Assembly (NCBI GenBank): GCA_017525915.1
Contig: JAFXSC010000008.1
Location: forward strand, 81,046-145,045
Direction of reading: 5' to 3'
DNA: 64,000 nucleotides
Source of the DNA: Ruminococcus sp.
Lineage (GTDB): Bacteria > Bacillota > Clostridia > Oscillospirales > Ruminococcaceae
In this document: one piece after another, positions 1 through 64,000 of the stretch
How the letters are laid out: every line of letters begins with the position of its first letter
Position numbering within the stretch: the stretch's first letter is position 1
Position numbers and translations under genes: made by a program
The notes under the pieces: model-generated
Databases searched by the model: none
What the model saw: only the letters and a program-made list of their open reading frames with translations
What the model was told of the DNA's origin: nothing

Positions 1-684
1 CCTTAATGCGAGGGACAGCGGATATTTTTCAACTGAGTGTATCATTATGAGCGGCTGGAGGAAGTCGTTCATCGTCCAGAGAAAGGTGAATACAGCAACG
101 GACACAACAGCCGGTCTTATGCAGGGGAGAAGGACGTAAAACAGCGTCCTGAGAGTGCCGCAGCCGTCAATGCGTGCGGCTTCGTCGAATTCCTTCGGCA
201 CGCGCCGGAAGAACTGTATGAGCATGAACACGAACATTCCCTCCGCTGCAAAGGCTGAGGGCGCGATGAGGGGGACGTAGGTATCGAGGAGACCTGCCTT
301 GTTCCAGAGGAGATACATAGGCATGACGGTGACGACAGCCGGCATGAACATACCAGCCATGAGCATACCGAAGCAGAGCCTTTTCAGGGGGAAGTCGAAC
401 CGTGCGAAGCCGTAGGCGACAAGGACTGACGAGATGCAGGTGAGCAGCACCTTCGGGACCACTATCATGAAGGTGTTCATGAAGTAATGTCCCATAGTAT
501 AGGGGGTAACGGTCTTCCAGGCTTTGCGGTAGACGCTGAGGCCGAAGCTGTCCGGCATGAACCATACCGAGCTGAATATCTCGTCGTTTGACTTGAATGA
601 AGCACCTATGAGCCACAGCAGGGGATAGAGCATAGCCGCTGCCATGAGGGTGAGTATGATGTAGAGGGGGAGCTTTTTCGTCAT
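1..684 (-). CDS. Carbohydrate ABC transporter permease, MalG type (3' part cut by window edge)
   Basis: Inner-membrane subunit of a sugar importer. Reading leftward from an ATG at 684, an uninterrupted frame of 228 codons runs off the window at base 1. It starts MTKKLPLYIILTL with a hydrophobic first helix, and near residues 164-176 carries the EAA loop (EFDEAARIDGCG) that docks the ATPase in this family. Family members are about 270-290 residues, so only the last 45 or so are missing. The start overlaps the stop of the upstream permease as ATGA, which implies translational coupling. Two permeases and a binding protein lie together without an ATPase; in many Firmicutes one shared ATPase (MsmK/MalK) serves several such importers, so its gene is probably elsewhere. 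The substrate cannot be read from the sequence. Confidence 0.9.
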   Translation of the reverse strand, partial: MTKKLPLYIILTLMAAAMLYPLLWLIGASFKSNDEIFSSVWFMPDSFGLSVYRKAWKTVTPYTMGHYFMNTFMIVVPKVLLTCISSVLVAYGFARFDFPLKRLCFGMLMAGMFMPAVVTVMPMYLLWNKAGLLDTYVPLIAPSAFAAEGMFVFMLIQFFRRVPKEFDEAARIDGCGTLRTLFYVLLPCIRPAVVSVAVFTFLWTMNDFLQPLIMIHSVEKYPLSLALR

Positions 685-1577
685 CGTCCGTCCCTCCCTC
701 TGCGTCCGGAAACCGCGAACATTATCCCGACTATCGCCGATATCATCGCAAAGAGCACCCACGATACAGCGTTGGCATAGCCTGCATTCATATCGTAGCG
801 GAACATCTCATCGTATATCAGCATACCCACGGTATAAGTGCTTTTGAGGGGACCGCCTCCGGTCAGCATATAGGGAGCGTTGAACTCCTGCAAAGCCGCT
901 ATGGTCTGCAATATGAGGTTGACGAATATCACGCCCCTGAGCTGGGGAAGAGTTACCGAGAAGAAGGTGCGTACCCTACCGCAGCCGTCAACTTTTGCTG
1001 CATCGCAGAGGTCACGGGGGATATCCCTGAGTGCCGCGAGGAATATGACCATAGTCGAGCCGAATTCCCACAGGCGCAGGAGTATTATCACGAACAGAGC
1101 CCTGTCAGGGTCGCCGTACCAGCTTACCGGCGATGCACCCATCAGGTCGAGCAACTGGTTGACCAGTCCGCCGGAGGTGAACAGGTAGTTCCACATTATG
1201 ACGACGGCAAGGTTAGCACCGAGCACGGAGGGGATATACAGAGCAGTCCGGTAGAAGCCTATGCCCCGTATCTCAGCATTCAGCAGGAGGGCGGTCAGCA
1301 GGGAGACTGTGAGCTTCAGCGGAACGAGTATCGCCGCATATCTGAGCGTGACAGTGAGGGACTTCCGGAAGGTCCTGTCGCGGAACATCGTCCTGTAATT
1401 CTCCAGACCGACGAACTTAGCCGGGCGTATGCCGTCGTATTCCGTGAGCCCTACCGCGAACGAGCACACGAAGGGATAGAGGGTGAACAGCAGGAAGCCT
1501 GCTATGAACGGCAGTATCAGCAGCAGACCGGTATACCGGCTCACACCGACCGGATTGCCGTAAGTACGTTTCTTCAT
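681..1577 (-). CDS. Carbohydrate ABC transporter permease, MalF type
   Basis: Partner permease of the sugar importer, 298 residues, the usual length for the short MalF/UgpA-like class. The N-terminal helix (about residues 17-40) follows a short basic cytoplasmic start. The EAA loop DLCDAAKVDGCG lies near residues 189-200, followed by the expected hydrophobic helices and a basic C-terminus (GRRGRDGR). It is the middle gene of three: its start overlaps the stop of the binding-protein gene as ATGA, and its own stop overlaps the next permease start. The order binding protein, MalF-like, MalG-like is canonical for the CUT1 sugar transporters. Substrate is unknown. Confidence 0.92.
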   Translation of the reverse strand: MKKRTYGNPVGVSRYTGLLLILPFIAGFLLFTLYPFVCSFAVGLTEYDGIRPAKFVGLENYRTMFRDRTFRKSLTVTLRYAAILVPLKLTVSLLTALLLNAEIRGIGFYRTALYIPSVLGANLAVVIMWNYLFTSGGLVNQLLDLMGASPVSWYGDPDRALFVIILLRLWEFGSTMVIFLAALRDIPRDLCDAAKVDGCGRVRTFFSVTLPQLRGVIFVNLILQTIAALQEFNAPYMLTGGGPLKSTYTVGMLIYDEMFRYDMNAGYANAVSWVLFAMISAIVGIMFAVSGRRGRDGR

Positions 1578-2884
1578 TTTCTGATCTTCTCCAGATAATC
1601 TGATAAGGAGGAATAGAGCTCACTTGCCGCAGAGGGGATATCCTGAGTGCCGTAGGAGACGTTTTCGAGGGCGGTATTGCAGTATTCCCTTACCCTTGCA
1701 AGCTCGGCGTAGGGACTTACCGTAATGGTGTCAAGGCTGCCGAGGAGCTCATTGCTGTCCTGTGCAGGACCTCTGAGCATACCTTTTTCTTCAAGGCGTC
1801 CGAGGGCATAGCGCGAGGAGGGGATACCCCTTGTTGTACCGAGTATCTCCGCGCAGTCGCCGTTATTGAGGAGGAAGTCCACGAAAGCCGCAGCCTCATC
1901 CGGGTGGTCGGTATTGCGTGATACCGCGTAGAGCATCGAGGGCTTTGTCATCCAGCCGGAGGTATTTCCGCTGCCGTCGCCGAGGAAGGGACCAGCCTGC
2001 AATACACCTTCGGGAAGAACAGCTTCGTACTTGCCGACAGAGCTTCCCCATTCGAGAACACCTGCGATAGTGCCGTTTATGAACTCAGGGGACTGGTATA
2101 GTGCAGCGTTGCCGTCCTCATCGGTGCGCGTGCGTATAGTGCGGATAACACGGCTGTCCTCGAGGCGCTTGTAGAAGGTCAGCGCGTCCGTGATATCCTG
2201 TTCGGTGAAGCCGAGCTCACCGTCCATATTGATGAAAACTCTGCCTGTTTTCTGCTGGACATAGACAACTGCAAGGTACCATGCCGTGCCGCCCGACTGG
2301 ATATCAAGGTCGAGGGGATAGAGTCCCTTTTCGCTGAATGTCTCACCGAGCGCGAGAAGCTCCTCCCATGTGCAGGGATAGTCCGCACCGACCTTTTTGT
2401 AGATACCGGAATTGTAGAACAGACCGCGTCCTGTTACCGAAACGGCAACAGCATTGAGCTTGCCGCCGACCGTACCGAAGGAGAGGATATCCTCGTCCAT
2501 ACCTGAGAGGTCGAGCTGACCTGTGAGCTGCCGGAGGTCATAGAAGCCTTCGCCGTCGGGGGACATGGTGACGAGCCAGTCGTAGTTTATCTGGAGGATA
2601 TCGGGCTCACTGCCGCTGCTCATCTGAGCGGTGACCTTTTCGTTCCAGCCGTCCCAGCCGCCGTATTCGGGGGTTATGCGGATATCGGGGTGAATGCTCT
2701 CCCAGAGGGAAATGGCACTGAGGGTAGCCTCGTGGCGGTCGTCGCCTCCCCACCATGAGAAGCGGAGGGTACACGCATCGAGGGAGTTGTCCGGCGGAGT
2801 AACGGTACCCTTTGTACCGCTGCCGCAGGCAGAGAGGGTCAAGGCGCAGCACAGTCCGGCTGCTCTGAGAATATCGAGCTTCAT
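1574..2884 (-). CDS. Extracellular sugar-binding lipoprotein of ABC importer
   Basis: Solute-binding protein (family 1) that captures the sugar outside the membrane and delivers it to the two permeases. The 436-residue product starts MKLDILRAAGLCC and has a lipobox LSAC with the lipidated cysteine at residue 20, so it is predicted to be membrane-anchored. The mature part has the usual features of these proteins (RFSWWGGDDRHEATL near the start, a conserved SWWGG-like strand, about 410 residues). ATG at 2884 was chosen over an upstream in-frame ATG at 2935 because GGAGGGCGG lies just before it and the promoter -10 box sits upstream, at 2918-2923. First gene of the importer operon. Confidence 0.93.
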   Translation of the reverse strand: MKLDILRAAGLCCALTLSACGSGTKGTVTPPDNSLDACTLRFSWWGGDDRHEATLSAISLWESIHPDIRITPEYGGWDGWNEKVTAQMSSGSEPDILQINYDWLVTMSPDGEGFYDLRQLTGQLDLSGMDEDILSFGTVGGKLNAVAVSVTGRGLFYNSGIYKKVGADYPCTWEELLALGETFSEKGLYPLDLDIQSGGTAWYLAVVYVQQKTGRVFINMDGELGFTEQDITDALTFYKRLEDSRVIRTIRTRTDEDGNAALYQSPEFINGTIAGVLEWGSSVGKYEAVLPEGVLQAGPFLGDGSGNTSGWMTKPSMLYAVSRNTDHPDEAAAFVDFLLNNGDCAEILGTTRGIPSSRYALGRLEEKGMLRGPAQDSNELLGSLDTITVSPYAELARVREYCNTALENVSYGTQDIPSAASELYSSLSDYLEKIRK

Positions 2885-2917
2885 TCTCCGCCCTCCAATA
2901 AATATAATGATACATAT

Positions 2918-2946
2918 ATTATAGCCGATTATCACCGATACGTCAA
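2918..2946 (-). promoter_or_regulatory. Promoter of the sugar importer operon
   Basis: On the minus strand TTGACG (2941-2946), a 17-base spacer and TATAAT (2918-2923), placed about 35 bases before the ATG of the binding-protein gene. A vegetative sigma-A promoter by consensus. No operator palindrome was recognised next to it. Confidence 0.75.
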
Positions 2947-2962
2947 TAGTGTGCGCCTTTTA

Positions 2963-3038
2963 TGCCTTCTCAGTTATGAGCACTGTTCACTGCTCACTAA
3001 GTGAAAACATGAAAACATGAAAAGATGAAAACATGAAA
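2963..3038 (+). repeat. Left arm of 76-bp inverted repeat around lone ATPase gene
   Basis: Starts TGCCTTCTCAG, contains GAGCACTGTTCACTGCTCAC and ends in four and a half tandem copies of an octamer close to TGAAAACA. The reverse complement of 4114-4189 matches it with about five mismatches by hand alignment. Confidence 0.9.
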
Positions 3039-3152
3039 TCTTCCACCGCTGGTGTATTATTTGCGGTATTCAACGGAAAGACATTGAAAGACCTCCGTTT
3101 TCTGCCCTTTTACAGGAACACGTTCCCAAATAATCTTACGGAGGTACTGAAA

Positions 3153-4106
3153 ATGAGTGCTGTAAAAAACATCCACACAATATCCGAGGTCATGGGATGC
3201 GAGACCGAATGGCTCTGGTATCCCTACATCGCCTACGGCAAGGTGACTATCATCATGGGTGACCCCGGCGAGGGAAAAACTACCCTTGCGCTGAATATCG
3301 CCGCCGCTGTTTCTTCCGGAAAAGCCTTCTGGAAGGAGGAGGGCATTCCGGTGAGCGATGTTGTTTTCCAGACCGCAGAGGACGGTCTTTCGGATACGGT
3401 CAAACCGAGGCTTCTCGCTGCCGGTGCGGACTGTAACCGCGTTTTCTTCTACGACGACAGCGAGGATATCATCACGTTTACGGACGAAAGGATACCCGAG
3501 ATACTTTCCTTCACAGGGTGCAGACTTATGATATTTGACCCGCTGCAAGCATTTCTGGGTCAGGGAGTAGATATGCACAGGGCTAACGAGATACGTCCGG
3601 TAATGTCCCGGCTCGCTTCACTTGCCGCTGAATTCAACTGTGCGATAGTCCTTATCGGACACATGAACAAGAACATGACTGCAAAGGCGGCTTACCGTGC
3701 AGTCGGTTCCATAGACCTCACAGCAGCAGCAAGAAGCGTTCTCATAGTCGCAAGGGACAAGTCTGCGCCGGAGGTCAGGGTGATCTCACAGATAAAAAGC
3801 TCCCTTGCACCGGAGGGAAAAAACGTTGCGTTCCGGCTGTCCGAAGACAACGGTCTCAGCTATATAGGCGAATATGAGAGCGATATAGACGAGCTTCTTC
3901 TCGGTATCGGGTCAGCTCCCACCAAGCGTGACCTTGCGAAGGAGTTCCTCATGTCCGAGCTCGGGAACGGTCAGCCGAAGCTTGCAAAGCTTATTACGGA
4001 TAAGGCTGCCGCACTGGATATCAGCAGCAGTTCTTTAAGCCGTGCGAAGTCTCAGCTCGGAGTGAAGTCATTCAAGAAGGATAATGTGTGGTTCGTGCAG
4101 ATATGA
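3153..4106 (+). CDS. RecA/RepA-like AAA_25 ATPase with C-terminal winged helix
   Basis: A 317-residue ATPase of the AAA_25 / RepA-helicase-like branch of the RecA fold. Walker A GDPGEGKT is at residues 36-43 and Walker B LMIFD near 125-129; a further conserved segment IVLIGHMNK follows. The last 55 residues look like a winged-helix DNA-binding end (SSSLSRAKSQLGV), an arrangement common in phage, plasmid and integrated-element proteins. Family members unwind or remodel DNA at replication or recombination sites; the exact role here is unknown. ATG at 3153 is preferred because ACGGAGGT lies nine bases upstream; an in-frame ATG at 3033 would start inside the left repeat arm. It stands alone, with no partner primase or recombinase, and is enclosed by an inverted repeat. 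Confidence 0.8.
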   Translation: MSAVKNIHTISEVMGCETEWLWYPYIAYGKVTIIMGDPGEGKTTLALNIAAAVSSGKAFWKEEGIPVSDVVFQTAEDGLSDTVKPRLLAAGADCNRVFFYDDSEDIITFTDERIPEILSFTGCRLMIFDPLQAFLGQGVDMHRANEIRPVMSRLASLAAEFNCAIVLIGHMNKNMTAKAAYRAVGSIDLTAAARSVLIVARDKSAPEVRVISQIKSSLAPEGKNVAFRLSEDNGLSYIGEYESDIDELLLGIGSAPTKRDLAKEFLMSELGNGQPKLAKLITDKAAALDISSSSLSRAKSQLGVKSFKKDNVWFVQI

Positions 4107-4113
4107 GCCGGGT

Positions 4114-4189
4114 TTTCAAGTTTTCAAGTTTTCATGTTTTCATGTTTTCACTTAGTGAGCAGTGAACAGTGCTCTGAACTGAGAAGGCA
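4114..4189 (-). repeat. Right arm of 76-bp inverted repeat around lone ATPase gene
   Basis: Inverted copy of 2963-3038. The inner end is again built of octamers (TTTTCAAG, TTTTCATG) and the outer end reads CTGAGAAGGCA on the plus strand. It begins eight bases after the ATPase stop codon. Confidence 0.9.
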
Positions 4190-4192
4190 GAA

Positions 4193-4219
4193 AGCAAAAA
4201 GGGCGCCCAGATGGCGCCC
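4193..4219 (-). terminator. Rho-independent terminator of dgt-dnaG-rpoD operon
   Basis: On the minus strand a GGGCGCC / GGCGCCC stem with a five-base loop is followed by TTTTT, 18 bases after the rpoD stop. Confidence 0.85.
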
Positions 4220-4236
4220 CTGCTTATGTCATTATA

Positions 4237-5319
4237 TCAGTCGAGGAAGTCCTTGACCTTCTTGCTTCTGCTCGGGTGACGGAGCTTTCTCAGAGCCTTC
4301 GCCTCTATCTGGCGTATACGCTCACGGGTAACGTCAAAGCGCTGTCCTACCTCCTCAAGCGTTCTGGACTTGCCGTCCTCAAGACCGAAGCGGAGCTTCA
4401 GTACCTTTGCTTCACGCTCGGTAAGAGTTGAAAGCACCTCGTTGAGCTGCTCCTTCAGGAGAGTATGCGAAGCTGCTTCAGCAGGCGCAGGAGCATCGTC
4501 ATCGGGAATGAAATCGCCGAGGTGACTGTCCTCCTCCTCACCGATAGGAGTTTCGAGGGACACAGGGTCCTGAGCGACACGCATTATCTCGCGCACCTTA
4601 TCCTCCGGCATATTGAGCTTTTCTGCGATCTCCTCCGGGCTCGGGTCGTGACCGTTCTCGTGGAGGAGCTGGCTCGATACCTTCTTGACCTTGGTGATAG
4701 TCTCGACCATGTGGACAGGGATACGGATAGTTCTTGCCTGATCGGCGATAGCACGGGTTATAGCCTGTCTTATCCACCATGTGGCGTAGGTGGAGAACTT
4801 GAAGCCCTTGGTGTAGTCGAACTTCTCAACTGCCTTGATAAGACCGAGGTTTCCCTCCTGGATGAGGTCGAGGAACTGCATACCCCTTCCGACGTACTTC
4901 TTTGCGATAGACACAACAAGACGGAGGTTGGCTTCGGAGAGACGCTTCTTCGCGTAGGGGTCGCCCTTAGCCATTCTCTGGGCAAGCTCTATCTCCTCCT
5001 CGGTGGTGAGAAGCGGCACTCTTCCTATTTCCTTGAGGTATATCTTGACCGGGTCGTCGATAGCGATACCCTCGGTAGAGAGAGCCATTTCGAGGTCATC
5101 GGTGAGGTTGGAGTCCATGCCTATCTTGAGGTCGGCATCAATGTTCATATCCTCGACTATCTCGATATTGAGGTTCTCGCAGTCGTCATAGAAGGTATTT
5201 ATCTGGTCTACGTCAAAGTCGAGCTGTTCGAGGGCATCGGTTATCTCCTTTGTGGTGAGTTTTCCGCTTGCCTTTCCATGCTCCATGAGCGCGTCTATGG
5301 TATTTCTCCTGTTTTCCAT
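4237..5319 (-). CDS. rpoD: Primary RNA polymerase sigma factor RpoD/SigA
   Basis: Housekeeping sigma factor that directs RNA polymerase to TTGACA/TATAAT promoters, the type seen throughout this window. The 360 residues show, in order, an acidic region 1.1, region 1.2 ([17 protein letters not shown]), region 2 with the RpoD box ([20 protein letters not shown]-like, here [12 protein letters not shown]) and the aromatic melting segment ([13 protein letters not shown]), region 3, and region 4 with its helix-turn-helix ([17 protein letters not shown]). The length is that of Firmicutes SigA. The gene is last in dgt-dnaG-rpoD, 14 bases after dnaG, and is followed by a strong terminator. Confidence 0.97.
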
Positions 5320-5333
5320 GCTATATCCTCCTG

Positions 5334-7073
5334 TTATTTTTTCTTTGAATCGAAAAGCTTTTTCAGGTCGTCGTCTGATATACCGTCGGTACTTGCCGGG
5401 GTATGTTTCCTGAGCACAGCAGCGCAGTCGCTGAAATACTCGCGTGTTACCGGGTGGTCGCGGAATTTCGCGGTGATACCGGTTATCCTTCCGGTCTCCT
5501 CGAGGGTGAACTCATCTGAGAGCATAGAGACCGAGAAGTTCTCATGCCTTTCCACAGCACCGAGAACGGCATGATATACCCTTTTGTTGAACGGTGTAAC
5601 GAAAGTGTCCGGCGGTGCTTCCGCCGCGATATCGGCGTATTCGCCGGGGTTTCTGATGAGGTAGCTGATGATGGCTTCCTCCGCCTTTGCCTCGCGCGGA
5701 GACTTGTCCGCTTCCGGGTTGAGCTGGTCGTGCTTTACAGCCGAGAGCTGGATATTCTTCCATTCACGCTTTTTCCCGGAGCGCTCGTTCCTGCGGAGCA
5801 GTCCGTCTATGTGCGTTTTGAGCACCTGAACGGGTATATCGCATTTCCTGGCTGTACGGGAAATATAGACCTCTCTTTCGAGGGGAGACTCTATCCCGGC
5901 GAGCACCTTTGAGGTACGTCTCAGCAGCTCGACCTTGCCGGCTTCACTGGACATATCTATGCCGACCTCGCACTTGTCGAGCATGAAGTCGGTAGCGTCC
6001 GCCGAGCCCTCTATGAGCAGCCGGAAGCTCTCAGCGCCGAATTTCTTTATGTATTCGTCGGGGTCCTTTGCCCCCTCCATACGCAGCACCCTTGTCCGGA
6101 TACCGACGTCGGAGAAGTGGTTTATAGCCTTCTGGGCAGCCTTCTGACCTGCACCGTCACTGTCGTAGGCAATGACGACCTCCTCGGCATAGTGGCTTAT
6201 GAGCCTTGCCTGATCGGGGGTAATGGCGGTACCGAGCGTGGCTACAACGTTCTCGAAGCCTGCCTGATTGACGGCAATGACGTCCATATACCCCTCGCAG
6301 AGGATAATGCGCTTTGTTTCGGCATTCTTGGCGAAGTTCATCGAGAAGAGGTTCGAGCCCTTGTCAAAGACCGGAGTTGCGCTTGTGTTGAGGTATTTGG
6401 GCTTTGAATCGTCGAGCACTCTGCCGCCGAAGCCGATGATATTTCCCCTGAGGTCGATGATAGGGAACATGACGCGCTTCCGGAACATATCATAGCTTTT
6501 GCCGGTCTTCTGGGAGCGTCCGCCGAGCCATGCGTCGATTATCTCGTCGTCGGTATAGCCCTTTGAGCGCAGAAGGTCGCTTAGGTCGTGCCATGAGTCC
6601 GGCGCATAGCCGAGCCCGTATTTCTTTATAACGGCAGGGGACAGCTTTCTGTCGTAGAAGTATTTCAGTCCGGACTTGTCCTGTCCCTTGACGAGGTTGG
6701 TGTAGAAGTAGTTGGCAGCGATGCGGTTCATTTCATAGATGCGCGTCTTTCGCTGTGCAAGGCGGGAGTCCGCCGAGTTGTAGGCAGGCACCTCCATACC
6801 CGAACGCTGGGCGAGAAGCTTCACCGCCTCCTTGAAGTCGAGGTTCTCGATCTTCATTATAAAGGTTATGACATCTCCGCCTGTTCCGCAGCCGAAGCAG
6901 TAGAAGTTCTGAGTGTCGGTGAATACGGTGCAGGAAGGCGTTTTTTCCGAATGGAAGGGACAGGAGCAGACGTAGTTCCTGCCGCGCCTTATCAGCTGGA
7001 CGTATCCGCCCATGACAGATTCTATCGTGTTGGCATTTCTCAGACGGTAGAGGAATTCATCGTTCCGGGGCAT
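5334..7073 (-). CDS. dnaG: DNA primase DnaG
   Basis: Synthesises RNA primers for chromosomal replication and works with the DnaB helicase. The 579-residue protein has the N-terminal CHC2 zinc finger (CSCPFH, then CFGC), the conserved RNA polymerase basic region, a TOPRIM fold with [11 protein letters not shown] and the DSDGAGQKA metal-binding strand, and a shorter C-terminal helicase-binding region. The length fits Firmicutes DnaG. Start [12 protein letters not shown] is the standard start. It lies between dgt (9 bases upstream) and rpoD (14 bases downstream), the classic macromolecular synthesis operon extended by dgt. Confidence 0.97.
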
Positions 7074-7082
7074 AGCGTCACC

Positions 7083-8078
7083 TTATTTCCAGAATTTCGG
7101 GACGAAAAGCTCGGTATACAGGTCAACTGCGTACTCATCGCTCATGCCGGAAATATAGTCGCATACAGCCCTGTCGGCGTCGGATTCGCGCATTATCGCG
7201 CGGTATTCCCCGGGGAGCTTTGAGGTGTTCTCGATGAAGTAGGCGTAAAGCTTCCTTACGAGCAGGACAGCCTTGTCCTCCTCCTGCTTTGCGGCAGGGT
7301 TGGTGTATACCTTGTCGAACATGAACTGTCTGAGGTCATCGTGAGCCTTGCGGACAGCCGGTGAGAAGTCTATGTCGTAAGCGCCGTGCTCAATGACCGA
7401 AGCGATGAGCGTGGTTATGCGCTTTGTCTTGGTATTGCCGAGTGTTATCACGCAGTCGCGGGGAAGGTCTTCCGGACGGAGTATGCCTGCGCGGATAGAG
7501 TCCTCGATGTCGTGGTTGATATAGGCTATCGTGTCGGCGAGCCGGACGATATTGCCCTCCTTGGTATCGGCGACCATGTTTGTATGGCACTCGATGCCGT
7601 TGCGTACAGCGTAGGTGAGGTTGAGACCTTCGCCCTTCTTTTCGAGCTTTTCAACAACTCTGACGCTCTGGAGGTAGTGCCTGAAGCCGTGGGGACAGAT
7701 CTCGTTGAGTACCTTTTCGCCGCAGTGTCCGAAGGGGGAATGCCCGAGGTCATGTCCGAGGGCGATAGCTTCAGTGAGGTCCTCGTTCATTCGCATACCT
7801 CTTGCGATAGTACGCGCAATCTGGGCGACTTCAAGTGTATGGGTGAGCCTTGTGCGGTAGTGGTCTCCGACCGGGGAGAGAAAGACCTGAGTTTTACGCT
7901 TCAGCCTTCGGAAGGAATTGCAGTGGAGGATACGGTCACGGTCACGCTGGAACTCGGTCCGGTAGGGACACTTTTCCTCCTGCCTTTCGCGGTGAGTGGC
8001 TTTTTCGTCAACGCTTGTGCAGGCGTACTGGCTGAGTATGCCGCTCTCGATAGTCTCGGTCTGTTCGCGTACTGTCAT
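7083..8078 (-). CDS. dgt: dGTP triphosphohydrolase (dNTPase)
   Basis: HD-superfamily enzyme releasing tripolyphosphate from dGTP or other dNTPs, thereby adjusting precursor pools for replication. Visible motifs are RRLKRKTQVF near the N-terminus, RLTHTLEVAQIAR (first HD-domain histidine), the metal-binding pair GHDLGHSPFGH and a later DIAYINHDIED-like segment. ATG at 8078 gives 331 residues and is preceded by AAGGAGGGG; an upstream in-frame ATG at 8144 is not. First gene of the operon with dnaG and rpoD, a placement typical of Firmicutes that ties dNTP control to primer synthesis. The region upstream holds a duplicated 10-bp site. Confidence 0.94.
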   Translation of the reverse strand: MTVREQTETIESGILSQYACTSVDEKATHRERQEEKCPYRTEFQRDRDRILHCNSFRRLKRKTQVFLSPVGDHYRTRLTHTLEVAQIARTIARGMRMNEDLTEAIALGHDLGHSPFGHCGEKVLNEICPHGFRHYLQSVRVVEKLEKKGEGLNLTYAVRNGIECHTNMVADTKEGNIVRLADTIAYINHDIEDSIRAGILRPEDLPRDCVITLGNTKTKRITTLIASVIEHGAYDIDFSPAVRKAHDDLRQFMFDKVYTNPAAKQEEDKAVLLVRKLYAYFIENTSKLPGEYRAIMRESDADRAVCDYISGMSDEYAVDLYTELFVPKFWK

Positions 8079-8102
8079 GATATCCCCTCCTTGAACGGCT
8101 GC

Positions 8103-8144
8103 CGTGATCGCAGCCTCTATATACTTATACTCGCGTGATCGCAA
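8103..8144 (-). promoter_or_regulatory. dgt-dnaG-rpoD promoter with duplicated 10-bp operator-like site
   Basis: Minus-strand TTGCGA (8139-8144), a 17-base spacer and TATAGA (8116-8121) make a plausible promoter. The decamer CGTGATCGCA occurs twice in the same orientation, at 8103-8112 and 8134-8143, 31 bp apart (about three helical turns). One copy overlaps the -35 box and the other the expected transcript start, as repressor sites often do. The binding protein is unknown. Confidence 0.55.
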
Positions 8145-8180
8145 AAACCCTCTTTTTCAGTTCTCCATTCTCACCGAAAG

Positions 8181-8807
8181 CTACCGCACTGAGAAGTTCC
8201 CGTGCATCTCGCCGCGGTCCTCGATGCGGACGGCACCGTTCGTGGCCTCTGTCAGCTCATCGGCAAGAGCCTGACACTTATCGGAGGTCACAAGTATCTC
8301 CAGCGAGATATCGCTCCCGAAATCGGAGCTGAGCGTTACCGCACCGTAATTCGGCAGGATGTATGCTATCTTGCCGTAGAGCCCGTAGTCTGTGGTTATC
8401 CAGAGCTTGTGGCACAGCCGCATATCCTTTATCTCGGCAGCATCGCAGGCGATAGAAGCCGCGTGGGAGTAAGCCCTCACCAGACCGCCGCCCCCGAGAA
8501 GTATCCCTCCGAAGTATCTCGTCACCACCACGCAAACGTCCGTCAGTCCGCGCTTTGCGATAACGTCAAGCACCGGAGCACCGGCAGTACCCTGCGGCTC
8601 ACCGTCGTCGGAATAGCGTGAGATATTGTCCTTCCGGAGGATATAGGCGTAGACATTGTGCTTCGCCTTTCTGTGCTGAGCCTTTATTGAATTGATGAAG
8701 GCAACAGCCTCGTCATTGGTCGTGACCGGCGAAATATAGCCGATGAACTCCGAGCGCTTCTCGATGAACGAAGCCTGCGCCGGAGCCGAAACAGTTAAAT
8801 AATCCAT
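8181..8807 (-). CDS. yigZ: YigZ / IMPACT family protein
   Basis: A 208-residue member of the conserved YigZ/UPF0029 family. The N-terminal IMPACT domain is recognisable by EKRSEFIGYISPV, DDGEPQGTAGAPVLD and VVVTRYFGGILLGGGGLVRAY; the C-terminal half is the smaller DUF1949-type ferredoxin-like domain. Bacterial members are intracellular; their biochemical role is not settled, and links to translation control come from eukaryotic IMPACT. It stands alone between the L31 gene and the dgt promoter. Confidence 0.93.
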   Translation of the reverse strand: MDYLTVSAPAQASFIEKRSEFIGYISPVTTNDEAVAFINSIKAQHRKAKHNVYAYILRKDNISRYSDDGEPQGTAGAPVLDVIAKRGLTDVCVVVTRYFGGILLGGGGLVRAYSHAASIACDAAEIKDMRLCHKLWITTDYGLYGKIAYILPNYGAVTLSSDFGSDISLEILVTSDKCQALADELTEATNGAVRIEDRGEMHGNFSVR

Positions 8808-8820
8808 AGCAATATTATAC

Positions 8821-8846
8821 GCAAAAAGCCGGTCTTAGACCGGCTG
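8821..8846 (-). terminator. Terminator of L31 gene
   Basis: AGCCGGTC stem, three-base loop, then TTTTTGC on the minus strand, directly after the rpmE stop codon. Confidence 0.85.
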
Positions 8847-8852
8847 AATGAC

Positions 8853-9056
8853 TTACTTGTCCATATTGAAACGCTTCTTGAATCTGTCAACGCGTCCGCC
8901 TGTATCAACGAGCTTCTGCTTGCCTGTATAGAACGGGTGGCACTTGGAACAGATTTCAACCTTGATGTTTTCCTTTGTGGACATAGTTTCCATTACATTG
9001 CCGCAGTGGCAGGTAATAGTAGTCTTTACAAAGTTAGGATGGATTCCCTCTTTCAC
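8853..9056 (-). CDS. rpmE: 50S ribosomal protein L31
   Basis: Small ribosomal protein of the large subunit, 67 residues, of the zinc-binding L31 type (CHC and CSKC pairs). The best start is GTG at 9056, giving [19 protein letters not shown] after the first residue, with AAAGAGGTG nine bases upstream; an in-frame upstream start would add 14 atypical residues. It has its own strong promoter and terminator. Having the cysteines means it is not the zinc-free paralogue induced by zinc starvation. Confidence 0.95.
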
Positions 9057-9141
9057 GGTATTCACCTCTTTCAAAGATTTTGTATCCGTGCAGCCCATCA
9101 GTTCCCTTAGACAGTAGTGCCGTTATACATTACAGTAATTA

Positions 9142-9170
9142 ATTATACCGCATATGCTTTTATTTGTCAA
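9142..9170 (-). promoter_or_regulatory. Promoter of rpmE
   Basis: Perfect minus-strand TTGACA (9165-9170), a 17-base spacer and TATAAT (9142-9147). Confidence 0.8.
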
Positions 9171-9185
9171 GCATATCCGGATATT

Positions 9186-10856
9186 TTATTTTAATTTAAC
9201 TTTAGCGACCGTGTAGCCGTCGATATTGTATACTCTGAGCGTGTCGCTCTCCGGGGGAGCTTCCTCCGGCTTGAAGAAGACATAGAGCGCGTCAGAACGT
9301 CCGCCGCCGTTTTTCAGAGCAGTGTATTCCCTCAGCGAATACGCCGAAACAGCGTCAAAATCGAGCCTTGCAAGGTAGAAGCTGCTCAGGCTCATATCCT
9401 TGTCCTCAGCAAGCTGTGCGAAGTCGAAATACATCTGCATATACAGACCGTAGTCCTCCGGCATCGGCAGGAAGATCACCTCGTCCGCGCCTTCGGTGAG
9501 CACGTCCCACTTCTCGTCAGTGAGGGCGAATTCGTAGTTGGTATCGCCTGCGAACATATCGTGCTGACCGCTGCACCATTTTCTCAGGTCAAGTCCCTGT
9601 ACCGCAATGCAGAGCACGGCGGCAATGACAGCTGCACGCTTTCCCAGCCGCGAAAGACCGGCAAGTCCGGCAGTGATAACGAGTATGCAGGGGAGCCAGA
9701 TAAATCTTCCGGAAGCACGGTAAATGCTCAGTCCGCCGCGTACCAGATAGGGGAGAGGCAGGTCGATGATGACCCTGCCGTTGAGCGTTATGACGTCGCT
9801 GACCGCCCAGCAGAAGCTCACTGCAAACACCGCGAGGAAGGCAATGACCTCTGTGCGGTACTTCTTCACCAGCGCAGCAGCGTTCTTCCGGAAGCCGCCC
9901 TCCCTGCGTGCGATATATATGCACACGGAAACTATACCTGTCAGGCAGCAGATAAGAGCGCCGAGCCCGAGATATCCGAAGCCCTCGCCCTGACCGTAGC
10001 GTGAGGGAAGGGCGTCCAGAAACGCGGAGTGTCCCATGCCGTTGAAGAAGGTGTTGAGGTTGGAGGAGTATATCCCGAAGCCGCCGTCAGTGTAGCCGCC
10101 TTTTCCGTGGAAAGCACCGATGATGAACAGTGCCGCCGCTGCCGAAAGCGCTGACGAGACCGCCGTAATGACGAACCTGCGCGGCTGTCTGTCCCGGAAT
10201 ATTGCAAGTATCCCGTATCCTCCCATGACCGTGAATATCATCGGAAGGAAGTAGGGGTGGATCATCGCGGCAAGGGCGCAGTCCGCGCACCAGAGCGCCG
10301 TGAAGGTGTATCTGTGCCGGAACTCCCTGTTCCGGTCGATGCAGAGTATCATCGGTATGATGAACAGCCATATCGCGCCGAGAGAGTTATGGTGCATTAT
10401 CCTGTCGAGGGTCGGCGGAAACATAGAATAGAACAGCGAACCGACCGATGCGAAAACCATGTCCGGACGTATCCGGTAGAGCAGAAGTGCTCCGAAGCCG
10501 CCGTTCAGTGCGAAGCACAGCACTCCCCACAGCCCGAAATACTGGAAGCTTCCCGGCAGTACAGGCGAAAGCAGTTTGAATACTATCGCAAAAAGCGGCA
10601 GCGAGTCCGAATAGAGGCAGGATACACTGCCCTCGCTGGTAAGTCCGTGAGTTAGTCCGACCGGGAAGTCTGCGGGACTGTTCCGGTAAAATTCCCAGCC
10701 GAGCTGATGCTGTGTGGCGTCACCGGGGTAGGCGAACAGCCAGTCCGTGTTGGTCGGGACGATGACCGATGCCCCGAATATTATAATGAATACCAGCGCA
10801 CCGGCGACTGCACCGATGAAGAAGGGGATAAGGCTTTTTCTGTTGTTCTGTATCAT
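9186..10856 (-). CDS. Polytopic membrane protein, DUF6311-like (GT-C fold candidate)
   Basis: A 556-residue integral membrane protein with about a dozen hydrophobic segments and a soluble C-terminal part of about 120 residues. A loop after the first helix contains YPGDATQHQLGWEFYR and FPVGLTHGL, which resembles the DUF6311 family of presumed GT-C type sugar transferases using lipid-linked donors. That would place it in surface glycan assembly, but no donor or acceptor can be read. ATG at 10856 follows AGGA; another in-frame ATG at 10886 falls inside the terminator hairpin of the preceding pgcA gene and is unlikely. It sits directly downstream of that terminator. Confidence 0.65.
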   Translation of the reverse strand: MIQNNRKSLIPFFIGAVAGALVFIIIFGASVIVPTNTDWLFAYPGDATQHQLGWEFYRNSPADFPVGLTHGLTSEGSVSCLYSDSLPLFAIVFKLLSPVLPGSFQYFGLWGVLCFALNGGFGALLLYRIRPDMVFASVGSLFYSMFPPTLDRIMHHNSLGAIWLFIIPMILCIDRNREFRHRYTFTALWCADCALAAMIHPYFLPMIFTVMGGYGILAIFRDRQPRRFVITAVSSALSAAAALFIIGAFHGKGGYTDGGFGIYSSNLNTFFNGMGHSAFLDALPSRYGQGEGFGYLGLGALICCLTGIVSVCIYIARREGGFRKNAAALVKKYRTEVIAFLAVFAVSFCWAVSDVITLNGRVIIDLPLPYLVRGGLSIYRASGRFIWLPCILVITAGLAGLSRLGKRAAVIAAVLCIAVQGLDLRKWCSGQHDMFAGDTNYEFALTDEKWDVLTEGADEVIFLPMPEDYGLYMQMYFDFAQLAEDKDMSLSSFYLARLDFDAVSAYSLREYTALKNGGGRSDALYVFFKPEEAPPESDTLRVYNIDGYTVAKVKLK

Positions 10857-10869
10857 ATTATTCCTGCGG

Positions 10870-10898
10870 TAAAAGAAGGCGGACATTAAGTCCGCCTT
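10870..10898 (-). terminator. Terminator of pgcA
   Basis: AAGGCGGAC / GTCCGCCTT stem with a five-base loop followed by CTTTT on the minus strand, just after the pgcA stop. Confidence 0.75.
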
Positions 10899-10902
10899 GC
10901 GT

Positions 10903-12618
10903 TTATTTCATGCTCTGTGTGAAGTCAGCGTATATCTTCTGCTCGATAACGTCTGCTGCCTCGTGGGTAGGTGCCTTTGCGGTTATGTAGGTCTTGATCT
11001 TCGGCTCTGTGCCGGAAGGACGTACAATAGCCTTGCAGCCGTTTTCAAGGTAGAACGCGAGAACGTTCGACTTCGGAAGTGTGAGCTCTGTTACCTCGCC
11101 GGTAGCGATATTCTTTGCAGTGCTCTTCTTGTAGTCCTCGAACCTCTCGACTTTAAGTCCGCCGATAGCAGCCGGAGGAGCTTCGCGGAGGTCGTTCATT
11201 ATCTCGCCCATGCGGTTCATGCCGCTCTCACCCTCGAAGGTGAAGCTGTAAAGTGTCTGGTAGAACACGCCGTACTTCCTGTACATATTCTCACGCGCCT
11301 GATAGAGCGTAATGCCCTGTGTGCGGTAGTAAGCAGCCATCTCGCAGATGAGCATTGAAGCGTTTACAGCGTCCTTGTCGCGGACGTAGCTGCCGGAGAG
11401 GTAGCCGTAGCTCTCCTCAAATCCGAATATATAGCGCTTTTCCTCGCCCTTTGATTCAAGGAAGCCTATCTGCTCGCCGATGAACTTGAAGCCTGTGAGG
11501 ACGTCTATGACCTCAACGCCGTACTCCTTGCCGATGAGGTTTACGATATCGGTCGTAACGATAGTCTTTACAGCTACGGGGTTCTTGGGCATTGTACCCT
11601 TTTTAAGACGCTGCTGGCAGATGTATTCAAGGAGCATAGCGCCGACCTCGTTGCCGGAGAAGAGCGCGAAACCGCCCTTGCCGTCCGGAACTGCAATGCC
11701 GACACGGTCGCAGTCGGGGTCAGTAGCAAGGAGAAGATCAGGCTGTACCTCGTCGCAGTATCTCAGACCAACTTCGAGAGCCTCGCGTATCTCGGGGTTC
11801 GGGTAGGGGCAGGTCGGGAAGTTTCCGTCGGGGTTCTCCTGTTCCTTTACAACGGTAACATTGTCGATGCCGATGCGCTTGAGTATCTCGCGGACGGGCT
11901 TGTTTCCTGTGCCGTTAAGGGGAGTGTATACGACCTTCAGTCCGCTTGAAGCGCAGAGGTCGGAATTGATGCCCTCAGCGAGGACGTTCTCGTAGAATGC
12001 CTCTACAACGTCGTTTCCGATATAGGAGATATTGCCCTTTGCGAGTTCCTCATCGAATGAAGAAGTCTTTACGTCGTTAAATATATCGAGTGAATTGATC
12101 TTTTCGAGGATGATCTCGGCGCCTCTGAGAGTTATCTGGCAGCCGTCCTCGCCGTAGACCTTGTAGCCGTTGTACTTGGCAGGGTTGTGGCTTGCTGTAA
12201 CCATGATACCGCCCTGGCACTTCAGCTGTCTTACTGCGAAGGAAAGGCAGGGAGTAGGCATGAGCTCGGGGTAGATGTAGACCCTTATGCCGTTTGCTGC
12301 AAGCACCTCAGCGGCAGCCTTCGAGAAAACGTCCGACTTGATGCGGCTGTCGTAGGATATAGCAACGCTGGGGGCCTTGTACTCCTGGTTGAGGTAGTCG
12401 GCAAAGCCCTGTGTAGCGCGTCTTACAGTGAAGACGTTCATGCGGTTTGTACCTGCGCCGATAACGCCTCTGAGTCCGCCTGTGCCGAATTCGAGGTCGC
12501 GGTAAAATCTATCATTAATAGCCTCTTTGTCGCCCTTTATGCCTTCAAGCTCGCTGAGAAGATCGGGCTCGCCTGTGACATTTCTGCACCAGAGACTGTA
12601 AAGCTCCATTTCTGTCAT
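10903..12618 (-). CDS. pgcA: Alpha-phosphoglucomutase / phosphosugar mutase
   Basis: Interconverts glucose 1-phosphate and glucose 6-phosphate, linking cellobiose or glycogen phosphorolysis and surface sugar synthesis to glycolysis. The 571 residues carry the phosphoserine loop TASHNPAKYNGYKVY, the metal-binding loop TDPDCDRVGIAVPD, the sugar-binding EESYGYLSGSYVRDKD and the phosphate-binding RPSGTEPKIK. Length and the early FGTGGLRGVIGAGTNRMN segment match the long Firmicutes PgcA group. It faces leftward behind its own promoter, downstream of pfk, so two steps of sugar catabolism lie side by side. Confidence 0.94.
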   Translation of the reverse strand: MTEMELYSLWCRNVTGEPDLLSELEGIKGDKEAINDRFYRDLEFGTGGLRGVIGAGTNRMNVFTVRRATQGFADYLNQEYKAPSVAISYDSRIKSDVFSKAAAEVLAANGIRVYIYPELMPTPCLSFAVRQLKCQGGIMVTASHNPAKYNGYKVYGEDGCQITLRGAEIILEKINSLDIFNDVKTSSFDEELAKGNISYIGNDVVEAFYENVLAEGINSDLCASSGLKVVYTPLNGTGNKPVREILKRIGIDNVTVVKEQENPDGNFPTCPYPNPEIREALEVGLRYCDEVQPDLLLATDPDCDRVGIAVPDGKGGFALFSGNEVGAMLLEYICQQRLKKGTMPKNPVAVKTIVTTDIVNLIGKEYGVEVIDVLTGFKFIGEQIGFLESKGEEKRYIFGFEESYGYLSGSYVRDKDAVNASMLICEMAAYYRTQGITLYQARENMYRKYGVFYQTLYSFTFEGESGMNRMGEIMNDLREAPPAAIGGLKVERFEDYKKSTAKNIATGEVTELTLPKSNVLAFYLENGCKAIVRPSGTEPKIKTYITAKAPTHEAADVIEQKIYADFTQSMK

Positions 12619-12737
12619 GTTAGGTAACCTCCTGAAATAGAAATATATAATATTATATCATAAATTTCCGCGCTTGAAAAGCCTTTTCTGAAAAAAACGG
12701 AAGATTTTTCATTTTTGCTATATTTTCAACGGATTTC

Positions 12738-12765
12738 ATAATAAATTCATGAAAAATTAGTGCAA
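12738..12765 (-). promoter_or_regulatory. Probable promoter of pgcA
   Basis: Minus-strand TTGCAC (12760-12765), a 16-base spacer and TATTAT (12738-12743). A long leader of about 110 bases to the ATG follows; it is A/T-rich and no known riboswitch was recognised in it. Confidence 0.55.
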
Positions 12766-12770
12766 AAGTA

Positions 12771-12806
12771 CAGGCTAACATGCTGTTTGTAAGCCTTGGC
12801 TAACCG
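12771..12806. promoter_or_regulatory. GGCTAAC repeat element, copy 1 (upstream of pgcA)
   Basis: The heptamer GGCTAAC occurs at 12773-12779 and 12798-12804. The surrounding block (GTACA, ATG-CTGTTTGT, AGCC, GG, CC) can be aligned with 56717-56754 upstream of the hydrogenase operon. It lies just upstream of the pgcA -35 box, where an activator could bind. Confidence 0.4.
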
Positions 12807-12814
12807 TTGAACAG

Positions 12815-12848
12815 CGATAAAATCAGGCGGAAGCACGTTCCGCCTGAT
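12815..12848 (-). terminator. Terminator of phosphofructokinase gene
   Basis: ATCAGGCGGAA / TTCCGCCTGAT stem, five-base loop, then TTTATC on the minus strand, a few bases after the stop. Confidence 0.8.
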
Positions 12849-12854
12849 GAGATA

Positions 12855-13937
12855 TCAGTCGCCGAAGGATACTCCGATATCGCGGGCAGCGATAACGAGG
12901 TGGTTGTCAGTATCGACGAACTTGGTCTTTCCGGCAATATCCTCGAGCTTGTTGGAGGTTATCTTGTTGCCGATCTTTGCGACGGTCCTGCCGTACTTTT
13001 CCTGAGCGATTAGGTAAGCTGCGTGTACACCGAACTGTGTCGAGAGAACGCGGTCGTAAGCGCTGGGGGCGCCGCCGCGGAGCATATGTCCGGGAACGCA
13101 CACTCTTGCCTCCATGCCGGTATTAGCCTGTATCTGCGCGGCTATGCGGCTTGTAGCGGTGATTATGCCAGCCTCGGCACGTTTTCTTGCGCGGTCCTTC
13201 TTTTTGAGCTGAGCCTCAGCAACATCGAAAGCACCCTCTGCAACTGCGAGTATCGAGAAGGTCTTTCCGGAAGCACTTCTTGCCATTACAGCGTCGCATA
13301 CCTTGTCGATATCGTAGGGGATCTCGGGGATTATGATTATATCCGCACCGCCTGCGATGCCTGCGTTGAGGGTGAGCCAGCCAGCCTTGTTGCCCATTAT
13401 CTCACATACGAGTATACGCGAGTGGCTTGCCGCTGTGGTATGTAGACGGTCAATAACGTCGGTTGCGATGTCAACAGCTGTATGGAAGCCGAAGGTAACA
13501 TCTGTGCCGTAGATATCGTTGTCGATAGTCTTGGGAAGACCGATAACGTTAAGGCCCTCGTCCGAAAGGAGCTTTGAGGTCTTGTGGGTGCCGTTTCCGC
13601 CGAGTGTGAGGAGACAGTCGAGCTTCTGCTTCTTGTAGGTCTCCTTCATGTTCTTGACCTTGTCGATATTGTCCTCGCCGATGACCTGCATCATCTTGAA
13701 CGGCTGGCGCTTTGTGCCGAAGATAGTGCCGCCCTGTGTCAGGATACCTGAGAAAGCGGAAGGAGCCATGTCCTTGCAGAGATTGTTGATGAGACCGTAG
13801 TAGCCGTTGGAAATGCCGACTATTTCAACGTTGTCCTCGCCGAAGCGCTCATAGCAGGCTTTGGCAACGCCTCTGATAGTTGCGTTGAGACCGGGACAGT
13901 CTCCTCCGCTTGTCAGTATTCCGATTCGTCTTTTCAT
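12855..13937 (-). CDS. 6-phosphofructokinase with mixed donor-site signature
   Basis: Phosphorylates fructose 6-phosphate, the committing step of glycolysis. The 360 residues show ILTSGGDCPGLNA at the N-terminus, GGNGT at 113-117, the catalytic PKTIDND at 135-141 and later substrate-binding segments (MGNKAGWLT, HMLRGGAPSAYD). The donor site mixes signatures. Glycine 116 is typical of ATP enzymes, whereas lysine 136 before TIDND occurs in PPi enzymes and in one ATP-using group. The usual aspartate of GGDG is asparagine. Donor (ATP or PPi) is therefore left open. Good ribosome site GGAGGTAATATTC before the ATG. Confidence 0.93.
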   Translation of the reverse strand: MKRRIGILTSGGDCPGLNATIRGVAKACYERFGEDNVEIVGISNGYYGLINNLCKDMAPSAFSGILTQGGTIFGTKRQPFKMMQVIGEDNIDKVKNMKETYKKQKLDCLLTLGGNGTHKTSKLLSDEGLNVIGLPKTIDNDIYGTDVTFGFHTAVDIATDVIDRLHTTAASHSRILVCEIMGNKAGWLTLNAGIAGGADIIIIPEIPYDIDKVCDAVMARSASGKTFSILAVAEGAFDVAEAQLKKKDRARKRAEAGIITATSRIAAQIQANTGMEARVCVPGHMLRGGAPSAYDRVLSTQFGVHAAYLIAQEKYGRTVAKIGNKITSNKLEDIAGKTKFVDTDNHLVIAARDIGVSFGD

Positions 13938-13966
13938 GAATATTACCTCCGTTCATAATTTAGATC

Positions 13967-16240
13967 TTAGTTTTCAGTGCCTTGTGTATTGCCGGGATCT
14001 GTTTCGTCTTCGTCATGGTGGATATAAGCTGCTTTGAGGTTCTCCTCGAAGAAATCCTCTATCGCTTCAGCCGGCATCGGCTTTCCGTAGAGGTAGCCCT
14101 GACCGTAGTCACAGCCTGCCTTGCGGAGTATCTCCTCCTGGTTGGGGTTCTCGATGCCCTCGGCGATAGTCTCGATCTTCTTGGACTTCGCTATCCTTAT
14201 TACCGCCGCAACTATCTCATATGCGATGTTGTCGTTCTCGATGTCGGTGATGAACGAGCGGTCGAGTTTCAGCAGGGTTATCGGGAGTATCTGGAGGTAG
14301 CTCAGTGACGAGTAGCCGGTTCCGAAGTCGTCCATAGCGAGCTTTACTCCGAGGTCGCGGAGCTTGTTCATCTGGTCAACGGCAAAGTCGATATCGCTGA
14401 GCGCGAGGGTCTCCGTTAGCTCGACCTCGAGGTACTGCGGTTCAAGTCCGGATCTTACAAGCGCCTCGAACACCTTGTCGCGCAGGTCTTTCTGGTAGAA
14501 GTCGGACGATGCGAAGTTTATTGACATGACTATCGGCGGATAGCCCATTTTCTGCCACAGCACGTTCTGGCGGCAGCCCTCGGTAAGAACGAATTCGCTG
14601 ATGCGTCCGATGAGGTGAGAGCTTTCGGCGATAGGCACGAACTGGTCAGGCTTGACGATGGTGCCGTCGGGCTTTATCCAGCGGATAAGAGCTTCAACAC
14701 CCATTATCCTGCCGGTTTCAAGGTTTATCTTAGGCTGGTAGAAAAGCTGGAGCTCGTTGTTCTGTATCGCAACTGCAAGAGCCTTTTCGAGCTCGGTGTT
14801 GCCGATGATCGAATCGTGCATACTCGGCTCATATCCGCATATGCTGCTCTGACTGCCCGCACCTGTTTTCAGTGCGAATTCTGCGTGCTCGAGCACTTCG
14901 AGGAAGGACGAGCCGTCCTCCGGGAGCTTGGAATAGCCTGCCGAGCAGCTGAGGCTTATCGCCGAGAATTCGTCAACTGCAAGCTTTGCGAATTCATCCT
15001 GGATATCTCTTGCGGTACGGACCGGCAGCTCATCGTCACCGTAGTCCCTGAGCACGAGCGCGAAATTATCGCCGCTCATACGCGCTGCAAGTCCGCCGGG
15101 AGTCACGAATTTATAGAGGATATGCGCGAAGTTTCTGAGGATATAGTTGCCGTTGGTGTAGCCGCAGGTATCATTGATTATGTGGAAGCGGTCGATATCG
15201 AGAACCACTATCCAGTAGGAGCATTCAAGGAGCTGAGCGGTCTCATAGGTGTCCTGTCCGACGTCCATGAGCTTGTTGCGGTTGGCGATCTCAGTTACCT
15301 CGTCGATATAGGCAAGACGCTCGATGAGGAGGTCCTTCTCGTGCTCCTGTGTTACGTCGAGGATAGCTCCTCCGAGAAGGGGAAGGGTGTTGCCCGTGCC
15401 CTGGATATACTTGTACCGGTAGGAGTACCAGCGGTAGGTGCCGTCAGCCGAGCGCATTCTCATGTCGGTGCTTCTGACGTCGCCGGAATTCTTCGCGCTC
15501 ACCGCAGTATCGAACTGTATCCTGTCGTTGGGGTGGACGAGGGTGCGGAAGTCGCTGAGAGTTATACTGCTGCTTTTCAGTCCGAGCATACGCACCATTT
15601 CGGGCGAAGCGCGGAAGTTCTTGCGGTCGGTGCTCATGATAACGCCGATCTCGGCGAGTTCCATCGAGGAGTTGAAGAAGTCGTTGGCACTTGCAAGGCT
15701 GAGCTTCATCTTCTTGATATCGGTGAGGTTGAAGCCCGTGCTGAGGTAGAGGGAATTCTTCTTGCGCTTCTTTACGAGGGAGGTGCTCCATGCGATAGTG
15801 ATGACGCCGCCCTTTGCGTTGGTGAATTTTGCCTCGTGGGAGGCGCTTCCTGCTATCATGCTGACAGCCTCGGGACTGAGCTTTGAGAAGCCGAAGGTCT
15901 TGCAGAGCAGCTCCGGACCCTTGTGGTAGTTCTCGTCAGTGCCGATGAGCTTCTTGAGCTTGTTGTTGATGTAGATGTCGGAGCAGTCGTCGGTCCAGAG
16001 TATCATCTCGGTATTGAGGCCCTCTGTGATATCGGCGATATCGGAAGCGTCCACCGAGCTCCTGTGCTTTTTATAGATCCAGCCCACGAGTGAGAGTATC
16101 ACCGTGAGGAAGATCATGGTCGAAATGTAGGTCGTAAGTGCCATCATGGCGTTGCTTGGGTAGAGGTAGCAATAGGCGAGTATTATAACTGTTGCTGCTG
16201 TAATAACGAAAGCTGATGCCAGCGGATTATTGAATTTCAT
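13967..16240 (-). CDS. Membrane PAS-GGDEF-EAL protein, probable c-di-GMP phosphodiesterase
   Basis: A 757-residue signalling protein: two membrane segments near residues 8-25 and 35-55, PAS-like sensor modules (about 75-170 and 190-300), a GGDEF domain and a C-terminal EAL domain. The GGDEF active-site motif reads SGDNF (389-393), so cyclase activity is doubtful. The EAL domain keeps VEALIRW (EAL at 516-518), ELTETLAL, MDDFGTGYSSL and AEGIE, as expected for an active c-di-GMP phosphodiesterase. ATG at 16240 was chosen for its GGGAGGTGG site; upstream in-frame codons lie in the promoter region. Divergent from a two-component system. Confidence 0.9.
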   Translation of the reverse strand: MKFNNPLASAFVITAATVIILAYCYLYPSNAMMALTTYISTMIFLTVILSLVGWIYKKHRSSVDASDIADITEGLNTEMILWTDDCSDIYINNKLKKLIGTDENYHKGPELLCKTFGFSKLSPEAVSMIAGSASHEAKFTNAKGGVITIAWSTSLVKKRKKNSLYLSTGFNLTDIKKMKLSLASANDFFNSSMELAEIGVIMSTDRKNFRASPEMVRMLGLKSSSITLSDFRTLVHPNDRIQFDTAVSAKNSGDVRSTDMRMRSADGTYRWYSYRYKYIQGTGNTLPLLGGAILDVTQEHEKDLLIERLAYIDEVTEIANRNKLMDVGQDTYETAQLLECSYWIVVLDIDRFHIINDTCGYTNGNYILRNFAHILYKFVTPGGLAARMSGDNFALVLRDYGDDELPVRTARDIQDEFAKLAVDEFSAISLSCSAGYSKLPEDGSSFLEVLEHAEFALKTGAGSQSSICGYEPSMHDSIIGNTELEKALAVAIQNNELQLFYQPKINLETGRIMGVEALIRWIKPDGTIVKPDQFVPIAESSHLIGRISEFVLTEGCRQNVLWQKMGYPPIVMSINFASSDFYQKDLRDKVFEALVRSGLEPQYLEVELTETLALSDIDFAVDQMNKLRDLGVKLAMDDFGTGYSSLSYLQILPITLLKLDRSFITDIENDNIAYEIVAAVIRIAKSKKIETIAEGIENPNQEEILRKAGCDYGQGYLYGKPMPAEAIEDFFEENLKAAYIHHDEDETDPGNTQGTEN

Positions 16241-16298
16241 TTCAGCCACCTCCCTGCAAAAAGAATAGAAGTTCACACACAGTGTATCATTCTTAATT

Positions 16299-16327
16299 AT
16301 TATAGCAAATATTACCGAAAAAGTCAA
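16299..16327 (-). promoter_or_regulatory. Promoter of PAS-GGDEF-EAL gene
   Basis: Minus-strand TTGACT (16322-16327), a 17-base spacer and TATAAT (16299-16304), leaving a leader of about 50 bases. Confidence 0.75.
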
Positions 16328-16488
16328 TCGCAAATTTATTACGAAAGACAATCTTTATAAAATTGCCGGGAATTTTAAGATTTTTTTCACAGAATATACA
16401 CTTTTTGGGTTTATAATGTTATAATAACAGTGCAGGAACGCGGAAAGTTCTTCCGGCGGCTTCTTCAAAAATGACATGGAGGTAAACT

Positions 16489-17169
16489 ATGGCACATATA
16501 CTTGTAGTTGACGATGAGGTCAATATCAGAAAGGTAGTCCGCGAATATGCGGAGTTTGAAGGATATGAGGTTACTGAGGCTGAGAACGGCATGGCTGCCG
16601 TGAAGCTCTGCCTTGAAAATGACTATGACCTCATAATAATGGACGTAATGATGCCGAGACTTGACGGCTATTCCGCCTGCAAGGAGATACACAAGACCAA
16701 GAAGATACCGGTTATCATGCTGTCGGCAAGGTCGGAGGAGTACGACAAGCTTTTCGGCTTCGAGATCGGTGTGGACGACTATGTTGTAAAGCCCTTCTCA
16801 CCGAAGGAGCTCATGGCGAGAGTGAAGGTCGTCCTCAAGCGCAGTGCTTATGTTCCAGAGCCCGAGGTGCAGGAGCGCTTCTCGTTCGAGGGTCTGGAGG
16901 TCGATATCCCCGGCAGGGAGGTCTACGTCAACGGCGAAAAGGCTTCGATGACTCCCAAGGAGTATGACCTTCTGTTCTACCTTGTCAAGAACAAGAACAT
17001 CGCGCTCTCCCGTGACAAGCTCCTCGAGGAGGTATGGGGCTATGACTTCTTCGGCGATGACAGAACTGTTGACACGCATATCAAGATGCTCCGCAACAGC
17101 CTCGGTGAGTACAGAAAGTTCATCGTTACACTGAGAGGAATGGGATATAAGTTTGAGTGCGCTCAGTAA
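16489..17169 (+). CDS. OmpR/PhoB-family response regulator
   Basis: DNA-binding half of a two-component system, 226 residues. The receiver domain has the acidic pair VVDDE near residue 8, the phosphoacceptor Asp52 in IIMDVMMPRLDG and the conserved lysine in VVKPFSPKEL. The C-terminal half is a winged helix of the Trans_reg_C type (TPKEYDLLFYLVKNKN, LLEEVWGYDFFGDDRTVDTHI, LRGMGYKFE). Good ribosome site (ATGGAGGTAAACT). The downstream kinase gene overlaps its 3' end. Stimulus and target genes are unknown. Confidence 0.95.
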   Translation: MAHILVVDDEVNIRKVVREYAEFEGYEVTEAENGMAAVKLCLENDYDLIIMDVMMPRLDGYSACKEIHKTKKIPVIMLSARSEEYDKLFGFEIGVDDYVVKPFSPKELMARVKVVLKRSAYVPEPEVQERFSFEGLEVDIPGREVYVNGEKASMTPKEYDLLFYLVKNKNIALSRDKLLEEVWGYDFFGDDRTVDTHIKMLRNSLGEYRKFIVTLRGMGYKFECAQ

Positions 17170-18619
17170 GATAAGGAGCGTGAACAGCCGTATCCCTCTG
17201 AAAATCAAGGTGTGGCTGTATTTCGTCACCTTTACCATTATGGTCTTCGTCCTGCTCTGGACCTTCCAGATACTGTTCCTCGAAAGGTTCTATGAGAGCA
17301 TGAAGACCCGTGCTGCATCGCGGAGCGCTGACAGGATAGCAGGGTACTACGACCAGCTTTCGGAAGGTGTTATCACAAGTACGGAGTTCAAGAACAAGGT
17401 CGAAGCTATCGCTATCAACAACGACCTCTGCGTCGAGATACTCGACAAGTACGAAAGGTCGGTATTCTCCGCCGAGACCCTCGGTGACTGCCTTATCCAC
17501 GGCAGAGCAAACAGGACGAGAGTGTATATCATCAATATCCTCGAAAGCGAGGACAGGACGATACGCTATACGATGAAGAACCCTCGCAGCGGCTACAATA
17601 TGCTGCTCTACGGCAGGACCCTCGGCAGCAGTGACAACCCGAACGGCTATCTTCTCGTTAATTCGGTGCTCGTGCCGGTCGGCTCGACTGTGTCCATAAT
17701 AAAGCGGCAGCTCATGATAATAACCGGCTTTCTCATCGCCTTTGCGTTCATAATATCTCTGTTCCTTTCGAGGCGGATAGCGAAACCGATAACCGATATC
17801 ACGAAGTCGGCCGAAAACCTTGCGAAGGGCGATTTCAAGACGAAGTTCGACGGCAGGGGCTACCTCGAGGCGATGAAGCTTGCGGATACCCTTACCTATG
17901 CGGAGACCGAGCTCTCGCGCGTTGATACCATGCAGCGCGACCTCATTGCGAACGTTTCCCACGACCTGAGAACTCCGCTCACGATGCTCAAAGCCTACGC
18001 TGAAATGATACGCGATCTTTCCGGTGACAATCCGGTAAAGCGCAACGAACACCTTGAGATAATCATAAACGAGACAGACCGTCTTTCCCTTATGGTGAAC
18101 GATATCCTCGATCTCTCAAAGCTCGAGAGCGGCAGGCAGAAGCTCAATCCCTCAGAGTTCGAGATAAGCGGCAAGCTCAGCGAGATCATAGACCGCTTCA
18201 AGGGCATATCCGAGAAGATGGGCTACACGATAAACTTCACGCCGGACAGTGAAAGAACGGTGTACTGCGATGTTGTCAAGATTGAACAGGTCATATACAA
18301 CCTCATCAACAACGCGATAAACTATACCGGCGAGGACAAGCAGGTATTCGTCCGCCAGATAAATACTCCCGAGGGCGTTCTCATCGAGGTGGAGGACACC
18401 GGTGACGGCATCGAGGAGGACAAGATAAAGCTCATTTTCGACAAGTATTACCGCTCCGAGAACCACAAGCGCGAGGTGGTCGGCACCGGTCTGGGACTTT
18501 CGATAGTCAAGGCGGTGCTGAAGCTGCATAACTACGACTACGGCGTTCGCAGCACTCTTGGCAAGGGCTCGACCTTCTGGTTCAGGATAAGTGATGTCCG
18601 CAGCGACATACAGAAATAA
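17153..18619 (+). CDS. Membrane sensor histidine kinase
   Basis: Sensor partner of the preceding response regulator, 488 residues. There are two membrane helices (about 20-43 and 186-206) enclosing an extracellular sensor part of about 140 residues, then HAMP (RRIAKPITDITKSAENL), the HisKA box VSHDLRTPLTML with phosphoacceptor His270, and an HATPase domain with N box NLINNAINYT, G1 EDTGDGIEEDK and G2 GTGLGLSIVK. The start is uncertain: TTG at 17153 overlaps the regulator by 17 bases, and GTG at 17180 is the alternative. Overlap implies coupled translation. A terminator follows. Confidence 0.94.
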   Translation: MSALSKIRSVNSRIPLKIKVWLYFVTFTIMVFVLLWTFQILFLERFYESMKTRAASRSADRIAGYYDQLSEGVITSTEFKNKVEAIAINNDLCVEILDKYERSVFSAETLGDCLIHGRANRTRVYIINILESEDRTIRYTMKNPRSGYNMLLYGRTLGSSDNPNGYLLVNSVLVPVGSTVSIIKRQLMIITGFLIAFAFIISLFLSRRIAKPITDITKSAENLAKGDFKTKFDGRGYLEAMKLADTLTYAETELSRVDTMQRDLIANVSHDLRTPLTMLKAYAEMIRDLSGDNPVKRNEHLEIIINETDRLSLMVNDILDLSKLESGRQKLNPSEFEISGKLSEIIDRFKGISEKMGYTINFTPDSERTVYCDVVKIEQVIYNLINNAINYTGEDKQVFVRQINTPEGVLIEVEDTGDGIEEDKIKLIFDKYYRSENHKREVVGTGLGLSIVKAVLKLHNYDYGVRSTLGKGSTFWFRISDVRSDIQK

Positions 18620-18620
18620 C

Positions 18621-18654
18621 AAAAGGCAGGTGCAAATGCACCTGCCTTATTTTG
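18621..18654. terminator. Bidirectional terminator between kinase and 18656 gene
   Basis: GGCAGGTGCA / TGCACCTGCC stem with an AA-rich tip; TTATTTTG follows on the plus strand and CTTTTG on the minus strand, so it can end both convergent transcripts. Confidence 0.85.
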
Positions 18655-18655
18655 T

Positions 18656-19063
18656 TTACTGCTGGGATTGTGTTTCCGTTGTGACATTCCGCTCACGCTT
18701 GAGAGTGAAATCCGTTCGCGTGGAGTTTTCTGAGGAATAGAGCGATATCTTCACGTCCACGAAGCCGTTCAGCGTTTGAGAGAGCCTGAGCACGGTATCC
18801 CGGAGGATATCCTCCCTGTGCGCGGAATACACCGCGTACAGCGGCTGTGAGGCATCTGCTTCGAGCAGTCTGAACAGCAGACTGAGCACCTGCTCTGCGT
18901 CAGAGGGAACTGCGGCTGTGAATTCCGTTCGGAAATAAAGCTCCGTGCGTCCGTCCTCCGAAACTATCCCTGCCATTACTGAATTGTCAGCATAACGGCT
19001 GAAAATATCGGTGAGTATCGGGTTTATGAAGCTGAACCCGGCAGCGTAGAACTTCTCCTCCAC
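18656..19063 (-). CDS. Hypothetical protein, 135 residues, downstream of metK
   Basis: No family was recognised. The product is soluble, without signal peptide or membrane helix, acidic in the middle and with a polar C-terminal tail (TTETQSQQ). It starts GTG at 19063, only three bases after the metK stop, with no clear ribosome site of its own, so translation is probably coupled to metK. It would also share the SAM-I riboswitch control of that operon. It ends at a bidirectional terminator. Confidence 0.6.
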   Translation of the reverse strand: MEEKFYAAGFSFINPILTDIFSRYADNSVMAGIVSEDGRTELYFRTEFTAAVPSDAEQVLSLLFRLLEADASQPLYAVYSAHREDILRDTVLRLSQTLNGFVDVKISLYSSENSTRTDFTLKRERNVTTETQSQQ

Positions 19064-19066
19064 GGT

Positions 19067-20251
19067 TTATGCGAGAGCAGCTTTGAGAGCCTCTGTGCGG
19101 TCGGTCTTTTCCCATGCAACGCCGAGATCCTCTCTGCCCATGTGACCGTATGCGGCAAGCTGTCTGTACTGCGGCTTCCTGAGCTTGAGCATATCAATGA
19201 TAGCGGTCGGACGGAGGTCGAATACCTTGCTTACTGCCTCTGAGAGCTTGTCCTCATCGACCTTGCCGGTGCCGAATGTATCAACGAGTATGGAAATGGG
19301 CTTAGCCACGCCGATAGCGTAGGAGAGCTGAACCTCACACTTGTCAGCAAGACCTGCCGCAACGACGTTCTTTGCGATATAGCGTGCTGCGTAGGCTGCA
19401 CTGCGGTCGACCTTCGTCGGGTCCTTACCTGAGAATGCACCGCCGCCGTGACGTGAATATCCGCCGTATGTATCAACGATGATCTTACGGCCTGTGAGGC
19501 CGCTGTCGCCCTGAGGACCGCCCACAACGAAGCGTCCGGTCGGGTTGATGAATATTTTTGTGTTTGCGTCCATGAGCTCTGCGGGGATAACTGCCTTGAT
19601 GACGAATTCCTCGATATCGCTGCGTACCTGTTCGAGCGAAACATCTGCGGAATGCTGGGAGGAAACGACTACTGCGTCAACTCTTACGGGCTTGCCGTTG
19701 TCGTATTCAACAGTTACCTGAGACTTGCCGTCGGGACGGAGATAGCGGAGAGTGCCGTCCTTTCTGACCTCAGTGAGCCTGAGAGCAAGCTTGTGAGCGA
19801 GGGATATCGGGAGCGGCATGAGCTCGGGAGTCTCATTGCAGGCAAAGCCGAACATGATTCCCTGATCGCCGGCACCGTTGGAAAGGCCGTCGTTCTCGTT
19901 GTTTTCCTCGCGGTACTCGAAAGCCTCGTTTACGCCCATTGCGATATCTGGGGACTGACCGTCTATCGAAGTGAGAACGGCGCAGGTATGTGCATCAAAG
20001 CCGTACTTTGCGCGGTCGTAGCCGATATCTGTAACGACCTGACGTGCGATCTTGGGGATATCGACATCTGCTGTTGTGGATATCTCGCCCATGACGAGTA
20101 TCATACCTGTTGTAACGCAGGTCTCGCAGGCAACTCTGCCCATTTTATCCTGTTCGAGGATAGCGTCGAGAACTGCATCAGAGATCTGGTCACATATTTT
20201 ATCGGGATGTCCCTCTGTAACTGATTCTGAAGTGAAAAAACATCTGCTCAT
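19067..20251 (-). CDS. metK: S-adenosylmethionine synthetase
   Basis: Makes S-adenosylmethionine from methionine and ATP. The 394 residues begin with [20 protein letters not shown] and contain the family signatures [10 protein letters not shown] and [16 protein letters not shown], plus the conserved KIIVDTYGG. Length is normal. An SAM-I riboswitch with an intrinsic terminator lies in the leader, so the gene is expected to be switched off when SAM is plentiful. Ribosome site CAGGAGG before the ATG. Confidence 0.97.
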
Positions 20252-20263
20252 TTAAAAACCTCC

Positions 20264-20304
20264 TGAAATAATAAAAAGCGCACTCCAAAAGAAGTACGCT
20301 GTTT
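20264..20304 (-). terminator. Expression-platform terminator of metK riboswitch
   Basis: On the minus strand AGCGTACTTC, a TTTT loop and GGAGTGCGCT (with G-U pairs) followed by TTTTTATT, between the riboswitch and the metK ribosome site. It would form when SAM is bound. Confidence 0.75.
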
Positions 20305-20312
20305 CTGCATAT

Positions 20313-20420
20313 ACTCCTCATCTTTCGGATAAACCGCAGGATTTAGCACCTTGTCTGTAATAACAGTCAGGTTGCCGGGCTTCACAGGACCTGTTTCCTC
20401 CGCCGCTCTTGATAAGGTTA
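20313..20420 (-). promoter_or_regulatory. SAM-I riboswitch (S box) in metK leader
   Basis: The minus strand shows the conserved S-box landmarks in order: CTTATCAAGAG at the 5' end, then GGCGGAGG, CCTGTGAAGCCCGGCAACC, AAGGTGCTAAATCC and GAAAGATGAGGAG closing the P1 helix. These match the SAM-I class, which binds S-adenosylmethionine and favours termination. It lies directly after a consensus promoter and before metK. Confidence 0.95.
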
Positions 20421-20427
20421 TGACAAT

Positions 20428-20456
20428 ATTATACACCAGTTTTCTTACAATGTCAA
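20428..20456 (-). promoter_or_regulatory. Promoter of metK
   Basis: Perfect minus-strand TTGACA (20451-20456), a 17-base spacer and TATAAT (20428-20433), immediately upstream of the riboswitch. Confidence 0.85.
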
Positions 20457-20491
20457 TAGGTAATTGCACATATGCAACAAAAAATTTTCCG

Positions 20492-20523
20492 GGAAAACAA
20501 ACGAGCCCTCCGTCAGGAAGGCT
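20492..20523 (-). terminator. Terminator downstream of RadC-like gene
   Basis: AGCCTTCC / GGAGGGCT stem (one G-U pair) with a TGAC loop, then CGTTTGTTTT on the minus strand. The 190 bases between the RadC-like stop and this hairpin are A/T-rich and hold a second small dyad (20558-20583), but no gene was recognised. Confidence 0.7.
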
Positions 20524-20712
20524 CATCTGCCATGATATAGGGATTTTGGGGATCTAATAATTTAATGTTGGGGTAAACATTAAACTACCATGAAAAAAGG
20601 CTTTCAGATTTCTCTTTCAGCAATTATATTATAGCTCTGAAATATGTAATTTATGTGATAATGAATAGAATTAAATGTAAACATATTATCAACAAATTAT
20701 GAACGGCAGCGC

Positions 20713-21390
20713 TCAGAATGCAAAAGCAGCGTGTTCGCGCATGGAATAGTTTTCACCGCCGCCGTTGATAATAACGTCAGTCACCACGGTGCCGATGCTT
20801 GTGAGCGGCCTGGTTATGAGCTTTACGAGGCGGAAGTCCTGTTCTGAAGGAACAGGCGGCTCACTGCCGTGAGATATGCCGATGATAACAGCTTCGGCAT
20901 CGGAAACTATCGCGTCGGAAATGAGCCGGCGCACAGGCAGCTTTCCGGAAATTATATCAGCAGTCTCGGCAGTCCGCGAGCTGATGATACCGAGCAGGGG
21001 ATCGGCAAATATAACAGTGAAGCTGCCCTTTCCGGCTTTCATGAAGAAGCGGTCGAGGACTGCGTAATAATCGGCGGTTTCCGGCGGAACGATACCGCCC
21101 TGCGCTCTGAACATATGGATTATCTCTCCGACCAGTGCGATAAGTGAGGCACTTGCAGCGCCGATGCCTTCGGTCTCCGTGAGCTCTGCCTCGGAGGCGC
21201 AGAAAACAGCCTCGAGCGAGCCGAACTTTTCGAGGAGAGAATGAGCGGCAGGATTTGTGTTTGCACGGGGGATCGAGTAGAACAGGAGAAGTTCAAGTAT
21301 TTCGTGGTCGTTGAAGCCTGCGAGCCCGGTTTCTCTGAAACGTCTGCGGAGACGTTCGCGGTGCCCGGAATGCGGCTGCTTGTCACTCAT
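20713..21390 (-). CDS. RadC-like protein with degenerate metal site
   Basis: A 225-residue member of the RadC/JAB family. The N-terminal helix-hairpin-helix region (NDHEILELLLFYSIPRANT, ETEGIGAASASLI) is clear. The C-terminal JAB/MPN part is recognisable but its metal signature is eroded: where family members have HNHPSG it reads ISHGSE, so the first histidine is gone, while PSEQDFRLVKLI and the downstream aspartate (VVTDVIING) remain. RadC function is not settled even where the site is intact. ATG at 21390 has AAGGAG upstream; the frame opens earlier, inside the promoter. Confidence 0.8.
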   Translation of the reverse strand: MSDKQPHSGHRERLRRRFRETGLAGFNDHEILELLLFYSIPRANTNPAAHSLLEKFGSLEAVFCASEAELTETEGIGAASASLIALVGEIIHMFRAQGGIVPPETADYYAVLDRFFMKAGKGSFTVIFADPLLGIISSRTAETADIISGKLPVRRLISDAIVSDAEAVIIGISHGSEPPVPSEQDFRLVKLITRPLTSIGTVVTDVIINGGGENYSMREHAAFAF

Positions 21391-21439
21391 ATCATTCACT
21401 CCTTCCGCGATAGTATTTGCCGGTAAAGCTTCTATACTA

Positions 21440-21468
21440 ATTGTAATACATTTCCGCAGCGGTTTCAA
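21440..21468 (-). promoter_or_regulatory. Promoter of RadC-like gene
   Basis: Minus-strand TTGAAA (21463-21468), a 17-base spacer and TACAAT (21440-21445). Confidence 0.65.
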
Positions 21469-21659
21469 TTCGATTTTGTGAACATTTGCCGCCGCACAGA
21501 GAATTTTGAACACGGGATTTGTGCACTTTTACTGCCTGTGTCTGCATTTGCCTGTGTTTCTGTAAATACTGACAGCCTGCCGGTGAGGTATACCTGCCGG
21601 CAAATGATATCCAATCTATCAAATTTTGACCGTTCTGCTGAAAATCTACCAAAAACGTA

Positions 21660-21688
21660 TTGACTTTGCAAACAAATTGTGATAATAT
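21660..21688 (+). promoter_or_regulatory. Promoter of dockerin esterase gene
   Basis: TTGACT (21660-21665), a 17-base spacer and TAATAT (21683-21688), with a leader of about 70 bases. Confidence 0.75.
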
Positions 21689-21764
21689 TAAATAAGATAT
21701 ATTATGACCGTACTGTCTTGGTGTACTTTCTGCGTGGAGGTATGCCGGAATGGAGGAATGTGCT

Positions 21765-24700
21765 ATGAAAATAAAAAAGCTCATCAGCGGTATAACCTCT
21801 GCCGCACTTGCTTTTTCCGTGTTCTCGGGGATAGGCACCCGTTATCCTGAAAAGGCTTTTGAAGCGGCGGCTGCGACCGCAAACTGGAAATTCGACTTTG
21901 GCTCGGGCGGAGTTAGCTCCGGATTTACCGGAGTTTCGGCTTCCGACGGCTATGATGCTTCAAGGGGCTATGGCTTCGCCCAGACCTATAATGTCGGCAA
22001 TGTCAGCGCAGGCGGAAGCGGTGCTGGCAGCGATGCTGTTGAGTTCAAGAGTGACGACGGTGCGAACACCTTCAACGTCGATCTCCCGAAGGGCCTGTAT
22101 GAGGTAAAGGTGACGGTCGGAAATGCTCCGCGCTGCTCGATAAAAATGGAGGGTATGCTCCAGATAATGAACCTTACCCGTCTTAATGCGACCGAGACCG
22201 TGAAGCTTCCCGTTACCGACGGACAGCTCAATATACAGGCAGTTACCGGCATCAAGAACGGTCAGCGCTCGATATCTGCCATTGAGATAAAGCAGATAAA
22301 TACTACCGGAGAGATGCCGCCTATGATATGGATATGCGGCGATTCTACCGTTGCAAACTACTACAATCAGGCTGATACCGCACAGCATGGCTGGGGGCAG
22401 TATTTCGGCTCATACGCCGCTCAGTACGGCTTTGAGGTCAGGAATATGGCTACGAGCGGACAGTTCGCGAAGGGCTTCGTTGACGGCGGACAGTTCGAAG
22501 CGATCAGGACATACGGAAAGACCGGTGACAAGTACATCATTTCGATCGGCATAAACGACATGAACTACTCCAATGCTGATGAATACAAGTATGTTGTGAC
22601 AGAAATGACAAAAGAGGCTAAGAAAAAGGGGATGGAGGTCATTCTCGTCAAGCAGCAGGGACGCCATGGCGACTATAACAGAAGTCCTCACCTCACAGGA
22701 CGCTGGTTCGGCGGTCAGCTTGATGAGGTAGGCTCCGAGCAGAACGTTCAGGTCGTTGATCTTTTCAACGCATGGCAGGATTTCGGATTCTCAATAGGCG
22801 GATTTGACGCTATGACGCCTTATTATGCCTCTGATGACGACCTTCACCAGAGCCTGAAGGGTGCCCAGAAGATAGCGGAGCTCATGTCCGGACTTGTTTT
22901 CGAGCCCAAGGAGCCCTGCGAAATGGATACCTCCAAGGCTTACCGCTTCAAGAACGTGAACAGCGGTCTTTACCTTGAAGTCAAGGACGGTTCGGCAGAA
23001 GTCGGCGCAAATGTCCAGCAGTGGGGCGGCGATACGGTCGGCGAGTGGAACACATGGCGCCTCAAGCACAAGGGCTACAACTACTACGAGATATGGTCAT
23101 ATCTTGGTGACGGACAGACATATCTCCTTGACGTTGCGGACGGAAGTGCCGCGAACGGTGCAAATATCGCACTAAACACAAACAAGAACTACGGCGCTCA
23201 GTGGTTCAGGTTCTTCGAGAATTCCGACGGCAGCTATACAATGGTATCACGCTGCTCCGGCGACAAGGGCGCGGTCGAGGTTGCGAGCGCTCTTACCACA
23301 TCAGGCGCAAATGTACAGCAGTGGGAAGTCAACGGTCACGACTGCCAGAAGTGGGTGCTCGAAACAGTCGAGCTCACAACTGAGACAACGACCACAACTA
23401 CTACAACTACTACCACTGTTACGACTTCAACAACGACTGACCCCGGACCGGTAATAGCATGGGTGCTTTCCAAGAGAACAGGCGATGCAAACTGCGACGG
23501 TCAGGTAAATATGGCGGACGCTGTGCTTATCATGCAGTGCATCACCAATCCCGATAAGTACCAGTTCCCCGAGGAGAGAGATCCGGAATTCCCCTATGTG
23601 ACCGGCGAGAAGAACGCCGACGTTGACGGAAGCGGTGACGTTACCAATAAGGACGCCCTCTATATCCAGCGCTGGAAGCTCGGTCTCGGTGAGCTCCCTC
23701 CGAATGAGTATATTGATGTCGAGGTCACACGCCCGACTTCCACAACGACAGAGACCTCCACGACTACAACGACCACAACAGCTCCGGCTGACCCGTGGGA
23801 AGGCTACTATTTTGCAGTTGACCAGATATGGGACAAGGGCGTCGTTGAAGAACTCAACACCGGCTACACAAAGACCTCCGCAGATATGGGAACTTCCGGG
23901 AATACCGGATATATCAATCTCGACAACGTGCTCGGAAGCAGCATCATCTTCACTGTCAACGCTCCCGAAACAGGCAAGTACATGGCTTATGTGCGCTTTG
24001 CAAACGGCGCTGCCGCCGACAGAAAGTGCAAGGTCATCGTAAACGGCAATACCGATTCCTACTGGATGCAGTCCTTCAATACGACAGGCGAGTGGACGAA
24101 ATGGGACGCGCTCGGAATAGTTCTTCCGCTCAATGCAGGGGAGAATACGATAAAGTTTGAAGCCGCAGTTTCCGACGGCGGTCCGAACTTCGATTACCTC
24201 ACGATAACTCTCACTGACGAGCCCGTTGCGGAGCTCTATGACCCGAACGCTCAGGGACCTGATGTAGATAACACAAAGCCCTCACTGTTCCTTGCCGGTG
24301 ACTCGACCTGTATGTACTACGGCGCAAGCAAGCAGGCTCAGCAGGGCGGTCCGATACAGGGCTGGGGCTATAACCTCCCGGACTATTTTACGGATAATGT
24401 GAGTATCTACAATCACGCTATGGCAGGAAGAAGCTCCAAGAAGTTCTACGATGACGGCAGATTCCAGACCATTGTTGACAACCTCAAGCAGGGCGATTTC
24501 GTGACGATACAGTTTGCGATAAACGATGCCGGAAAGAGCTATGCGGACAGATATGCTCCCGTCTGCGGAAACGTTGACAATCCTTCCTCCGGCTCATATG
24601 AGTGGTATATGACATCGTTCATCAAGGACACTATGGCTAAGGGCGCAACTCCTATCCTCATGTCCTGCACTCTCGGACTCAAAGCCTATTCAGACGGCAG

Positions 24701-24950
24701 ATTCCTGGGCTCATATACTGATTACGCGGATGCCTGCAAGCGCCTTGCTGCTAAGTACAATATTCCGTATATCGACGTAAACAGCGCAATGGTTAGCCTG
24801 TACAACTCAGTCGGTTACGATACGGCTGCTTCTTACCATATGCCGGATGCTACCCACTTCAACGAGGACGGCGCAAAGGTCGTAGCCCAGCTCATTGCAA
24901 ATGAGATCAAGAAGGCAAATATCTCAGGACTTTCAAATTACGTCAAATAA
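21765..24950 (+). CDS. Secreted double CE12 esterase with CBM13, dockerin and CBM35-like modules
   Basis: A 1061-residue cellulosome-type pectin deacetylase candidate. Order: signal peptide (1-30), beta-sandwich (40-180), first SGNH/CE12 domain with GDST (Ser194), GIND (264-265) and DDDLH (His361), ricin-like CBM13 (385-540) with two NVQQW repeats, Thr linker, dockerin (570-640) with loops DANCDGQVNMAD and DVDGSGDVTNKD, second Thr linker, CBM35-like module (680-820), and a second CE12 domain with GDST (Ser847), AIND and DATH (His1031). CE12 enzymes remove acetyl groups from rhamnogalacturonan or xylan. The dockerin would attach it to a scaffoldin such as the one at 45873. ATG at 21765 follows GGAGG; 21750 is an alternative. 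Confidence 0.93.
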   Translation: MKIKKLISGITSAALAFSVFSGIGTRYPEKAFEAAAATANWKFDFGSGGVSSGFTGVSASDGYDASRGYGFAQTYNVGNVSAGGSGAGSDAVEFKSDDGANTFNVDLPKGLYEVKVTVGNAPRCSIKMEGMLQIMNLTRLNATETVKLPVTDGQLNIQAVTGIKNGQRSISAIEIKQINTTGEMPPMIWICGDSTVANYYNQADTAQHGWGQYFGSYAAQYGFEVRNMATSGQFAKGFVDGGQFEAIRTYGKTGDKYIISIGINDMNYSNADEYKYVVTEMTKEAKKKGMEVILVKQQGRHGDYNRSPHLTGRWFGGQLDEVGSEQNVQVVDLFNAWQDFGFSIGGFDAMTPYYASDDDLHQSLKGAQKIAELMSGLVFEPKEPCEMDTSKAYRFKNVNSGLYLEVKDGSAEVGANVQQWGGDTVGEWNTWRLKHKGYNYYEIWSYLGDGQTYLLDVADGSAANGANIALNTNKNYGAQWFRFFENSDGSYTMVSRCSGDKGAVEVASALTTSGANVQQWEVNGHDCQKWVLETVELTTETTTTTTTTTTTVTTSTTTDPGPVIAWVLSKRTGDANCDGQVNMADAVLIMQCITNPDKYQFPEERDPEFPYVTGEKNADVDGSGDVTNKDALYIQRWKLGLGELPPNEYIDVEVTRPTSTTTETSTTTTTTTAPADPWEGYYFAVDQIWDKGVVEELNTGYTKTSADMGTSGNTGYINLDNVLGSSIIFTVNAPETGKYMAYVRFANGAAADRKCKVIVNGNTDSYWMQSFNTTGEWTKWDALGIVLPLNAGENTIKFEAAVSDGGPNFDYLTITLTDEPVAELYDPNAQGPDVDNTKPSLFLAGDSTCMYYGASKQAQQGGPIQGWGYNLPDYFTDNVSIYNHAMAGRSSKKFYDDGRFQTIVDNLKQGDFVTIQFAINDAGKSYADRYAPVCGNVDNPSSGSYEWYMTSFIKDTMAKGATPILMSCTLGLKAYSDGRFLGSYTDYADACKRLAAKYNIPYIDVNSAMVSLYNSVGYDTAASYHMPDATHFNEDGAKVVAQLIANEIKKANISGLSNYVK

Positions 24951-24952
24951 GC

Positions 24953-24985
24953 AAGAGCCTCCCGGAAACGGGAGGCTCTTATTGT
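24953..24985. terminator. Bidirectional terminator after esterase gene
   Basis: AGAGCCTCCCG / CGGGAGGCTCT stem with a GAAA tetraloop, T-rich on both outer sides; it ends the esterase transcript and the convergent 24985 operon. Confidence 0.85.
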
Positions 24986-25734
24986 TACATTATCTCAGCC
25001 GGAACGGTATCATTCTCTGACGTTACCGCTTCTGATGAAGGGGAGGTATCAGGTTCTGCGGCTGCCTCTGAAGGATTTTCCCTCCTGTCCTCAGCGTCAT
25101 ACTTCTTGCCTTTGAGCGCTGACTTGCGGTAGTTCTCGATGACGAAGCTGCCGAAGAAGTCGTAGAAGTCATCGTAGCCCATGATATCCCAGTATTTGTC
25201 GTACTTCTTGTCCCTGTACTTTTCAAAGCGCTCGGGGACAGTACCGTCAATGTCGTAGTTCATGACTATTTCTTCTCCGTGTTCTGCCATGTATCTCATA
25301 TCCGGGAAGACCTTGACTATCACATATGTCATAACTGCAAACATCAATGTGCATATCAGTGAGATTATGACGGACGCAGTGATGAAGCCGGGCTTATTGC
25401 CCTTGTATTTTATGGATTTTGCGATACACACTATCACTATCGGAAGAGTTACCGGCGTAAGTATACCGGCTGAAAGGAATGTGAAAATGCTGACCGTGAG
25501 CGCGGCTATCGCGTACGCCCTGCCGCTTATTTTTTTGCGTTCTTCGTAGGTCTCATCCTGGAAAGCCTGCGGCTTCCTGGTTACCTGTGGGAGTGCATGA
25601 GCAAGGTACGGTGCATATCCGCCGCTCCTGTCCCTGCCGCACATCGCGCAGTAGCGCTCTGTGAGCGGCTTAGGCTTGCCGCAGTGGGGACAGTAGCTTG
25701 GTTTTGTGCTGTTGTTATCTTCAATATTATCCAT
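24985..25734 (-). CDS. Zinc-ribbon membrane protein of unknown function
   Basis: 249 residues. A zinc ribbon at the N-terminus (CPHCG, then CAMCG, residues 15-33) is followed by two membrane helices (about 72-105 and 115-140) and a charged C-terminal tail rich in Asp, Tyr and Lys. The middle resembles the DUF4190-like double-helix region common in Gram-positive membrane proteins. Function is not known. It is the last of four consecutive small membrane-protein genes, all leftward and 3-18 bases apart. Confidence 0.75.
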   Translation of the reverse strand: MDNIEDNNSTKPSYCPHCGKPKPLTERYCAMCGRDRSGGYAPYLAHALPQVTRKPQAFQDETYEERKKISGRAYAIAALTVSIFTFLSAGILTPVTLPIVIVCIAKSIKYKGNKPGFITASVIISLICTLMFAVMTYVIVKVFPDMRYMAEHGEEIVMNYDIDGTVPERFEKYRDKKYDKYWDIMGYDDFYDFFGSFVIENYRKSALKGKKYDAEDRRENPSEAAAEPDTSPSSEAVTSENDTVPAEIM

Positions 25735-25749
25735 GATTCCTCCTGTGAC

Positions 25750-26052
25750 TTACGGAATTATCCCTTCGTGTGCAGGGAAGAGAGCTTCAACATCGGCTTC
25801 GATATCGTATGAGCCGAAGCATTTTATGATTATTATAAGCAGGGCTATGCACACGATATAGTACAGTACGCGAAAGACAAAGTAATTCCTGCCGGGTTTC
25901 TTTTTGCTGCCGATAGGCATTACCAGGAAAGCCAGCACAGATCTCAGTTTGTCACCGAAGCTGCTTTCACTGCCTCCTGAGTTGTCACTGTCGTTTCCGC
26001 TCAGGTCATCTGTGATCGTGTCTGAGGTCTCATCAATGATATCTTTTTTCAT
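25750..26052 (-). CDS. Single-pass membrane protein, 100 residues, unknown
   Basis: Begins with an acidic, serine-rich cytoplasmic stretch (about 35 residues) and has a membrane helix near 60-80 (FRVLYYIVCIALLIIII). No family was recognised. The acidic N-terminus (DETSDTITDD) resembles that of the next upstream protein (DETSSETVDETTD), suggesting paralogues. Located between the zinc-ribbon protein and the 131-residue protein in the same operon. Confidence 0.6.
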   Translation of the reverse strand: MKKDIIDETSDTITDDLSGNDSDNSGGSESSFGDKLRSVLAFLVMPIGSKKKPGRNYFVFRVLYYIVCIALLIIIIKCFGSYDIEADVEALFPAHEGIIP

Positions 26053-26070
26053 TACTTCGCCTCTTTATTC

Positions 26071-26466
26071 TTAAGGTTCCCAACTGTAACCGGGATGCTT
26101 GATATCCCATATTATAAACCAGGCAATGGTAGCAATCACTGCGATGATCAGAATTATTATCGGTATCGCTGCGATACAGAGAGTTACCGTACCGGCAGTC
26201 TTACCTTTTCCTTTTCTGCCCTTCAGCGCCGATCTTACCGCTAATATGTAGAGTACAAAGGCTATAAGCTCGACCATGCCGAAATTCTTTATTATGCGAT
26301 TACCGGAAAAAAGCAGCAGCGTTCCTGCGAGCAGAAGTATTAGTGAGCGCACACCGTAGTTCTTGCCTTCATTATTGCGTTCATGTGTACTGCTGCTGTC
26401 AGTGGTCTCGTCCACTGTTTCAGATGACGTTTCGTCAATGCAGTCCTTGTCAGCTTTCTTCTTCAT
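26071..26466 (-). CDS. Membrane protein, 131 residues, unknown
   Basis: Acidic, Thr/Ser-rich N-terminus followed by three or four hydrophobic segments (about 35-50, 55-75, 88-120) and a short Trp-containing tail. No family was recognised. Start codon follows the stop of the upstream gene by three bases, so co-translation is likely. Confidence 0.6.
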   Translation of the reverse strand: MKKKADKDCIDETSSETVDETTDSSSTHERNNEGKNYGVRSLILLLAGTLLLFSGNRIIKNFGMVELIAFVLYILAVRSALKGRKGKGKTAGTVTLCIAAIPIIILIIAVIATIAWFIIWDIKHPGYSWEP

Positions 26467-26469
26467 GAG

Positions 26470-26751
26470 TTAGGGCTTCTTGACATAGGGGAAGAAATTG
26501 CTGTCTATAAGGTCGAACTGTTTGAGCATGAGTATGAGCATAGCGCCGGCGCCGACAACGACTGCCGAGATGACGAAGCTCTGGAAAGTTTCACTGCCAT
26601 TGGAGACGGACTTCTTTGACTTTACCGCAGCGATAGCCTTGTCCATGCGCTGCATAACGCCGATGCGGTTTATGAAGGCTGCCATGCCGACAGTGCAGGC
26701 GATGAGCAGCACCATTATGATAATGTCCTTTGCGGAACCCATTCCTTCCAT
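26470..26751 (-). CDS. Two-helix membrane protein, 93 residues, unknown
   Basis: Two membrane helices (about 8-28 and 52-74) with a basic loop between them (KAIAAVKSKKS). ATG at 26751 was chosen for the strong AAGGAGGATATC site; the frame is open further upstream only as an overlap with metA. It begins ten bases after the metA stop. No family was recognised. Confidence 0.65.
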   Translation of the reverse strand: MEGMGSAKDIIIMVLLIACTVGMAAFINRIGVMQRMDKAIAAVKSKKSVSNGSETFQSFVISAVVVGAGAMLILMLKQFDLIDSNFFPYVKKP

Positions 26752-26761
26752 GATATCCTCC

Positions 26762-27709
26762 TTAAAGTTTAGTCTCCCAGCTCCAGTTGCGTACCTCGAG
26801 CTCGTCCAGATTATACGGGGTCTTCTGGTAAACGCAGTAGTTGAGCCAGTTGGTGAAAAGCAGATTTGCTGTGCTCCTCCATGAAAAGAGCGGCACGTTG
26901 TCCGGATCGTCGTCCGGGAAATAGTTGTAAGGCATCTGGATATCAATGCCCTTGTCGAGGTCACGGCGGTATTCGTTTGCGATAGTCTCGCGGTCGTATT
27001 CGGAATGACCTGTTATGAAATACTGCCTGCCGTTCTTGTTGGCAACGATATGAACGCCTGATATATCAGACGAAGTGAGTATCTCAAGCTGGGGGACGCG
27101 CTCGATATCCTCGCGGCGCACCTCGGTATTCCTCGAATGCGGAACGTAGAACACATCATCGAAGCCTCGGAGAAGCTGACAGTTGCTCACCTCTGCGCGG
27201 TGGGGGAAGATGCCGAACATCTTGTGCTCGAGCGGGTACTTCGGAACGCCGAAGTGGTAATAAAGCCCTGCCTGAGCAGCCCAGCATATATATATCGTGG
27301 AGAAAACGTGGGTCTTTGACCATTCCATGATCTTGGTTATCTCGTTCCAGTAGTCCACCTGTTCGTATTCAAGCAGTTCGACGGGGGCGCCTGTGATTAT
27401 CATACCGTCGTAGCGCTTGTCCTTGATCTCTTCAAATGTCGTGTAGAAGGCTTCGAGGTGGTGCTTTGAGGTATTGCGTGAGGTATGCGAAGCCATCTGC
27501 AAAAGCTCTATATCTACCTGCAGGGGAGTATTGCTGAGAAGTCTGAGGAGCTGACACTCCGTCTCGATCTTCTTAGGCATGATGTTGAGTATGACTACTC
27601 TCAGCGGACGGATATCCTGATGTTCCGCCCTGTCCCTTGCCATAACGAATATGTTTTCTTCTCCAAGCGTTTTGAATGCCGGAAGCTCGGATGAAATTTT
27701 GATCGGCAT
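26762..27709 (-). CDS. metAA: Homoserine O-acetyltransferase, MetA family
   Basis: Activates homoserine for methionine synthesis. The 315-residue protein has the MetA-family nucleophile Cys142 (YICWAAQAG), the downstream TGHSEYDRE histidine/glutamate pair, and [10 protein letters not shown] at 107-116. Residue 111 is glutamate; in this family Glu111 goes with acetyl-CoA and Gly111 with succinyl-CoA (established for Bacillus and E. coli enzymes), so O-acetylhomoserine is the predicted product despite the usual succinyltransferase label. Cysteine synthase (36195) and MetK (19067) in this window serve connected steps. Confidence 0.92.
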
Positions 27710-27729
27710 TCAGATCGCTCCTTTCTATC

Positions 27730-28107
27730 TTATTTATTGTGCTTACAGTTCTCGCAGCCGTTCATGAAGCGGTCGATATTGTCGGCGATACGGCTGTCTG
27801 CTGTGAGGAAGCCAAGCTTTCTGAGGTCGCCGTACTTTTCCTCATCGGGAAGCATGAACTCGCATTTCCCGATAGCTTTGAGGCAGCTCTTGAAAAGAAC
27901 GGACCTCACGAGCCCGTCACAGAGCATGAGGTCGCCGGCGGCATAGTCATAGACGACAGTCCTGTCGCCCTCGTAGGAATAGGCGATAAAGCCGGTAACG
28001 CTGCCCTTTTCGAGAGCCTCGGTGATATGGAGCATAACGACGTCAGGGTGGGCGCTGATAAGCTCCTCATAGCCCTCTGTACCGTGCTTTTCCTGTATCT
28101 CCAGCAT
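27730..28107 (-). CDS. Hypothetical protein, 125 residues, between rluB and metA
   Basis: Soluble alpha/beta-looking protein with no recognised family. The sequence runs through a strand-like segment (VTGFIAYSYEGDRTVVYDY) and a helix (LVRSVLFKSCLKAIG), which faintly recalls the second half of a GNAT fold, and it ends with two cysteines (CENCKHNK). Start overlaps or abuts the rluB stop. Co-transcription with rluB and metA is likely from the spacing. Confidence 0.6.
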   Translation of the reverse strand: MLEIQEKHGTEGYEELISAHPDVVMLHITEALEKGSVTGFIAYSYEGDRTVVYDYAAGDLMLCDGLVRSVLFKSCLKAIGKCEFMLPDEEKYGDLRKLGFLTADSRIADNIDRFMNGCENCKHNK

Positions 28108-28108
28108 A

Positions 28109-28840
28109 TCAGTTCTCCTTGCCTATGGCAGTACGCATAGCGCGGAGCTCATCGGGGGTAAGCTCCCGCCATGTACCTGGTTTGAGCATACCGAGCTTGA
28201 GCGGACCGATGCTGATACGTTTGAGCCTTGCGACTTCAAGACCGACAGCCTCGCACATCTTTCTTATCTGGCGGTTCCTGCCCTCCTTGATGGTGATGAG
28301 GAGGACGACCCTTTCTGCTTCTTTTTCCTTAACGATAACATTTGCCGGGAGAGTTTTTCTTCCGTCTATCTCGACGCCGCTTGAAAGCGCAACGAGCTGT
28401 TCATCGCTTATGTCAGGGCGCACCGTAACGCGGTATGTCTTGGAGACATGGCGGCTCGGGTGCATTATATCATTGGCGAATCCGCCGTCGTTCGTGAACA
28501 GGAGCAGACCCTCGGAATTGCGGTCGAGCCTTCCGATAGGGTAGACCCTTTCCTCAACATCGGTGAGGAGGTCCATTACGCAGCGGCGGTCGAGTTCGTC
28601 CGAAACTGTCGTGACATAGCCTCTGGGCTTGTTCAGCATGATGTATACGAAGTTCTTTTTGCGCGGCATGGCGAGCCTCTCGCCGTCAATGGTCAGGAGG
28701 TCCTTATAGCCGCATTTGTCGCCGGGCTTTACGGGGTGGCCGTTGAGTTTGACTCTGCCCTGTGACATCAGCTCCTCAGCCTTGCGGCGCGAGCAGTAGC
28801 CGCTGTCGGCTATCATTTTCTGAATCCTTATCTTTTCCAC
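28109..28840 (-). CDS. rluB: Ribosomal large-subunit pseudouridine synthase, RluB/RsuA family
   Basis: Converts a specific uridine of rRNA to pseudouridine. An S4 RNA-binding domain (IRIQKMIADSGYCSRRKAEEL) leads into the catalytic domain with GRLDRNSEGLLLFTNDG (catalytic aspartate) and the late EGRNRQIRKMCEAVG motif. GTG at 28840 gives 243 residues and has CGGAG upstream; ATG at 28870 would overlap the dac gene by 13 bases. The neighbourhood scpAB-gerW-dac-rluB is conserved across spore-forming Firmicutes. Confidence 0.92.
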   Translation of the reverse strand: MEKIRIQKMIADSGYCSRRKAEELMSQGRVKLNGHPVKPGDKCGYKDLLTIDGERLAMPRKKNFVYIMLNKPRGYVTTVSDELDRRCVMDLLTDVEERVYPIGRLDRNSEGLLLFTNDGGFANDIMHPSRHVSKTYRVTVRPDISDEQLVALSSGVEIDGRKTLPANVIVKEKEAERVVLLITIKEGRNRQIRKMCEAVGLEVARLKRISIGPLKLGMLKPGTWRELTPDELRAMRTAIGKEN

Positions 28841-28857
28841 GTTAACTCCGATTTCCC

Positions 28858-30012
28858 TCAGAACAGCCATTTTCTGAGCTTTGAGATCATTCTTCTGAAT
28901 TTTCCGCCGCTGCTCTTTTTTTCAGCCGGGGCGGCAGGTATATCCTTTGCGGCATACATCGGGACAGTGGCTATCTCCCTGCCGTTGCAGGATATCCTGA
29001 GCTTTGCGGCAGGCTCTCCAGAGCTTGCCGGAGCGTATATGAAAGGTGACGATATCACAGTGAATTCAAGCTCCGGAGACTTTCCGGAAACAGTGATATC
29101 AACTCTTTTTCCGCCGTATATGAGCGGAAGCTTTTCCTCTGTGCCGCCGACTATATCGAGCGTGCCGGGCGGGGGAAGGCTCACGCTTTCGAGTCTTGTC
29201 TGCGAGAAGCCGTAGTCATAGAGCGACATATGGTCTTCCCAGTCACAGCGGTCGTTGAGAGTGACACAGATGAGCTCCATTCCGCCGCGTTCGCAGGCGG
29301 AGACGAGGCAGCGTCCGGCTTCGTCGGTAAAACCGGTCTTAACGCCGTAAACGCCGTCATACATCGAAAGGAGCCTGTTGGTGTTCTTCAGCCGTCTTTT
29401 ATAGGGCGGAGCGCCGAATTCGACCTCCATTGTCTCCTGAGCACATATACTGCGGAAGGTCTCGTTCCTGAGAGCTTCCCTTGCGAGCAGAGCCATATCA
29501 TAGGCGGAGGAGCCGTGCCCCTCGCCCTCAAGACCGGAAGGCGTGACGAAATAGGTATGTGAAAGCCCGAGCTCACGGGCTTTCCGGTTCATTATCTCAG
29601 CGAAGGCAGGGATACTTCCGGCGGTCCTGACAGCAGCAGCGTTCGCCGCATCGTTGCCTGAGGGAAGGAGCATACCGCAGCAGAGCGCATACATTGTGAC
29701 TGTATCGCCCTCCTGCAATCCCATAGACGAGCCTTCGACCTTGATCGCCTCGCTGTCAACGGTGAATTCGTCGTAAAGACCGCCGTTTTCGAGACAGATG
29801 AGCGTGGTCATTATCTTGGTCGTGCTCGCCATAGGGAGCTTTTCCCTTGAATTGTATTCGTATATCACCTCGCCGGTCGAGGCAGAGATGAGAACGGCAG
29901 CCTTTGCCGATATTTGGGGAATGTCCGTACAGTCGGCAGTGAATGTGCATACCGGCTGGGCGGATATTATCATGACAGCCGCAGTTATGAGCGGCAGGAT
30001 CTTCTTGTGCAT
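28858..30012 (-). CDS. D-alanyl-D-alanine carboxypeptidase (penicillin-binding protein, DacF type)
   Basis: Trims the terminal D-Ala of peptidoglycan stem peptides outside the cell. A 384-residue protein with a signal peptide (1-22) and the three serine-peptidase motifs: STTK at 63-66, SGN at 118-120 and KTG at 225-227. A C-terminal beta domain (PBP5_C type) and a basic terminal segment (RKWLF) that could lie on the membrane follow. Its position next to gerW and scpAB is that of the sporulation-linked DacF/DacB enzymes, but a vegetative role is equally possible. Confidence 0.93.
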   Translation of the reverse strand: MHKKILPLITAAVMIISAQPVCTFTADCTDIPQISAKAAVLISASTGEVIYEYNSREKLPMASTTKIMTTLICLENGGLYDEFTVDSEAIKVEGSSMGLQEGDTVTMYALCCGMLLPSGNDAANAAAVRTAGSIPAFAEIMNRKARELGLSHTYFVTPSGLEGEGHGSSAYDMALLAREALRNETFRSICAQETMEVEFGAPPYKRRLKNTNRLLSMYDGVYGVKTGFTDEAGRCLVSACERGGMELICVTLNDRCDWEDHMSLYDYGFSQTRLESVSLPPPGTLDIVGGTEEKLPLIYGGKRVDITVSGKSPELEFTVISSPFIYAPASSGEPAAKLRISCNGREIATVPMYAAKDIPAAPAEKKSSGGKFRRMISKLRKWLF

Positions 30013-30071
30013 ACCGCACCTCCAAAAGCTTTTACGCTAAAGGATATGCACCTGTATGCGGAAAAATGACA

Positions 30072-30470
30072 TTAAGCGTCAGCTTCTTCCTTGTTCTTCT
30101 TCTTGTTTACGAAGCCCTGTACCTTTTCGATGACTACCGGCACCTTCTCGATAGCAGTGCTGATAGGATCGCTCGAAGCCTCCATAGGAACCATTTTAGC
30201 AGTACCGTCGGGAGCGATAACGAGGAAGCCCTCGGGCTTTATGGATACACCGGCACCTGCGCCGCCGCCAAAGAGGTTCTTGTCATACTTTGAGGGGAGG
30301 TCGGAGCCGCCGGAAGCAAAGCCGTAGGAGACCTTGGATACGGGGATTATGGTAGTGCCGTCCTCGAGCTTTATGGGCTGACCGATGATAGCGTTAACAT
30401 CAGCCATTTCCTTGATCTTTTCCATTGAGATGCCTAAAAGCTCGCTTACAGGTGTATTATTGATGCTCAT
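30072..30470 (-). CDS. gerW: GerW/YtfJ family sporulation protein
   Basis: 132 residues of the YtfJ family, known from Bacillus spores where it is needed for normal germination. Visible landmarks are the glycine-rich GGGAGAGVSIKPEGFLVI and PIKLEDGTTIIPVSKVSYGFASGG. The C-terminus is basic (NKKKNK). It lies between DUF2953 and dac genes as in other Firmicutes. The family also occurs in species not known to sporulate, so presence does not prove spores. Confidence 0.93.
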   Translation of the reverse strand: MSINNTPVSELLGISMEKIKEMADVNAIIGQPIKLEDGTTIIPVSKVSYGFASGGSDLPSKYDKNLFGGGAGAGVSIKPEGFLVIAPDGTAKMVPMEASSDPISTAIEKVPVVIEKVQGFVNKKKNKEEADA

Positions 30471-30488
30471 AATTTTTACCTCACTTCT

Positions 30489-31391
30489 TTATTGATTCTG
30501 CACTGCGGCAGCCTTCTTTGCTTTACGCTTTCTGCGTTTTCCGGGGATAAAGACCCTGAAAATGTATGTTATCAGGAACCATAGTCCTGCGATAACCGCT
30601 GTTCCGAGGCGGAAGCTCACGCTGAACGACGTGTCCCAGCGCCCCTTGTCGAGACCGAAGCCCGGCTGAATATCAACAGTCCTGAACCTCAGTGTGAATA
30701 TCCTTCCCATCTGGGCGAGCCCGTTGTAGACGAGAGTGGAATATCTGCCGTATTTGAGAGCGCACTTGTAGGCGTCCTCGTCGGCGATGATGAAATCAAT
30801 GTAGAAATTGCGGAATTTGAAGCCCTTGAAGATCATATGAGCAGGGTTCTTAGCTGCGAGCCAGATGCCGCCGACCATTTCGAGCTTGTCGCTGAGAGAC
30901 TTGCCGCCCTTTTTATTGCCGTCATCTTCATCGGCTTCGTCAGTGACCTCGCCGTCCTCGTCGTAAACGACTTCGACCTCCTGCTTCTTCTTGTCCTTCT
31001 TTTTCTTCTTCTTTTTGTCTTCAGGGGGAGCAGCTTCCGGAACATCTTCCTCAGCCGCATCGTCGATCACAGTATCGGGGGACATCTCAGGCTCGCCGCC
31101 GGGAAGCTCGTCCTCCGCTATATCAGGTATGTCAGCCTGTATGCTGTCCGTATCGGGAGAGCTTTCTGCCGCAGGCTTGTCCTTTTTGCGCTTCGCCTTC
31201 TTTTTCTTCTTCCGCTTGTCGAGGAAGCCGTTGTGCGACGAGTCCATAAGGTCGAAGAACCAGAGCTTTATTTTATAGCTCAGCTTGCCGTCAACGTAGC
31301 CGAAGTCCACATCGGCAGGCACGGCGCATATGAGCACTATCAGTCCGAGTATAACAAGGAAAATCCAAAGCAGTATTTTCAGTACGATCAT
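30489..31391 (-). CDS. DUF2953 membrane protein
   Basis: 300 residues: an N-terminal membrane helix (1-25), a DUF2953-type beta region (DFGYVDGKLSYKIKLWFF), a long charged low-complexity insert rich in Lys, Glu and Asp (about 60-165), and a second membrane helix near 263-283 followed by a very basic end. DUF2953 genes typically lie beside gerW, as here. Function is unknown; the pairing suggests an envelope or spore-related job. The lysine runs (AAG/AAA-rich) make the DNA strongly purine-biased. Confidence 0.8.
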   Translation of the reverse strand: MIVLKILLWIFLVILGLIVLICAVPADVDFGYVDGKLSYKIKLWFFDLMDSSHNGFLDKRKKKKKAKRKKDKPAAESSPDTDSIQADIPDIAEDELPGGEPEMSPDTVIDDAAEEDVPEAAPPEDKKKKKKKDKKKQEVEVVYDEDGEVTDEADEDDGNKKGGKSLSDKLEMVGGIWLAAKNPAHMIFKGFKFRNFYIDFIIADEDAYKCALKYGRYSTLVYNGLAQMGRIFTLRFRTVDIQPGFGLDKGRWDTSFSVSFRLGTAVIAGLWFLITYIFRVFIPGKRRKRKAKKAAAVQNQ

Positions 31392-31408
31392 TCCTGCCGC
31401 TCCTTTCT

Positions 31409-31972
31409 TCAGGCGTTATCGTTATCTTCCGCATCGGCAAGCCCTTCTTCAAGGGTGAGCTGCTTGTCCGGAAGGGGAGGGAGCTCCGCTATCGAGCTGA
31501 GCCCGAAGCTCCTGAGAAACACCGCAGTAGTGCGGTATACAATGGGCTTTCCGGGAACATCGAGCCTTCCTGCTTCTTCCACGAGCCCTTTTTCCACAAG
31601 GTTATTTATGACAGACGAGCTGTCGATGCCCCTGACGTTTTCAACGAAGCCCTTCGAGACGGGCTGATTGTAGGCGATTATGGTGAGCGCTTCCATAGCT
31701 GCCGGAGACAGCGGCGTATTGCGCTTTGTTTCGAGGGCAGCCCTTATCTGCGGAGCGAATTCGTTCCGCGTACACATCTGGTATGAGCTGTCGAGCTTCT
31801 TTATGGTGATGCCGCTGCCGCAGTCGTCATAGCGGTCGCAGAGCAGCCTTATCATCGAGGGGAGAGTACCGATATCGACACCGCTCGCTTCTGAGAGACG
31901 GTAAATCTCGACCGGCTCGCCGCTTGCGAAAAGTATAGCTTCTATTGCGCCGAGCTTCTCTTTGATCTCCAA
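31409..31972 (-). CDS. scpB: Segregation and condensation protein ScpB
   Basis: Winged-helix subunit that with ScpA and SMC forms the bacterial condensin organising the chromosome. 187 residues, with IEAILFASGEPV at the N-terminus, LSPAAMEALTIIAYNQPV and VIYRTTAVFLRSFGL-like strands typical of the family. The start is TTG at 31972, overlapping scpA by 31 bases, with CGGAG ten bases upstream; no better start is visible. Confidence 0.95.
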   Translation of the reverse strand: MEIKEKLGAIEAILFASGEPVEIYRLSEASGVDIGTLPSMIRLLCDRYDDCGSGITIKKLDSSYQMCTRNEFAPQIRAALETKRNTPLSPAAMEALTIIAYNQPVSKGFVENVRGIDSSSVINNLVEKGLVEEAGRLDVPGKPIVYRTTAVFLRSFGLSSIAELPPLPDKQLTLEEGLADAEDNDNA

Positions 31973-32697
31973 GTCTTTTTCACTCCGTTCTTTCTTCCCT
32001 TGAAGAATATCTTCATATTGTCCTCGCTTATGGTTATGCGCCCGTGACGGGTGAGTTCGAGGACTGCCAGAAATGTCGCAACTCTTGCCGAGCGGTCGGT
32101 AACGCCGTCATAAAGGCTGTCCATGCAGACCTCACCGTTTGAATAGAGCTCGCGGAGGATATGGACGACCTTAGTCATAACGGAGACTATCCTTCGCTTG
32201 ACCACGGAATTTATCTTGCTCTCAACGCGCTGCTTCGATACCTCGCTGCGTATAGCCTTCTGCGATATGACGCTGTAAGCTTCGGCAAGGCGCTGGGGCT
32301 CGTGAATGAGCGAGTAGGTCATGTCCGCCTTTATCTTCATTGGCTTGCGGACGAATATATCGGAACCGCAGAAGCTCTGTGCGAGTTTTGCGGCGGCGAG
32401 CTTGCAGAGGGAATACTCAATGAGTGCACCCTCAAGTTCTTTTTTCATCTGCTCGGCTTCCTCGGGCTGAGGCAGGAGGGAGGCTGTCTTGATGTAGATG
32501 AGCCTTGCCGCCATTTCGAGGAATTCGCCTGCGAGTTCAAGATCCTGCTGCCTTGCCTCGTCCATATATAAAAGGTACTGTTCGAGGAGCTTGGATATCT
32601 CGATGTCGCAGATATTGAGCTTATGCTTGGAAATAAGGCTCAGAAGGAGGTCGAGGGGACCCTCGAAGACCTCGAGCTTGAATGATATGGACTGCAT
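31942..32697 (-). CDS. scpA: Segregation and condensation protein ScpA
   Basis: Kleisin subunit bridging SMC heads. 251 residues starting MQSISFKLEVFEGPLDLLL, the standard N-terminal motif, with the C-terminal winged helix near FLAVLELTRHGRITI. The ATG at 32697 overlaps the stop of the site-2 protease gene as TAATG, a coupling signal; a longer open frame upstream is ignored for that reason. Confidence 0.95.
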   Translation of the reverse strand: MQSISFKLEVFEGPLDLLLSLISKHKLNICDIEISKLLEQYLLYMDEARQQDLELAGEFLEMAARLIYIKTASLLPQPEEAEQMKKELEGALIEYSLCKLAAAKLAQSFCGSDIFVRKPMKIKADMTYSLIHEPQRLAEAYSVISQKAIRSEVSKQRVESKINSVVKRRIVSVMTKVVHILRELYSNGEVCMDSLYDGVTDRSARVATFLAVLELTRHGRITISEDNMKIFFKGRKNGVKKTWRSKRSSAQ

Positions 32698-33401
32698 TAT
32701 CCCCAGCCCCACTTCTTGGAAGGTATCTTGTAGAGGAGGTCGTCCCACATCAGGTCATATATGCCGTTTCTTGCGAGATACAGCGGATTAACGCTGTCGG
32801 GGATTATATCGAGGTTGAGTATTATGATGAAAGCGAGGAAGCCCATCTGTATTTCCTGAAAATGGGCATTTACCCACTGCTTCTGCCTGTAGCTGAGAAA
32901 GTAATTGAGCACACCGAAGCCGTCGAGCGGAGGAATCGGTATGAGGTTGAACACGGCAAGGCCGATATTCACCAGCATGAGGAATTCCATGAGGAGGTAG
33001 ACGCAGTAGAGCATGGACACCTTATTGAAGATATAATAATCGTAGACCGCTGTGAGTCCCTTTTCGGTGGAGAGTATCCATGCCTTGACGAGACCGGCGG
33101 CGAAAGCGGCAATGAGGTTGGAGACCGGACCGGCAAGCGCAGTCAGAGCCATGCCTGCACGGGGGTTCCTCATATTTCTCGCTTCCACATGAACAGGCTT
33201 TGCCCAGCCGAAGCCGGTGAGCAGCATGAGTACAGAACCGAGCGGATCGAGGTGTATGAAGGGATTGAGCGAAATCCTGTCGTCGGAGGTCCTGTCTCCG
33301 AAAGCCTTTGCAACGACTGCGTGGGCGGCTTCATGGAGAGGGAGGACAAGCAGAAGTGTCATTGCCCTTGCAAAATATTTTAATAATACTTCTATATCCA
33401 T
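32697..33401 (-). CDS. Site-2 protease family membrane metalloprotease
   Basis: Intramembrane zinc protease of the M50 type, 234 residues with about six hydrophobic segments. The HExxH motif is in LPLHEAAHAVVAKAFGD (near residue 23), and the third ligand region IPPLDGFGVLNY (an N/D-G motif) is near 165. This compact group is usually found before scpA in Firmicutes. Substrate unknown. ATG at 33401 has AAAGGATC upstream and a consensus promoter further up. Confidence 0.9.
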   Translation of the reverse strand: MDIEVLLKYFARAMTLLLVLPLHEAAHAVVAKAFGDRTSDDRISLNPFIHLDPLGSVLMLLTGFGWAKPVHVEARNMRNPRAGMALTALAGPVSNLIAAFAAGLVKAWILSTEKGLTAVYDYYIFNKVSMLYCVYLLMEFLMLVNIGLAVFNLIPIPPLDGFGVLNYFLSYRQKQWVNAHFQEIQMGFLAFIIILNLDIIPDSVNPLYLARNGIYDLMWDDLLYKIPSKKWGWG

Positions 33402-33445
33402 AGTGATCCTTTCAATCTGCGGCATCGCACAGTAATACAAATTAT

Positions 33446-33474
33446 ATTATACTACATTCATCCGGATTTTTCAA
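33446..33474 (-). promoter_or_regulatory. Promoter of site-2 protease-scpAB operon
   Basis: Minus-strand TTGAAA (33469-33474), a 17-base spacer and TATAAT (33446-33451). It may serve the long leftward run of genes that ends at 24985. Confidence 0.75.
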
Positions 33475-33532
33475 GTAAATAATGAAAAATTAATGCCGCA
33501 AAAAATTTTTTTGGATTTTTTTAAAAAAAGGC

Positions 33533-33561
33533 TTGCATTTTTCTGAGATTTATGATAGAAT
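33533..33561 (+). promoter_or_regulatory. Promoter of rpmB
   Basis: TTGCAT (33533-33538), a 17-base spacer and TAGAAT (33556-33561), divergent from the site-2 protease promoter. Confidence 0.7.
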
Positions 33562-33607
33562 AATCATGTTGTATTTTTTCACAAGCAATTTAAGGAGGTG
33601 CAGCCTG

Positions 33608-33796
33608 ATGGCAAAATGTGATATCTGCGGAAAGGGAATGACCTTCGGTATCAAGGTTTCCCACTCTCACAGAAGGACTAACAGAACATGGAAGCCCAAT
33701 GTAAAGCGTGTCAAGGCTATCGTCAAGGGTACTCCTTGTCATATCTACGCTTGCTCAAGGTGCCTTCGTTCAGGTAAGGTTGAGAGAGCAAACTGA
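33608..33796 (+). CDS. rpmB: 50S ribosomal protein L28
   Basis: Large-subunit ribosomal protein, 62 residues. It starts MAKCDICGKGMTFGIKVSHS and has the two cysteine pairs CDIC and CSRC of the zinc-binding form. ATG at 33608 follows AAGGAGGTG; an in-frame upstream opening would add 25 atypical residues including the promoter. Single-gene transcript with its own terminator. Confidence 0.96.
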   Translation: MAKCDICGKGMTFGIKVSHSHRRTNRTWKPNVKRVKAIVKGTPCHIYACSRCLRSGKVERAN

Positions 33797-33810
33797 TCTG
33801 ATGTTGAAAA

Positions 33811-33845
33811 TAAGAGCGTTCCGCAAGGGCGCTCTTGTTTTTTTA
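33811..33845 (+). terminator. Terminator of rpmB
   Basis: AAGAGCG / CGCTCTT stem followed by GTTTTTTTATT. Confidence 0.85.
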
Positions 33846-33950
33846 TTCATAATTAAGTGCTTAGTGTTTAGCTGCGGTGCCAGCTTACGCGGACGGATTT
33901 ACAATTGCAGGAGACGCCTTCACCTGCGCTGCTCACTCCAAACTGCTAAA
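33846..33950. repeat. Degenerate dispersed repeat between rpmB and 34035 gene
   Basis: ATTCATAATTAAGTGCTTAG followed by a GC-rich middle and ACGGATTTACAATTGC resembles the unit at 42680-42835 in order of motifs. No coding potential or terminal repeats were recognised. Confidence 0.4.
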
Positions 33951-33974
33951 AGATTGAAAAAAATCAGAAAGCCC

Positions 33975-34003
33975 TTGAATTGCTTCCGGAAATATGTTAT
34001 AAT
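33975..34003 (+). promoter_or_regulatory. Promoter of permuted NlpC/P60-like gene
   Basis: TTGAAT (33975-33980), a 17-base spacer and TATAAT (33998-34003), about 30 bases before the predicted start. Confidence 0.75.
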
Positions 34004-34034
34004 TACTTGATATATATTGAAAGGAGGAAGCGCT

Positions 34035-34589
34035 CTGACTGATTATATATATATTGTAATGGCTCAGACCGGTACAAGACCTGCAAGCTTTTTCAGGTTC
34101 GTCACCAAAAAGCCGTTCAACCACGTTTCACTTTCGGGCGACGTGACCCTTTCTGAGATGTACAGCTTCTGCCGCACCTACCGCCGCTTTCCGCTTCCTG
34201 CGACCTTCAACAGGGAGACCGTCGGTGAGGGTACCCTCGGTAACTTCGGCACCATTCCCTGCGAGATATACCGCATTCAGGTCACTCGCGAGCAGAAGGA
34301 GAACTATTACCGCATTATTCGCCATTTCTCGGACAACAGGAACGTCTACTCGTATAATATACTCGGTCTGCTGACCGTATACCTTGATATAGAATGGAGC
34401 AGAAAGAAAAAGTTCCTCTGCTCCCAGTTTGTAGCCTATACTATGGACAAGATCGGCATTCACCTCGATAAGCCCTTCTGTCTCTACAAGCCGGACGATT
34501 TCCGGAGCTTTCCCGGTGCATCGCTCATCTATTCGGGCGAGCTGAATACTTTTTACAGCACTGTAAGGTCAAAATCTGCTGCAAAGTGA
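34035..34589 (+). CDS. Permuted NlpC/P60-like (YiiX-type) protein, possible CTG start
   Basis: 184 residues with the circularly permuted papain-like layout: a histidine in PFNHVSLSGD near residue 30 and a cysteine in FLCSQFVAYTMDKIG near residue 129, opposite in order to ordinary NlpC/P60. Such proteins are thought to act on amide or ester bonds of lipids or cell wall; the activity here is unknown. No signal peptide is visible. The start is odd: AAAGGAGGA is followed six bases later by CTG (34035), while the first ATG (34059) is 30 bases from that site. TTG at 34017 lies before the ribosome site. Confidence 0.75.
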   Translation: MTDYIYIVMAQTGTRPASFFRFVTKKPFNHVSLSGDVTLSEMYSFCRTYRRFPLPATFNRETVGEGTLGNFGTIPCEIYRIQVTREQKENYYRIIRHFSDNRNVYSYNILGLLTVYLDIEWSRKKKFLCSQFVAYTMDKIGIHLDKPFCLYKPDDFRSFPGASLIYSGELNTFYSTVRSKSAAK

Positions 34590-34871
34590 TATGACCAGTG
34601 AAGCCGCCCTGAGCTCGTCGGGAGCCAGTATATAGGCGGCACAGTAAAGCCGGCTTTCCGGGGCGAAGGGGGAGAGGTCTATCTCCGCACCGCTGCTGAG
34701 CACGCTGACTGAGGCACTGCCGGCATTGAGCGTAAGACCTGCCGGAGCTGTATCCTCGCCGGTCATTCTTCTGCGAAAGCTTGAATATGAATCAATAAAC
34801 AGCCATATGCCCGCTGAGAGTATCAGGTACGCAAGTACCATGCCCGCAGCGGCTTTTTTTCTTTTGTGCAT
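34569..34871 (-). CDS. Small membrane-anchored protein, 100 residues, unknown
   Basis: An N-terminal membrane helix (about 8-27) after a basic start (MHKRKK), then a small extracytoplasmic domain. No family was recognised. It lies two bases after spoIIP on the same strand, so it may belong to that operon, and its 3' end overlaps the convergent gene at 34035-34589 by 21 bases. Confidence 0.55.
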   Translation of the reverse strand: MHKRKKAAAGMVLAYLILSAGIWLFIDSYSSFRRRMTGEDTAPAGLTLNAGSASVSVLSSGAEIDLSPFAPESRLYCAAYILAPDELRAASLVISLCSRF

Positions 34872-34873
34872 TG

Positions 34874-36031
34874 CTATCCCTTTCTTTCATTCTTCATGGA
34901 ATTCAGGAGCCTGCCGAGAGAGCGTCCTATGAGCTGACCGGAATACTGCACCTGTTCGAGGGTATTGCCGTGAGAGCCTACCTCAATGAGAAGGCTGCCG
35001 GTCGTGAGGTCCTGATTATACTTGCGGTAATCAAAAAGCACCGGGCGCGTAAGTCCCGGCGTATCTCCCTCGAGCTGCTGCTGGAGAGCACAGGCGAACC
35101 GGAAGTTCTTCATATATGAGGGCATACCGAGAGTACCGTCATCACAGCCGGAGATTATCATTACCTGTGCCGCCTCCCTGCCGTTCACGCTGACAAAGGG
35201 CTGATAGATGACGCCGTCTCCGGAGATAGCGTCCCTGTGGATATCGAGGACTACCTTTATCGAGGGATATTTCTCAAGGATTGGAACTATCGTCTCACGG
35301 CTGCGGTCGTAGGCACCGTTGTAGGAGGGGTAGTCGTGGACCGTCCTGACGTGTATAACGCCTATATCCTGCGCTTCAAGCTCTGCCTGAATGGCATCGC
35401 CGACCATTACGACATTCTTTGTATCATCGGTGGTGCGGTAGTTGAAGGCAGGGTCGTACTCATCGCGGACGCATGGCTCGAAGCTCTCGCAGGTGTGGGT
35501 ATGGTATATGAGCACCTGCGGCTCGGCGGTATCGGTCACGGTGAAGCAGGGAAGCGAACCCGAAACCGCGATGAGCTCGTTGTTTGGGACAGCGGTCTTG
35601 TTGTTGACCTGACCGCCTTTTTTAAGGTCGAAGAAGGTGTCTCCGGAGTACGGCGCATAGGTCGTCCGGACAACGCTGCCGCCGGTTCCCCATGAGGTCG
35701 GATAGGGCTTGTCACCCGGTGAAGGGTTGGTCATGGCGAGTGGAGAGACAAGCCTCACGCCGAAGGGCTCGTCTGCGGCTTCATCGGATATACCGTAGCC
35801 CTCGGAAAGTATCAGACTGCCGGAAAGCTCGCTGCCGGAGTTTATGACCTGACCGGAGCTTCCAGCATATGCAGATGCGGCAGGGGAACGTTCTTCACTT
35901 AGTTCCGGGGACTTCCTTCCATTGGAGAGCCAGTCGATGCCGCTTGCTGATGCGGCGATGAGCGAGGGCGTGAGCAGGAGGGCGGTTGTCCGGAAAAGAG
36001 TGCGGAGCGCGGAATTGCTTCGGCGTTTCAT
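34874..36031 (-). CDS. spoIIP: Stage II sporulation protein P (peptidoglycan amidase/endopeptidase)
   Basis: SpoIIP degrades peptidoglycan of the septum during engulfment in spore formers, with SpoIID and SpoIIM. This copy has 385 residues: a basic N-terminus and membrane segment (about 12-30), a variable linker, and the catalytic domain with VLIYHTHTCESF, VVLDIHRD and LLIEVGSHGNTLEQ, the zinc-binding and catalytic positions of the family. ATG at 36031 follows GAGGTGAGAT. Whether the host sporulates cannot be told from this gene; spoIID or spoIIM are not in the window. Confidence 0.93.
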   Translation of the reverse strand: MKRRSNSALRTLFRTTALLLTPSLIAASASGIDWLSNGRKSPELSEERSPAASAYAGSSGQVINSGSELSGSLILSEGYGISDEAADEPFGVRLVSPLAMTNPSPGDKPYPTSWGTGGSVVRTTYAPYSGDTFFDLKKGGQVNNKTAVPNNELIAVSGSLPCFTVTDTAEPQVLIYHTHTCESFEPCVRDEYDPAFNYRTTDDTKNVVMVGDAIQAELEAQDIGVIHVRTVHDYPSYNGAYDRSRETIVPILEKYPSIKVVLDIHRDAISGDGVIYQPFVSVNGREAAQVMIISGCDDGTLGMPSYMKNFRFACALQQQLEGDTPGLTRPVLFDYRKYNQDLTTGSLLIEVGSHGNTLEQVQYSGQLIGRSLGRLLNSMKNERKG

Positions 36032-36084
36032 ATATCTCACCTCATTAGTATTTCCTTTACTCTCATTATATTCATGCTGTCGGC

Positions 36085-36125
36085 AATTCAGAACTCAGCA
36101 AGCAGTGAACACTGATCACTAATTC
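36085..36125. repeat. Dispersed AGTGAACACTGATCACT repeat upstream of cysK
   Basis: AGCAGTGAACACTGATCACT at 36101-36120 shares its core with the inverted repeat at 2963/4189 and with 38108-38168. It sits just upstream of the cysK promoter. Confidence 0.5.
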
Positions 36126-36134
36126 AAAACATGG

Positions 36135-36163
36135 TTGCAATTCTGGAAGAAGTGTGATATAAT
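36135..36163 (+). promoter_or_regulatory. Promoter of cysK operon
   Basis: TTGCAA (36135-36140), a 17-base spacer and TATAAT (36158-36163). Confidence 0.75.
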
Positions 36164-36194
36164 ACAGATATTAAATGACGAACGGAGCAGAATG

Positions 36195-37121
36195 ATGATA
36201 TACAATAATATTCTCGAAGCAATGGGAAATACCCCCATGATAAGGCTCAGCCGCATGAACAAGCCCGGAAGCGCACAGATACTCGTCAAGTTCGAGGGAC
36301 TTAACGTCGGCGGCTCGATAAAGACACGCACCGCCTACAATATGATACTCAAGGCTGAGAAGGAGGGAAGGATAACTCCCGATACGATAATAGTTGAACC
36401 TACCAGCGGAAATCAGGGCATAGGTCTCGCACTCGTCGGCGCGGTAAGAGGTTACAAGACCGTTATAATCATGCCGGACTCCGTAAGTGAGGAGCGCAGA
36501 AAGCTCGTTGAACACTACGGCGCGGACGTTATCCTTATCCACGATGACGGCGATATCGGCAAGTGTATCCAGAAATGCCTTGATACCGCCCTTGAAATGG
36601 CTGCTGCCGACCCGAAGGTATTCGTTCCCCAGCAGTTCGAGAACATCAACAATACCCTCGCTCACAAGGAGCATACTGCCCTCGAAATACTTGAACAGGC
36701 TGGCTGTCCCATTGACGGCTTCTGCTCAGGAATAGGCACAGGCGGCACTATCACCGGCATCGGTGAGACCCTGAAGGAGCACAATCCTCACATGGAGATA
36801 TGGGCTGTTGAGCCTGAGCACGCCGCTATACTTGCCGGAGGTACTATCGGTACTCACCTGCAAATGGGCATCGGGGACGGTATCGTTCCCCCTATCCTCA
36901 ACAAGAACATCTACGACCACATACATATAGTCACTGACGAGGACGCTATCTCTACCGCCAAGATGCTTGCCGCGCTGGAGGGCATAATGTGCGGCATATC
37001 GAGCGGTACGAACGTTGCCGCTGCCCTTGCTCTTGCCGAAAAGCTCGGCGAGGGTAAGACCGTTGTGACTATACTTCCCGACACAGCCGAGCGTTATTTC
37101 TCAACGCCGCTGTTTGAATAA
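36195..37121 (+). CDS. cysK: Cysteine synthase A (O-acetylserine sulfhydrylase)
   Basis: PLP enzyme that makes cysteine from O-acetylserine and sulfide. 308 residues. The PLP lysine is in GGSIKTRTAYNMI, the substrate loop in EPTSGNQGIGLA, and the phosphate loop in GIGTGGTITGIG. The canonical KDR after the lysine is KTR here. ATG at 36195 is seven bases after GGAG; ATG at 36192 is the alternative. Followed three bases later by an oxidoreductase gene. No S-box or T-box leader was seen. Confidence 0.92.
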   Translation: MIYNNILEAMGNTPMIRLSRMNKPGSAQILVKFEGLNVGGSIKTRTAYNMILKAEKEGRITPDTIIVEPTSGNQGIGLALVGAVRGYKTVIIMPDSVSEERRKLVEHYGADVILIHDDGDIGKCIQKCLDTALEMAAADPKVFVPQQFENINNTLAHKEHTALEILEQAGCPIDGFCSGIGTGGTITGIGETLKEHNPHMEIWAVEPEHAAILAGGTIGTHLQMGIGDGIVPPILNKNIYDHIHIVTDEDAISTAKMLAALEGIMCGISSGTNVAAALALAEKLGEGKTVVTILPDTAERYFSTPLFE

Positions 37122-37124
37122 GCT

Positions 37125-38114
37125 ATGGATAAGGTGAAATGGGGCGTTCTCGGTACGGGACGCATAGCCAATACTTTTGCAGCCGCACTGAGGGAAACCG
37201 AAGGTGCGGAACTGTTTGCAGCTGCCTCGCGCAGCATTGAAAAAGCGGAGGCTTTTGCCGCAGAATACGGCTTTGAAAAGGCTTACGGGAGCTATGAGGA
37301 GCTCGTCTCCGACAGCGATGTGGACATAGTTTATATCGCCACGCCAATGGCTTCACACTATCATGACGCCATGCTCTGCCTTAACGCCGGGAAGAACGTT
37401 CTCTGCGAAAAATCCGTAACTCTCAACACTGTCCAGCTTGAAGAACTTCTCGCTCTCGCAAAAAGCAGGGGACTTTTCTTCATGGAAGCAATGTGGATGA
37501 AATGCCGTCCCTTCTACCTCAGAGCGAGGGAATGGGTCAGCTCCGGCAGGATAGGCGATGTACTCTCGGTCACGGCTGATTTCAGCAATCATGTACCGTA
37601 CAGTCCCGGAGACAGGCTTTTCCGTCCCGACTGCGGCGGCGGTGCGCTTCTTGACCTTACCGTTTATCCGCTCACGCTCTTTGCTGATATCCTCGGAGGA
37701 GCTCCAGTGAAAACGGTCTCGTCTGCCGATATCAGGGAAGGTATAGACTTCAGCAATTCGGTCACGCTCAGATATCCCGGAGGTGCCTTTGCAAAGTCTG
37801 AATGCGGCTTTGAACGTCAGCTCGACAATGCCGCTGCGATACACGGTTCTGCCGGGAGCATTCTGTTCGGGAACTGCTTCTTCTGTTCGGGGGAGGTCAC
37901 ACTTGTTGACGGTTCAGGCAGGTGCATCGATGAATTTTCCGAGCCGGAAGGCATAAACGGCTATACTTACGAGATAAGCGAAGCGCAGGGCTGTATACGC
38001 GAGGGCAGGCTGGAAAGTCCTCTCGTTCCGCACAGCAGTACCCTTGCAGTCATGCGTATAATGGACGAATGCCGCAGACAGTGGGGACTTGTATTCCCAG
38101 GCGAAGACGCTTAG
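37125..38114 (+). CDS. Gfo/Idh/MocA family oxidoreductase
   Basis: NAD(P)-dependent dehydrogenase acting on a sugar or inositol-like compound. 329 residues; an N-terminal Rossmann fold with GVLGTGRIANTFA, the conserved lysine of the EKP-type motif in LCEKSVTLN (Ser replaces Pro), and a C-terminal alpha/beta substrate domain. The substrate cannot be read. It begins three bases after cysK, so both are co-transcribed, though no biochemical link between them is obvious. Confidence 0.88.
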   Translation: MDKVKWGVLGTGRIANTFAAALRETEGAELFAAASRSIEKAEAFAAEYGFEKAYGSYEELVSDSDVDIVYIATPMASHYHDAMLCLNAGKNVLCEKSVTLNTVQLEELLALAKSRGLFFMEAMWMKCRPFYLRAREWVSSGRIGDVLSVTADFSNHVPYSPGDRLFRPDCGGGALLDLTVYPLTLFADILGGAPVKTVSSADIREGIDFSNSVTLRYPGGAFAKSECGFERQLDNAAAIHGSAGSILFGNCFFCSGEVTLVDGSGRCIDEFSEPEGINGYTYEISEAQGCIREGRLESPLVPHSSTLAVMRIMDECRRQWGLVFPGEDA

Positions 38115-38168
38115 TAATTAGTAATCAGAGAGTAGTTCAGAGCTCTTAGTTCTGAGCACTGATCACTG
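38108..38168. repeat. Dispersed repeat at 3' end of oxidoreductase gene
   Basis: TTAGTAATTAGTAATCAG and CTGAGCACTGATCACTGA belong to the same degenerate family as 36085-36125. The stop codon of the oxidoreductase lies at its edge. Confidence 0.45.
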
Positions 38169-38170
38169 AA

Positions 38171-38200
38171 AAAAGGACGGCATAAGCCGTCCCTTTCTGT
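38171..38200 (+). terminator. Terminator of cysK operon
   Basis: GGACGGC / GCCGTCC stem with an ATAA loop followed by CTTTCTGTT. Confidence 0.75.
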
Positions 38201-38204
38201 TGTA

Positions 38205-38372
38205 TAAGGTTATGTGTATACTGCCGTGAGCGTATCGCTTTTGATCTTAAGCGGTATACCACTCGGGCTCAGACATGATCTTGTCTCGCCTTCGGGCAAA
38301 AGCAAACTTCCGGTCTGCACAAACAGAGCGAGCTTGCGGGCGGCAGCGTGGAAGCCAGCGGTGGCTCACCGC
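38205..38372 (-). other. GC-rich, dyad-containing stretch downstream of ABC-2 exporter
   Basis: No coding frame is convincing. On the minus strand several potential hairpins follow one another (GCGGTGAGCCACCGC, TTGCCCGAAGGCGAG, AGCGATACGCT). It may be a 3' RNA structure, a repeat unit or a decayed gene. Confidence 0.35.
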
Positions 38373-39176
38373 TTATGACCCTGTTCCGTTGTATTTGAGA
38401 GCACCGTGCATCCAGAATTTGTAGCTCAGCCAGAAGAACACCAGTCCGAACAGCGGCGACAGCCACGAAAGCAGCGGTATATCGTCCGGACGCAGTATCA
38501 CAAGGCTCGGATAGTAAGCTATGAACGCTATCGGTATCACAAATGTGAATATGAACTTGAACACGGGATTGAATATAGTTATCGGGTACTTCGCATAGTC
38601 CCTGAACCTGTACACCAGATCGAGAACGTAGAACGAGTTCTGTATCCAGAAGCAGGTCGCCGCCGCAGCGTTCTGGAGTGCTATCATTATGAGCGAGGCG
38701 GTTATCAGGAAGACTATGACTTTAAGCAGTATGAGCGGCGTGAAGTCCAGACCTATCTTGTTCCAGGAGTAGACGAGAGTGCCTATGCCGAAGGCGAACT
38801 GTCCGAGTCCCTTGATGTCGAACACTTCCGACTGGAAGTAGAAGAACAGGTTTATCGGGCGGAAGCAGTATTTTATGAAGTCGCCCGTGTAGACGTACTG
38901 CCGCAGGCTCCAGTTGTTGTCGAAAAGGCACTGCACCGGTGTCAGCGAAACGAGCGAGAAGCCGTAAAGGAACAGCATCTCGTGGTAGCTCCAGCCGTTT
39001 ATCGAGGGGAACCTCCGGAACAGTATCCAGAAGCTTATAAAGCCAGCAACATTGGTGAATATCATTCCTATTGTGGATATGATGAAGTCTGCGCGGTAGC
39101 TCATCTTGCTCTTGATGTCCTGCGCGAGTATCTTCCGGTAGATGCGGAAGTAAAAGCGTAAACTCTTTCTTTTCAT
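38373..39176 (-). CDS. ABC-2 type transporter permease (second membrane subunit)
   Basis: 267 residues with six predicted membrane helices; the segment MSYRADFIISTIGMIFTNVAGF is typical of the ABC-2_2 (COG3694-like) family. It pairs with the next upstream permease and the ATPase to form an exporter; families of this layout move peptides, drugs or lipids, but no substrate can be assigned. Start three bases after the upstream stop. Confidence 0.85.
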   Translation of the reverse strand: MKRKSLRFYFRIYRKILAQDIKSKMSYRADFIISTIGMIFTNVAGFISFWILFRRFPSINGWSYHEMLFLYGFSLVSLTPVQCLFDNNWSLRQYVYTGDFIKYCFRPINLFFYFQSEVFDIKGLGQFAFGIGTLVYSWNKIGLDFTPLILLKVIVFLITASLIMIALQNAAAATCFWIQNSFYVLDLVYRFRDYAKYPITIFNPVFKFIFTFVIPIAFIAYYPSLVILRPDDIPLLSWLSPLFGLVFFWLSYKFWMHGALKYNGTGS

Positions 39177-39179
39177 GGC

Positions 39180-39983
39180 TCAGCCTCCGTTTACGGTTAT
39201 TTTTCTCAGCGAGACCTTCCAGAACAGCCTGCTGATCATCGTCATGCTCACGCACCAGATAAACTGCATTCCGAGAGTTTCAAGCAGCGTGTCACTGTTC
39301 GGCGAACTGTCAAGCAGAAGCGTGAGCGGAGCGTTGTATATTGATGCGAACGGCAGCTTTTCCACCACTGTACGCAGTCCATCCGGGAAGAACGCGAGCG
39401 GTATAGTCGCGCCCGAGAGCAGAAGGACTATGACCTGCTTCATTATGTTTACTCCCCATATAGACTCCGTGTAGACGCAGATAGTGCCTGTGAAAAAGTC
39501 TATGCTGTAATTTATGAGTATCGCCATTACGACCGATACCGCGAAGTATACGAGGTTAAGTCCCACGGGAACAGCCCCGTTCGTTATGATACAGACCGCT
39601 ATGAAGGTCGGGAGAAACGTGAAGAAGAAGTTCACAACGAAATTTCCCGAATAGCACCAGAACAGGTAGCGCCTGATGTCCATAGGCTTTATCAGGTCGA
39701 GAACGACCTTTCCGGACTGTATCGCCCTTCCCATTTCCCAGACGGTATACATCTCCATGAAGCCGAACAGAGCCGTTGCGAGCACAAGGTAGATGAGCGT
39801 GTCGTTGAAGGTCATGCCGTTCACGATATCAGTGCCGGACGAGGCGTATATGGCTTTCCAGAGGAAGTATATGACTATCAGGTAGGAGAGGTTGCCGACC
39901 ACCATTATGAATGCCGACAGTCTGAACTGCAATGCTTCGATGATGCCTGCACGGGTGAGAGTGAGATACTTTTTCAGCTTCAT
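39180..39983 (-). CDS. ABC-2 type transporter permease (first membrane subunit)
   Basis: 267 residues with six hydrophobic segments, COG4587-like; N-terminal LTRAGIIEALQFRLSAFIM and the later WEMGRAIQSGKVVLDLIKP are characteristic of this permease group. Its ATG overlaps the stop of the ATPase gene as ATGA. Confidence 0.85.
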   Translation of the reverse strand: MKLKKYLTLTRAGIIEALQFRLSAFIMVVGNLSYLIVIYFLWKAIYASSGTDIVNGMTFNDTLIYLVLATALFGFMEMYTVWEMGRAIQSGKVVLDLIKPMDIRRYLFWCYSGNFVVNFFFTFLPTFIAVCIITNGAVPVGLNLVYFAVSVVMAILINYSIDFFTGTICVYTESIWGVNIMKQVIVLLLSGATIPLAFFPDGLRTVVEKLPFASIYNAPLTLLLDSSPNSDTLLETLGMQFIWCVSMTMISRLFWKVSLRKITVNGG

Positions 39984-40981
39984 TTCACACCCTCCTCATA
40001 TATCTTCCTGATGACCTCCTCGGTCGATATTTCTTCAAGCTTCATGTCACGGACGCTGCGGGACTTCTGTATCTGACCGAGAACGTCGATGACCTTGGCC
40101 TTGTCCTCGTCAACAAGCACGGATATCCACTCATCGTCCGCCGATACCTTCATATCGGGAAGCTCTCCCTGTATCACGCCGGACTGCTCCTTGAGGTCGC
40201 CGTCAACTCTTATCTTGAGCGTGCGGTATGAGCCGAAGAAGCCCTTGAGGTGCTCGATATCGTTGTCGTAGAGCATCTTGCCCTTGTCGATTATTACAAT
40301 GCGGCGGCAGAGAGCGTCAACGTCGCCCATGTCGTGAGTGGTGAGTATAACGGTAGTGTTCTTCTCCTTGTTGAGGGCGTGGATAAGCGTTCTTATCTTC
40401 GATTTCATCGAAACGTCCAGACCTATCGTAGGCTCATCGAGAAAGACTATCTTCGGGTCGTGGAGGAATGCCGCGAGTATGTCGCTGAGGGTACGCTGAC
40501 CGAGCGACATCTGCCTTACGGGCTTGTGGAGGAGCGGTTCTATATCCACGAGCGACTGGTAAAGCTCCAGCATGGACTTGTAGTTCTGCTCGGGTATCTG
40601 GTAGATATCGCGGAGTATCTTGAAAGACTCGATGAGGGGGAGAGCCCACCAGAGCTGTGAGCGCTGACCGAATACAACGCCTATCTCCTGAGCGTTTTTG
40701 GTGCGGTTCTTGTAGGGGACATTGCCGCCGACGAGTATCTCTCCGGAGGTCGGTTCGAGAACGCCGGTCATCATCTTGATAGTGGTGGATTTGCCTGCGC
40801 CGTTAGGTCCGAGGTAGCCTACTATCTCGCCCTGTCCGACCGTCATGCTGATGTTGTCAACGGCGCGGACTGTCTTGTAGTTGCGCGAGAAGAGGTCCTT
40901 GAAGCTTCCGATAAGACCCTCGCGGCGGTTGAGTACCTTGAATTCCTTGGTGATGTTCTTTATTTCTATTATGTTTGCCAT
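39980..40981 (-). CDS. ABC-2 exporter ATP-binding protein
   Basis: 333 residues. Walker A is GPNGAGKST, the Q loop lies in GVVFGQRSQLWW, Walker B is KIVFLDEPTIGLD, and the switch histidine is in LTTHDMGD. The signature motif reads MSLGQR rather than LSGGQ, which is normal for the COG4586 subfamily. The C-terminal 80 residues form an accessory domain. ATG at 40981 follows AAGGAAGTG. First of three genes. Confidence 0.92.
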   Translation of the reverse strand: MANIIEIKNITKEFKVLNRREGLIGSFKDLFSRNYKTVRAVDNISMTVGQGEIVGYLGPNGAGKSTTIKMMTGVLEPTSGEILVGGNVPYKNRTKNAQEIGVVFGQRSQLWWALPLIESFKILRDIYQIPEQNYKSMLELYQSLVDIEPLLHKPVRQMSLGQRTLSDILAAFLHDPKIVFLDEPTIGLDVSMKSKIRTLIHALNKEKNTTVILTTHDMGDVDALCRRIVIIDKGKMLYDNDIEHLKGFFGSYRTLKIRVDGDLKEQSGVIQGELPDMKVSADDEWISVLVDEDKAKVIDVLGQIQKSRSVRDMKLEEISTEEVIRKIYEEGVK

Positions 40982-41011
40982 TGGTATCACTTCCTTAAAT
41001 TATTTCCTTCA

Positions 41012-41045
41012 TTAAAACACAAGGGGACGGATACTGTCCGTCCCC
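41012..41045 (-). terminator. Terminator of rpiB-acetyltransferase-upp operon
   Basis: GGGGACGGA / TCCGTCCCC stem with a five-base loop, then TTGTGTTTT on the minus strand, just after upp. Confidence 0.65.
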
Positions 41046-41051
41046 ATAAGC

Positions 41052-41681
41052 TTACTTTGTTCCGAAGATACGGTCTCCTGCGTCACCGACACCGGGAATG
41101 ATATAATTATCCTCATTTAATCCCTGATCCATGACGCCTGCGTATATCTCAACGTCCGGGTGTGCGGTCTTTATAGCCTCAACTCCCTCGGGCGAGCAGA
41201 TGATACACATGAACTTGATATGCTTTACGCCGAGACTTTTCAGCTCGGTTATAGCTGCAACGGCGGAATTGCCTGTTGCGAGCATGGGGTCGATGATGAT
41301 AGCATCGCGCTCGGAGATATCCTCCGGCATCTTTGAATAATACTTGACCGGCACCTGTGTGTCGGGGTCGCGGAATATGCCGATATGACCTATCTTGGCT
41401 GCTGGCACGAGCTGAGTGACGCCCTCTACCATGCCGAGACCGGCGCGGAGTATCGGTATGAATGCAAGCTTTCTGCCGGAGATTATCTTAGCCTTCGCAA
41501 CGGCGAGAGGGGTCTCCATCTCGATCTCCTTGAGCGGAAGGTCTCGGGTAGCCTCATAGCAGATGAACATAGCTATCTCGGATACGAGCTCGCGGAATTC
41601 CTTGGTGCCTGTGTTCTTGTCTCTTAAAAGTGTGATCTTGTGCTGAACGAGGGGGTGATCAATAATATGTAACTCTCCCAT
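41052..41681 (-). CDS. upp: Uracil phosphoribosyltransferase
   Basis: Salvages uracil to UMP with PRPP. 209 residues; the PRPP loop reads [13 protein letters not shown], and the uracil-binding end [13 protein letters not shown] is intact. ATG at 41681 has AAAGGAG nine bases upstream and directly follows the stop of the acetyltransferase gene (TGATATG). Terminal gene of the operon. Confidence 0.96.
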
Positions 41682-41682
41682 A

Positions 41683-42228
41683 TCAACAACTCCTTTCATT
41701 ATTGTATTCAGATATAGTAATGCAGTAGCAGACCTCGCCCTCGGGAGTTATGCCCTCCCTGACGAAGCGCTGCACTGTATCTGTCCTGTGCATAGCGGAC
41801 TTTTCAAGTACGCGCCCGGACTTTGTATTCTCAGCCCTGTGGTAGGCTTCAAGGCGCTCAAAGTCCGTATTCTCAAAGGTATACCGGATAAGTGCCGCCA
41901 GAGCTTCTCCGGCGTAGCCTCTGCCCCAGAAGCGTCTGCCGATGCAGTATTCGATCTCTGCGGTACGGCAGTTCTCCCAGTGTTTGCAGAAGGCTATCTG
42001 TCCGATATTCTCTCCGCTAAGCTTCTCAACGACAGCCCAGCGGTAACGTGACTTTTCACCCTGTGTGTAGTCCCTGAGAAGCTCTCTGACCTGATTGATG
42101 TCAGTGTATACCGGTTCACCGTACTCCGTCTGTATATCCGGGTCGGCAGCCCAGTTCCGGAGCATATCCTCCGCGTCGCTGTCATTGAAGGGACGGCATA
42201 TCAGCCGGTCGGTCTCAAAGCTGCTCAC
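41683..42228 (-). CDS. GNAT family N-acetyltransferase (RimJ/RimL-like)
   Basis: 181 residues. The start ([19 protein letters not shown]) is typical of the RimJ/RimL-like branch; the acetyl-CoA loop is in [13 protein letters not shown] and the [18 protein letters not shown] segment follows. Acceptor unknown. Start overlaps rpiB stop as ATGA; stop is one base before the upp ATG. Confidence 0.87.
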
Positions 42229-42659
42229 TTGCTTTCGAGCGCGGTTATAAGGTCAACGCGGCGCTGGTGGCGTCCGCCCTCAAAGCCTGTCGTGAGGAAT
42301 ATCTCAGCAAGCTCGCAGGCAAGTCCCGGACCGAGAGTCCTTGCGCCCATGCACATAACGTTCGCGTCGTTGTGCAGACGTGTGAACTTCGTCGAGAAGG
42401 AGTCCGAGCAAAGCGCAGCCCTTATGCCCTTTATCTTGTTTGCAGCCATCGACATACCGATGCCGGTGCCGCAGATGAGTATGCCCTTTTCACAGTTTCC
42501 GGAGGTGACTTCCCTGCATACCTTTTCAGCCATATCAGGGTAGTCGCAGGGCTCACCGTCGGTGCCCATATCCATGAGCTTGAAGCCCTTTTCCTCCAGT
42601 GCGGCTATAACAGCCTTTTTGAGTTCCACTCCAGCGTGGTCACAGCCTATTGCTATCAT
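42225..42659 (-). CDS. rpiB: Ribose 5-phosphate isomerase B
   Basis: Interconverts ribose 5-phosphate and ribulose 5-phosphate, supplying PRPP precursors; fits the adjacent PRPP-using upp. 144 residues with GCDHAGVELK at the start, GILICGTGIGMSMAANK with the catalytic cysteine, and the RLHNDANVMCMGAR segment. Ribosome site CGGAG ten bases before the ATG. Confidence 0.95.
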   Translation of the reverse strand: MIAIGCDHAGVELKKAVIAALEEKGFKLMDMGTDGEPCDYPDMAEKVCREVTSGNCEKGILICGTGIGMSMAANKIKGIRAALCSDSFSTKFTRLHNDANVMCMGARTLGPGLACELAEIFLTTGFEGGRHQRRVDLITALESK

Positions 42660-42679
42660 ATTTTCTTTCTCCGTTCCTA

Positions 42680-42835
42680 ATATAATTCATAATGCATAAT
42701 TCATAATTATTTAATTCGGAATTCAGAATGCGGAATTCCGAATAGTGGTGTCCCTTCGGGACGGATCTGAATTATCATCGCCGCTGGCGATACAACAACT
42801 AAGCACTATGCACTAATCACTGACTACATTCTGAG
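42680..42835. repeat. Dispersed repeat unit between rpiB and tsaB
   Basis: Tandem ATAATTCATAATGCATAATT-like units, a CGGAATTC / GAATTCCG dyad (42717-42742), a CCCTTCGGGAC hairpin, a CGCCGCTGGCG hairpin, and a tail CTAAGCACTATGCACTAATC. The block runs into the last codons of tsaB. The left part occupies the promoter position of rpiB. Confidence 0.6.
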
Positions 42836-43532
42836 TTCTTAGCTCCAAATCCTTTTCAGCCTTTACCTTCTGGAGGTAGCTGACCTCCAGCTCATCGGGC
42901 GTTACCGCCTTCAGAGAAGCTCCGGCAAGGCATATTCCTGCCGCGTTCTGCAATCTCGCGTACGGCGGCGCTATTGTGAACATCGGTGAGCTGTATGCCG
43001 TGAAGAAGTCACCTGCACCGTCGCCGCAGAGAAGCACCTCTCTGCCGTTCATGGCAAGCTCCTGTGCAAGCTCATCGCGTGAGATGAGCCTTTCTTCAGT
43101 CAGTGGTTCTACCGCATAGCCGTCGCTCCTGTAAAGGCAGTTGTACACAAGATCGCCTCTTGCGTTCATAACGGCACAGATATCGCCCTTGTGCGCGATG
43201 TTATTGCAGGCAAGCCCAAGCAGTGTAGATACTCCGCAGCACTTGATATCAAGTCCGAAGGCAAGCGCCTTCACTGCGGCAACTCCTATCCTCAGCCCCG
43301 TGTAGGAGCCGGGACCGTTTGCCACAGCGACCGTTCCGATATCCGCCATTGCCTTCCCGGACTGAGCGATGATATCCTTCACCATAGGCATTATCACCTG
43401 TGAGTGCGTCTTCTGGGTGTAGAGAGCGCTCTGTGCGAGGAATACCTCGGTCTCTGTGTCGAAAAGCGCCGCAGAAGCGGTCTTTCCTGAGGTGTCAATG
43501 CCAAGTATCAGCAAATCTGTCACCGTCCTCAA
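42813..43532 (-). CDS. tsaB: tRNA threonylcarbamoyladenosine biosynthesis protein TsaB
   Basis: Partner of TsaD in t6A37 modification of ANN-reading tRNAs. 239 residues from the first possible start; ILGIDTSGKTASAAL and ANGPGSYTGLRIGVAAVKALA are diagnostic. The start is uncertain (TTG at 43532, GTG at 43523, or a later TTG), all overlapping tsaE. The last residues (LRTQNVVSD) are written in repeat-like DNA, so the C-terminus may have been replaced by a repeat insertion. Confidence 0.92.
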   Translation of the reverse strand: MRTVTDLLILGIDTSGKTASAALFDTETEVFLAQSALYTQKTHSQVIMPMVKDIIAQSGKAMADIGTVAVANGPGSYTGLRIGVAAVKALAFGLDIKCCGVSTLLGLACNNIAHKGDICAVMNARGDLVYNCLYRSDGYAVEPLTEERLISRDELAQELAMNGREVLLCGDGAGDFFTAYSSPMFTIAPPYARLQNAAGICLAGASLKAVTPDELEVSYLQKVKAEKDLELRTQNVVSD

Positions 43533-43938
43533 TAATTATCTCACGTTCAAGCTCTCCGAGCGTGTTTATCGTGATGTAAATGGTGTCCTTCGGGAGAAAT
43601 TCCGCGATATTCTCCGACCACTCGACCGCCGCGACGTTCTCATCGAAGGGGTAGTCATAGAAGCCTGTGGACTCCAGACCTTCCTCGTCCGCAATGCGGT
43701 ACATATCGAAGTGGTAGAGTGTGATGTCCCTGCCGCGGTACTCGTTGACCAGCGCAAAGGTGGGGGAGGAGACATTGTCTGCAAGTCCCATGCCTATCGC
43801 TATGCCGCGCGTGAAGGTGGTTTTTCCTGCACCGAGCCCGCCCTTGTAGGCTATCATGTCTCCGGGACGGAGGAGCCTTCCGAGCTTTTCGGCAGCGGCT
43901 ATGCTCTCCTCCGGGGAATGGGTAACAATTCTTATCAT
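43495..43938 (-). CDS. tsaE: tRNA threonylcarbamoyladenosine biosynthesis ATPase TsaE
   Basis: P-loop ATPase needed for the t6A37 cycle with TsaB and TsaD. 147 residues; Walker A GGLGAGKTTFTRG, then SSPTFALVNEY and the Walker-B-like YHFDMYR. Start ATG one base after the fhs stop (TGATATG), stop inside tsaB, so the three genes form a tightly coupled set. TsaD is not in the window. Confidence 0.95.
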   Translation of the reverse strand: MIRIVTHSPEESIAAAEKLGRLLRPGDMIAYKGGLGAGKTTFTRGIAIGMGLADNVSSPTFALVNEYRGRDITLYHFDMYRIADEEGLESTGFYDYPFDENVAAVEWSENIAEFLPKDTIYITINTLGELEREIIIEDGDRFADTWH

Positions 43939-43939
43939 A

Positions 43940-45619
43940 TCAGAAAAGTCCCGAGATACAGCCGTTGTTGTCGCAGTCGATATTCAGCGCAGAGGGAGCC
44001 TTGGGGAGTCCCGGCATTGTGAGGATATCTCCTGTGTATATTACCACGAAGCCTGCGCCGGAGGAAAGTCTCGCGTCGCGGACTGTGATGTTGAAGTTCT
44101 TGGGCTTTCCGAGCAGAGCCGGATTGTCCGAGAGGGAATACTGAGTTTTGGCGATACATACCGGGATATCACGGAAGCCGATGCCCTCTATCTCGCGGAT
44201 AGCCTTGTCAGCCTGCGGCGTGTAGACAACTCCGTCAGCGCGGTATATTTCCCTTGCGATAGTCTCTATCTTATCCTTTATGGGGAGGGAAGTGCTGTAA
44301 AGCGGTCTGAATTCAGATGCGCTGCCGGAGCAGAACTTTATGGTCTCGCAAACCTTTTCGGCAAGCTCCTTACCGCCTTCACCGCCCTTTGCGAATACCT
44401 CGCACATGGAGACCTCTACGCCCATATCTGAGCAGAATTTCTGGACGAAGCTTATCTCGTCGGCAGTATCGGTACTGAAACGGTTTATCGCAACGACTAC
44501 CGGTACATGGTACTTGTGCATATTCTCGATGTGGGTCTGGAGGTTCACTATGCCCTTTTCGAGAGCCCACATATTTTCCTTTGCAAGGTCAGCCTTCTGC
44601 ACGCCGCCGTTGTATTTGAGTGCTCTAATCGTGGCTACAAGAACTACGCAGGCAGGCTTCAATCCGCCGTAGCGGCATTTGATATCAAAGAATTTCTCAG
44701 CGCCGAGGTCAGAGCCGAAGCCTGCCTCAGTGATGCAGTAGTCACCGAGCTTGAGCGCAAGCTTGGTGGCGCGTATGGAATTACAGCCGTGAGCGATATT
44801 TGCGAACGGTCCGCCGTGTATAAAGGCGGGATTGTTTTCAAGTGTCTGCACGAGATTTGGCTTGAGAGCGTCCTTCAGGAGGGCAGTCATAGCACCGCAC
44901 GCGCCTGTCTGTCTTGCGAACACGGGCTCGCCGCTGTAAGTGTAAGCAACGAGGATATTGCCGAGTCTTTCCTTCAGGTCTGCGATATCGGTGGCAAGGC
45001 AGAGGATAGCCATTACCTCGGAGGCAACTGTTATATTGAAGCCGTCCTCGCGCGGTACGCCGTTGGCTTTTCCTCCGAGACCCACTACAACGTTTCTGAG
45101 AGCGCGGTCGTTCATGTCGAGGCAGCGCTTGAACAGTATCCTTCTCGGGTCGATGCCGAGCTCATTGCCCTGCTGGAGGTGATTGTCAATCATGGCGCAG
45201 AGGAGGTTGTTCGCAGCGGTGATAGCGTGCATATCTCCCGTGAAATGGAGGTTTATGTCCTCCATGGGGACTACCTGTGCATAGCCGCCGCCTGCCGCAC
45301 CGCCCTTGATGCCGAATACCGGTCCGAGCGAAGGTTCACGGAGGGCAAGAACTGCCTTTTTGCCTATTTTGCCCATAGCCTCAGCAAGTCCGACGCTTAC
45401 GGTAGTCTTTCCCTCACCGGCTGGGGTAGGATTTATAGCGGTAACGAGAATGAGTTTTCCGTCGTCCCTGAAAGCGGTCTTGGCGTAGAGCTTTTCCGAG
45501 AGCTTTGCCTTATAGTGACCGTAGGGCTCAAGGTCGTCCTCGTCAATGCCGAGGGAAGCAGCGATCTCGCTGATCTTTTTCATTTTCGCGTTCTGAGCGA
45601 TCTCGATATCAGATAACAT
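43940..45619 (-). CDS. fhs: Formate-tetrahydrofolate ligase
   Basis: Makes 10-formyl-tetrahydrofolate from formate, ATP and tetrahydrofolate for purine and Met-tRNA formylation. 559 residues; P-loop TPAGEGKTT, the folate-binding [21 protein letters not shown] region (residues about 96-116) and the LPTAPSALNI-like end ([11 protein letters not shown]) are as expected. ATG at 45619 is eight bases after GGAGGT; ATG at 45625 is too close to it. Confidence 0.96.
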
Positions 45620-45649
45620 AAACATTACCTCCGTGAAATGATATGTATT

Positions 45650-45678
45650 ATTTTACCACAAACGAAATCAAATTGCAA
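45650..45678 (-). promoter_or_regulatory. Promoter of fhs-tsaE-tsaB
   Basis: Minus-strand TTGCAA (45673-45678), a 17-base spacer and TAAAAT (45650-45655). The leader is too short for a tetrahydrofolate riboswitch. Confidence 0.7.
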
Positions 45679-45784
45679 GTACGCGCATACCATTATTATA
45701 ATACCGGAGCACTTGTTGTTAGATATGCACAAAATTGTTTATAAAAATTTGGAATGTAAATCTTAACTTGTTCATTATTAGTTA

Positions 45785-45813
45785 ATGACAAACGTCTTTA
45801 TATGTGTTATAAT
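45785..45813 (+). promoter_or_regulatory. Promoter of scaffoldin-like gene
   Basis: ATGACA (45785-45790), a 17-base spacer and TATAAT (45808-45813), with a leader of about 55 bases. Between this and the fhs promoter lie about 105 A/T-rich bases with nothing recognised. Confidence 0.7.
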
Positions 45814-45872
45814 CAAAGTAATATATGGCCTGAGCACAGGCTGTAACTATATGATGAAAGGAAATGAAAACC

Positions 45873-47840
45873 ATGAAAAAATTTATCTCCGCAGCCACAT
45901 CTTTGTGTATGGCTGCAACGTCCATGCTATGCAGCATTGCTCCTTCAGTGTCCGCGGCGGACGCGACCAAGACGCTTACTATCGGCACTTACAAGGCGTC
46001 CGGGTCTGAATATGCTGCACAGGGAAGCAAGGTCACCATCTCAGCTGATGCTATTTCCGCAGGAGATGTAAAGATACCTTGTGCTGTTTACCTCGATGAG
46101 AGTACAGCTGACACACAGACAATTGCTATCCCGATCACTGTCAATTCAACAAACTCCGATGTCAAGAACGTAAAGTTTGACCTCATCGACCCCTCAAAGC
46201 CCTATTTCGACACAGCTAAGACCATCACGACAGCTAAAGGTGAGTCGATAACAACAAAGAATGCAGTCATTTTTGCTGCCGGTCTCGATGAGATGGGCGA
46301 CTACGCTCCCACCGGAATACTTAATCTTACTGTTGATTCCAAGCAGGTTAAGGCTGGCGCTGACAACTACTACATCGGCTACGGTCAGAACTTCCCGAGA
46401 GGCTATTCATGGACTGGTTCAAAGTCTGATGATTACCCGGTATTCGTTTTTGACGTTACCTTCCCCAAGGGCACATCTGCCGGAGATTACAAGATCCAGT
46501 TCTGCAACTACATCAAGGATTCACAGGGCAACGCAGCTCTTATGCTTGAGACTGACAACGCAAGATACGCCAACATTGGCAGCCTCTCGAACCTCAATCT
46601 TAATGAGATGACAATTTCCGTTGAAGGCAGCGGAGCTCCTCAGACCGAAGGCGATATCGTGCTTGATTTCGGTCAGTACAATGCAAATCCCGGCGACAAG
46701 GTAACGGTTGAAGCCAAGCTCAAGAAGGGCGCTTCCTGTCCTGTTGGTTCATACGATGTCAAGTTCAAGATAGACAGCCCGCTCTCTATCGTTGCTTACG
46801 GTTCATCGAGTGCCGCTTATGGCAGCGCTTCTATCGAGACCAACAAGGACACTATGCAGGCAAGCTTCATCTGCATGGACTATAACAGCGATCCTCTTAT
46901 GGGTACAGAGGGCGAAGCAGTATTCAAATTCAGCGTTCAGATACCTGACAACTGTCCCGCAGGCAACTACAATGTAGGTCTTGCAAGCGCTGAGATATTC
47001 AAGGGCGGCAAGAACTCCGACGTATGGAGCTGGTCAACAGTCGGCGGTACTATCAATGTAGGCGGCGGCGGTTCCACAACAACTACCACATCAACCACCA
47101 CCACCACCACAGTAACTTCAAGCCAGCCTGTCGGCAGCGGCGATATCGTTCTCGATTTCGGTCAGTACGAAGCTGATCCCGGTCAGAAGGTAACTGTTGA
47201 AGCCAAGCTCCAGAAGGGTGCTTCCTGTCCCGTTGGTTCATATGATGTCAAGTTCAAGATAGGCAGCCCGCTCACTATCGTTGCTTACGGTGCAACAAGT
47301 GCTGCTTACGGCAACGCTTCTATCGAGAACAACAAGGACACAATGCAGGCAAGCTTCATCTGTATGGATAAGAACAGCGATCCTCTTGCAGGTACAGAGG
47401 GCGAGACAGTATTCAAGTTCAGTGTTCAGATTCCTGAAAACTGTCCCGGCGGTACTTATAACGTAGGCCTTGCAAGCGCTGAGATATTCAAGGGCGGCAA
47501 GAACTCCGACGTATGGAGCTGGTCAACAGTCGGCGGTACTATCAAGGTAAACGGCGAGCCTCCGAAGTACAGCGGTGTCGGCGATGCTGACAAGGACGGC
47601 AAGATCACTGCAAAGGACGCTTCTGCTATCCTCAAGCTCGTTGCTGATTACGAAAAGGGTGAGGCTACAATAGACGACGAGAAGATGTTCATCTGCGATG
47701 TAAACCGTGACGGCTTCATCAATGCAAAGGACGCTTCTGCTGTACTCAAGTACTGCGCTGACGTTCAGAATGACTTCACAGGTTCATTCATCGATTACCT
47801 CGTTCAGAATTATCATGTAGACCCCACAAAGCTTGCATAA
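45873..47840 (+). CDS. Scaffoldin-like protein: three cohesin-like modules and C-terminal dockerin
   Basis: A secreted 655-residue protein. Order: signal peptide (1-28, ending SVSA-A), a divergent cohesin-like module (about 33-253), module 2 (260-397), Thr/Ser linker (400-420), module 3 (423-560), dockerin (568-632) with calcium loops DADKDGKITAKDA and DVNRDGFINAKDA, and a short tail. Modules 2 and 3 are about 86% identical. They show the cohesin pattern of PGDKVTVEAKL early, FKFSVQIP late and a closing GGTI strand. Cohesins hold dockerin enzymes; the C-terminal dockerin would plug this protein into a larger scaffoldin or cell-surface anchor, as in R. flavefaciens ScaA. The cohesin call rests on pattern, not a search. 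ATG at 45873 preferred over 45864. Confidence 0.72.
   Translation: MKKFISAATSLCMAATSMLCSIAPSVSAADATKTLTIGTYKASGSEYAAQGSKVTISADAISAGDVKIPCAVYLDESTADTQTIAIPITVNSTNSDVKNVKFDLIDPSKPYFDTAKTITTAKGESITTKNAVIFAAGLDEMGDYAPTGILNLTVDSKQVKAGADNYYIGYGQNFPRGYSWTGSKSDDYPVFVFDVTFPKGTSAGDYKIQFCNYIKDSQGNAALMLETDNARYANIGSLSNLNLNEMTISVEGSGAPQTEGDIVLDFGQYNANPGDKVTVEAKLKKGASCPVGSYDVKFKIDSPLSIVAYGSSSAAYGSASIETNKDTMQASFICMDYNSDPLMGTEGEAVFKFSVQIPDNCPAGNYNVGLASAEIFKGGKNSDVWSWSTVGGTINVGGGGSTTTTTSTTTTTTVTSSQPVGSGDIVLDFGQYEADPGQKVTVEAKLQKGASCPVGSYDVKFKIGSPLTIVAYGATSAAYGNASIENNKDTMQASFICMDKNSDPLAGTEGETVFKFSVQIPENCPGGTYNVGLASAEIFKGGKNSDVWSWSTVGGTIKVNGEPPKYSGVGDADKDGKITAKDASAILKLVADYEKGEATIDDEKMFICDVNRDGFINAKDASAVLKYCADVQNDFTGSFIDYLVQNYHVDPTKLA
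46650..47060 (+). repeat. Cohesin-like module coding repeat, copy 1
   Basis: Codes for residues starting GDIVLDFGQYNANPG and ending GGTINVG. Aligns end to end with 47139-47553; the last 60 or so bases are almost identical in DNA. Confidence 0.85.
47139..47553 (+). repeat. Cohesin-like module coding repeat, copy 2
   Basis: Second copy, starting GDIVLDFGQYEADPG and ending GGTIKVNG, separated from copy 1 by a threonine-rich linker of about 25 codons. Confidence 0.85.
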
Positions 47841-47857
47841 GCATCTTTGAGAATATT

Positions 47858-47888
47858 CCTCCGGGCTTTATGTCCGGAGGATTTTTTC
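47858..47888 (+). terminator. Terminator of scaffoldin-like gene
   Basis: CCTCCGG / CCGGAGG stem followed by ATTTTTT. Confidence 0.85.
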
Positions 47889-47910
47889 GCGAAAAATTGC
47901 CGGGAACGTA

Positions 47911-47939
47911 TTGACAAGCAGATAAAAATGTAGTATAAT
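47911..47939 (+). promoter_or_regulatory. Promoter of Na+/solute symporter gene
   Basis: Perfect TTGACA (47911-47916), a 17-base spacer and perfect TATAAT (47934-47939). The leader to the ATG is about 65 bases. Confidence 0.85.
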
Positions 47940-48012
47940 ATGTATTGGTTTATCACTTTAATAATTTAAAGCTTTACAGGTTCAACACTGTAAGCTGGTA
48001 AGGAGAGATACG

Positions 48013-49608
48013 ATGGGCAGGCAGGCTGCAACATTCGTTATCCTCGCCATATACATAATTATAATGGTGGGGATAGGTTTCTACACTTCAAGACGCACAA
48101 AGTCCACTGAGGATTTCATGCTCGGCGGACGAAGCGTCGGTTCATGGCTGACCGCTTTTTCCTACGGTACCACCTACTTCTCAGCCGTTGTATTCATCGG
48201 CTATGCCGGACAGTTCGGCTGGATGTACGGCGTTTCCGCAACATGGGTGGGTATAGGCAACGCAATAGTCGGAAGTCTTATACCGTTCTTCCTGATAGGA
48301 CGAAGGTCACGACTGATGTCCAATCACCTCGGTGCAAAGACTATGCCTGAGTTCTTTGAGCACAGATTTGACTCGAAGGCTCTTAAAACAGCTTCCGCTG
48401 CGATAGTCTTCATATTCCTCATTCCCTACACTGCATCGGTATACAACGGACTTTCGAGACTTTTCGGAATGGTATTCGACCTCGGCAGCAACGGCTACCT
48501 TATAATCATCGTGGCTATGGCTGTGCTCTCGGCGGTATATGTTACCCTCGGCGGCTACAAGGCAACAGCTCTCAATGACTTCTTCCAGGGTATAATCATG
48601 CTCATAGGCATCGCAACTGTCGTTGTACTCACAGTCAAGGAAAAGAACGGTCTTTCCGAATGTATCGACGCGCTCAATGCTATCAAGGACGACAACGGCG
48701 ATACCAATACGCTCGGTTCACTTTTCGGTCCGGACCCGGTAAACCTTCTCGGCGTTGTGATACTCACATCTCTCGGTACATGGGGACTTCCCCAGATGGT
48801 GCAGAAGTTCTACGCCATCAAGGACGAGCAGGCTATCAGGAAGGGTGCTGCTATCTCGACCCTTTTTGCCCTCGTTGTTGCAGGCGGTTCGTACTTTATG
48901 GGCGGATTCGTAAGACTTTACTGCACAGCTGCTCCTGACGGCACCGGCAGAGAGGTCATAGAACGCGGTTCCAACGGCAAGCTTGTCTACGATAAGATGG
49001 TCCCCGCACTTCTTGACCAGGCGATACCGAATATCCTCATAGGACTCATAGTTGTTCTTGTACTTTCGGCATCCCTGTCAACTCTTTCGTCACTCGTTCT
49101 CACTTCAAGCTCTACTCTCACAAACGACCTTATCAAGCCGCGCTTCAAGAACTTCGACGACAAGAAGCAGATGTTCACGATGCGTATATTCATCGCGGTA
49201 TTCCTTATCATTTCAGTACTCATCGCAAGCCACAAGAACGCTTCTATCTCCACTCTCATGTCCTACTCGTGGGGAGCACTTTCCGGCGCGTTCCTAGGAC
49301 CGTACCTCTACGGTCTGTTCATGAAGAAGGCTTCTAAGGCTGCCTGCTGGTCAAGCTTTATCACCGGTGTTGGCATAAGCCTTACGCACATGGTTCTTTT
49401 CAGCATGAACATAAGCGCATTTGACGGTCTTAAGACTTCTGTAAAGGATATGGGCTGGAAGCTCAACATTCTTTCACCTATCAATGCAGGAGCGTTTGCG
49501 ATGCTCTTATCAATCGCTATCGTGCCGATCGTGAGCTCGTTCACCAAGGCACCAGACAAGAAGGTCGTTGATGACGCCTTCAGCAGTCTTGCAGAACTGA
49601 AAAAATGA
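48013..49608 (+). CDS. Sodium:solute symporter family transporter
   Basis: 531 residues with about 13 membrane helices, the SSS layout. Diagnostic segments are STEDFMLGGRSVGSWLTAFSYG in the first loops, GGYKATALNDFFQG, and the LTSSSTLTNDL stretch near the sodium site. Subfamily and substrate (sugar, proline, carboxylate) cannot be fixed by eye. Single-gene transcript with consensus promoter and strong terminator. The leader contains a small TTTACAGGTTC / AACACTGTAAG dyad of unclear role. Confidence 0.92.
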   Translation: MGRQAATFVILAIYIIIMVGIGFYTSRRTKSTEDFMLGGRSVGSWLTAFSYGTTYFSAVVFIGYAGQFGWMYGVSATWVGIGNAIVGSLIPFFLIGRRSRLMSNHLGAKTMPEFFEHRFDSKALKTASAAIVFIFLIPYTASVYNGLSRLFGMVFDLGSNGYLIIIVAMAVLSAVYVTLGGYKATALNDFFQGIIMLIGIATVVVLTVKEKNGLSECIDALNAIKDDNGDTNTLGSLFGPDPVNLLGVVILTSLGTWGLPQMVQKFYAIKDEQAIRKGAAISTLFALVVAGGSYFMGGFVRLYCTAAPDGTGREVIERGSNGKLVYDKMVPALLDQAIPNILIGLIVVLVLSASLSTLSSLVLTSSSTLTNDLIKPRFKNFDDKKQMFTMRIFIAVFLIISVLIASHKNASISTLMSYSWGALSGAFLGPYLYGLFMKKASKAACWSSFITGVGISLTHMVLFSMNISAFDGLKTSVKDMGWKLNILSPINAGAFAMLLSIAIVPIVSSFTKAPDKKVVDDAFSSLAELKK

Positions 49609-49613
49609 TAACA

Positions 49614-49643
49614 GGGGGAGCGCATGAGCGCTCCCTTCTTTAT
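49614..49643 (+). terminator. Terminator of symporter gene
   Basis: GGGAGCGC / GCGCTCCC stem with an ATGA loop followed by TTCTTTAT. Confidence 0.85.
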
Positions 49644-49679
49644 ATGAACAAAAAAATATGCGGAAATTCCAAAAAATGC

Positions 49680-49708
49680 TTGACAAATGCAAAGCGTTGT
49701 GATAAAAT
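49680..49708 (+). promoter_or_regulatory. Promoter of rplU-prp-rpmA
   Basis: TTGACA (49680-49685), a 17-base spacer and TAAAAT (49703-49708). Confidence 0.8.
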
Positions 49709-49714
49709 ATTATT

Positions 49715-49786
49715 GCCGCTTGTAAACGGGCATAAAGCCGGACGTCTGTCCGCCCCGCAGCAGCGAGTTTATTGAAAAGGCAGGTG
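49715..49786 (+). promoter_or_regulatory. Structured leader before rplU (possible L21 leader)
   Basis: A GC-rich leader with possible pairing around CGGACGTCTGTCCG, placed where Firmicutes carry the L21 autoregulatory leader. The call rests on position and pairing potential only. Confidence 0.4.
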
Positions 49787-49792
49787 CCACAA

Positions 49793-50104
49793 ATGTACGC
49801 AGTTATTGAAACCGGCGGAAAGCAGTATCAGGTAAATGAGGGAGATGTTATCTTCATCGAGAAGCTCGCAGCAGAGGCTGACGAGACAGTTACCTTCGAC
49901 AAGGTCGTTGCTCTCGGAGCAGACGATGGTCTCAAGGTAGGCGCTCCCTATGTTGACGGTGCAGCTGTTTCAGCTAAGGTTATTAAGAACGGCAAGGCTA
50001 AGAAGATCACTGTTTTCACCTACAAGCCCAAGAAGGGTGAGAAGAAGAAGCAGGGTCACAGACAGCCTTACACTCAGGTAAAGATCGAAGCTATCAAGGC
50101 ATGA
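49793..50104 (+). CDS. rplU: 50S ribosomal protein L21
   Basis: 103 residues starting [18 protein letters not shown], the universal L21 start, with the conserved [15 protein letters not shown] end. ATG at 49793 follows AGGTG; an upstream in-frame start would add seven residues. Coupled to prp by an ATGA overlap. Confidence 0.97.
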
Positions 50105-50415
50105 TCCGAGCTGAGTTCTATCAGTCAGAAAATCATTACCGCGGGTTCCGTGTAACAGGTCACGCAGGCTTTGCAGAAAGCGGACAGGATATTGTCTGCG
50201 CTGCGGTCACTTCGGCGTGTATGCTCGCTGCAAATATCATTACGGACGGCTTCCATATCAGTGCTGAAGCAGGCGCAGAGGACAATGTCATGATCTGCAA
50301 AGCCCGTCAGCCTGACGAAAGAGTTCATGCCGTTGTTGATATGCTCGTTCAGCAGCTCGATATGATACGCGGTGAATACCCGGGAACTATCAGAATCTCA
50401 TTTTCGGAGGTGTAA
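50101..50415 (+). CDS. prp: Ribosomal-processing cysteine protease Prp
   Basis: 104 residues of the YsxB/Prp family. The catalytic histidine is in [11 protein letters not shown] and the cysteine in [10 protein letters not shown]. Prp removes a short N-terminal extension from L27 before it enters the ribosome (shown in Staphylococcus aureus). The L27 gene follows and its product carries the expected cleavage sequence, so enzyme and substrate are adjacent. Confidence 0.95.
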
Positions 50416-50419
50416 ATCA

Positions 50420-50704
50420 ATGATCAAGGTTAGTATTCAGTTCTTCGCTCACAAGAAGGGCGTTGGTTCTACCAAGAACGGCCGTGACTCTGAGGCTAAG
50501 AGACTTGGCGTCAAGAGAGCTGACGGTCAGTTCGTAAAGGCTGGCAACATCATCGTTCGCCAGAGAGGTACACACATTCATCCCGGTGAGGGTGTAGGCA
50601 TCGGTTCTGACGATACTTTATTCGCAACTGTAAGCGGTAAGGTAAAGTTCGAGCGCTACGGCCGTGACCGCAAGAAGGTCTCTGTTTACGAGATCGAGCA
50701 GTAA
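50420..50704 (+). CDS. rpmA: 50S ribosomal protein L27 with Prp-cleavable extension
   Basis: 94 residues starting [21 protein letters not shown]. The segment before AHKKG is the Firmicutes extension, cut by Prp after FF (residue 9), which exposes the tail that reaches the peptidyl-transferase centre. ATG at 50420 follows GGAGGTGTAAATCA. End of a three-gene ribosomal operon. Confidence 0.97.
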
Positions 50705-50723
50705 TCACGCATTACAGACAATA

Positions 50724-50755
50724 AATCCCGAGCTCTCCGCTTGGGATTTTTCTTT
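50724..50755 (+). terminator. Terminator after rpmA
   Basis: AATCCC / GGGATT stem with a 13-base loop, then TTTTCTTT. Short stem, so readthrough into obgE is possible. Confidence 0.65.
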
Positions 50756-50757
50756 AG

Positions 50758-52053
<1,296 letters not shown>

Positions 52054-52054
52054 T

Positions 52055-52468
52055 ATGGACAGAGAATATTTGACCGAGCGTGAGGCTAATAATTACAGTC
52101 CGCTGAGCCTTGCATTCCTCGGCGACAGCGTCTATGATACGCTGGTGAGGGAGTACCTTCTGAGACAGGCGAATATGCCTGTGGCAAAGCTCCATTCCGC
52201 AAAGATAAGGCTTGTCTGCGCGGAGTATCAGTCGGCAGCGTATGACATTCTTGCAGAGAAGCTTACCGAACATGAGCTTGCCGTCCTGAAAAGGGGACGC
52301 AATGCCACCGGAAACACCGTGCCAAAGCACGCCGAGGCGGTGCAGTACCGCCGTGCTACCGCGATAGAGAGCCTTTTTGGTTATCTGTTCCTTACGGGAC
52401 AGAATGAGCGCATCTACGAACTGTTCGGAGTTATGACCTCCGCAGGGGGGGATGCTGCCGATGGCTGA
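52055..52468 (+). CDS. mrnC: Mini-ribonuclease III
   Basis: RNase III catalytic domain without a dsRNA-binding domain; in Bacillus it matures 23S rRNA ends. 137 residues with LAFLGDSVYDTLVREYL and the second metal-site helix ATAIESLFGYLFLTG. Starts one base after the obgE stop (TGATATG) and overlaps the following kinase gene by eight bases, so translation of the three is coupled. Confidence 0.93.
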   Translation: MDREYLTEREANNYSPLSLAFLGDSVYDTLVREYLLRQANMPVAKLHSAKIRLVCAEYQSAAYDILAEKLTEHELAVLKRGRNATGNTVPKHAEAVQYRRATAIESLFGYLFLTGQNERIYELFGVMTSAGGDAADG

Positions 52469-52943
52469 TGTTATTATGACCTGCGGAAGGATATGCAGCG
52501 GCAAATCCACATACGCGCTGAAAATAGCTGAGGAACGCCGTGCGGTGATTCTCTCTGTGGACGAGATAACCCTTGCGTTATTCCCAGAGGGCGCAGGTGA
52601 AATGCTCGACACTTATGTTGAGCGCGCTGAGGATTATCTTTACCGGAAGTCTCTGGAAATCGTCCGGAGCGGTATTGATGTAGTTCTTGACTGGGGCTTC
52701 TGGACGCGGACGGAAAGAGAGTACGCAAGGAAGTTCTACCGTGAGCACGGGATAGACTGCGAGCTGCACTATCTTGACATATCAGATGAGCTCTGGGAGC
52801 AGCGCGTTGCTGAGAGAAACCGGCTTGTGGAAGCTGGAGAGGTCAGCGCTTACTATATAGATAAGGGGCTTGCCGATAAATTCGCAGGGATTTTCGAGAA
52901 GCCCGATGAGAACGAAGCAGATAAGACGATTTATTGTAAATGA
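52461..52943 (+). CDS. Small P-loop kinase-like protein (AAA_33 type)
   Basis: 160 residues with a P-loop CGRICSGKSTYALK, a following aspartate (ILSVDEITLALF) and a middle VVLDWGFWTRTEREYAR segment that resembles zeta-toxin/chloramphenicol phosphotransferase-like small kinases. Substrate unknown. ATG at 52461 follows GGGGGG by nine bases. Co-transcribed with mrnC. Confidence 0.8.
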   Translation: MADVIMTCGRICSGKSTYALKIAEERRAVILSVDEITLALFPEGAGEMLDTYVERAEDYLYRKSLEIVRSGIDVVLDWGFWTRTEREYARKFYREHGIDCELHYLDISDELWEQRVAERNRLVEAGEVSAYYIDKGLADKFAGIFEKPDENEADKTIYCK

Positions 52944-53010
52944 GCAGCGTTATGATCCGTAATGCTAATTATGGTACTGTTCACTTTTTACTAAATATAT
53001 AATTAATCAG
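52944..53010. repeat. Short degenerate repeat-like spacer before yebC
   Basis: GCTAATTATGGTACTGTTCAC followed by TTTTTACTAA resembles pieces of the dispersed repeats elsewhere in the window. No clear promoter consensus for yebC was found here. Confidence 0.35.
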
Positions 53011-53026
53011 ATAGGAGTGTTAAACA

Positions 53027-53761
53027 ATGTCAGGTCATTCAAAATGGAACAACATCAAGCGCAAGAAGGAAGCTACTGATGCTGTAAAGGGTAAGATCTT
53101 CACAAAGATCGGCAGAGAGATCACTGTCGTAGTACGCGAGGGCGGTCCCGACCCCAACAATAACAGCAAACTCCGTGACCTTATTGCAAAGGCTAAGGCC
53201 AACAACGTGCCTAACGACAATATCGAGCGCGTTATCAAGAAGGCTGCCGGCGGCGAGGACAAGAACAATTACGAGAATATCACATACGAGGGATACGGTC
53301 CTAACGGCGTTGCTGTTATCGTTGAGTGCCTTACCGACAACCGCAACAGAACTGCCGGAGATGTGCGCCACTACTTCGACAAGTTCGGCGGAAACCTCGG
53401 CGCTATGGGCTGCGTTTCCTTTATGTTCAGCCGCAAGGGCATTGTTATCCTTGAAAACACAGGCCTTGACGAGGACACTGTTATGGACGATGTTTTCGAG
53501 TTCGGCGGTGATGATCTTGAAGTAAACGAGGAGACTGTCGAGATCGAGTGCGCTCCCGAGAACCTTCATGCTCTCCGTGAGGGACTTGCTTCAAAGGGCT
53601 ACAACGTTCTCTCTGCTGAGAGCGAGATGATCCCGGCAAACTACACAACTCTCACTGACGAGGATCACATCAAGAAGATGAACCTTCTCCTTGAGCACCT
53701 TGAGGATAATGACGACGTTCAGAACGTTTACCACAACTGGGAAATGCCTGAGGAAGAATAA
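53027..53761 (+). CDS. yebC: YebC/PmpR family protein
   Basis: 244 residues starting MSGHSKWNNIKRKKEATDA, the family hallmark, with RDLIAKAKANNVPNDNIERV and the acidic C-terminal domain. Family members are described as DNA-binding regulators, and a subgroup assists translation of proline-rich stretches; which applies here cannot be told. Own ribosome site (TAGGAGTG) and terminator. Confidence 0.96.
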   Translation: MSGHSKWNNIKRKKEATDAVKGKIFTKIGREITVVVREGGPDPNNNSKLRDLIAKAKANNVPNDNIERVIKKAAGGEDKNNYENITYEGYGPNGVAVIVECLTDNRNRTAGDVRHYFDKFGGNLGAMGCVSFMFSRKGIVILENTGLDEDTVMDDVFEFGGDDLEVNEETVEIECAPENLHALREGLASKGYNVLSAESEMIPANYTTLTDEDHIKKMNLLLEHLEDNDDVQNVYHNWEMPEEE

Positions 53762-53766
53762 TTACA

Positions 53767-53797
53767 TCGGGGCAGCGTTTGCTGCCCCTTGTTTTTG
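53767..53797 (+). terminator. Terminator of yebC
   Basis: GGGGCAGC / GCTGCCCC stem with a GTTT loop followed by TTGTTTTT. It lies only ten bases before the next start codon, whose ribosome site begins at the T tract. Confidence 0.85.
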
Positions 53798-53806
53798 GAG
53801 GATAAT

Positions 53807-54307
53807 ATGGCAGTCGAGATAAAAAAGGTGAAGTATCTTCCGGAGCTCCGGAAGGTTGCTGAGCTTGCGGAGGAGATTTGGCACGAATGCTTTCCGGGTA
53901 TAATAACTGAGGCTCAGATAGATTACATGGTGGATAAATTTCAGTCACTGGACGCAATGTGCAGGCAGATAGAGGAGCAGGGATACACCTATCTTTCGGT
54001 ATACGATGACGGTGAGCTGTGCGGATATACAGGAGTGAAGCCTGAGCCGGACGAGCGCTTTTTCCTCAGCAAGCTCTATCTCAGGGCTGACAAGCGCGGA
54101 CAGGGCATTGCTTCCGAGATGCTTGAGCGTGTTTTCGATGAAGCACGGAAAGCCGGAAAAACTTCCGTTTACCTTACTGTAAACAGGCATAATGACCGTG
54201 CGATCGGTGTTTACAGGCACGAGGGATTTGAGGTGACGGATACGGTCGTTACTGATATCGGGAACGGCTTTGTCATGGACGACTATGTTATGGCGCGAAA
54301 ACTGTAA
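53807..54307 (+). CDS. GNAT family N-acetyltransferase
   Basis: 166 residues. The start MAVEIKKVKYLPELRKVAELAEEIWHECFPG and the acetyl-CoA loop LRADKRGQGIASEML identify a GNAT enzyme, followed by VYLTVNRHNDRAIGVYRHEGF, the typical C-terminal strands. Acceptor unknown. ATG at 53807 is preceded by GGAGGATAAT. Lies behind the yebC terminator, so expression may depend on readthrough. Confidence 0.88.
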   Translation: MAVEIKKVKYLPELRKVAELAEEIWHECFPGIITEAQIDYMVDKFQSLDAMCRQIEEQGYTYLSVYDDGELCGYTGVKPEPDERFFLSKLYLRADKRGQGIASEMLERVFDEARKAGKTSVYLTVNRHNDRAIGVYRHEGFEVTDTVVTDIGNGFVMDDYVMARKL

Positions 54308-54311
54308 TAGC

Positions 54312-54340
54312 TTGACCTCTGCCCGAATATATTGTATAAT
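54312..54340 (+). promoter_or_regulatory. Promoter of mntP
   Basis: TTGACC (54312-54317), a 17-base spacer and TATAAT (54335-54340). Only about 15 leader bases remain, so a manganese riboswitch of the yybP-ykoY type is absent. Confidence 0.75.
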
Positions 54341-54361
54341 GTGAAATCGGGGTGACTGCTA

Positions 54362-54928
54362 ATGAATCTGTTTGAGATAATCCTTCTGTCCGTAGGTCTT
54401 GCTATGGACGCGTTTTCTGTATCGGTCTGCAAGGGACTGAGCATGAAGAAGATAGACCGCAGGGGCGCATTTATGACTGCCCTGTTTTTCGGAGGGTTTC
54501 AGGCTGGTATGCCGGTTATAGGCTACTTCCTCGGAAGCCGCTTCATGGACGAGATAGAGGCGTTCGATCACTGGATAGCCTTCGGACTTCTGGCGTTCAT
54601 CGGGGGAAAAATGATATTCGAGGCGCTGACTGAGAAAGAAGATGAAGCAGCAGGGGAGTACCGGCTCAATTACGGTGAACTGACCGTACTTGCCATCGCA
54701 ACGAGCATTGATGCACTTGCGGTAGGACTGGTATTCGCAGCAGCCGAGGCAAGGATAGTGCTCTCGGTCACGATGATCGGTGTGATAACCTTTGCACTTT
54801 CCCTCGCGGGAGTGTTCATAGGTCACAGATTCGGCGGAAAATTCGGTAATAAAGCTGAAATTGCAGGCGGTGCCATACTCGTTCTGCTGGGTTTGAAGCT
54901 CTTGCTTGAAGGAGTCGGAGTGTTATAA
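54362..54928 (+). CDS. mntP: Manganese efflux pump MntP
   Basis: Exports excess Mn2+. 188 residues with six membrane helices; the paired family motifs are SVGLAMDAFSVSVCKG in helix 1 and AIATSIDALAVGLVF in helix 4, each with the conserved aspartate. Starts with ATG at 54362 after GGGGTGA. Single-gene transcript between its promoter and a bidirectional terminator. Confidence 0.94.
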   Translation: MNLFEIILLSVGLAMDAFSVSVCKGLSMKKIDRRGAFMTALFFGGFQAGMPVIGYFLGSRFMDEIEAFDHWIAFGLLAFIGGKMIFEALTEKEDEAAGEYRLNYGELTVLAIATSIDALAVGLVFAAAEARIVLSVTMIGVITFALSLAGVFIGHRFGGKFGNKAEIAGGAILVLLGLKLLLEGVGVL

Positions 54929-54965
54929 AAAGACCGGTACATAAGTACCGGTCTTAGTTTTTATT
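54928..54965. terminator. Bidirectional terminator between mntP and dockerin gene
   Basis: AAGACCGGTAC / GTACCGGTCTT stem with an ATAA loop; T-rich on both sides. Confidence 0.9.
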
Positions 54966-54971
54966 ATTAAA

Positions 54972-56279
54972 TTATTCAGCATCGGTAGTCTCGTCACCGA
55001 GAGAAGCTGTGATACCGAGCTTATAGCGCTGAATAAACAGAGCGTCTCTGTAAGTTACCCCTGAAAGACCGTCCACATCTGCGTTCTTTTCAGCCTGTTC
55101 GCAAAGCATATACTTGTCCGGGTTGCTGACGGACTGCATTATGCGTACTGCGTCTGCAAGATTTACTGCATTGTCACCGTTTGCATCGCCGAGGAGCTCC
55201 GGAAATTCGCTGTCTTTCGTCCAGACAGCCTCGAAGCGATATCCTAAGCCGGAGATCCTTCCCTCGACCTTGTACTCATCACCGGGCTGGTAGATATTAC
55301 CGTCAAAGTTCCAGCCGCTGAAGGTATAGCCGTTCTTTTCGGAGCGGTTCTCAGGTATCGTCAGGCAGTCATCGGTCGTACAGGGGACCTTGAAGGAAGT
55401 GCTGCCTTCGTCAAACAGAAGTTTGTAATTGATAGGAGTCCAAACAGCTGTCATTGTGACATCGCAGGAAGGCATCAGGAATTGTCCGAGCGGCTCGTAT
55501 ATCTCTCCGTCGTAGTCGCAGAGCCAGCCCGTGAGCTCGAAGCCGCTGCGTGAGAAGCGGTCGCTTGCCTGAAGATCGGTGGAGATCGTTTCAGTCTTGG
55601 CATATGTCATACCGGTTGCACCGATTACTCTGTCAACGTCTCCGGGGGTGTATATCAGGTCATAGTTCCTTTTCCAGCATGGAGTGAGCTTGACATCGTG
55701 ATCCGGCATTATGAAATGTTGCTCGCCCATGAATTCTGTTTCGCCGTCAAGCTTCCAGCCGAGGTGCTTGTAACCGTCGCGGTTATAGGCGACGAGAGAT
55801 ACCTCAACGAGAGTTCCGGGCGCACCGGTAACGGACGCAGGCTTTTCCTTTTCACCGTAGAGCTTGCCGTCGTATTTGACGTAATATTCAGCTGTGTAGG
55901 TGACCTCCGAGCTTTTGTCGGTCCATACAGGCTTCAGTTCAGCATCGGTATCAAGGAACTGCATTACCTCGCCGGGGGCATATCCGCGGACGCCGTCAAG
56001 TGTCCAGCCGGTGAAGGTAAAGCCTTCCTTCACAAGCTTCAGATCGGGAAGTCTTACCGAATCTCCGGGAAGACCTTCGAGGTCGTTGAGCTCAGGAACA
56101 TTTCCTTCCTTGTCAGGCTTGACAGTAGCTCCTTCGCTCTCATAGCTGAAAATTATCTTTGTAGCGGAAGCTTCCTGCTCACCGTCGGTGCCTGCATAAG
56201 CCGGCACTAACGGGAGCATACTGGCAGTGAGAACTGCCGTGAGAGCTGCTGAGAGCGCTCTCTTTTTAATATTTATCAT
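54972..56279 (-). CDS. Secreted dockerin protein with InlB-type repeats
   Basis: A 435-residue exported protein: signal peptide (1-29), four or five repeats of the Listeria-Bacteroides (InlB B / Flg_new) type, each with a GYxxxGW-like core (FTFTGWTLDG, YKHLGWKLDG, FELTGWLCDY, YTFSGWNFDG), and a dockerin (about 360-425) with loops DANGDNAVNLAD and DVDGLSGVTYRD. The second loop has a Leu where Gly/Asp are usual, which may weaken calcium binding. No catalytic domain is visible, so it may be a binding or structural cellulosome component. Ribosome site GGGAGG. Confidence 0.85.
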   Translation of the reverse strand: MINIKKRALSAALTAVLTASMLPLVPAYAGTDGEQEASATKIIFSYESEGATVKPDKEGNVPELNDLEGLPGDSVRLPDLKLVKEGFTFTGWTLDGVRGYAPGEVMQFLDTDAELKPVWTDKSSEVTYTAEYYVKYDGKLYGEKEKPASVTGAPGTLVEVSLVAYNRDGYKHLGWKLDGETEFMGEQHFIMPDHDVKLTPCWKRNYDLIYTPGDVDRVIGATGMTYAKTETISTDLQASDRFSRSGFELTGWLCDYDGEIYEPLGQFLMPSCDVTMTAVWTPINYKLLFDEGSTSFKVPCTTDDCLTIPENRSEKNGYTFSGWNFDGNIYQPGDEYKVEGRISGLGYRFEAVWTKDSEFPELLGDANGDNAVNLADAVRIMQSVSNPDKYMLCEQAEKNADVDGLSGVTYRDALFIQRYKLGITASLGDETTDAE

Positions 56280-56318
56280 GTTTCCCTCCCGTAGCGCAAA
56301 GCGCTTTCCTATTTCCGC

Positions 56319-56495
56319 TCAGCGGAATCGGTTTTGCTCCGGGTCATAGGAATAGCCTATTGACGCCAGCTTTGCCTCTATATCCTCGCGTGGAACACAA
56401 ATACTGCTGCAAAGCTCACCGAGGTCGGAAAACTCGTCGCGCAGCTTGGTGTTGATGTAGCTAAGCAGAATTGCCGGGTCTTTAGGCGTATTCAT
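56319..56495 (-). CDS. DUF4250 protein, 58 residues
   Basis: Small soluble protein starting MNTPKDPAILLSYINTKLRD and ending YSYDPEQNRF, both typical of DUF4250, a family of unknown function in anaerobic Firmicutes. ATG at 56495 follows GGAGGGATC; a longer frame upstream would begin within the leader. It precedes the InlB-dockerin gene by 39 bases and may share its transcript. Confidence 0.8.
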   Translation of the reverse strand: MNTPKDPAILLSYINTKLRDEFSDLGELCSSICVPREDIEAKLASIGYSYDPEQNRFR

Positions 56496-56587
56496 ATGAT
56501 CCCTCCGTGTGATGCTCCGGACAGTGCAGCCGGAGCAGAGTGCAGGAGCGCAGTGCAGGACGCTCATGCCCGTAGTCTGTTACAACT

Positions 56588-56616
56588 AATATACAGTAAT
56601 TATGCGGCTTTGTCAA
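56588..56616 (-). promoter_or_regulatory. Promoter of DUF4250 / InlB-dockerin genes
   Basis: Minus-strand TTGACA (56611-56616), a 17-base spacer and TATATT (56588-56593), with a leader of about 85 bases that contains a small dyad (GCACTGCG-type). Confidence 0.75.
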
Positions 56617-56716
56617 CGATTTCTGAGCATATTTAAAAGTGAATTTTTAGTAAATAAGTATATACAGATAACAAATAACGGCGTAGACGGAAATATATGC
56701 CGATGCTGTTGCCCCT

Positions 56717-56754
56717 GTACAACATTGATGCCTGTTTGTTAGCCAAGGTTAGCC
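56717..56754. promoter_or_regulatory. GGCTAAC repeat element, copy 2 (upstream of hydrogenase operon)
   Basis: GTTAGCCAAGGTTAGCC holds two heptamers spaced ten bases apart, one helical turn. The flanks GTACA and CTGTTTGT match the copy at 12771-12806. Confidence 0.4.
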
Positions 56755-56841
56755 TAATTTTGTCATTCAGCAAAAAAATACATATGTGAAAACTGTTAAA
56801 AATCCACAAAAAACTTCATAGCATTTAGGTCAAATAAGATA

Positions 56842-56870
56842 TGGAAATTTTGCTTCATATATGTTATAAT
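56842..56870 (+). promoter_or_regulatory. Probable promoter of hydrogenase operon
   Basis: TGGAAA (56842-56847), a 17-base spacer and perfect TATAAT (56865-56870). The -35 box is poor, which suggests activator help. Confidence 0.5.
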
Positions 56871-56956
56871 ACATTATGATATGTGAGGTGTGATATGCAC
56901 TTGACATCTGAGGCATTGTTACATTTTTCACAGCTAAAAACAAGGAGGTCCATTTA

Positions 56957-57451
56957 ATGAATTCAGCTAAATCAACTGTTCCCTTCAAGGGTACTCCTGA
57001 ACAGGAGGAAAAGCTTCTCAAGGTCATCAATGAGAAGAAGAACGACCAGGGTGCTCTGATGCCGATTCTCCAGAAAGCTCAGGAGATCTACGGCTATCTC
57101 CCTATTGAGGTCCAGGCGATCATCTCAGACAATACCGGTATCCCGCTTGAAAAGATATACGGCGTTGTTACTTTCTATGCACAGTTCTCCCTCTATCCGA
57201 AGGGTGAATATACCATCTCAGTCTGTCTCGGTACAGCCTGCTATGTTAAGGGCTCCGGTGATATCTACAACAAGCTTCAGGAGAAGCTCGGTATCGGCGG
57301 CGGTGAGTGCACTCCCGACGGAAAGTTCTCCCTCGACGCCTGCCGCTGCATCGGCGCTTGCGGTCTTGCTCCCGTTCTTACAGTAAACGAGGACGTTTAC
57401 GGTCGTCTTACTGTTGACGAGGTAGATAAGATCCTTGCTAAATACGCCTGA
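56957..57451 (+). CDS. hydC: Electron-bifurcating hydrogenase subunit, NuoE-like [2Fe-2S] protein
   Basis: Small subunit of trimeric [FeFe] hydrogenase, 164 residues. Thioredoxin-like [2Fe-2S] fold: first cysteines in VCLGTACYVKG (C-x4-C), the second pair in DACRCIGACGLAPV. The helical N-terminal part (EVQAIISDNTGIPLEKIYGVVTFYAQF) is standard. Strong AAGGAGG site. The following two genes complete HydABC, which couples oxidation of NADH and reduced ferredoxin to H2 production. Confidence 0.95.
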   Translation: MNSAKSTVPFKGTPEQEEKLLKVINEKKNDQGALMPILQKAQEIYGYLPIEVQAIISDNTGIPLEKIYGVVTFYAQFSLYPKGEYTISVCLGTACYVKGSGDIYNKLQEKLGIGGGECTPDGKFSLDACRCIGACGLAPVLTVNEDVYGRLTVDEVDKILAKYA

Positions 57452-57482
57452 TCGAATACAATATCACTTAGGAGGTTAATAT

Positions 57483-59381
57483 ATGAAAACTCTTGAAGAA
57501 CTCAAGGTTATCAGAGACAGCATGGCAGGTGAGGTAGCTCTCAGAACCCACGGCAATGCTGCTTCAAAATACGAAAGACACGTCCTTGTCTGCGGAGGTA
57601 CAGGCTGTACTTCTTCCGGCTCTCCCAAGATCATTGAGAAGCTCACTGAGGAGCTCGCTGCCAAGGGTCTCACCGACAAGGTACAGATCGTAAAGACAGG
57701 CTGCTTCGGTCTCTGTGAGCGCGGACCTATCATGATCGTTTATCCCGAGGGCTCTTTCTATTCCCGCGTTAAGGTAGAGGAGATCCCGCGCATCGTTGAG
57801 GAGCACCTTCTCGGCGGCAATCCTGTCAAGGAATTCCTTTATGAGGAGACTGTTGCAGGCGACGAGATCAAGTCACTCGACGACACTTCATTCTACAAGA
57901 AGCAGCACCGTGTTGCTCTCAGAAACTGCGGTGTTATCAATCCTGAGAATATCAACGAGTACATAGGAAGAGACGGTTATCAGGCTCTCGGCAAGGTGCT
58001 CACAACTATGACTCCTGAGGACGTTATCCAGACTATCCTCGATTCCGGTCTCCGCGGAAGAGGCGGCGGCGGCTTCCCCACAGGCATGAAGTGGAAGCTT
58101 GCAAGAAATATCGTTCCCAACGCTGACCAGAAGTACGTTTGCTGTAACGCTGACGAGGGCGACCCGGGTGCATTCATGGACCGTTCCGTTCTCGAGGGCG
58201 ATCCCCACGTTGTACTCGAAGCTATGTCCATCGCAGGCTACGCTATCGGCGCTACTCAGGGCTACATCTATGTTCGTGCTGAGTACCCGATCGCTGTTGA
58301 GCGTCTGAACATCGCTATCAAGCAGGCTCGTGAGGCTGGTATGCTCGGCAAGAACATCTTCGGAACAGACTTCTGCTTCGATATCGACCTCCGTCTCGGC
58401 GCCGGTGCTTTCGTATGCGGCGAGGAGACAGCTCTTATGACTTCTATCGAGGGCAACCGCGGTGAGCCCCGTCCGAGACCTCCTTTCCCTGCTGAAAAAG
58501 GTCTTTTCCAGAAGCCTACTATCCTCAACAATGTTGAGACTTACGCTAATATCCCCCAGATCATCCTCAACGGTGCAGAGTGGTTCGCATCTATGGGTAC
58601 CGAGAAGTCCAAGGGTACCAAGGTATTCGCTCTCGGCGGCAAGATCAAGAACACCGGTCTTGTTGAAGTTCCTATGGGTACTACCCTCCGCGAAGTTATC
58701 GAGGAGATCGGCGGCGGCATCCCGAACGGCAAGAAGTTCAAGGCTGCTCAGACAGGCGGACCTTCCGGCGGATGTATCGACGCTTCCAACTTCGATATCC
58801 CGATCGACTACGATAACCTCATCGGTATCGGCTCAATGATGGGTTCAGGCGGACTTATCGTTATGGACGAGGATAACTGTATGGTTGATATCGCCAAGTT
58901 CTTCCTCGAATTCACTGTTGACGAGTCCTGCGGTAAGTGTACACCCTGCCGTATCGGTACCAAGAGAATGTGGGAGATCCTTGACAAGATCACAAAGGGC
59001 AAGGGAACTCTCGAGGATCTTGACAAGCTCGAGAAGCTCGCTTACCACATCAAGGCAAACTCTCTCTGCGGTCTCGGTCAGACTGCTCCTAACCCTGTTC
59101 TCTCCACACTCAGATGCTTCAAGGACGAATACCTCGCTCACGTTGTGGACAAGAAGTGTCCTGCCGGCGTATGTAAGGACCTCCTCAGCTTCGAGATCGA
59201 AAAGGATAAGTGTATCGGCTGCGGTATGTGTGCTAAGCAGTGTCCTGCTTCCGCTATCACAAGAACTGATTACATAGCTCCCGGCAAGAAGCTCGCCGCT
59301 ATGGAGATCGACAAGAACAAGTGCGTAAAGTGCGGCGCTTGTATCGCAACATGTAAGTTCAAGGCAATCATCAAGAAGTAA
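57483..59381 (+). CDS. hydB: Electron-bifurcating hydrogenase subunit, NuoF-like flavoprotein
   Basis: NADH- and FMN-binding subunit, 632 residues. Order: N-terminal thioredoxin-like [2Fe-2S] domain (VCGGTGCTSSG, CFGLCERGP), NADH site (GLRGRGGGGFPTGMKW), FMN site (CCNADEGDPGAFMDR), SLBB, the NuoF [4Fe-4S] motif ESCGKCTPCRIGT, and a C-terminal two-cluster ferredoxin domain (CIGCGMCAKQCP, CVKCGACIATCK). The terminal domain marks the HydB/HndC type rather than complex I NuoF. Ribosome site AGGAGG. Confidence 0.96.
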   Translation: MKTLEELKVIRDSMAGEVALRTHGNAASKYERHVLVCGGTGCTSSGSPKIIEKLTEELAAKGLTDKVQIVKTGCFGLCERGPIMIVYPEGSFYSRVKVEEIPRIVEEHLLGGNPVKEFLYEETVAGDEIKSLDDTSFYKKQHRVALRNCGVINPENINEYIGRDGYQALGKVLTTMTPEDVIQTILDSGLRGRGGGGFPTGMKWKLARNIVPNADQKYVCCNADEGDPGAFMDRSVLEGDPHVVLEAMSIAGYAIGATQGYIYVRAEYPIAVERLNIAIKQAREAGMLGKNIFGTDFCFDIDLRLGAGAFVCGEETALMTSIEGNRGEPRPRPPFPAEKGLFQKPTILNNVETYANIPQIILNGAEWFASMGTEKSKGTKVFALGGKIKNTGLVEVPMGTTLREVIEEIGGGIPNGKKFKAAQTGGPSGGCIDASNFDIPIDYDNLIGIGSMMGSGGLIVMDEDNCMVDIAKFFLEFTVDESCGKCTPCRIGTKRMWEILDKITKGKGTLEDLDKLEKLAYHIKANSLCGLGQTAPNPVLSTLRCFKDEYLAHVVDKKCPAGVCKDLLSFEIEKDKCIGCGMCAKQCPASAITRTDYIAPGKKLAAMEIDKNKCVKCGACIATCKFKAIIKK

Positions 59382-59395
59382 GCGGAGGAATAGTA

Positions 59396-61144
59396 ATGGA
59401 AAATATTACAGTAAAAATCAACGGTGTTGAATTAGAAGTCCCCAAGGGCACTACTGTTCTTGAAGCTGCTCACATGGCTGGCTTTGAAATTCCTACACTT
59501 TGCTATATGAAAGAGATCAACGAGATCGGCGCCTGCCGTATCTGCGTTACCGAGGTAAACGAGGGCAGAGGCTTCCGTCTTGTTGCAGGCTGCGTATACC
59601 CCTGCTCAAACAATATGGAGATCCTCACAAGCTCACCCAAGGTGATCGAGTCAAGAAAGAGAACTCTTGAGCTCATTCTTTCAACTCACGACAGAAAGTG
59701 CCTCTCCTGCGTAAGAAGCGGTAACTGCGAGCTCCAGAAGCTTGCCAAGGACTACGGCGTTGAGGACGCTACCGTTTACGACGGTGAGAAGAATACATAT
59801 GAGGTAGACAATTCTGCTGCTCATATGTACCGTGACAACAACAAGTGTATCCTCTGCCGCAGATGTACTGCTGTATGTGCAAAGACACAGGGCATCGGCG
59901 TAATCGGCGCTAACGAGAGAGGATTCAAGACATATATCGGTTCTGCATTCGATATGGGCCTCGGCGAGACAAGCTGCGTATCCTGCGGTCAGTGTATTGC
60001 TGTATGTCCTGTCGGTGCTCTTTCCGAGAAGGACTACATCAGTGAAGTTCTTGCAGCTATCGCTGATCCTGAGAAGACCGTTCTCGTTCAGACAGCTCCT
60101 GCTGTTCGTGCAGGTCTCGGCGAGTGCTTCGGCAACCCGATCGGCACTAATGTTGAAGGCAAAATGGCTGCTGCTCTCAGAAGACTCGGCTTCGATAAGG
60201 TATTCGATACCGATTTCGCTGCTGACCTCACTATCATGGAGGAAGCTAACGAGTTCGTTGAGCGCGTTCAGAACGGCGGAGTTCTCCCGCTCATCACTTC
60301 GTGCTCACCCGGATGGGTCAAGTTCTGTGAGCACTACTATCCTGAGCTCCTTCCCCACCTTTCAAGCTGCAAGTCCCCTCAGCAGATGTTCGGTGCAACA
60401 GCCAAGACATACTACGCTGAGAAGATGGGCATTGATCCCAAGAACATCGTTATGGTATCTATCATGCCTTGTACTGCTAAGAAGTTCGAGATCGGCAGAC
60501 CCGATCAGAGCGCAGCTGGCGTACCTGATGTTGATTACTCACTCACAACCCGTGAGCTCGGCAGAATGATCGAGCGTGCAGGTATCCTCTTCAATTCACT
60601 TCCCGATGAGAAGTTCGACGATCCGCTCGGAATCTCCACTGGTGCAGCTGTTATCTTCGGTGCGACCGGTGGTGTTATGGAGGCTGCTCTCAGAACAGCT
60701 GTTCACACACTCACAGGTCAGACAGTTACAGACCTTCCCGAGGTTCGCGGTACAGAGGGCATCAAGAAGGCAACCTATGAGGTCGGCGATCTCAAGGTAA
60801 ATGTTGAAGTTGCAAGCGGACTTTCCAATGCAAGAAAGGTTCTTGACAGCATCAAGGACGGCTCATGCGATGCTCAGTTCATCGAGATCATGGCTTGTCC
60901 CGGCGGCTGTGTAAACGGCGGCGGTCAGCCTCAGGTTGCAATGGGCATCAGAAACTTCGTTGACATCAGAGCTGAGAGAGCTAAGGTCCTCTACGACCTC
61001 GACAAGTCAATGCCTCTCCGTCAGTCTCATGAAAACCCGGCTATCAAGCAGGTTTACGAGGAATTCTTCGGCAAGCCCGGCAGCCACAAGGCTCATGAGG
61101 TTCTCCACACAACATATGTGCAGAGAAAGGTAAACGAGATATAA
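59396..61144 (+). CDS. hydA: [FeFe] hydrogenase catalytic subunit HydA
   Basis: 582 residues. N-terminal [2Fe-2S] domain, His-Cys-type [4Fe-4S] region (THDRKCLSCVRSGNCELQ), two-cluster ferredoxin domain (CILCRRCTAVC, CVSCGQCIAVCP) and the H-cluster domain with motifs L1 TSCSPGW, L2 MPCTAKKFE and L3 MACPGGCVNGGGQP, all key cysteines present. Makes H2 from protons with electrons from NADH and ferredoxin through HydB/HydC. Lacks the extra C-terminal cluster domain of longer HydA forms. Terminator follows. Confidence 0.97.
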   Translation: MENITVKINGVELEVPKGTTVLEAAHMAGFEIPTLCYMKEINEIGACRICVTEVNEGRGFRLVAGCVYPCSNNMEILTSSPKVIESRKRTLELILSTHDRKCLSCVRSGNCELQKLAKDYGVEDATVYDGEKNTYEVDNSAAHMYRDNNKCILCRRCTAVCAKTQGIGVIGANERGFKTYIGSAFDMGLGETSCVSCGQCIAVCPVGALSEKDYISEVLAAIADPEKTVLVQTAPAVRAGLGECFGNPIGTNVEGKMAAALRRLGFDKVFDTDFAADLTIMEEANEFVERVQNGGVLPLITSCSPGWVKFCEHYYPELLPHLSSCKSPQQMFGATAKTYYAEKMGIDPKNIVMVSIMPCTAKKFEIGRPDQSAAGVPDVDYSLTTRELGRMIERAGILFNSLPDEKFDDPLGISTGAAVIFGATGGVMEAALRTAVHTLTGQTVTDLPEVRGTEGIKKATYEVGDLKVNVEVASGLSNARKVLDSIKDGSCDAQFIEIMACPGGCVNGGGQPQVAMGIRNFVDIRAERAKVLYDLDKSMPLRQSHENPAIKQVYEEFFGKPGSHKAHEVLHTTYVQRKVNEI

Positions 61145-61160
61145 GTTACCAGTAATAATA

Positions 61161-61188
61161 AAGAGCGGACTTAGGTCCGCTCTTTTTG
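61161..61188 (+). terminator. Terminator of hydrogenase operon
   Basis: AGAGCGGAC / GTCCGCTCT stem with a TTAG loop followed by TTTTTG. Confidence 0.9.
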
Positions 61189-61195
61189 TCTGCAG

Positions 61196-61227
61196 TAAGA
61201 AAAAGGGGACGCTTAAGCGTCCCCTTT
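61196..61227 (-). terminator. Terminator of sigma/anti-sigma operon
   Basis: Palindromic AAGGGGACGC / GCGTCCCCTT stem with T tracts; on the minus strand CCCCTTTTTCTT follows the anti-sigma gene. Confidence 0.85.
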
Positions 61228-61232
61228 GTAAT

Positions 61233-62333
61233 TTAATGCAGCGATTCAAGTTTTCTGGGTGATATCCATCTGTTTGGCGCCAGAGGTGATTCGTATGAGT
61301 GACCGGTGTAAATGAATACCGATATATTAGTAGGATTTCTGAGCGTGAAGGTGTCAGCAGGGAAGCCGCTGCCGGAATTGTTGAGGAACAGAACATACTG
61401 ATCTTCGATCTCCGGTTCAAACTCTGTATACGCCTTGATGATGTCATCTTCGTTCTTGACGTATCCGCCGCTGAAGTACACCGATATTGTGTCGCCGACT
61501 TCGATGCTGCCGTCGTTGTAAGCGGCATAAATGTACACATCAGCCTGAATATACGGCATTCCGTTCACCATAGTGTAGTATTTGCGGATCACCGCTGCGC
61601 CTACTGCCTGACCGCCTCTGAGCTCGTCATCGGTAAGCTCTGTACGCTGTACTCCGGCCGGGGGCTTGGTATCTGACCCGCCAGTTTCTTTATCATTAGG
61701 AAGGATTATTATGTCGGGGACTACTGTCCTGTCCCTTCCTGACGGTAATGTGATCACCGGCTGTACTGCACTGCTCATTGTGCTGATTGTTTGCGTAGTG
61801 GTCAGCTGAGCAGTCTGAGTAATCTTCGCCGTTGTTGCAGCAACAGTCGTTGTAACAGCTGAGGTAGTATTTTCGGTCTGTTTTACGGTTGAAGCTGAAG
61901 TCTGTGAGGAGACCTCAGCGGTAGTGACCGCAGTTGTAGTGCTGGCGGTGCTTTCCGAAGAAGCTTCGGTCGTGGCAGGTGCTGAGGTAGATTCTTCGGG
62001 AGTAGTGAAGCTTGCGGATTCTGTTGGGGAGGTGAGAGTTCCCTCTTTATCATCAGTGTGAGCAGCGGCGCTCTCAGAGGTGTGCGTGCCCTCGGTTATG
62101 ACATTGCTGGCTGCAAAATCCTTGTCCGGCGGCGAGGTGCGGAGGATATTGGCGAACAGGAGTATAACCGCCGCGGCACAGATGCCTGCCGATGCGTAGC
62201 GGATCGTCCTGATTATAGGACGCGGCTTGACGGGAGTATTCAGTTTTTCTGAGTATTCTGCAAGGAAATCGTCCTTTTTCAGCGGTTCGGGGATCCCGAA
62301 GGCAGCTGAAAGCCTATCCCTTCGTATCTTCAT
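61233..62333 (-). CDS. Membrane anti-sigma-like protein with extracellular Thr-rich stalk and sensor domain
   Basis: 366 residues: a cytoplasmic N-terminus of about 45 residues, one membrane helix (46-65), a Ser/Thr/Ala-rich stalk (about 75-200) and a C-terminal extracellular domain of about 150 residues (GGQAVGAAVIRKYYTMVNG, VGDTISVYFSGGYVKNEDDI) with no recognised family. It overlaps the sigma factor gene as ATGA. This layout is like that of anti-sigma factors such as the RsgI group, which sense polysaccharides outside the cell in cellulosome producers, though no canonical zinc anti-sigma motif or known carbohydrate module is visible. Role inferred from position and topology. Confidence 0.65.
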   Translation of the reverse strand: MKIRRDRLSAAFGIPEPLKKDDFLAEYSEKLNTPVKPRPIIRTIRYASAGICAAAVILLFANILRTSPPDKDFAASNVITEGTHTSESAAAHTDDKEGTLTSPTESASFTTPEESTSAPATTEASSESTASTTTAVTTAEVSSQTSASTVKQTENTTSAVTTTVAATTAKITQTAQLTTTQTISTMSSAVQPVITLPSGRDRTVVPDIIILPNDKETGGSDTKPPAGVQRTELTDDELRGGQAVGAAVIRKYYTMVNGMPYIQADVYIYAAYNDGSIEVGDTISVYFSGGYVKNEDDIIKAYTEFEPEIEDQYVLFLNNSGSGFPADTFTLRNPTNISVFIYTGHSYESPLAPNRWISPRKLESLH

Positions 62334-62791
62334 ATCTGTTCCTCCTCTCCAAGTTTTTCGCGAAGTTCAGTAACAGTACGGCGAAGCTTCCTGCTTGCGG
62401 CAAAGCGCGATATACCGAAAAGGTCGGCAATTACTCCGATCGGAACATCGTTCATATAGCGCAGCAGGAGCATCTCCCTGTCAGTATCGGGAAGGTCTGC
62501 GAGAGCCTGTTTGAGCGTAAGGCTTGAAAGCACTGAGCTTTCAAGGTCGCTGTCCTCCGGAAGGTCTTCCGGAAGCTCGGTGGATTGTTTTTTGCGGAAA
62601 TGGTCAGTGCAGAGGTTGCCGGCAATGGTGTACAGCAGTTGCAGCGATTTATTAACACTTTGGTACTGCGGATGTTCAATATAGCGCAGGAAGGCATCCT
62701 GAGTGATATCCTCGGCAAGCTCCCTGTTTCTGACGCGGACAAAGCAATAGCGGTATATCTTGTCGTAGTGTTCGCTGATATCAAGTGCCAC
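62330..62791 (-). CDS. ECF-type RNA polymerase sigma factor
   Basis: 153 residues with sigma region 2 (HYDKIYRYCFVRVRNRELAEDITQDAFLR-like; DITQDAF is the core-binding box) and region 4 (LPDTDREMLLLRYMNDVPIGVIADLFGIS) with its helix-turn-helix. No region 1 or 3, hence the extracytoplasmic-function class. GTG at 62791 is favoured because GGGAGGCAAAAGC precedes it. Followed by and overlapping its membrane partner gene; release of this factor on an outside signal is the usual mechanism. Confidence 0.88.
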   Translation of the reverse strand: MALDISEHYDKIYRYCFVRVRNRELAEDITQDAFLRYIEHPQYQSVNKSLQLLYTIAGNLCTDHFRKKQSTELPEDLPEDSDLESSVLSSLTLKQALADLPDTDREMLLLRYMNDVPIGVIADLFGISRFAASRKLRRTVTELREKLGEEEQI

Positions 62792-62864
62792 GCTTTTGCC
62801 TCCCTTCAATAAGTATAACGTTTGAGTAAGCGTTTGCGAGCGGTCAAATATGTAAATTTTCTGT

Positions 62865-62897
62865 TAATGAAAGGGCTGCGGAGGTTATCCGCAGCCC
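62865..62897 (-). terminator. Terminator of surface protein gene
   Basis: GGGCTGCGGA / TCCGCAGCCC stem with a five-base loop, then TTTCATT on the minus strand. It separates the surface protein gene from the sigma factor gene. Confidence 0.8.
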
Positions 62898-62922
62898 AGA
62901 ATGTCAGCTCAGCCGGCTGATA

Positions 62923-64000
62923 TTATTCATTGTCTCTCCTGCGTGCAACAAATGCTGCTGCTGCTGCAAGTACGAGAACTGCTGCCGCTGTACCGACGCC
63001 GGTATTGCCAGTCTGAGGTGAATCGTCAGTAACGGTGGCGGTTGTAGTTGTTGTGGTTGTAGTAGTTGTGGTTGAAGTTGTTGTGATGTCGTTGTCGATC
63101 ATTGTGACAGAGCCGTTTGTTACGACAGTTGAATCACCTGTAACTGTACCGTTCTCGATAGTGAAGGTGATGTCTGTTGCGACCTCATAGCCTTCTGGAG
63201 CGGCTGTCTCGTGAAGGGTGTAAGTACCGTCTTCGAGAGCCTTGATAACAGTGGGGGTATCGCCTGAGCGCCATGAGATCGAATTGCCGTTCTCAGTGGA
63301 GATGAGCTCTGCACCGTTGCCGAGGGTGATGTTTGCGATGCTGAAGAAGATATCGTTCCCGCTGATGTCCTTACCTGTAAGGGTAAGAGCTGCGCCGCTG
63401 AGTTCTTTGCCGTGAACGTCCTTCTTGGAGATCTCAATATCGGGGTACTCGTCATCGCCGTAGCCGATGATACCTGTGGTTGTAGTTGTGGAATCATCTT
63501 CGCGGCTTACGATAGCGGTTGTGGTAGTCGTCGAAGTTGTCGTGGTAGTAGTTGTCGTTGTGGTTGTAGTAGTTGTTGTCGTAGTAGTGGTCGTGGTGGT
63601 AGTAGTTGTTGTGGTAGTAGTTGTGGTTGTAGTAGTTGTGGTTGTAGTAGTGGTCGTGGTAGTAGTTGTTGTTGTCGTAGTAGTGGTCGTAGTCGTCGTT
63701 GTAGTTGTAGTTGTCGTGGTTGTAGTTGTCGTAGTGGTTGTTGTAGTGGTAGTTGTTGTGGTTGAAGTTGTGGTCGTTGTTGTAGTTGAAGTCGAAGTAG
63801 TGGTAGTAGTTGTCGTAGTAGTGGTCGTAGAAGTTGTTGTGGCGGTCTGGTCGATCATTACAACATCTTCGGACTCAGCAGGAACTTCGTCCACGCTTAT
63901 GAGCTTGCCGCCTTCAATAGTGAATACGATGTCGGTAGCCTTTTCGTAGCCGTTAGGAGCTGCGATCTCTTTGAGGGTGTACTTACCGTCAACGAGAGTA
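62923..64000 (-). CDS. Sortase-anchored SpaA/Cna-B surface protein with poly-threonine linker (5' part cut by window edge)
   Basis: The frame is open to base 64000, so the N-terminus lies outside; about 358 residues are visible. Order: end of a SpaA-type Cna-B domain (YTLKEIAAPNGYEKATDIVF), a linker of about 109 near-continuous threonines (63520-63846), a second SpaA domain (IEISKKDVHGKELSGAALTL to VTMIDND) with the Lys and Glu (TLHETAAPEGYE) expected for an isopeptide bond, a short Thr linker, SPQTG, a hydrophobic helix and RRRDNE. SPQTG is a sortase signal of the non-LPXTG type. A pilin or adhesin role is inferred. Confidence 0.88.
   Translation of the reverse strand, partial: TLVDGKYTLKEIAAPNGYEKATDIVFTIEGGKLISVDEVPAESEDVVMIDQTATTTSTTTTTTTTTTTSTSTTTTTTTSTTTTTTTTTTTTTTTTTTTTTTTTTTTTTTTTTTTTTTTTTTTTTTTTTTTTTTTTTTTTTTTTTTTTTTTTTTTTSTTTTTAIVSREDDSTTTTTGIIGYGDDEYPDIEISKKDVHGKELSGAALTLTGKDISGNDIFFSIANITLGNGAELISTENGNSISWRSGDTPTVIKALEDGTYTLHETAAPEGYEVATDITFTIENGTVTGDSTVVTNGSVTMIDNDITTTSTTTTTTTTTTTATVTDDSPQTGNTGVGTAAAVLVLAAAAAFVARRRDNE
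63520..63846 (-). repeat. Threonine-codon (ACN) tract
   Basis: About 109 codons, nearly all ACN with a few serine codons near the ends. Codon choice is mixed (ACA, ACT, ACC, some ACG), so it is not a simple perfect microsatellite, which speaks for selection at the protein level. Confidence 0.9.

Follow-up and report, generated by a model that had tools for sequence, protein, structure and literature searches.

A RepA-type ATPase gene between inverted hairpin repeats in Ruminococcus, a candidate small mobile repeat system

REPs with their tyrosine transposases are, to our knowledge, the one known case of a single chromosomal gene bound to its own dispersed hairpins. REPs are characterised as palindromes of 20-40 bp. 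The lone gene of the REP/RAYT system is flanked by two inverted hairpin repeats of lineage- and copy-specific type, the cognate repeats are dispersed singly and as inverted pairs, and gene and repeat co-evolve (PMC2817692, PMC8266576), with usually more than 100 REPs per genome (PMC2817692). An arrangement of similar build is found in the genus Ruminococcus, where an ATPase gene lies between inverted hairpin repeats in seven of 14 lone copies, own-type repeats are dispersed elsewhere, singly and in pairs, in nine of 13 genomes, arm types are largely lineage- and copy-specific, and gene and repeat appear to change together. On the other hand, the gene encodes a RecA-fold ATPase with a winged helix where REP/RAYT has a Y1 HUH nuclease, the repeats are about 80-120 nt long with octamer arrays instead of being short palindromes, and 1-16 arms were counted per genome as compared with the far more numerous REPs. 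Searches of open-licence literature brought up no earlier description of such an ATPase-linked repeat system. We see about an even chance (roughly 0.5) that the 1.23-kb unit described below belongs to a small mobile repeat system, of which it would be one copy, consisting of a RepA-type ATPase gene and two inverted cognate hairpin repeats. If so, it would be a second system of this kind on an unrelated, replicative-type ATPase, and the arrangement would arise independently.

The window, the whole stretch of 64,000 nucleotides that was analysed, is situated on contig C22 of the source genome, Ruminococcus sp. GCA_017525915.1 (G, L and C label genomes, loci and contigs, respectively). BLAST of positions 1000-5300 against the sister species G082, together with reading, delimits an interval of 1302 bp (2933-4234) between a solute-binding-protein gene and rpoD, a sigma-70 gene, both neighbours being recognised by Pfam. 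Within this interval, the initial annotation had described an arm pair at 2963-3038 and 4114-4189 with about five mismatches in 76 bases; the count is exactly five, and a repeat search of the window extends the inverted repeat to 80 nt with 93% complementarity (left arm 2959-3038, forward strand; right arm 4114-4193, reverse strand, starting 7 nt past the stop codon of the enclosed gene). The arm pair scores 62; every other inverted repeat of the 64 kb whose arms are 150-3000 bp apart stays below a score of 20. The core GAGCACTGTTCACTGCTCAC, near-palindromic and claimed for each arm, is present exactly in both (2978-2997, forward, and 4155-4174, reverse); with up to three mismatches, it occurs at two sites in the window, both in the arms, and in none of 100 dinucleotide shuffles. 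Equally, the octamer runs claimed for the inner end of the arms could be located there, as an array (TGAAAACA)n at 3002-3033 (forward) in the left arm and as TTTTCAAG/TTTTCATG in the right arm (lag 8, 23/24). The left arm continues inward into the motif TCTTCCACCGCTGGTGTATTATTTGCGG (3039-3066, forward). Octamer array and inner part recur in both arms around the folC gene on contig C32 of the same genome, one of which matches window positions 3002-3066 (C22:84047-84111) at 92%, so that the arms are not exclusive to the ATPase gene.

The start of the enclosed gene is most likely at 3153, after the ribosome-binding site, rather than at the ATG 3033 inside the arm. Its 5' leader (3067-3152, forward) carries a remnant of a CAACGG..CCGTTG palindrome, as judged by eye against the leaders of lone relatives, followed by the ribosome-binding site GGAGG, and the reading frame (3153-4106, forward) encodes a RecA-fold ATPase of RepA/DnaB type with 317 aa. 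The proposal of a single AAA_25/RepA-like ATPase with a DNA-binding end has been borne out by a Pfam match to AAA_25 (9e-25), by the relationship to RepA and by a predicted winged helix. Only AAA_25 and DnaB_C exceed the Pfam cut-off, with the transposition ATPase TniB at 15.7 bits staying below its cut-off of 22.4, and the RecA fold with Walker A (GDPGEGKT, 3258-3281, forward) and Walker B is seen by Pfam, by structure comparison and in the model. The protein is predicted to end in a C-terminal winged helix (residues about 258-316; 3924-4100, forward) from the reading of helices and strands in an AlphaFold2 model with a pLDDT of 85-94 by blocks over residues 261-317; in the identity tables, this domain is fast-diverging among lone copies. 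In contrast to the dead replication relic considered initially, the P-loop, as GDPG(E/D)GKT, and a Walker B-like motif are preserved in 14 of 14 lone copies and a GHMNK motif in 13 of 14, and eight pairwise dN/dS values among lone copies range from 0.12 to 0.43, which indicates that the lone ATPase gene is intact and under purifying selection.

The plasmid RSF1010 has RepB/RepC and an iteron origin, the IncQ replicon being composed of initiator, primase and iteron origin. The best solved-structure relative of the window ATPase is the replicative helicase RepA of RSF1010, tied with DnaB, and the octamers resemble iterons; furthermore, at locus L012, outside the lone clade, the ATPase gene is followed by genes for HTH_17, a CHC2 zinc-finger (DnaG-type) protein and a tyrosine integrase (Pfam). 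These features would accord with a minimal chromosomal replicon or replication relic, the hairpins of which serve as origin or primosome-assembly sites and which is excised or copied as a small circle. However, the window ATPase possesses a C-terminal winged helix in addition to what RSF1010 RepA has, the lone unit comes without primase, initiator or any second gene among its open reading frames, and replication alone does not explain dispersed solo arms, which renders this explanation distinctly unlikely. The AAA_25 ATPases outside the lone clade, direct relatives with about 48-58% identity, may be element-borne if L012 is taken as the example for the others. In comparison, by Pfam, with L012, the lone form has no adjacent HTH_17, CHC2 protein or integrase, resides among chromosomal genes and has its hairpins multiplied and inverted. 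More distantly, ATPase relatives of less than 60% identity occur in 59 phage and 16 plasmid records, with unannotated small phage-collection records of about 50% identity as the best matches, and IMG/VR contains five loci with relatives at 47-52% identity.

Relatives of the ATPase at E<=1e-85 are present in 16 of 125 genomes of the genus. Thirteen genomes carry 14 lone copies, with two in G425, and in G477, G494 and G478 a gene resembling, by eye, the HTH_17 gene of L012 follows the ATPase. The lone copies group on the tree with a support of 93/84, just missing the star level of the tool (95/80); tree and identity tables omit six rows (four duplicates, L071 and L025), and L082 is not part of alignment A1 owing to a stop within its stretch. 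About ten different places are occupied by the lone copies, among which those of the R. flavefaciens group are related to one another, with sigma-70, solute-binding and phosphotransacetylase genes as neighbours by Pfam and argF, purA and others by eye. A 3' octamer or hairpin repeat is seen by eye beside 14 of 14 lone ATPases, with 8 as the best repeat lag in ten. Enclosing inverted hairpin arms are restricted to the seven copies of the source genome, G004, G503, G425 (both), G497 and G504; six further copies possess the 3' hairpin alone, and the copy of G019 combines a 3' hairpin with a generic inverted repeat. Each of the two refuting observations named in the initial annotation was made by half: six copies have the gene without enclosing arms, and arms occur at other genes such as folC, yet they also bound the gene in the seven enclosed copies. 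One ATPase gene without a transposase is found between the arms in the window unit, L221, L222, L226, L231 and L232. In G497, the two arms are of unlike type and the flanking sequence beyond them is itself inverted-repeated; at L226, this outer inverted repeat (2477-2596 and 3889-4008) is nearly identical on both sides, with inner arms of types d and e. The 106-bp inverted repeat of 98% identity at the L003 ATPase (G019, R. flavefaciens ATCC 19208) was considered as an arm pair and dismissed, since it matches the ATPase-free genomes G074, G476 and G482 as well as 20 rows of G019, two of them at the ATPase. This generic 106-nt intergenic repeat family of R. flavefaciens is found at L003 4559-4903 and 6179-6365.

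A hairpin of the same octamer build is associated with the ATPase gene beyond the lone form. The signature CTTG-N4-CTTG occurs on either strand within 200 nt after the stop codon of 51 of 83 ATPase genes as compared with seven of 494 other, mechanically defined open reading frames of the same loci, and upstream in three of 83 versus nine of 494; spacings of 5 to 13 other than 8 yield 0 to 3 of the 83 ATPase genes. The downstream occurrences split into 48 of 69 genes outside the lone clade, which are not independent events as near-duplicates are frequent among the loci (13 within L003-L082), and three of 14 lone genes. In the relatives outside the clade, a stem is formed by CAAG-N4 paired with CTTG-N4, with pairing in 89.6% of cells (21 of 30 listed hairpins). 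Both-side changes are observed in six of 17 pairs, a count reached by 168 of 500 shuffles. Stem covariation amounts to 0.246 as compared with 0.02-0.08 with a slid partner, and no shuffle out of 500 reaches the score; the slid control is the better one, as related rows may beat shuffles without structure. The hairpin predates the lone form or is at least more widely distributed.

Linkage of gene and hairpin becomes most apparent at the phosphotransacetylase locus common to L006 and L009. Nucleotide identity between the two is 93-100% per stretch of about 60 columns from L006 4499 to 5744 and 94-100% after about 6073, whereas in between (L006 5745-6073), at the gene end and the hairpin, it declines to 0.39-0.77. 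On the protein level, identity is 100% in the core columns (window residues 19-240) as compared with 46% in those of the winged helix (257-317); the two hairpins each pair within themselves. The alignment indicates that winged helix and hairpin are replaced as one block between L009, which comes from an isolate, and L006, from a metagenome bin in which a bin error is possible; a search among the lone copies revealed no close donor of the block. More generally, lone pairs with at least 90% identity in the core retain 46-70% in the winged helix, as compared with 73-100% for pairs outside the lone clade, L021/L024 being the exception (core 87%, winged helix 55%) and the pairs of the identity tables being related to one another. 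In these comparisons, arms and ATPase have the appearance of a cognate pair; arms have, besides, spread without the gene. The almost identical loci L006 and L009, which differ chiefly in DNA-binding domain and hairpin, constitute a natural swap experiment.

With respect to movement, solute-binding-protein gene and rpoD are separated by 84 bp in the sister species G082 as compared with the 1302 bp of the source genome, a short empty interval of the kind that the initial annotation had proposed to look for; at E<=1e-4, the own-type arm is absent from G082. The 12 other genomes with lone copies carry the ATPase beside other genes, which makes insertion the simpler direction at the rpoD locus. A target duplication, likewise among the proposed checks, was not seen by eye at the window unit, L219 or L221, and the G082 spacer is so diverged that exact borders and target duplication are illegible there. 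Also in G082, on contig C13 (L251 1-2180), an apparent remnant of an integrative element with integrase-like and CHC2-like fragments (by eye) adjoins, in this ATPase-free genome, a hairpin resembling the type c arm of G425. Locus L219 of G425 is an internally deleted copy of the ATPase unit of L221; identity amounts to 94-95% at either end and 91% in a central segment, and homology does not continue beyond the outer arm ends. This deletion derivative, which starts and ends with the arms, and the empty interval of G082 bear out the notion of a discrete unit with its own termini. In G497, loci L223 and L225 share 89% identity across a non-coding interior of 229 bp. Loci L003 (G019) and L005 (G526) have collinear flanks with 83-92% identity over about 8 kb, with the ATPase, 79% identical, in opposite direction (L003 4396-6378 versus L005 3873-5420), an inversion as would be expected from recombination between inverted repeats.

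Arm types are for the most part specific to a lineage, and even to a gene copy. The two ATPase copies of G425 differ in their arms, and either type recurs at other places. With at most one mismatch, the inner-end motif TTTTRTGCAAAAAGAAGA has 13 occurrences in G425 and 14 in G497; of the 123 other genomes, 12 contain it a single time, which is about the level of the reversed control. A search with 19 joined arms against 25 genomes, which sees only the arm types put in, identified own-type arms away from the ATPase in nine of the 13 lone-ATPase genomes after sorting of the matches by arm type by the author, namely in the source genome, G532, G526, G007, G004, G503, G425, G497 and G504, with mainly octamer arrays in G007 and G004. 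The same search found no own-type arm away from the ATPase in G019, G065, G068 and G483, which contain at most other types. Several types cross species, with the G532 type in G068, G483 and G065, the G065 type in G526, the G483 type in G065 and G019 and the G007 type in G019. Twelve genomes without the gene at 1e-85 produced nine arm matches, seven of them to the generic G019 repeat, a weak control as arm types differ between lineages and other types are missed. A query with the folC arm gave weak matches of 30-37 nt at 86-90% in three of 59 other genomes (G002, G019 and G026), of which G002 and G026 are without the gene at 1e-85.

The geometry of the arms was assessed from 73 of the 114 rows of the joined-arm search (74 arms, one row being split), taking the ATPase arms of the respective type as the reference for orientation; the 41 dropped rows comprise 22 of G019 (20 generic, two of other types), nine of ATPase-free genomes, three on the opposite strand, which are palindromic arms in G425, and seven partial or other-type rows (G504 three; G000, G007, G068 and G483 one each). 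Among 30 neighbouring arm pairs less than 6 kb apart, 18 are inward-facing, 12 are direct and none faces outward; when the seven ATPase pairs are set aside, 11 inward-facing and no outward-facing pairs are left. Enclosed by two inward-facing own-type arms is the folC gene of the source genome (L101 4902-6435, contig C32), named by the author upon Mur-ligase domains recognised by Pfam and flanked by two dockerin glycosidase genes (by eye). Further inward pairs enclose an aminotransferase class V gene (L233), at L237 a protein of 375 aa to which Pfam gives no match, an Xre-like gene with a 101-aa open reading frame (L220), the ATPase deletion copy of L219 and, at L218 6156-7186 and L224 85-1223, an orthologous 178-aa gene after argF, also without Pfam match, which has 90% nucleotide identity between G425 and G497 and arms of different type in the two genomes; L223, L225, L234 and L241 enclose no clear gene. 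Transposition of folC as cargo was considered and rejected, as the folC of G082 lies beside the same mannanase-like glycosidase gene without arms; folC being at its ancestral place, the arms arrived there without moving the gene.

This inward orientation bears on the possibility that the arms are hairpins acting in mRNA or as terminators, with the ATPase performing an ordinary cell function and inverted pairs being by-products of intergenic repeats. The hairpin of relatives outside the lone group is located past the stop codon of the ATPase and ahead of the ribosome-binding site of the next gene and so could act in mRNA, and the downstream folding z-score, calculated with RNA energies and, like the ungapped inverted-repeat score, a simple measure, is below -3 in nine of 14 lone as compared with three of 17 other copies. 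The window copy (z of -1.57), L004, L156 and L186 do not stand out; L156 and L186, unremarkable in folding and lag tests, yet have arms. Against this reading, same-type arms at other loci face inward around genes by 11 to 0, repeats with an enclosing score of at least 28 surround four of ten lone ATPases (the window, L003 with its generic repeat, L063 and L081) versus one of 372 other genes across loci L003-L082, L149 and the window, and Rfam at gathering score matched no family in window 2800-4400 or six loci. That the arms are mRNA or terminator hairpins beside an ordinary ATPase is rather improbable.

Enclosure of folC, of the aminotransferase, 375-aa, 178-aa and Xre-like genes, of the deletion copy and of four gene-poor stretches can also be seen in another light, namely as the work of a transposase or recombinase not linked to the unit, from the host or some other element, which moves the arms of a non-autonomous element with terminal inverted repeats, with the ATPase as a passenger or regulator. 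The unit lacks a cutting enzyme of its own, as such an element would, and inverted termini, a deletion derivative that keeps both ends at L219 and an empty site in a relative are shared with MITEs and insertion sequences. It differs from those in that the units seen have no transposase, that no target duplication was seen at the three loci read by eye and that arms occur also singly and vary between species. Moreover, all 14 lone ATPases adjoin, by eye, an octamer or hairpin repeat at arm counts of 1-16 per genome, the block change between L006 and L009 affected winged helix and hairpin jointly, and a same-build hairpin is found downstream of the gene in numerous relatives beyond the lone group; a non-autonomous element of this kind appears unlikely on these grounds. 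As to a known enzyme, the Y1 transposase domain PF01797 was not found at E<=1e-3 in nine of 13 lone-ATPase genomes, including the 99.9% complete source genome, and was found in G019, G425, G497 and G504. A tyrosine-transposase (RAYT) explanation has no support in the source genome, which has an AAA_25 gene between the arms and no PF01797 at that threshold; with the defining enzyme absent between the arms, the unit would work like a REP/RAYT system without being one.

For the mobile repeat system of ATPase and cognate hairpins, a sequence of events can be envisaged in which the winged helix would recognise the octamers once the hairpin is folded, the ATPase ring would load at the hairpin and open the DNA, and host replication and recombination would copy the arm, or arm, gene and arm, to new intergenic places. 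Such a copy or template-switch route would not require a transposase in the unit itself, and the arms would be both recognition site and movable unit, as REPs are for the tyrosine transposase. That the ATPase drives mobility is what we infer from the combined observations. Comparison of the genomes shows a difference at the site relative to the sister species, most simply an insertion, duplication of the unit, a deletion derivative, inversion, arm dispersal, inward pairing, linkage of hairpin and gene and their joint replacement; in favour of a mobile pair we count the G082 gap, the dispersed arms and inward pairs, the L219 copy, the L003/L005 inversion, the gene-linked hairpin with covariation, the block swap of L006/L009, purifying selection and the absence of a Y1 transposase hit in nine of 13 genomes. 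Counted against it are the six lone copies with the 3' hairpin alone, CTTG-N4-CTTG in just three of 14 lone copies, weak arm-like matches in gene-free genomes (two non-generic rows; G002 and G026), the lack of a visible target duplication, the few arms per genome, the winged-helix divergence of L021/L024, folC arms that came without gene movement and a possible mRNA role of the hairpin. The unit encodes neither nuclease nor recombinase, so that cutting and joining have to be supplied by the host or by another element. This missing step restrains our confidence to even odds for a working pair, and the boldest form falls short even of that: tentatively, the unit might represent a class of transposase-free mobile DNA, with ring ATPase and cognate hairpin as a selfish pair, winged helix and hairpin as a swappable specificity module, and copying, driven by the ATPase through host replication and recombination, that spreads, inward-pairs and rewrites the arms. 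If true, the ATPase-hairpin system would provide a way in which DNA can be moved that does without a transposase.

Some minor observations concern the surroundings of the arms. The purA gene adjoins an arm in both G503 and G504 (L231, L235/L239), in G504 together with the ATPase unit. Several contigs end in or shortly past arms, namely C91 of G504, C48 and C124 of G503 and C57 of G497. Equally, two tandem hairpins of the G532 type in the same orientation are found at L242 2776-3032.
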